Positions 1 through 8,563 of a DNA stretch of 8,563 nucleotides are shown piece after piece. The notes under the pieces were generated by a model, which did no database searches, was not told the origin of the DNA, and saw nothing but the letters and a program-made list of their open reading frames with translations. Within the stretch, counting starts at the first letter, position 1. Each line of letters opens with the position of its first letter. Source of the stretch: Spirochaetaceae bacterium (GTDB taxonomy: Bacteria; Spirochaetota; Spirochaetia; Treponematales; Treponemataceae). The stretch covers positions 1 through 8,563 of the forward strand of contig JAGCMR010000293.1 of NCBI GenBank assembly GCA_017646305.1, read 5' to 3'. The position numbers and the translations under genes are program-made.

Positions 1-729
1 AAGTCCAATGCTGAAATGTACGATACCCGTGGTGGTATTTTGCCCAAGGTTTGGGAATTAGGTACCTTTATAAAGGTTTGGTCGGAAGCTCCTATTATTC
101 GGTATTTGGGAAATTCAATTTTGGTAGCAGGTGGAGCTTCTCTGCTGGCTATTATTTGTGGAATTCCTGCTGCTTATGCCCTTTCCCGTATGGACTTTAA
201 GGGTAAGAGCTTTTTCATGGGTATGGTGATTATGAGCCAGATGTTCTCACCTGTAGTTTTGTTGGTAGGAATTTACCGAATGATGGTGAACATGGGCTTG
301 AACAATAGTATTCTGGGACTTATTCTGCTGAATGCTGCCTTTAACCAAGCCTTTGTTATCTGGTTGTTACGTGGAACCTTTACCTCAATTTCTTCTGAAA
401 TGGAGCAGGCCGCAAAAATTGATGGTTGTGGAACTGTTCAGGCATTGGTTCGAATTTTGTTACCTACTGCTGCCCCTGGTATTGTAACAACTCTTATCTT
501 CGTATTCATCAATTCTTGGAATGAATACACCATTGCCTTGACCTTGATTTCCTCCGACATCCTTAAGCCCATAACTGTGGGAATTAACGTGTTCTATGGA
601 TTCAATATCATCAAATGGCAATACCTCTTTGCAACTTCAATCTTTGCAACTATTCCAGTAATTATTCTCTTCCTGTGCATTGAAAAGCACTTGGTAAGTG
701 GATTGACTGCTGGTGGTGTAAAGGGTTAA
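1..729 (+). CDS. Carbohydrate ABC transporter permease, MalG family (5' truncated)
   Basis: The reading frame is open from base 1, so the gene starts upstream; 242 residues are visible of a family usually about 270-290 long. It is an inner-membrane permease subunit of a binding-protein-dependent importer. At least five hydrophobic segments are visible (around nt 100-170, 205-275, 300-370, 475-545 and 615-690). The cytoplasmic EAA loop that docks the ATPase starts at nt 397 and reads EMEQAAKIDGCG, followed by a conserved LP about 11 residues later. The C-terminus GLTAGGVKG is typical of MalG-like permeases. The family mostly moves oligosaccharides, sugar derivatives or polyols; the substrate cannot be read from this sequence. 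The 33-nt gap to the next gene, without a terminator, suggests co-transcription with the PdxA-family gene. Family assignment is firm; the substrate is unknown. Confidence 0.93.
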   Translation, partial: KSNAEMYDTRGGILPKVWELGTFIKVWSEAPIIRYLGNSILVAGGASLLAIICGIPAAYALSRMDFKGKSFFMGMVIMSQMFSPVVLLVGIYRMMVNMGLNNSILGLILLNAAFNQAFVIWLLRGTFTSISSEMEQAAKIDGCGTVQALVRILLPTAAPGIVTTLIFVFINSWNEYTIALTLISSDILKPITVGINVFYGFNIIKWQYLFATSIFATIPVIILFLCIEKHLVSGLTAGGVKG

Positions 730-762
730 TAGTAGAAGCAGCTTGTTTGTACAGGAGATTTT

Positions 763-1737
763 ATGTCTACAAAACCGATTATTGCAATAACCATGGGGGA
801 TCCCGCTGGTATTGGCCCCGAGATTGTGGTTCGTGCTTTGGCAGATCCTCTTGTACAACAGGTTGCCTTTTGTCATGTAGTGGGAAGTCGTTCCGTTCTG
901 GAAGATGCCTGTAAACGGTGCGATTTACCCACTACCATCCTTGATTCCCAATGGGCTTGTGTGGAGGATGTAGGAAGGGTTGAAGCCGGAACCTATCACT
1001 ATGGTGAAATTTCAGCTGAATGTGGTGTTGCATCCTTTGAATATATAAAAAAAGCTATTGAGCTTGCACTAGCTGGAAAAGTCCAAGCAGTGGCAACTGC
1101 TCCTATCAACAAGGAGTCCCTCCGTGCTGGCTCCATTCCCTTTATTGGTCACACAGAGATTTTTGGCGAACTTACGAATACAGTTGATCCTCTTACCTTG
1201 TTTGAGGTACGGAATCTGCGGGTATTTTTCTTGACCCGTCACGTTTCCTTAAAAAAAGCCTGTGAGCTTGTTACCAAAGAACGAATTATAGATTATGTAG
1301 TTCGTTGTACAAATGCATTGAGCCAGCTTGGTATCACAGAGGGAACTATGGCCATTGCTGGGCTGAATCCTCATTCTGGGGAGCATGGTCTGTTTGGGCA
1401 GGAAGAGGTGGAGGCTGTAGCTCCAGCGGTGGAAGAGCTACAAAAAGAAGGTTATAAGGTTGTAGGCCCTGTTAGTGCTGATTCAGTTTTCCATTTGGCT
1501 TTGCAGGGGCGCTTCAATAGTGTGCTTTCCCTGTACCACGACCAAGGTCACATTGCCACAAAAACCTACGATTTTGAACGGACAATTTCCATTACCTGTG
1601 GAATGCCAGTTTTACGTACCTCCGTTGATCACGGTACTGCTTTTGACATTGCTGGTACAGGACAGGCTTCTGCTGTTAGCATGATAGAGGCCATTGCTGT
1701 AGCGGCAAAATATGCTCCTTTTTGGAAGGCTTTATGA
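763..1737 (+). CDS. pdxA: PdxA-family NAD-dependent dehydrogenase (PdxA or catabolic PdxA2 type)
   Basis: The protein has 324 residues, the usual length for the family. The start is fixed by AGGAGA at 753-758, 4 nt before the ATG. PdxA oxidises 4-phosphohydroxy-L-threonine in pyridoxal phosphate synthesis; PdxA2-type paralogues oxidise 4-phospho-D-threonate or -erythronate in sugar-acid breakdown. Visible motifs are [10 protein letters not shown] (residues 11-20), GHTE (H130), TRH (H160), NPHSGE (H204), YHDQGH (H259) and [15 protein letters not shown] (286-300). H160, H204 and H259 fit the three metal-binding histidines of the E. coli enzyme. The form YHDQGHI followed by [10 protein letters not shown], together with a sugar transporter just upstream, recalls the catabolic PdxA2 group more than biosynthetic PdxA; this is inferred from memory of family alignments. 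The stop codon overlaps the start of rsmG (ATGA), indicating translational coupling. Confidence 0.93.
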
Positions 1738-2414
1738 GTTCAAACACATCTTCATCCCTTTTCCAGCAGGGACTTGTTGCACTAGATTTTTCTCAAGAAG
1801 AAATTCCTGCCCTGCAAGAAAAACTGGAAGGATATATTCGTGAATTAATGCTGTTTAATGCTGCCTACGATTTGGTAGGGGCTGATAATAAAGATCAAAT
1901 TGTGGTGAATCATATTCTGGATAGCCTTTCTGCTTGGAAATATATTCGTGAGCTTGCTCTAGAGCGACAAGCTGAAGGACAACAGCTACAAATTGCGGAC
2001 ATTGGTTCTGGTGGTGGTTTGCCAGGCATTCCTCTTGCCATAGCTTTGCCTCAGTTTCAGTTTGTGCTGGTGGAGCGGATGAGTAAGCGTTGTGCCTTTT
2101 TGGAAAATTGTGCCGCCGTCCTTGGCTTGCGTAATGTGCAGGTGGAAAATCTTCAGGCAGAGCAGGTGGAAGAAGGCTCCTTTGATGTGGCTACCTTCCG
2201 AGCCTTTCGTCCGCTGGATAAAAAAATGATTCGTACCTTGCTACGAACAATTAAGCAGGAGGGGATTTTGGCCGCTTATAAGGCAAAGCTAGAAAGTATT
2301 GAGTCTGAAATGACTGCCATTTCTTCCATTGTACCTGATTATAAAATAAAACCGCTGGAGGTTCCCTTTTTGGAAGACCGCCAACGGCATTTAGTGCTTA
2401 TTCAGCATTCATAA
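1734..2414 (+). CDS. rsmG: 16S rRNA (guanine-527-N7)-methyltransferase RsmG (GidB)
   Basis: The protein has 226 residues from the ATG at 1734, a normal length. This start overlaps the pdxA stop in an ATGA arrangement and has GGAAGG 5 nt upstream (1724-1729). An in-frame TTG at 1722 is less likely because it would put the purine-rich site inside the gene. RsmG uses S-adenosylmethionine to methylate G527 of 16S rRNA; its loss gives low-level streptomycin resistance in several bacteria. Visible motifs are NHILDSL (59-65), the SAM-binding glycine loop [13 protein letters not shown] (88-100), then LVERMSKR, the acidic strand after the loop, and [11 protein letters not shown]. The region [10 protein letters not shown] stands where many homologues have a WN...NLT motif, so it is somewhat divergent. 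The gene ends 5 nt from the stop of the converging TPR gene. It likely shares a transcript with the permease and pdxA, an ordinary housekeeping gene riding on a metabolic operon. Confidence 0.95.
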
Positions 2415-2419
2415 TCACA

Positions 2420-3760
2420 TTACATTGTATCAACTTTTTTCAGCCGCTTAATCAACTCAGCCTTGTCTACCAAGTCTATAGGTCGGCCTTCGATGTATTT
2501 CTTTGCTTCATCAGAAAAGGCACCAGCAGTGAGACAAATTCCGTGTCCAGCTCGTGCATCCTTAATTCGTCCGTGGAAGTCTCGAATATGGAGCTCACCG
2601 ATAGAACCTGTGGTACGGTAAAAACGGAAGATTACAGTGTCTTCCCATTTTGCAGTTTCAACCTCAGTTAAGACTTCTGTGTTGTCGTTTGTTACGCCAA
2701 TATCCAGAATACGAACAACAGCTCTGCCGTAAAATGTTTCTACCAGTTTGCGGCACAGGGCTACAAAGTCGCTGCTTCCAGCAGTAAGATAGATTTGCAG
2801 ATTTTTGTTCTGCTTTAATTCTGTGTATCGAGTAATCAAGGAATTTACATCACGGTAGGCTGGATTAATAACCTGTACCTCCCGCAGCATGGAAAGCCCT
2901 GAATCCACTGAACCATCCTGAAGATAACATCCTGCTAATCGGTACTTAATTTCCAACAAAATATCTTGGGGAACATTAACGTGACGCAGGGCAATTTCAA
3001 AGTCTTGGATTGCCTTATCTAGAGTACCGCCGTTCATGTGCATGATACCAGCAGAGAGACAAGAGCGGGCTCCAAAATCTGGGTCTGCTCGTAGGTGCAT
3101 AAATACTTTAAGTGCCTTATCTCCAAAGCCTGTTTGTTGCATAGCATCTGCCATGGAAAACAAAACAACCTTTTCCTCTGGATTTTCCTCTAAGGCACGC
3201 TTTAGGTAAGGCAGAGCATCTCTGTATCGCTTCAGGTTATAAAAGGACAAACCAATGGTTTCGTTTAAGCCAGGAGCCTCCTGCCCAAAGGTAGAGGCCT
3301 TCCGCAAAAAAGGAATTGCCTTGTCGTAGGCGTTTGCCTGATAAAATGCTTGGCCAAGGTAATAATTTGCCTCAAAATTATTGTTGTTAATTTTGATAGC
3401 TGAGCTTAATCCCTTCATGGCATCTTCTGGCTTTTTGAGATTTAAGGCTGTAATTCCTTGTCGCAGAGCAACTTGAAAATAATCGATATCTTTGTTGGTG
3501 GATGCAAGATTCAGCAATTCTTCCAGCAGGGGAAGGGCCTTTTCCCAATTATGCTCTTGATAGTACAGGTTTGATAATTCTGTTAGAGCGGGAACGTTGT
3601 GAGGATTTTGGGATAATTTTTTTGTGGCATCTTTGATAATTACAGAACGTTTTCGTGTTTTAGAATTATTCTTTTTATTTTTTTTGCCAGAAATCGAAGT
3701 AAGAATGACAAGAAAAACAAGAATAACTACAACGGCAATGAGAATCGGTGAAATATCCAT
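2420..3760 (-). CDS. Membrane-anchored TPR protein with a degenerate Mrr-like C-terminal domain
   Basis: The protein has 446 residues from the ATG at 3758-3760. An N-terminal membrane segment (about 5-23) is followed by a strongly basic stretch (26-38), which places the rest in the cytoplasm. Residues ~45-315 are tandem tetratricopeptide repeats, for example ANYYLGQAFYQANAYDKAI and LPYLKRALEENP; these are protein-binding scaffolds. Residues ~330-440 resemble the C-terminal half of the Mrr restriction-endonuclease fold (GHGICLTAGAFSDEAKKYIEG, then PIDLVDKAELI). Where active Mrr proteins have the E-x-K catalytic motif, this one has H391-I-R393, and the following helix looks about 10 residues short, so nuclease activity is unlikely. 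A TM-plus-TPR cytoplasmic layout recalls LapB, but the C-terminus is unrelated. Transcription is from a divergent promoter shared with the LysM gene. An in-frame TTG at 3796 is rejected because it lies in the -35 box. The function is unknown. Confidence 0.85.
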   Translation of the reverse strand: MDISPILIAVVVILVFLVILTSISGKKNKKNNSKTRKRSVIIKDATKKLSQNPHNVPALTELSNLYYQEHNWEKALPLLEELLNLASTNKDIDYFQVALRQGITALNLKKPEDAMKGLSSAIKINNNNFEANYYLGQAFYQANAYDKAIPFLRKASTFGQEAPGLNETIGLSFYNLKRYRDALPYLKRALEENPEEKVVLFSMADAMQQTGFGDKALKVFMHLRADPDFGARSCLSAGIMHMNGGTLDKAIQDFEIALRHVNVPQDILLEIKYRLAGCYLQDGSVDSGLSMLREVQVINPAYRDVNSLITRYTELKQNKNLQIYLTAGSSDFVALCRKLVETFYGRAVVRILDIGVTNDNTEVLTEVETAKWEDTVIFRFYRTTGSIGELHIRDFHGRIKDARAGHGICLTAGAFSDEAKKYIEGRPIDLVDKAELIKRLKKVDTM

Positions 3761-3767
3761 AATATGT

Positions 3768-3796
3768 ATTATGACGTTCCTTTGCCAAGGTGTCAA
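3768..3796 (-). promoter_or_regulatory. Sigma-70-type promoter of the TPR gene, predicted leaderless
   Basis: On the minus strand, TTGACA (3796-3791, perfect -35) is followed by 17 nt and CATAAT (3773-3768, five of six consensus bases). The ATG at 3760 begins 7 nt after the -10 box. Transcription would therefore start at or next to the ATG, giving an mRNA without a leader. No Shine-Dalgarno sequence precedes the ATG, which agrees with this. The boxes and spacing are read directly; the start site is an inference. Confidence 0.75.
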
Positions 3797-3811
3797 GAAA
3801 GAAACTTGACA
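3791..3811. repeat. Inverted repeat joining the two divergent -35 boxes
   Basis: TGTCAAG (3791-3797) and CTTGACA (3805-3811) are perfect 7-bp inverted arms separated by 7 nt of A-rich sequence. The arms contain the -35 hexamers of the two diverging promoters, so part of the symmetry follows from having two TTGACA boxes back to back. The seventh matching base pair and the roughly two-helical-turn size leave room for an operator bound by a dimeric regulator, but this is not shown. Confidence 0.7.
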
Positions 3812-3834
3812 AGAATGGGTTTCAATAATAACAT
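3806..3834 (+). promoter_or_regulatory. Sigma-70-type promoter of the LysM-slt operon, predicted leaderless
   Basis: TTGACA (3806-3811, perfect -35), 17 nt, then TAACAT (3829-3834, four of six -10 consensus bases). The chosen ATG at 3842 begins 7 nt after the -10 box, exactly as on the opposite strand. Expected transcription start is at or beside the A of the ATG. No Shine-Dalgarno sequence is present upstream. The -10 box is weaker than that of the opposing promoter. Confidence 0.65.
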
Positions 3835-3841
3835 GTATTGT

Positions 3842-5500
3842 ATGGGCAAAAAAATCGGCATAAAGCTAGCAGACGGAAGCTTCTATCCTATTATGGAGGA
3901 TGGAGTTCCCCAAAAAAAACTGATGGAATTAACCACCGTTCAGGACAATCAGACCGCGGCATCCATTGATCTATACCGTTCCGAGCTAGGAACTATGGAA
4001 GATGCAGAATACGTGGATACTCTGGAAATTTCTGAGCTTGTACCTCATCCTGGTGGCGAGGCTAGTATGAGCTTTACCATCCAGCTGGATGAGAATAATA
4101 TGCTTTCTGCAGAGGTTCTTGATCCTGAATCTGGAAAAACTAGTGCAACTAAGGCCGATTTAATAAATCTTCCCTCTGAAAAAAGAAATTCAGTACCTGA
4201 TTATACGCTTTCTGAAATTTCCGATGATGATTTTGATGAGCCCCCTCTGCCAGAGGCTCCAGCAACCTGGTCTGAGGATGCTGAAGCTGAAGCTGATGGC
4301 TTTGATGATAGCTTGACAGCTGAGGATGTAGAAGCTTCAGAATCTAGTTCCTTGGATGTAAATAGCTTTGATATGTCAGATTTTGACCTAGATGATTTTG
4401 CAGCTGTTGATGATTCCCATGTGGATGCTCTTCTAGGAAATGATGACACGTTGGTAGCTAATGATTTTGTAAAAGAGCCTGTTCAGGAAGAAACTACATC
4501 TTTTGATCTACCTGATTTTGGAGAAACAACTCAGGATGAGCCAACTTCCTTTGACTTGCCTGATTTTGGAGAAACAGCTCAGGAAGAGCCTACATCCTTT
4601 GACTTACCTGATTTTGGAGAAACAGCTCAGGAAGAGCCCACATCCTTTGACCTGCCTGATTTTGGAGAAACAGCTCAGGAAGAGCCCACATCCTTTGACT
4701 TACCTGATTTTGGAGAAACAGCTCAGGAAGAGCTCACTTCCTTTGACCTGCCTGATTTTAATTTTGGAAATGAAGCTACAGCCTTTGCTTCCAATGAGAG
4801 TCAGCTGAGTGAGGACAACTATCTGGGAGATGGAGCTGATACAGTGTATGAGGACTCTCTTCCAGATTTTAGTAAATTTGAATTGCCTGATTTTGATGAA
4901 CCCTTGAAGAATGACTTTTCTTTTGGAGAAGAGTCTGGGTTATTTACAGAAAATGATTTTAAGGATCCCGCTTTTTATATGAACGAGACAACATCTTCAT
5001 CAAATCCCTTCGATTTTAGTGATCTGTACGATGAAAGAGAGGATGAATTAAAGCAGCAAGAAAATAGCAAGCGTCGAAGTGGTATTTCTGTTGTTATTTG
5101 TATTATTTGTGCTTTGGTGTGTGTAGGAATCTTGCTATTTATTCTCTTCCTTCTTCCTTCAAAGACTATTAACAATTTTATATCTTCTGAAAGTAGTGTA
5201 GCTTCTACGGAGGTTCATTCTTCCACAGGGGAAAGCCTAGTGGAACCAGATGAAACTGCTGCTGTAGAGGATGTGATTGTTATTGTGGAAACTCCTTCCG
5301 TAACTCCAGCACCACCACCACAGGTAGCAAAAAAGACTGATGTGGTACGTTATGAGGTAAAATGGGGTGATACACTATGGGATATTGCTCAGTCATATTA
5401 CAATAATCCATGGTTGTATCAGCGGATTGTCTCTGCAAATAATATTAAGAACCCTGACTACATTGTGGCAGGAACTGTTCTTGTTATTCCACCACAGTAA
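3842..5500 (+). CDS. Bitopic LysM protein with N-terminal DnaK substrate-binding-like domain and acidic repeats
   Basis: The protein has 552 residues from the ATG at 3842. Residues 1-113 align by eye with the beta substrate-binding domain of DnaK: IGIKLADG with SLGIETMGG, LTTVQDNQTAASI with FSTAEDNQSAVTI, and LDENNMLSAEVLDPESGK with IDADGILHVSAKDKNSGK. There is no nucleotide-binding domain and no helical lid. Residues ~115-405 are a low-complexity acidic region rich in D, E, S and F, with a 16-residue repeat array at nt 4484-4759. A basic KRR (409-412 region) precedes one membrane segment (~415-438), so the N-terminus is cytoplasmic. A proline-rich linker (~477-499) leads to a single LysM domain (503-551: YEVKWGDTLWDIAQ ... 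NNIKNPDYIVAGTVLVIP) that should bind peptidoglycan in the periplasm. In-frame ATGs at 3815 and 3833 lie within the promoter and are less likely. The slt gene follows after 7 nt. LysM and topology are secure; the Hsp70-like domain is a strong visual match not tested by search. Confidence 0.88.
   Translation: MGKKIGIKLADGSFYPIMEDGVPQKKLMELTTVQDNQTAASIDLYRSELGTMEDAEYVDTLEISELVPHPGGEASMSFTIQLDENNMLSAEVLDPESGKTSATKADLINLPSEKRNSVPDYTLSEISDDDFDEPPLPEAPATWSEDAEAEADGFDDSLTAEDVEASESSSLDVNSFDMSDFDLDDFAAVDDSHVDALLGNDDTLVANDFVKEPVQEETTSFDLPDFGETTQDEPTSFDLPDFGETAQEEPTSFDLPDFGETAQEEPTSFDLPDFGETAQEEPTSFDLPDFGETAQEELTSFDLPDFNFGNEATAFASNESQLSEDNYLGDGADTVYEDSLPDFSKFELPDFDEPLKNDFSFGEESGLFTENDFKDPAFYMNETTSSSNPFDFSDLYDEREDELKQQENSKRRSGISVVICIICALVCVGILLFILFLLPSKTINNFISSESSVASTEVHSSTGESLVEPDETAAVEDVIVIVETPSVTPAPPPQVAKKTDVVRYEVKWGDTLWDIAQSYYNNPWLYQRIVSANNIKNPDYIVAGTVLVIPPQ
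4484..4759 (+). repeat. Tandem 48-bp coding repeat, 5 full units plus 36 bp
   Basis: Units start at 4484, 4532, 4580, 4628, 4676 and 4724; the last has 36 bp. Each full unit encodes a 16-residue block close to QEEPTSFDLPDFGETA. Units 3 and 5 differ at one base. Units 3 and 5 share the codon TTA in DLP and units 4 and 6 share CTG, so the latest expansion probably copied a 96-bp pair. The frame is kept throughout. Looser FD/LPDF relatives lie on both sides (around nt 4365-4400 and 4858-4902), suggesting the whole acidic region grew from this motif. Confidence 0.95.
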
Positions 5501-5507
5501 ACCGCCC

Positions 5508-7706
5508 ATGAACCAAAGAAAGAATCTTCTCTTAGTTATTCTTTTCACCCTGTTATTGGTGATGACAGGGTGTAATGATGGTAAAGCATTGTCTCCTCAA
5601 GAGCAATTTGGAGACAATGCCCATTATTTTATGGGATTAAAATACCTGCAAGAGGGACAAAAGGAAGAGGCTCTTAGTCAATTTAAAAAAGGGGTAAAAA
5701 AATCTGATGATTTTTTTGCAGAAAAATGTTTAGAAATACTTTGTCAGTTAGCATCAGAAAATGAACGAAAGGTGCTTGCCCATGAATTGGCAAAACAATT
5801 TCCCAGCTATGCTACGCAATTACAATTAGTCAAAATACTCTCTGATGCAGGGGAATATGGGCAAATTGTTTCTATTACGGGAAACGATTCTGGAATTGAA
5901 GCTGCAGAAAAGCCTGATGAACTAATTTATTTGCGACTTTTGGCCTTGGAACAGGATGGTAAGCAGGGCTTTGCAGGGGAGATTGAAGATTGGTTTTTCC
6001 ATTCCCCCATCACCTCCTTTCATAAAAAATATTTTGATACTCATAAGGATAGCCTTCTTTCCTCCCTATTTTCAGAGGAAGTGCAGCAATGTATAAGAAT
6101 TCGAATTGCAGTGTATCAGCGAGAGTATGGTCAAGCAGTTAATCTTTTGGCAAAAGTGCTGGAGACTCAAGAATATCCCACGCAATGGCTGGTGCAGCAG
6201 CCAGAGGAACTCCTTGTTGACATTGGGAAAACCTGTTTATATGGAACTAATCGATTGGTGGAAGTTGCCCAGTTTTTAGATGAATCTCTTGACGAAATTC
6301 AGTCAGAAAGTCCCAGTTACGTGGCTTTTTACTTGAATTTTTACGCTGGCCGATTGTATGACAAGGGTCTTGGCACTGGAAATAAAAAGGCCTTAGAAAA
6401 GTTTTTGGCTGCCATGGAGGCGGCGGATACTCCTGCACAATACGATAATGCCCTGTGGTATTATTTTTCTACCCAACTTAAAATTTCATCTTCAGAAGCA
6501 GAAGCTGCCATGAAGGAGTATATTCACACCATTCACGATGCTACCTATTATAGCGACTTTTTTGAAACATTGATTTTGCGGTATTTTACCGAGCGAAATT
6601 GGAGTGGTGTTCTGAAAAGCTTGATTTTGATTCGTGATTACGCCACTCAAGAGGTGGTTTCTCAGTATGCCTATCTTGCTGGCCGCCTTGTTCAGCTGGG
6701 ATTGGTGGATTTGAAGAATTTTTCTGTGGCTGACTTGCAGGCTATTATTGATAGTAAGGTAGCAAGTGAGGTCATTGAGGAAGATGCTACTGAGGCAGAG
6801 GGAGAGGAAGACCTCATCTTGCAGGATGCTGTGTCACAGGGGCTTTTTTCTATAGCCTATGGTACTGGCGGGGAACTCTACTACCGACTTTTGGCTGCCA
6901 CACAGCTGGATTATTCTCCTGCCGTTGTTCGCCAAAGCTTGTATCAAACAAAGGTGCTGGATGAATTCGTGCCAGAGCAAAACCTAGAAACCTTACTAGA
7001 AGGCCTTATGGTTTTTGATTTGCCCGACTATATTTATCCTGTATGGAAGGAAAATTCCAGTAAAATTAGTTTGGAGATGGCCCAACGAGTTGCTTCCTTT
7101 CTGTCCTTGTACGGAGTTCACCAGTATTCAGCCCAGGGATTGCGGCTTATGTCCAACGCCATCTTTCATGCAGATACTCAAACTACACGGGAAATGTATC
7201 AACTGGCTTATCCCCGGCTCTATAGTCAGGAAATTGCCACCGCTGCCACGGACTATAACCTGCCAGAATACTTGATTTACGGTCTTATTCGCAGTGAAAG
7301 CTTTTTTGATGCAGCTGTTTCTTCCCATGCAGGAGCTGTGGGCTTGGCTCAGCTTATGCCTGCCACTGCTGGAGATATAGCACGGAAGCTCAAGATGGAA
7401 GACTTTGATTTGCAGGACCCTGGCACCAGCGTTAATTTTGGCAGCTTTTATCTTGCCGAATTGATTGGCCGCCTAGACAATTCCATTATAGATGCCCTGT
7501 ATTCTTACAATGCGGGAATTACCAATGTCCGCAAATGGAAGCGCCTGTTCCCAGATTTGCCTCCAGACCTAACGGTGGAATTAATTCCTTTTACGGAAAC
7601 GAGAAATTATGGTAAAAAGATTGTGTCTGCCTCTGCAGTGTATGGGGATTTATATTTTGAAATTCCTCACAAAGCCATAGTAGAAAAGATTTTGTTTGGT
7701 AAATAG
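5508..7706 (+). CDS. Slt-type soluble lytic transglycosylase, predicted lipoprotein
   Basis: The protein has 732 residues from the ATG at 5508. The open frame extends further upstream, but only this start gives a signal peptide (basic NQRK, hydrophobic LLLVILFTLLLVM) ending in TGC with the likely lipidated Cys22; the lipobox is loose, as is common in spirochaetes. Residues ~40-560 are mostly helical with TPR-like pairs (for example MGLKYLQEGQKEEALSQFKKG), resembling the superhelical body of Slt70. An acidic patch (EEDATEAEGEED) lies near residue 425. The C-terminal catalytic domain (~580-720) carries IRSES with the catalytic Glu597, then GAVGLAQLMPATAG, LYSYNAG and ETRNYGKK. Such enzymes cleave the MurNAc-GlcNAc bond to form 1,6-anhydro ends. 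The gene follows the LysM gene by 7 nt and has no Shine-Dalgarno sequence, so translation probably depends on ribosomes finishing the LysM gene. The catalytic assignment is firm. Confidence 0.93.
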   Translation: MNQRKNLLLVILFTLLLVMTGCNDGKALSPQEQFGDNAHYFMGLKYLQEGQKEEALSQFKKGVKKSDDFFAEKCLEILCQLASENERKVLAHELAKQFPSYATQLQLVKILSDAGEYGQIVSITGNDSGIEAAEKPDELIYLRLLALEQDGKQGFAGEIEDWFFHSPITSFHKKYFDTHKDSLLSSLFSEEVQQCIRIRIAVYQREYGQAVNLLAKVLETQEYPTQWLVQQPEELLVDIGKTCLYGTNRLVEVAQFLDESLDEIQSESPSYVAFYLNFYAGRLYDKGLGTGNKKALEKFLAAMEAADTPAQYDNALWYYFSTQLKISSSEAEAAMKEYIHTIHDATYYSDFFETLILRYFTERNWSGVLKSLILIRDYATQEVVSQYAYLAGRLVQLGLVDLKNFSVADLQAIIDSKVASEVIEEDATEAEGEEDLILQDAVSQGLFSIAYGTGGELYYRLLAATQLDYSPAVVRQSLYQTKVLDEFVPEQNLETLLEGLMVFDLPDYIYPVWKENSSKISLEMAQRVASFLSLYGVHQYSAQGLRLMSNAIFHADTQTTREMYQLAYPRLYSQEIATAATDYNLPEYLIYGLIRSESFFDAAVSSHAGAVGLAQLMPATAGDIARKLKMEDFDLQDPGTSVNFGSFYLAELIGRLDNSIIDALYSYNAGITNVRKWKRLFPDLPPDLTVELIPFTETRNYGKKIVSASAVYGDLYFEIPHKAIVEKILFGK

Positions 7707-7755
7707 GCTGAAATCAAGGATTTTTCAATTAAAAAATTTAGTAATACTTAAGTCC

Positions 7756-7784
7756 TTGTACTTTTCAGAAAAAAAAGGTATTAT
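7756..7784 (+). promoter_or_regulatory. Possible sigma-70-type promoter of the NfnA-type gene
   Basis: The 119-nt gap after slt is A+T-rich. It holds TTGTAC (7756-7761, TTG of the -35 consensus kept), 17 nt, and TATTAT (7779-7784, five of six -10 bases). Transcription would start near 7791, giving a leader of about 35 nt that includes the G-rich ribosome binding site. No convincing terminator for the slt transcript is visible in the gap, so some read-through is possible. The -35 box is weak. Confidence 0.5.
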
Positions 7785-7825
7785 TTCTCGTTAAATTTTT
7801 CTCCAATTTTGTTGTGGGGGTGTAC

Positions 7826-8563
7826 ATGTATAAAATCATCGAAAAACAGCAGCTTTCTGCAGATGTTTTTTTTATGAGGGTAATGGCTCCAGAGATTGCC
7901 AAAAATCGTAAGGCTGGCCAGTTTGTGCTGGTACAGGTGGACTTGGAGTTTGGGGAGCGAGTGCCTCTGACGATTGCAGATGCAAATGCTGACGAGGGCT
8001 GGATTGCCCTGGTTTTTCAGACGGTAGGTGCCACCACCTTAAAGCTTTCTCGGTTTAACGTAGGTGAGGAAGTTGCTGCAATCCTTGGCCCCTTGGGAAA
8101 TCCCACCCACATCGAGAAGGTGGGAACTGTTGTTTGTGTTGGTGGTGGAATTGGTGTTGCCCCATTGTATCCCATTGCCCAGGCTTACAAGGCTGCTGGC
8201 AACAAGCTCATTGTGATTATGGGTGCCCGCAACAAGGAATTGTTGATTTTTGAAGACAAGATGCGTGCCATTGCCGACGAGCTGGTAATCATGACCGACG
8301 ATGGTTCAGCAGGAAGAAAGGGCCTTGTTACCGAGCCCCTAAAAGAATATTGCGAACAGAATCCTAAACCAGATGAAGCGGTAGCCATTGGACCACCTAT
8401 TATGATGAAGTTCTGTGCCGCCACCACCAAACCATACGATGTGCATACTGTTGTTTCATTGAACACCATTATGATTGACGGAACAGGAATGTGCGGATGC
8501 TGTCGTGTTACCGTAGATGGCAAGACCCAGTTTGTTTGTGTAGACGGCCCCGAATTCGATGGT
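7826..8563 (+). CDS. NfnA/SudB-type FAD and [2Fe-2S] reductase subunit (3' truncated)
   Basis: The start ATG at 7826 is preceded by GTGGGGGTG (7814-7822), a usable ribosome binding site. 246 residues are visible in an open frame to the window end; homologues run about 275-285. Seen in order: FAD-binding RVPLTIAD (45-52), the nucleotide-binding loop GGGIGVAPLYPIA (106-118), and MCGCCRV (222-228) with Cys238 in FVCVDGPEFDG. This last pattern marks the small subunit of NADH-dependent ferredoxin:NADP oxidoreductase (Nfn), also called sulfide dehydrogenase SudB. In NfnA the [2Fe-2S] cluster is held by three Cys and one Asp, to my knowledge; D218, C223, C226 and C238 fit. C225 is an extra cysteine at a position usually occupied by another residue. 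PyrK is related but has a different cysteine spacing. The large glutamate-synthase-like subunit (NfnB/SudA) would be expected just downstream. Confidence 0.88.
   Translation, partial: MYKIIEKQQLSADVFFMRVMAPEIAKNRKAGQFVLVQVDLEFGERVPLTIADANADEGWIALVFQTVGATTLKLSRFNVGEEVAAILGPLGNPTHIEKVGTVVCVGGGIGVAPLYPIAQAYKAAGNKLIVIMGARNKELLIFEDKMRAIADELVIMTDDGSAGRKGLVTEPLKEYCEQNPKPDEAVAIGPPIMMKFCAATTKPYDVHTVVSLNTIMIDGTGMCGCCRVTVDGKTQFVCVDGPEFDG

Follow-up and report, generated by a model that had tools for sequence, protein, structure and literature searches.

An orphan Hsp70 substrate-binding domain on a membrane-spanning LysM protein encoded beside the flagellar lytic transglycosylase gene of spirochaetes

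Introduction

The flagellar machine of spirochaetes lies wholly within the cell, and the wall is cut by the lytic transglycosylase BB0259 (LTase). We know of no account of what brings this enzyme to the site of the peptidoglycan hole in spirochaetes. BB0259 of B. burgdorferi is reported to be required for the hook to cross the peptidoglycan and to interact with FlgJ (PMC8517470). The gene described here lies directly in front of an LTase gene, and its product combines elements of two other familiar systems, i.e. the substrate-binding domain (SBD) of DnaK-type Hsp70 chaperones and the C-terminal LysM domain of membrane proteins.

The gene is located on a stretch of 8,563 nucleotides from a Spirochaetaceae bacterium (contig JAGCMR010000293.1), which was analysed as a whole and is called the window below. 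No description of an SBD-TM-LysM protein or architecture was found in one open-access library; as far as we searched, the parts are known, and their combination and genomic place are undescribed. In treponemes that can be cultured, the protein offers a definite candidate, open to experiment, for siting the flagellar wall opening. Moreover, if an Hsp70 SBD does function throughout a bacterial order with neither motor nor lid, this bears on the capacity of the beta domain by itself.

Organisation of the locus

The gene order in the window is ABC permease, pdxA, rsmG, a divergent TPR gene, the SBD gene, the LTase gene and a gene for a dihydroorotate-dehydrogenase-type reductase subunit. The features of the central part are collected in Table 1. 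The ATG of the LTase gene lies 7 nt past the stop of the SBD gene, and this operon-like spacing indicates that the two are probably expressed together. The LTase translation contains an SLT domain (PF01464), a lipobox-like TGC and ES, GLAQ and YNAG motifs. As the next gene it encodes a likely functional partner of the SBD protein, from which it differs in being a periplasmic lipoprotein enzyme of a separate family.

Table 1. Features of the SBD locus; positions are those of the window.
Feature	Positions	Strand	Basis or remark
Divergent membrane-anchored TPR protein with restriction-endonuclease-like C-terminus	2420..3760	-	profile scan to 3766; same place in two Borrelia-like loci
SBD gene, CDS of 552 aa	3842..5500	+	ATG at 3842, stop at 5500; SBDbeta - acidic linker - TM - Pro-containing stretch - LysM; relatives share the architecture
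Orphan Hsp70 SBDbeta, residues 1-113	3842..4180	+	Pfam, PDB sequences, hhalign, AF2, Foldseek, VIA
Acidic low-complexity linker, residues 114-410, predicted cytoplasmic	4181..5071	+	
P-D-Y-T-L, window version of the D-F-x-L-type motif after strand 8	4196..4210	+	seen in most of 55 aligned relatives
48-bp tandem repeat, 5.8 copies	4483..4759	+	codes SFDLPDFGE-type units
Single TM helix, about residues 415-438	5084..5155	+	K-R-R just before
LysM domain, residues 504-550	5351..5491	+	PF01476, 47.1 bits, cut-off 20.9
Flagellar assembly lytic transglycosylase lipoprotein (BB0259/LTase type)	5508..7706	+	NF047373.1, 597.4 bits, cut-off 234 (scan from 5514)

The divergent TPR gene adjoins the SBD gene in Treponema and in two Borrelia-like loci, and the window version is homologous to both Borrelia-like TPR genes (blastp E 6e-41 and 4e-38). 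The C-terminus of its product matches PF04471 with 36.1 bits (cut-off 21). We considered whether this neighbour could be the flagellar collar protein FlcA and rejected the assignment, as the score against NF047371 was 43.7 bits versus a cut-off of 300 and the similarity is that of the TPR repeats only. A divergent pair of sigma-70-like promoters is seen at 3760-3842 (plus strand 3806-3834, minus strand 3796-3768), in a search that gave 7 promoter-like sites where 4.3 were expected. Each -10 box ends only 7 nt ahead of an ATG, that of the SBD gene at 3842 and that of the TPR gene at 3760, and the two mRNAs may be nearly leaderless.

Identity of the N-terminal domain

The original prediction held that residues 1-113 can be laid over the SBD of DnaK, and Pfam, hhalign, the AF2 fold and Foldseek all lead to Hsp70. 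The segment matches PF00012 at about positions 394-495 (E 5.4e-7), can be aligned in solved DnaK structures from residue 396 to about residue 510, and, in a profile-profile comparison of the family with spirochaete DnaK-type SBDs, reaches E 9.8e-14 (hhalign). The AF2 model has eight strands (pLDDT 75), and the PDB matches listed for it by Foldseek are all Hsp70s. In other words, the match to the Hsp70 SBDbeta sandwich was significant by Pfam, Foldseek, structural alignment and profile-profile comparison, and no other fold fitted better. The identity in the structural alignments of the eight-stranded sandwich with DnaK/Hsp70 is about 16-26%. The LTTV-DNQ and LDExxxLxAxxxD motifs align, the former in agreement with the proposed pairing of D35-N36-Q37 with the DNQ of DnaK.

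Unlike DnaK, the protein has no ATPase domain, no VLLLDVTP linker segment and no helical lid. The first and the last of these absences had been anticipated and are borne out. The first residue of the ORF corresponds to DnaK residue 396-398, i.e. it lies past both the actin-like ATPase domain and the interdomain linker, which in the seven DnaK-type sequences compared reads VLLLDVTP or LLLLDVTP, and the PF00012 match is confined to the positions given above. Past SBDbeta an acidic linker is found in place of the lid; in the AF2 model of the T. phagedenis relative this point is marked by one short helix (106-111), after which pLDDT is below 50. The arch and pocket residues of the SBD protein are also altered with respect to DnaK (A10, L30, V33). 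This agrees with the predicted change of the pocket and extends to the family, where M404 is replaced by A (96%) and F426 by L (94%). Position 8, which we take to correspond to DnaK E402, is K or R in all 55 relatives. Finally, in contrast to DnaK, the SBD is fused to an acidic linker, a TM helix and LysM.

Linker, membrane helix and LysM domain

Residues 114-423 contain 89 Asp/Glu versus 11 Lys/Arg, and the equivalent of this linker in the T. phagedenis relative is mostly predicted at pLDDT <50. The D-F-x-L-type motif is located at a nearly fixed distance past strand 8 (frequency in the weighted family 68% for D120 and 70% for F or Y121). LPDF-type units occur 57 times, in 21 of the 55 linkers, versus a mean of 0.44 and a maximum of 3 after shuffling, a control that ignores tandem duplication such as the 48-bp repeat of the window and that was applied to a set in which several linkers are incomplete from the TM finder or the locus end. 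This repetition belongs to species with long linkers. Relatives with 94-100% identical SBDs vary from 480 to 596 aa in length, partly from differing start calls, and the number of 48-bp repeats may vary between relatives.

We considered whether the linker motif could dock into the SBD of its own chain. When AF2 was applied to the whole chain of the T. phagedenis protein P0207, the motif-containing residues 113-142 had pLDDT below 50 and formed no strand, so docking in cis is unsupported. A near-match to the linker motif, FDLPDY, is present in the LTase; it is probably a coincidence, because the membrane is expected to separate the LTase from the linker.

The K-R-R just before the TM helix suggests that the N-terminus is inside. 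The TM helix of a relative is predicted at pLDDT of about 94. The protein resembles LysM membrane proteins generally in that its C-terminal LysM scores above the Pfam cut-off, and differs from them in that no Pfam or NCBIfam model among the matches listed covers the SBD head and LysM together. Judged from sequence, LysM would serve as a peptidoglycan-binding domain at the periplasmic end of the protein in most lineages seen. The architecture put forward at the outset, i.e. SBDbeta on a single-pass TM protein with C-terminal LysM, is thus confirmed by profiles, predicted fold and a wide family.

Distribution of the family

When residues 1-130 were used as a protein query, 1310 relatives were found (120 listed), and the same kind of search with a T. 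denticola-side relative gave 324 (120 listed). A deeper relative as query gave 59, of which 57 carry both PF00012 and PF01476. The named organisms among the relatives listed for the latter two queries are all spirochaetes, most matches carrying no name, and 14 of the 15 named contig loci are from Treponema, Spirochaetaceae or Spirochaetales. A match in Halobacillus (L015) spans 22 residues and was judged to be due to chance. The viral contigs and plasmids searched contained no relative of the SBD protein. In the databases the relatives are named LysM peptidoglycan-binding domain-containing protein, Hsp70 family protein or Chaperone protein DnaK.

The original prediction had called for a search for the same architecture across spirochaetes, and the SBD proved to be widespread. 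In a sample of 392 genomes from the phylum to which T. porcinum belongs, the broad profile A5 located the SBD at 136 places, spread over 135 genomes, with E <=1.4e-20 and in frames of 185-1061 aa. A clean gap separates these from the next matches, which begin at E 2.3e-18 and lie mostly in Hsp70-sized frames. In the order of T. porcinum the best match was at E <=1e-20 in 198 of 241 genomes, only weaker in 41 and absent in 2 (counted by eye); absences in the genomes searched may be assembly gaps.

The genome G059, which we take to be T. pallidum Nichols, carries an SBD gene with LysM over the cut-off, as well as a frame for the cytoplasmic filament protein CfpA (NF040882), which was considered as a putative partner. 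Its SBD was missed by Pfam and was found at E 6.1e-12 by profile A2, which excludes the G059 sequence. TP0049 was considered as the T. pallidum label of the gene and rejected, as this is an M23 peptidase according to the table of PMC4403809. In the same table TPASS_0042 is given as LysM, and by place and domain it is likely to be the T. pallidum SBD gene.

Association with the LTase gene and with flagella

The LTase family cut-off was passed in 166 of the 392 phylum genomes. Adjacency was read from the 150 of these that were listed, and the counts are therefore lower bounds. The SBD gene is directly upstream of the LTase gene in 133 of the 150, 97 of them located with A5 and 36 by a diverged SBD (see below). 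By A5, the listed LTase genomes other than the 97 have the SBD on another contig (9), elsewhere on the contig (2) or not at all (42). Viewed from the SBD, a listed LTase follows directly on the same strand at 97 of the 136 places. A transglycosylase gene is next in 14 of 20 loci taken by place and in 11 of 14 named-contig loci; in the remaining 3 of the latter, none is found before the locus end. An LTase is listed for all but 27 of the 135 SBD genomes. Eight of the 27 have no family match at E 1e-20 (G152, G240, G264, G268, G300, G319, G324 and G331), another eight have weak matches near E 1e-50, and the other 11 have intermediate ones (E 3e-72 to 4e-101), i.e. about 16 of 135 SBD genomes are without a strong LTase match.

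Other genes are also found in front of LTase: an ABC-transporter-like gene in G297 and a LysM/M23 gene in G280, and in G322 and G346 the contig ends near LTase. G382 (L085 1229-4782) is a natural absence of the SBD gene for comparison: its TPR and LTase genes are immediate neighbours, without the SBD gene separating them, and are followed by mnmG and rsmG-like genes.

The flagellar gene FlhA (PF00771) is present in 347 of the 392 phylum genomes, in 134 of the 135 A5-positive versus 213 of the 257 others (Fisher p 5.5e-8, kinship not corrected). The 257 A5-negative genomes include 36 Borrelia-like ones, all FlhA-positive. The lone SBD genome without FlhA, G343, has a strong LTase match (2.9e-133) and may be incomplete. 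Conversely, 44 of the 45 FlhA-negative phylum genomes lack the SBD. In further genomes of the order FlhA was found in 43/43 SBD-positive versus 19/37 SBD-negative genomes, a sample of 80 made up of all 37 SBD-negative genomes and 43 of the approximately 93 SBD-positive ones outside the phylum sample; all 18 FlhA-negative genomes in this test are without SBD. FlhA also occurs in every one of the 27 SBD genomes for which no LTase is listed. Both neighbourhood and co-occurrence are correlations along one phylogeny.

The fact that the SBD gene usually adjoins that of a flagellar wall-cutting enzyme suggests an ATP-free link between cytoplasm and wall at the flagellar assembly site. We give slightly better than even chances to the view that the SBD protein is a flagellar assembly-site adaptor that couples a cytoplasmic partner to wall opening. 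As a single-pass inner-membrane protein, it would have its SBDbeta end in the cytoplasm and its LysM end in the periplasm. LysM, or the TM helix alone in Borrelia-like genomes, would position it at the wall, SBDbeta and the acidic linker would dock a stretch of extended chain from a partner in the cytoplasm or the basal body, and LTase would thereby open the wall at the site of the growing rod or hook. Partner binding would be independent of ATP, since no ATPase domain is attached. The original prediction had already suggested that the domain could sense or tether peptides or a partner and relay this to the wall; it did not include the neighbouring LTase gene, the spread over the order or the Borrelia-like members without LysM. 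The adaptor view has to accommodate the 6 of 20 loci where LTase is not adjacent, the SBD genomes without a strong LTase match, G382 with its TPR and LTase genes and no SBD, and FlhA in 19 of 37 SBD-negative genomes of the order.

Some of these exceptions would be expected if the protein were a factor of the envelope or of division at large, not specific to the flagellum, that connects the turnover of peptidoglycan with the cytoplasm and has LTase as one of several partners. Among five of the six loci without adjacent LTase, a 1600-aa Ig-repeat gene follows the SBD gene in L057 (L058 looks similar), in L061 an FtsK-type gene (L060 looks similar), both identified by profile, and in L063 a TPR gene; the Ig-repeat and FtsK neighbours and the eight SBD genomes without an LTase-family match at E 1e-20 speak for such a factor. 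It is nevertheless unlikely in view of FlhA in all SBD genomes without a listed LTase and of the missing SBD in 44/45 and 18/18 FlhA-negative genomes. A membrane-tethered, ATP-independent holdase that binds unfolded proteins, and possibly passes them to DnaK, is still less probable, and we give it very little credence. The SBDbeta fold, the conserved cleft loops (see below) and the full-length DnaK-type match found in 10 of the 10 genomes checked for it would suit a holdase, but a place beside LTase and near-absence from FlhA-negative genomes are unlike general quality control, and the hydrophobic-pocket residues are unlike those of DnaK.

Conservation of the cleft and the Borrelia-like members

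In the flagellar adaptor proposed above the partner may be held in the peptide cleft. Conservation was scored over 55 non-redundant members (effective number 28.6). Residues I5, I7 and Q37 do not vary, and two stretches are among the most conserved of the SBD, namely I5-P16 and L30-Q37, presumably the counterparts of DnaK loops L1,2 and L3,4. The 11 positions that we took as equivalents of DnaK peptide contacts have a mean of 3.46 bits versus 2.52 for the domain, a value reached by 25 of 100,000 random sets and by 204 of 100,000 sets drawn among 50 hydrophobic-type positions; positions 39 and 41 of the eleven are variable. The 55 members exclude the Borrelia-like ones, in which Q37 and loop residues are lost.

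Two loci, L081 and L083, which we take from their gene order to be Borrelia, have the order divergent TPR gene, acidic protein, LTase. The acidic protein at first appeared to be without SBD and LysM ends. For the SBD end this reading was discarded, since the ATG-only ORF began inside the domain; a six-frame search recovered a diverged SBD (33 bits, E 2e-9), at the start of which there is no ATG. Profile A7, i.e. the earlier profile plus these two members, gave a diverged SBD in 36 of the 42 listed LTase genomes that were A5-negative (E 1.5e-24 to 2.8e-15, frames of 272-432 aa), two of the 36 belonging to the profile itself, and all 36 lie directly upstream of LTase. We assume that this gene in front of the BB0259-type LTase is probably BB0260. 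The weak A7 match in G362 is an orphan SBD in a frame of 255 aa that also encodes an acidic linker and a TM helix and lies apart from the LTase listed for this genome.

The Borrelia-like gene is like that of the window in its place between the divergent TPR gene and LTase and in having an SBD, albeit diverged, an acidic linker and a TM helix. It differs in the absence of LysM, in the degraded cleft residues and in the domain start without ATG. No Pfam family, LysM included, was found in the two Borrelia-like proteins tested. It follows that the two branches share SBD, linker and TM, LysM being missing from the two Borrelia-like proteins tested. In the two aligned members the cleft signature is degraded, i.e. 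Q37 is lost and LADG has become LSND or LSNK. The segment KFDLSL of the Borrelia-like protein was considered as a linker motif and rejected, as the alignment places it in strand 8.

The degraded cleft of the Borrelia-like members raises the possibility that gripping a peptide there is not what the domain does in general, and it counts against a role of the cleft in the adaptor. The fold may thus have been kept merely as a beta-sandwich module for protein-protein contacts or oligomerisation, with another face in use and the cleft empty. We regard this as a possibility of the lesser kind, somewhat unlikely though well above the envelope factor, and it may be compatible with the flagellar adaptor role. 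It would explain why the Borrelia-like members retain the fold signature and the locus and not the cleft residues, and it suits the replacement of M404 and F426 across the family and the missing lid, which could have held a peptide. It does not sit well with the cleft loops I5-P16 and L30-Q37, which in the other members are more conserved than random positions. On the sequence evidence we put the chances that the cleft grips a peptide close to even, the Borrelia-like degeneracy being the main contrary evidence.

A bolder form of the adaptor would make SBDbeta an ATP-free reader of the state of flagellar assembly, which would grip a strand left exposed in the cytoplasm by a flagellar or export-gate protein that is not yet assembled and license LTase across the membrane, with the D-F-x-L-type linker repeats as competing or trans ligands. 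We consider this quite improbable, a shade more so than the envelope factor; if it were true, one half of an Hsp70 would have been turned into a cytoplasm-to-wall checkpoint.

The Borrelia-like loci also contain a second Hsp70 gene, for a protein of about 500 aa that ends after SBDbeta, about 3.4 kb from the orphan SBD (L081 14575-16083 and L083 14591-16081, both on the minus strand). The L081 copy covers positions 2-501 of the 599 of PF00012.
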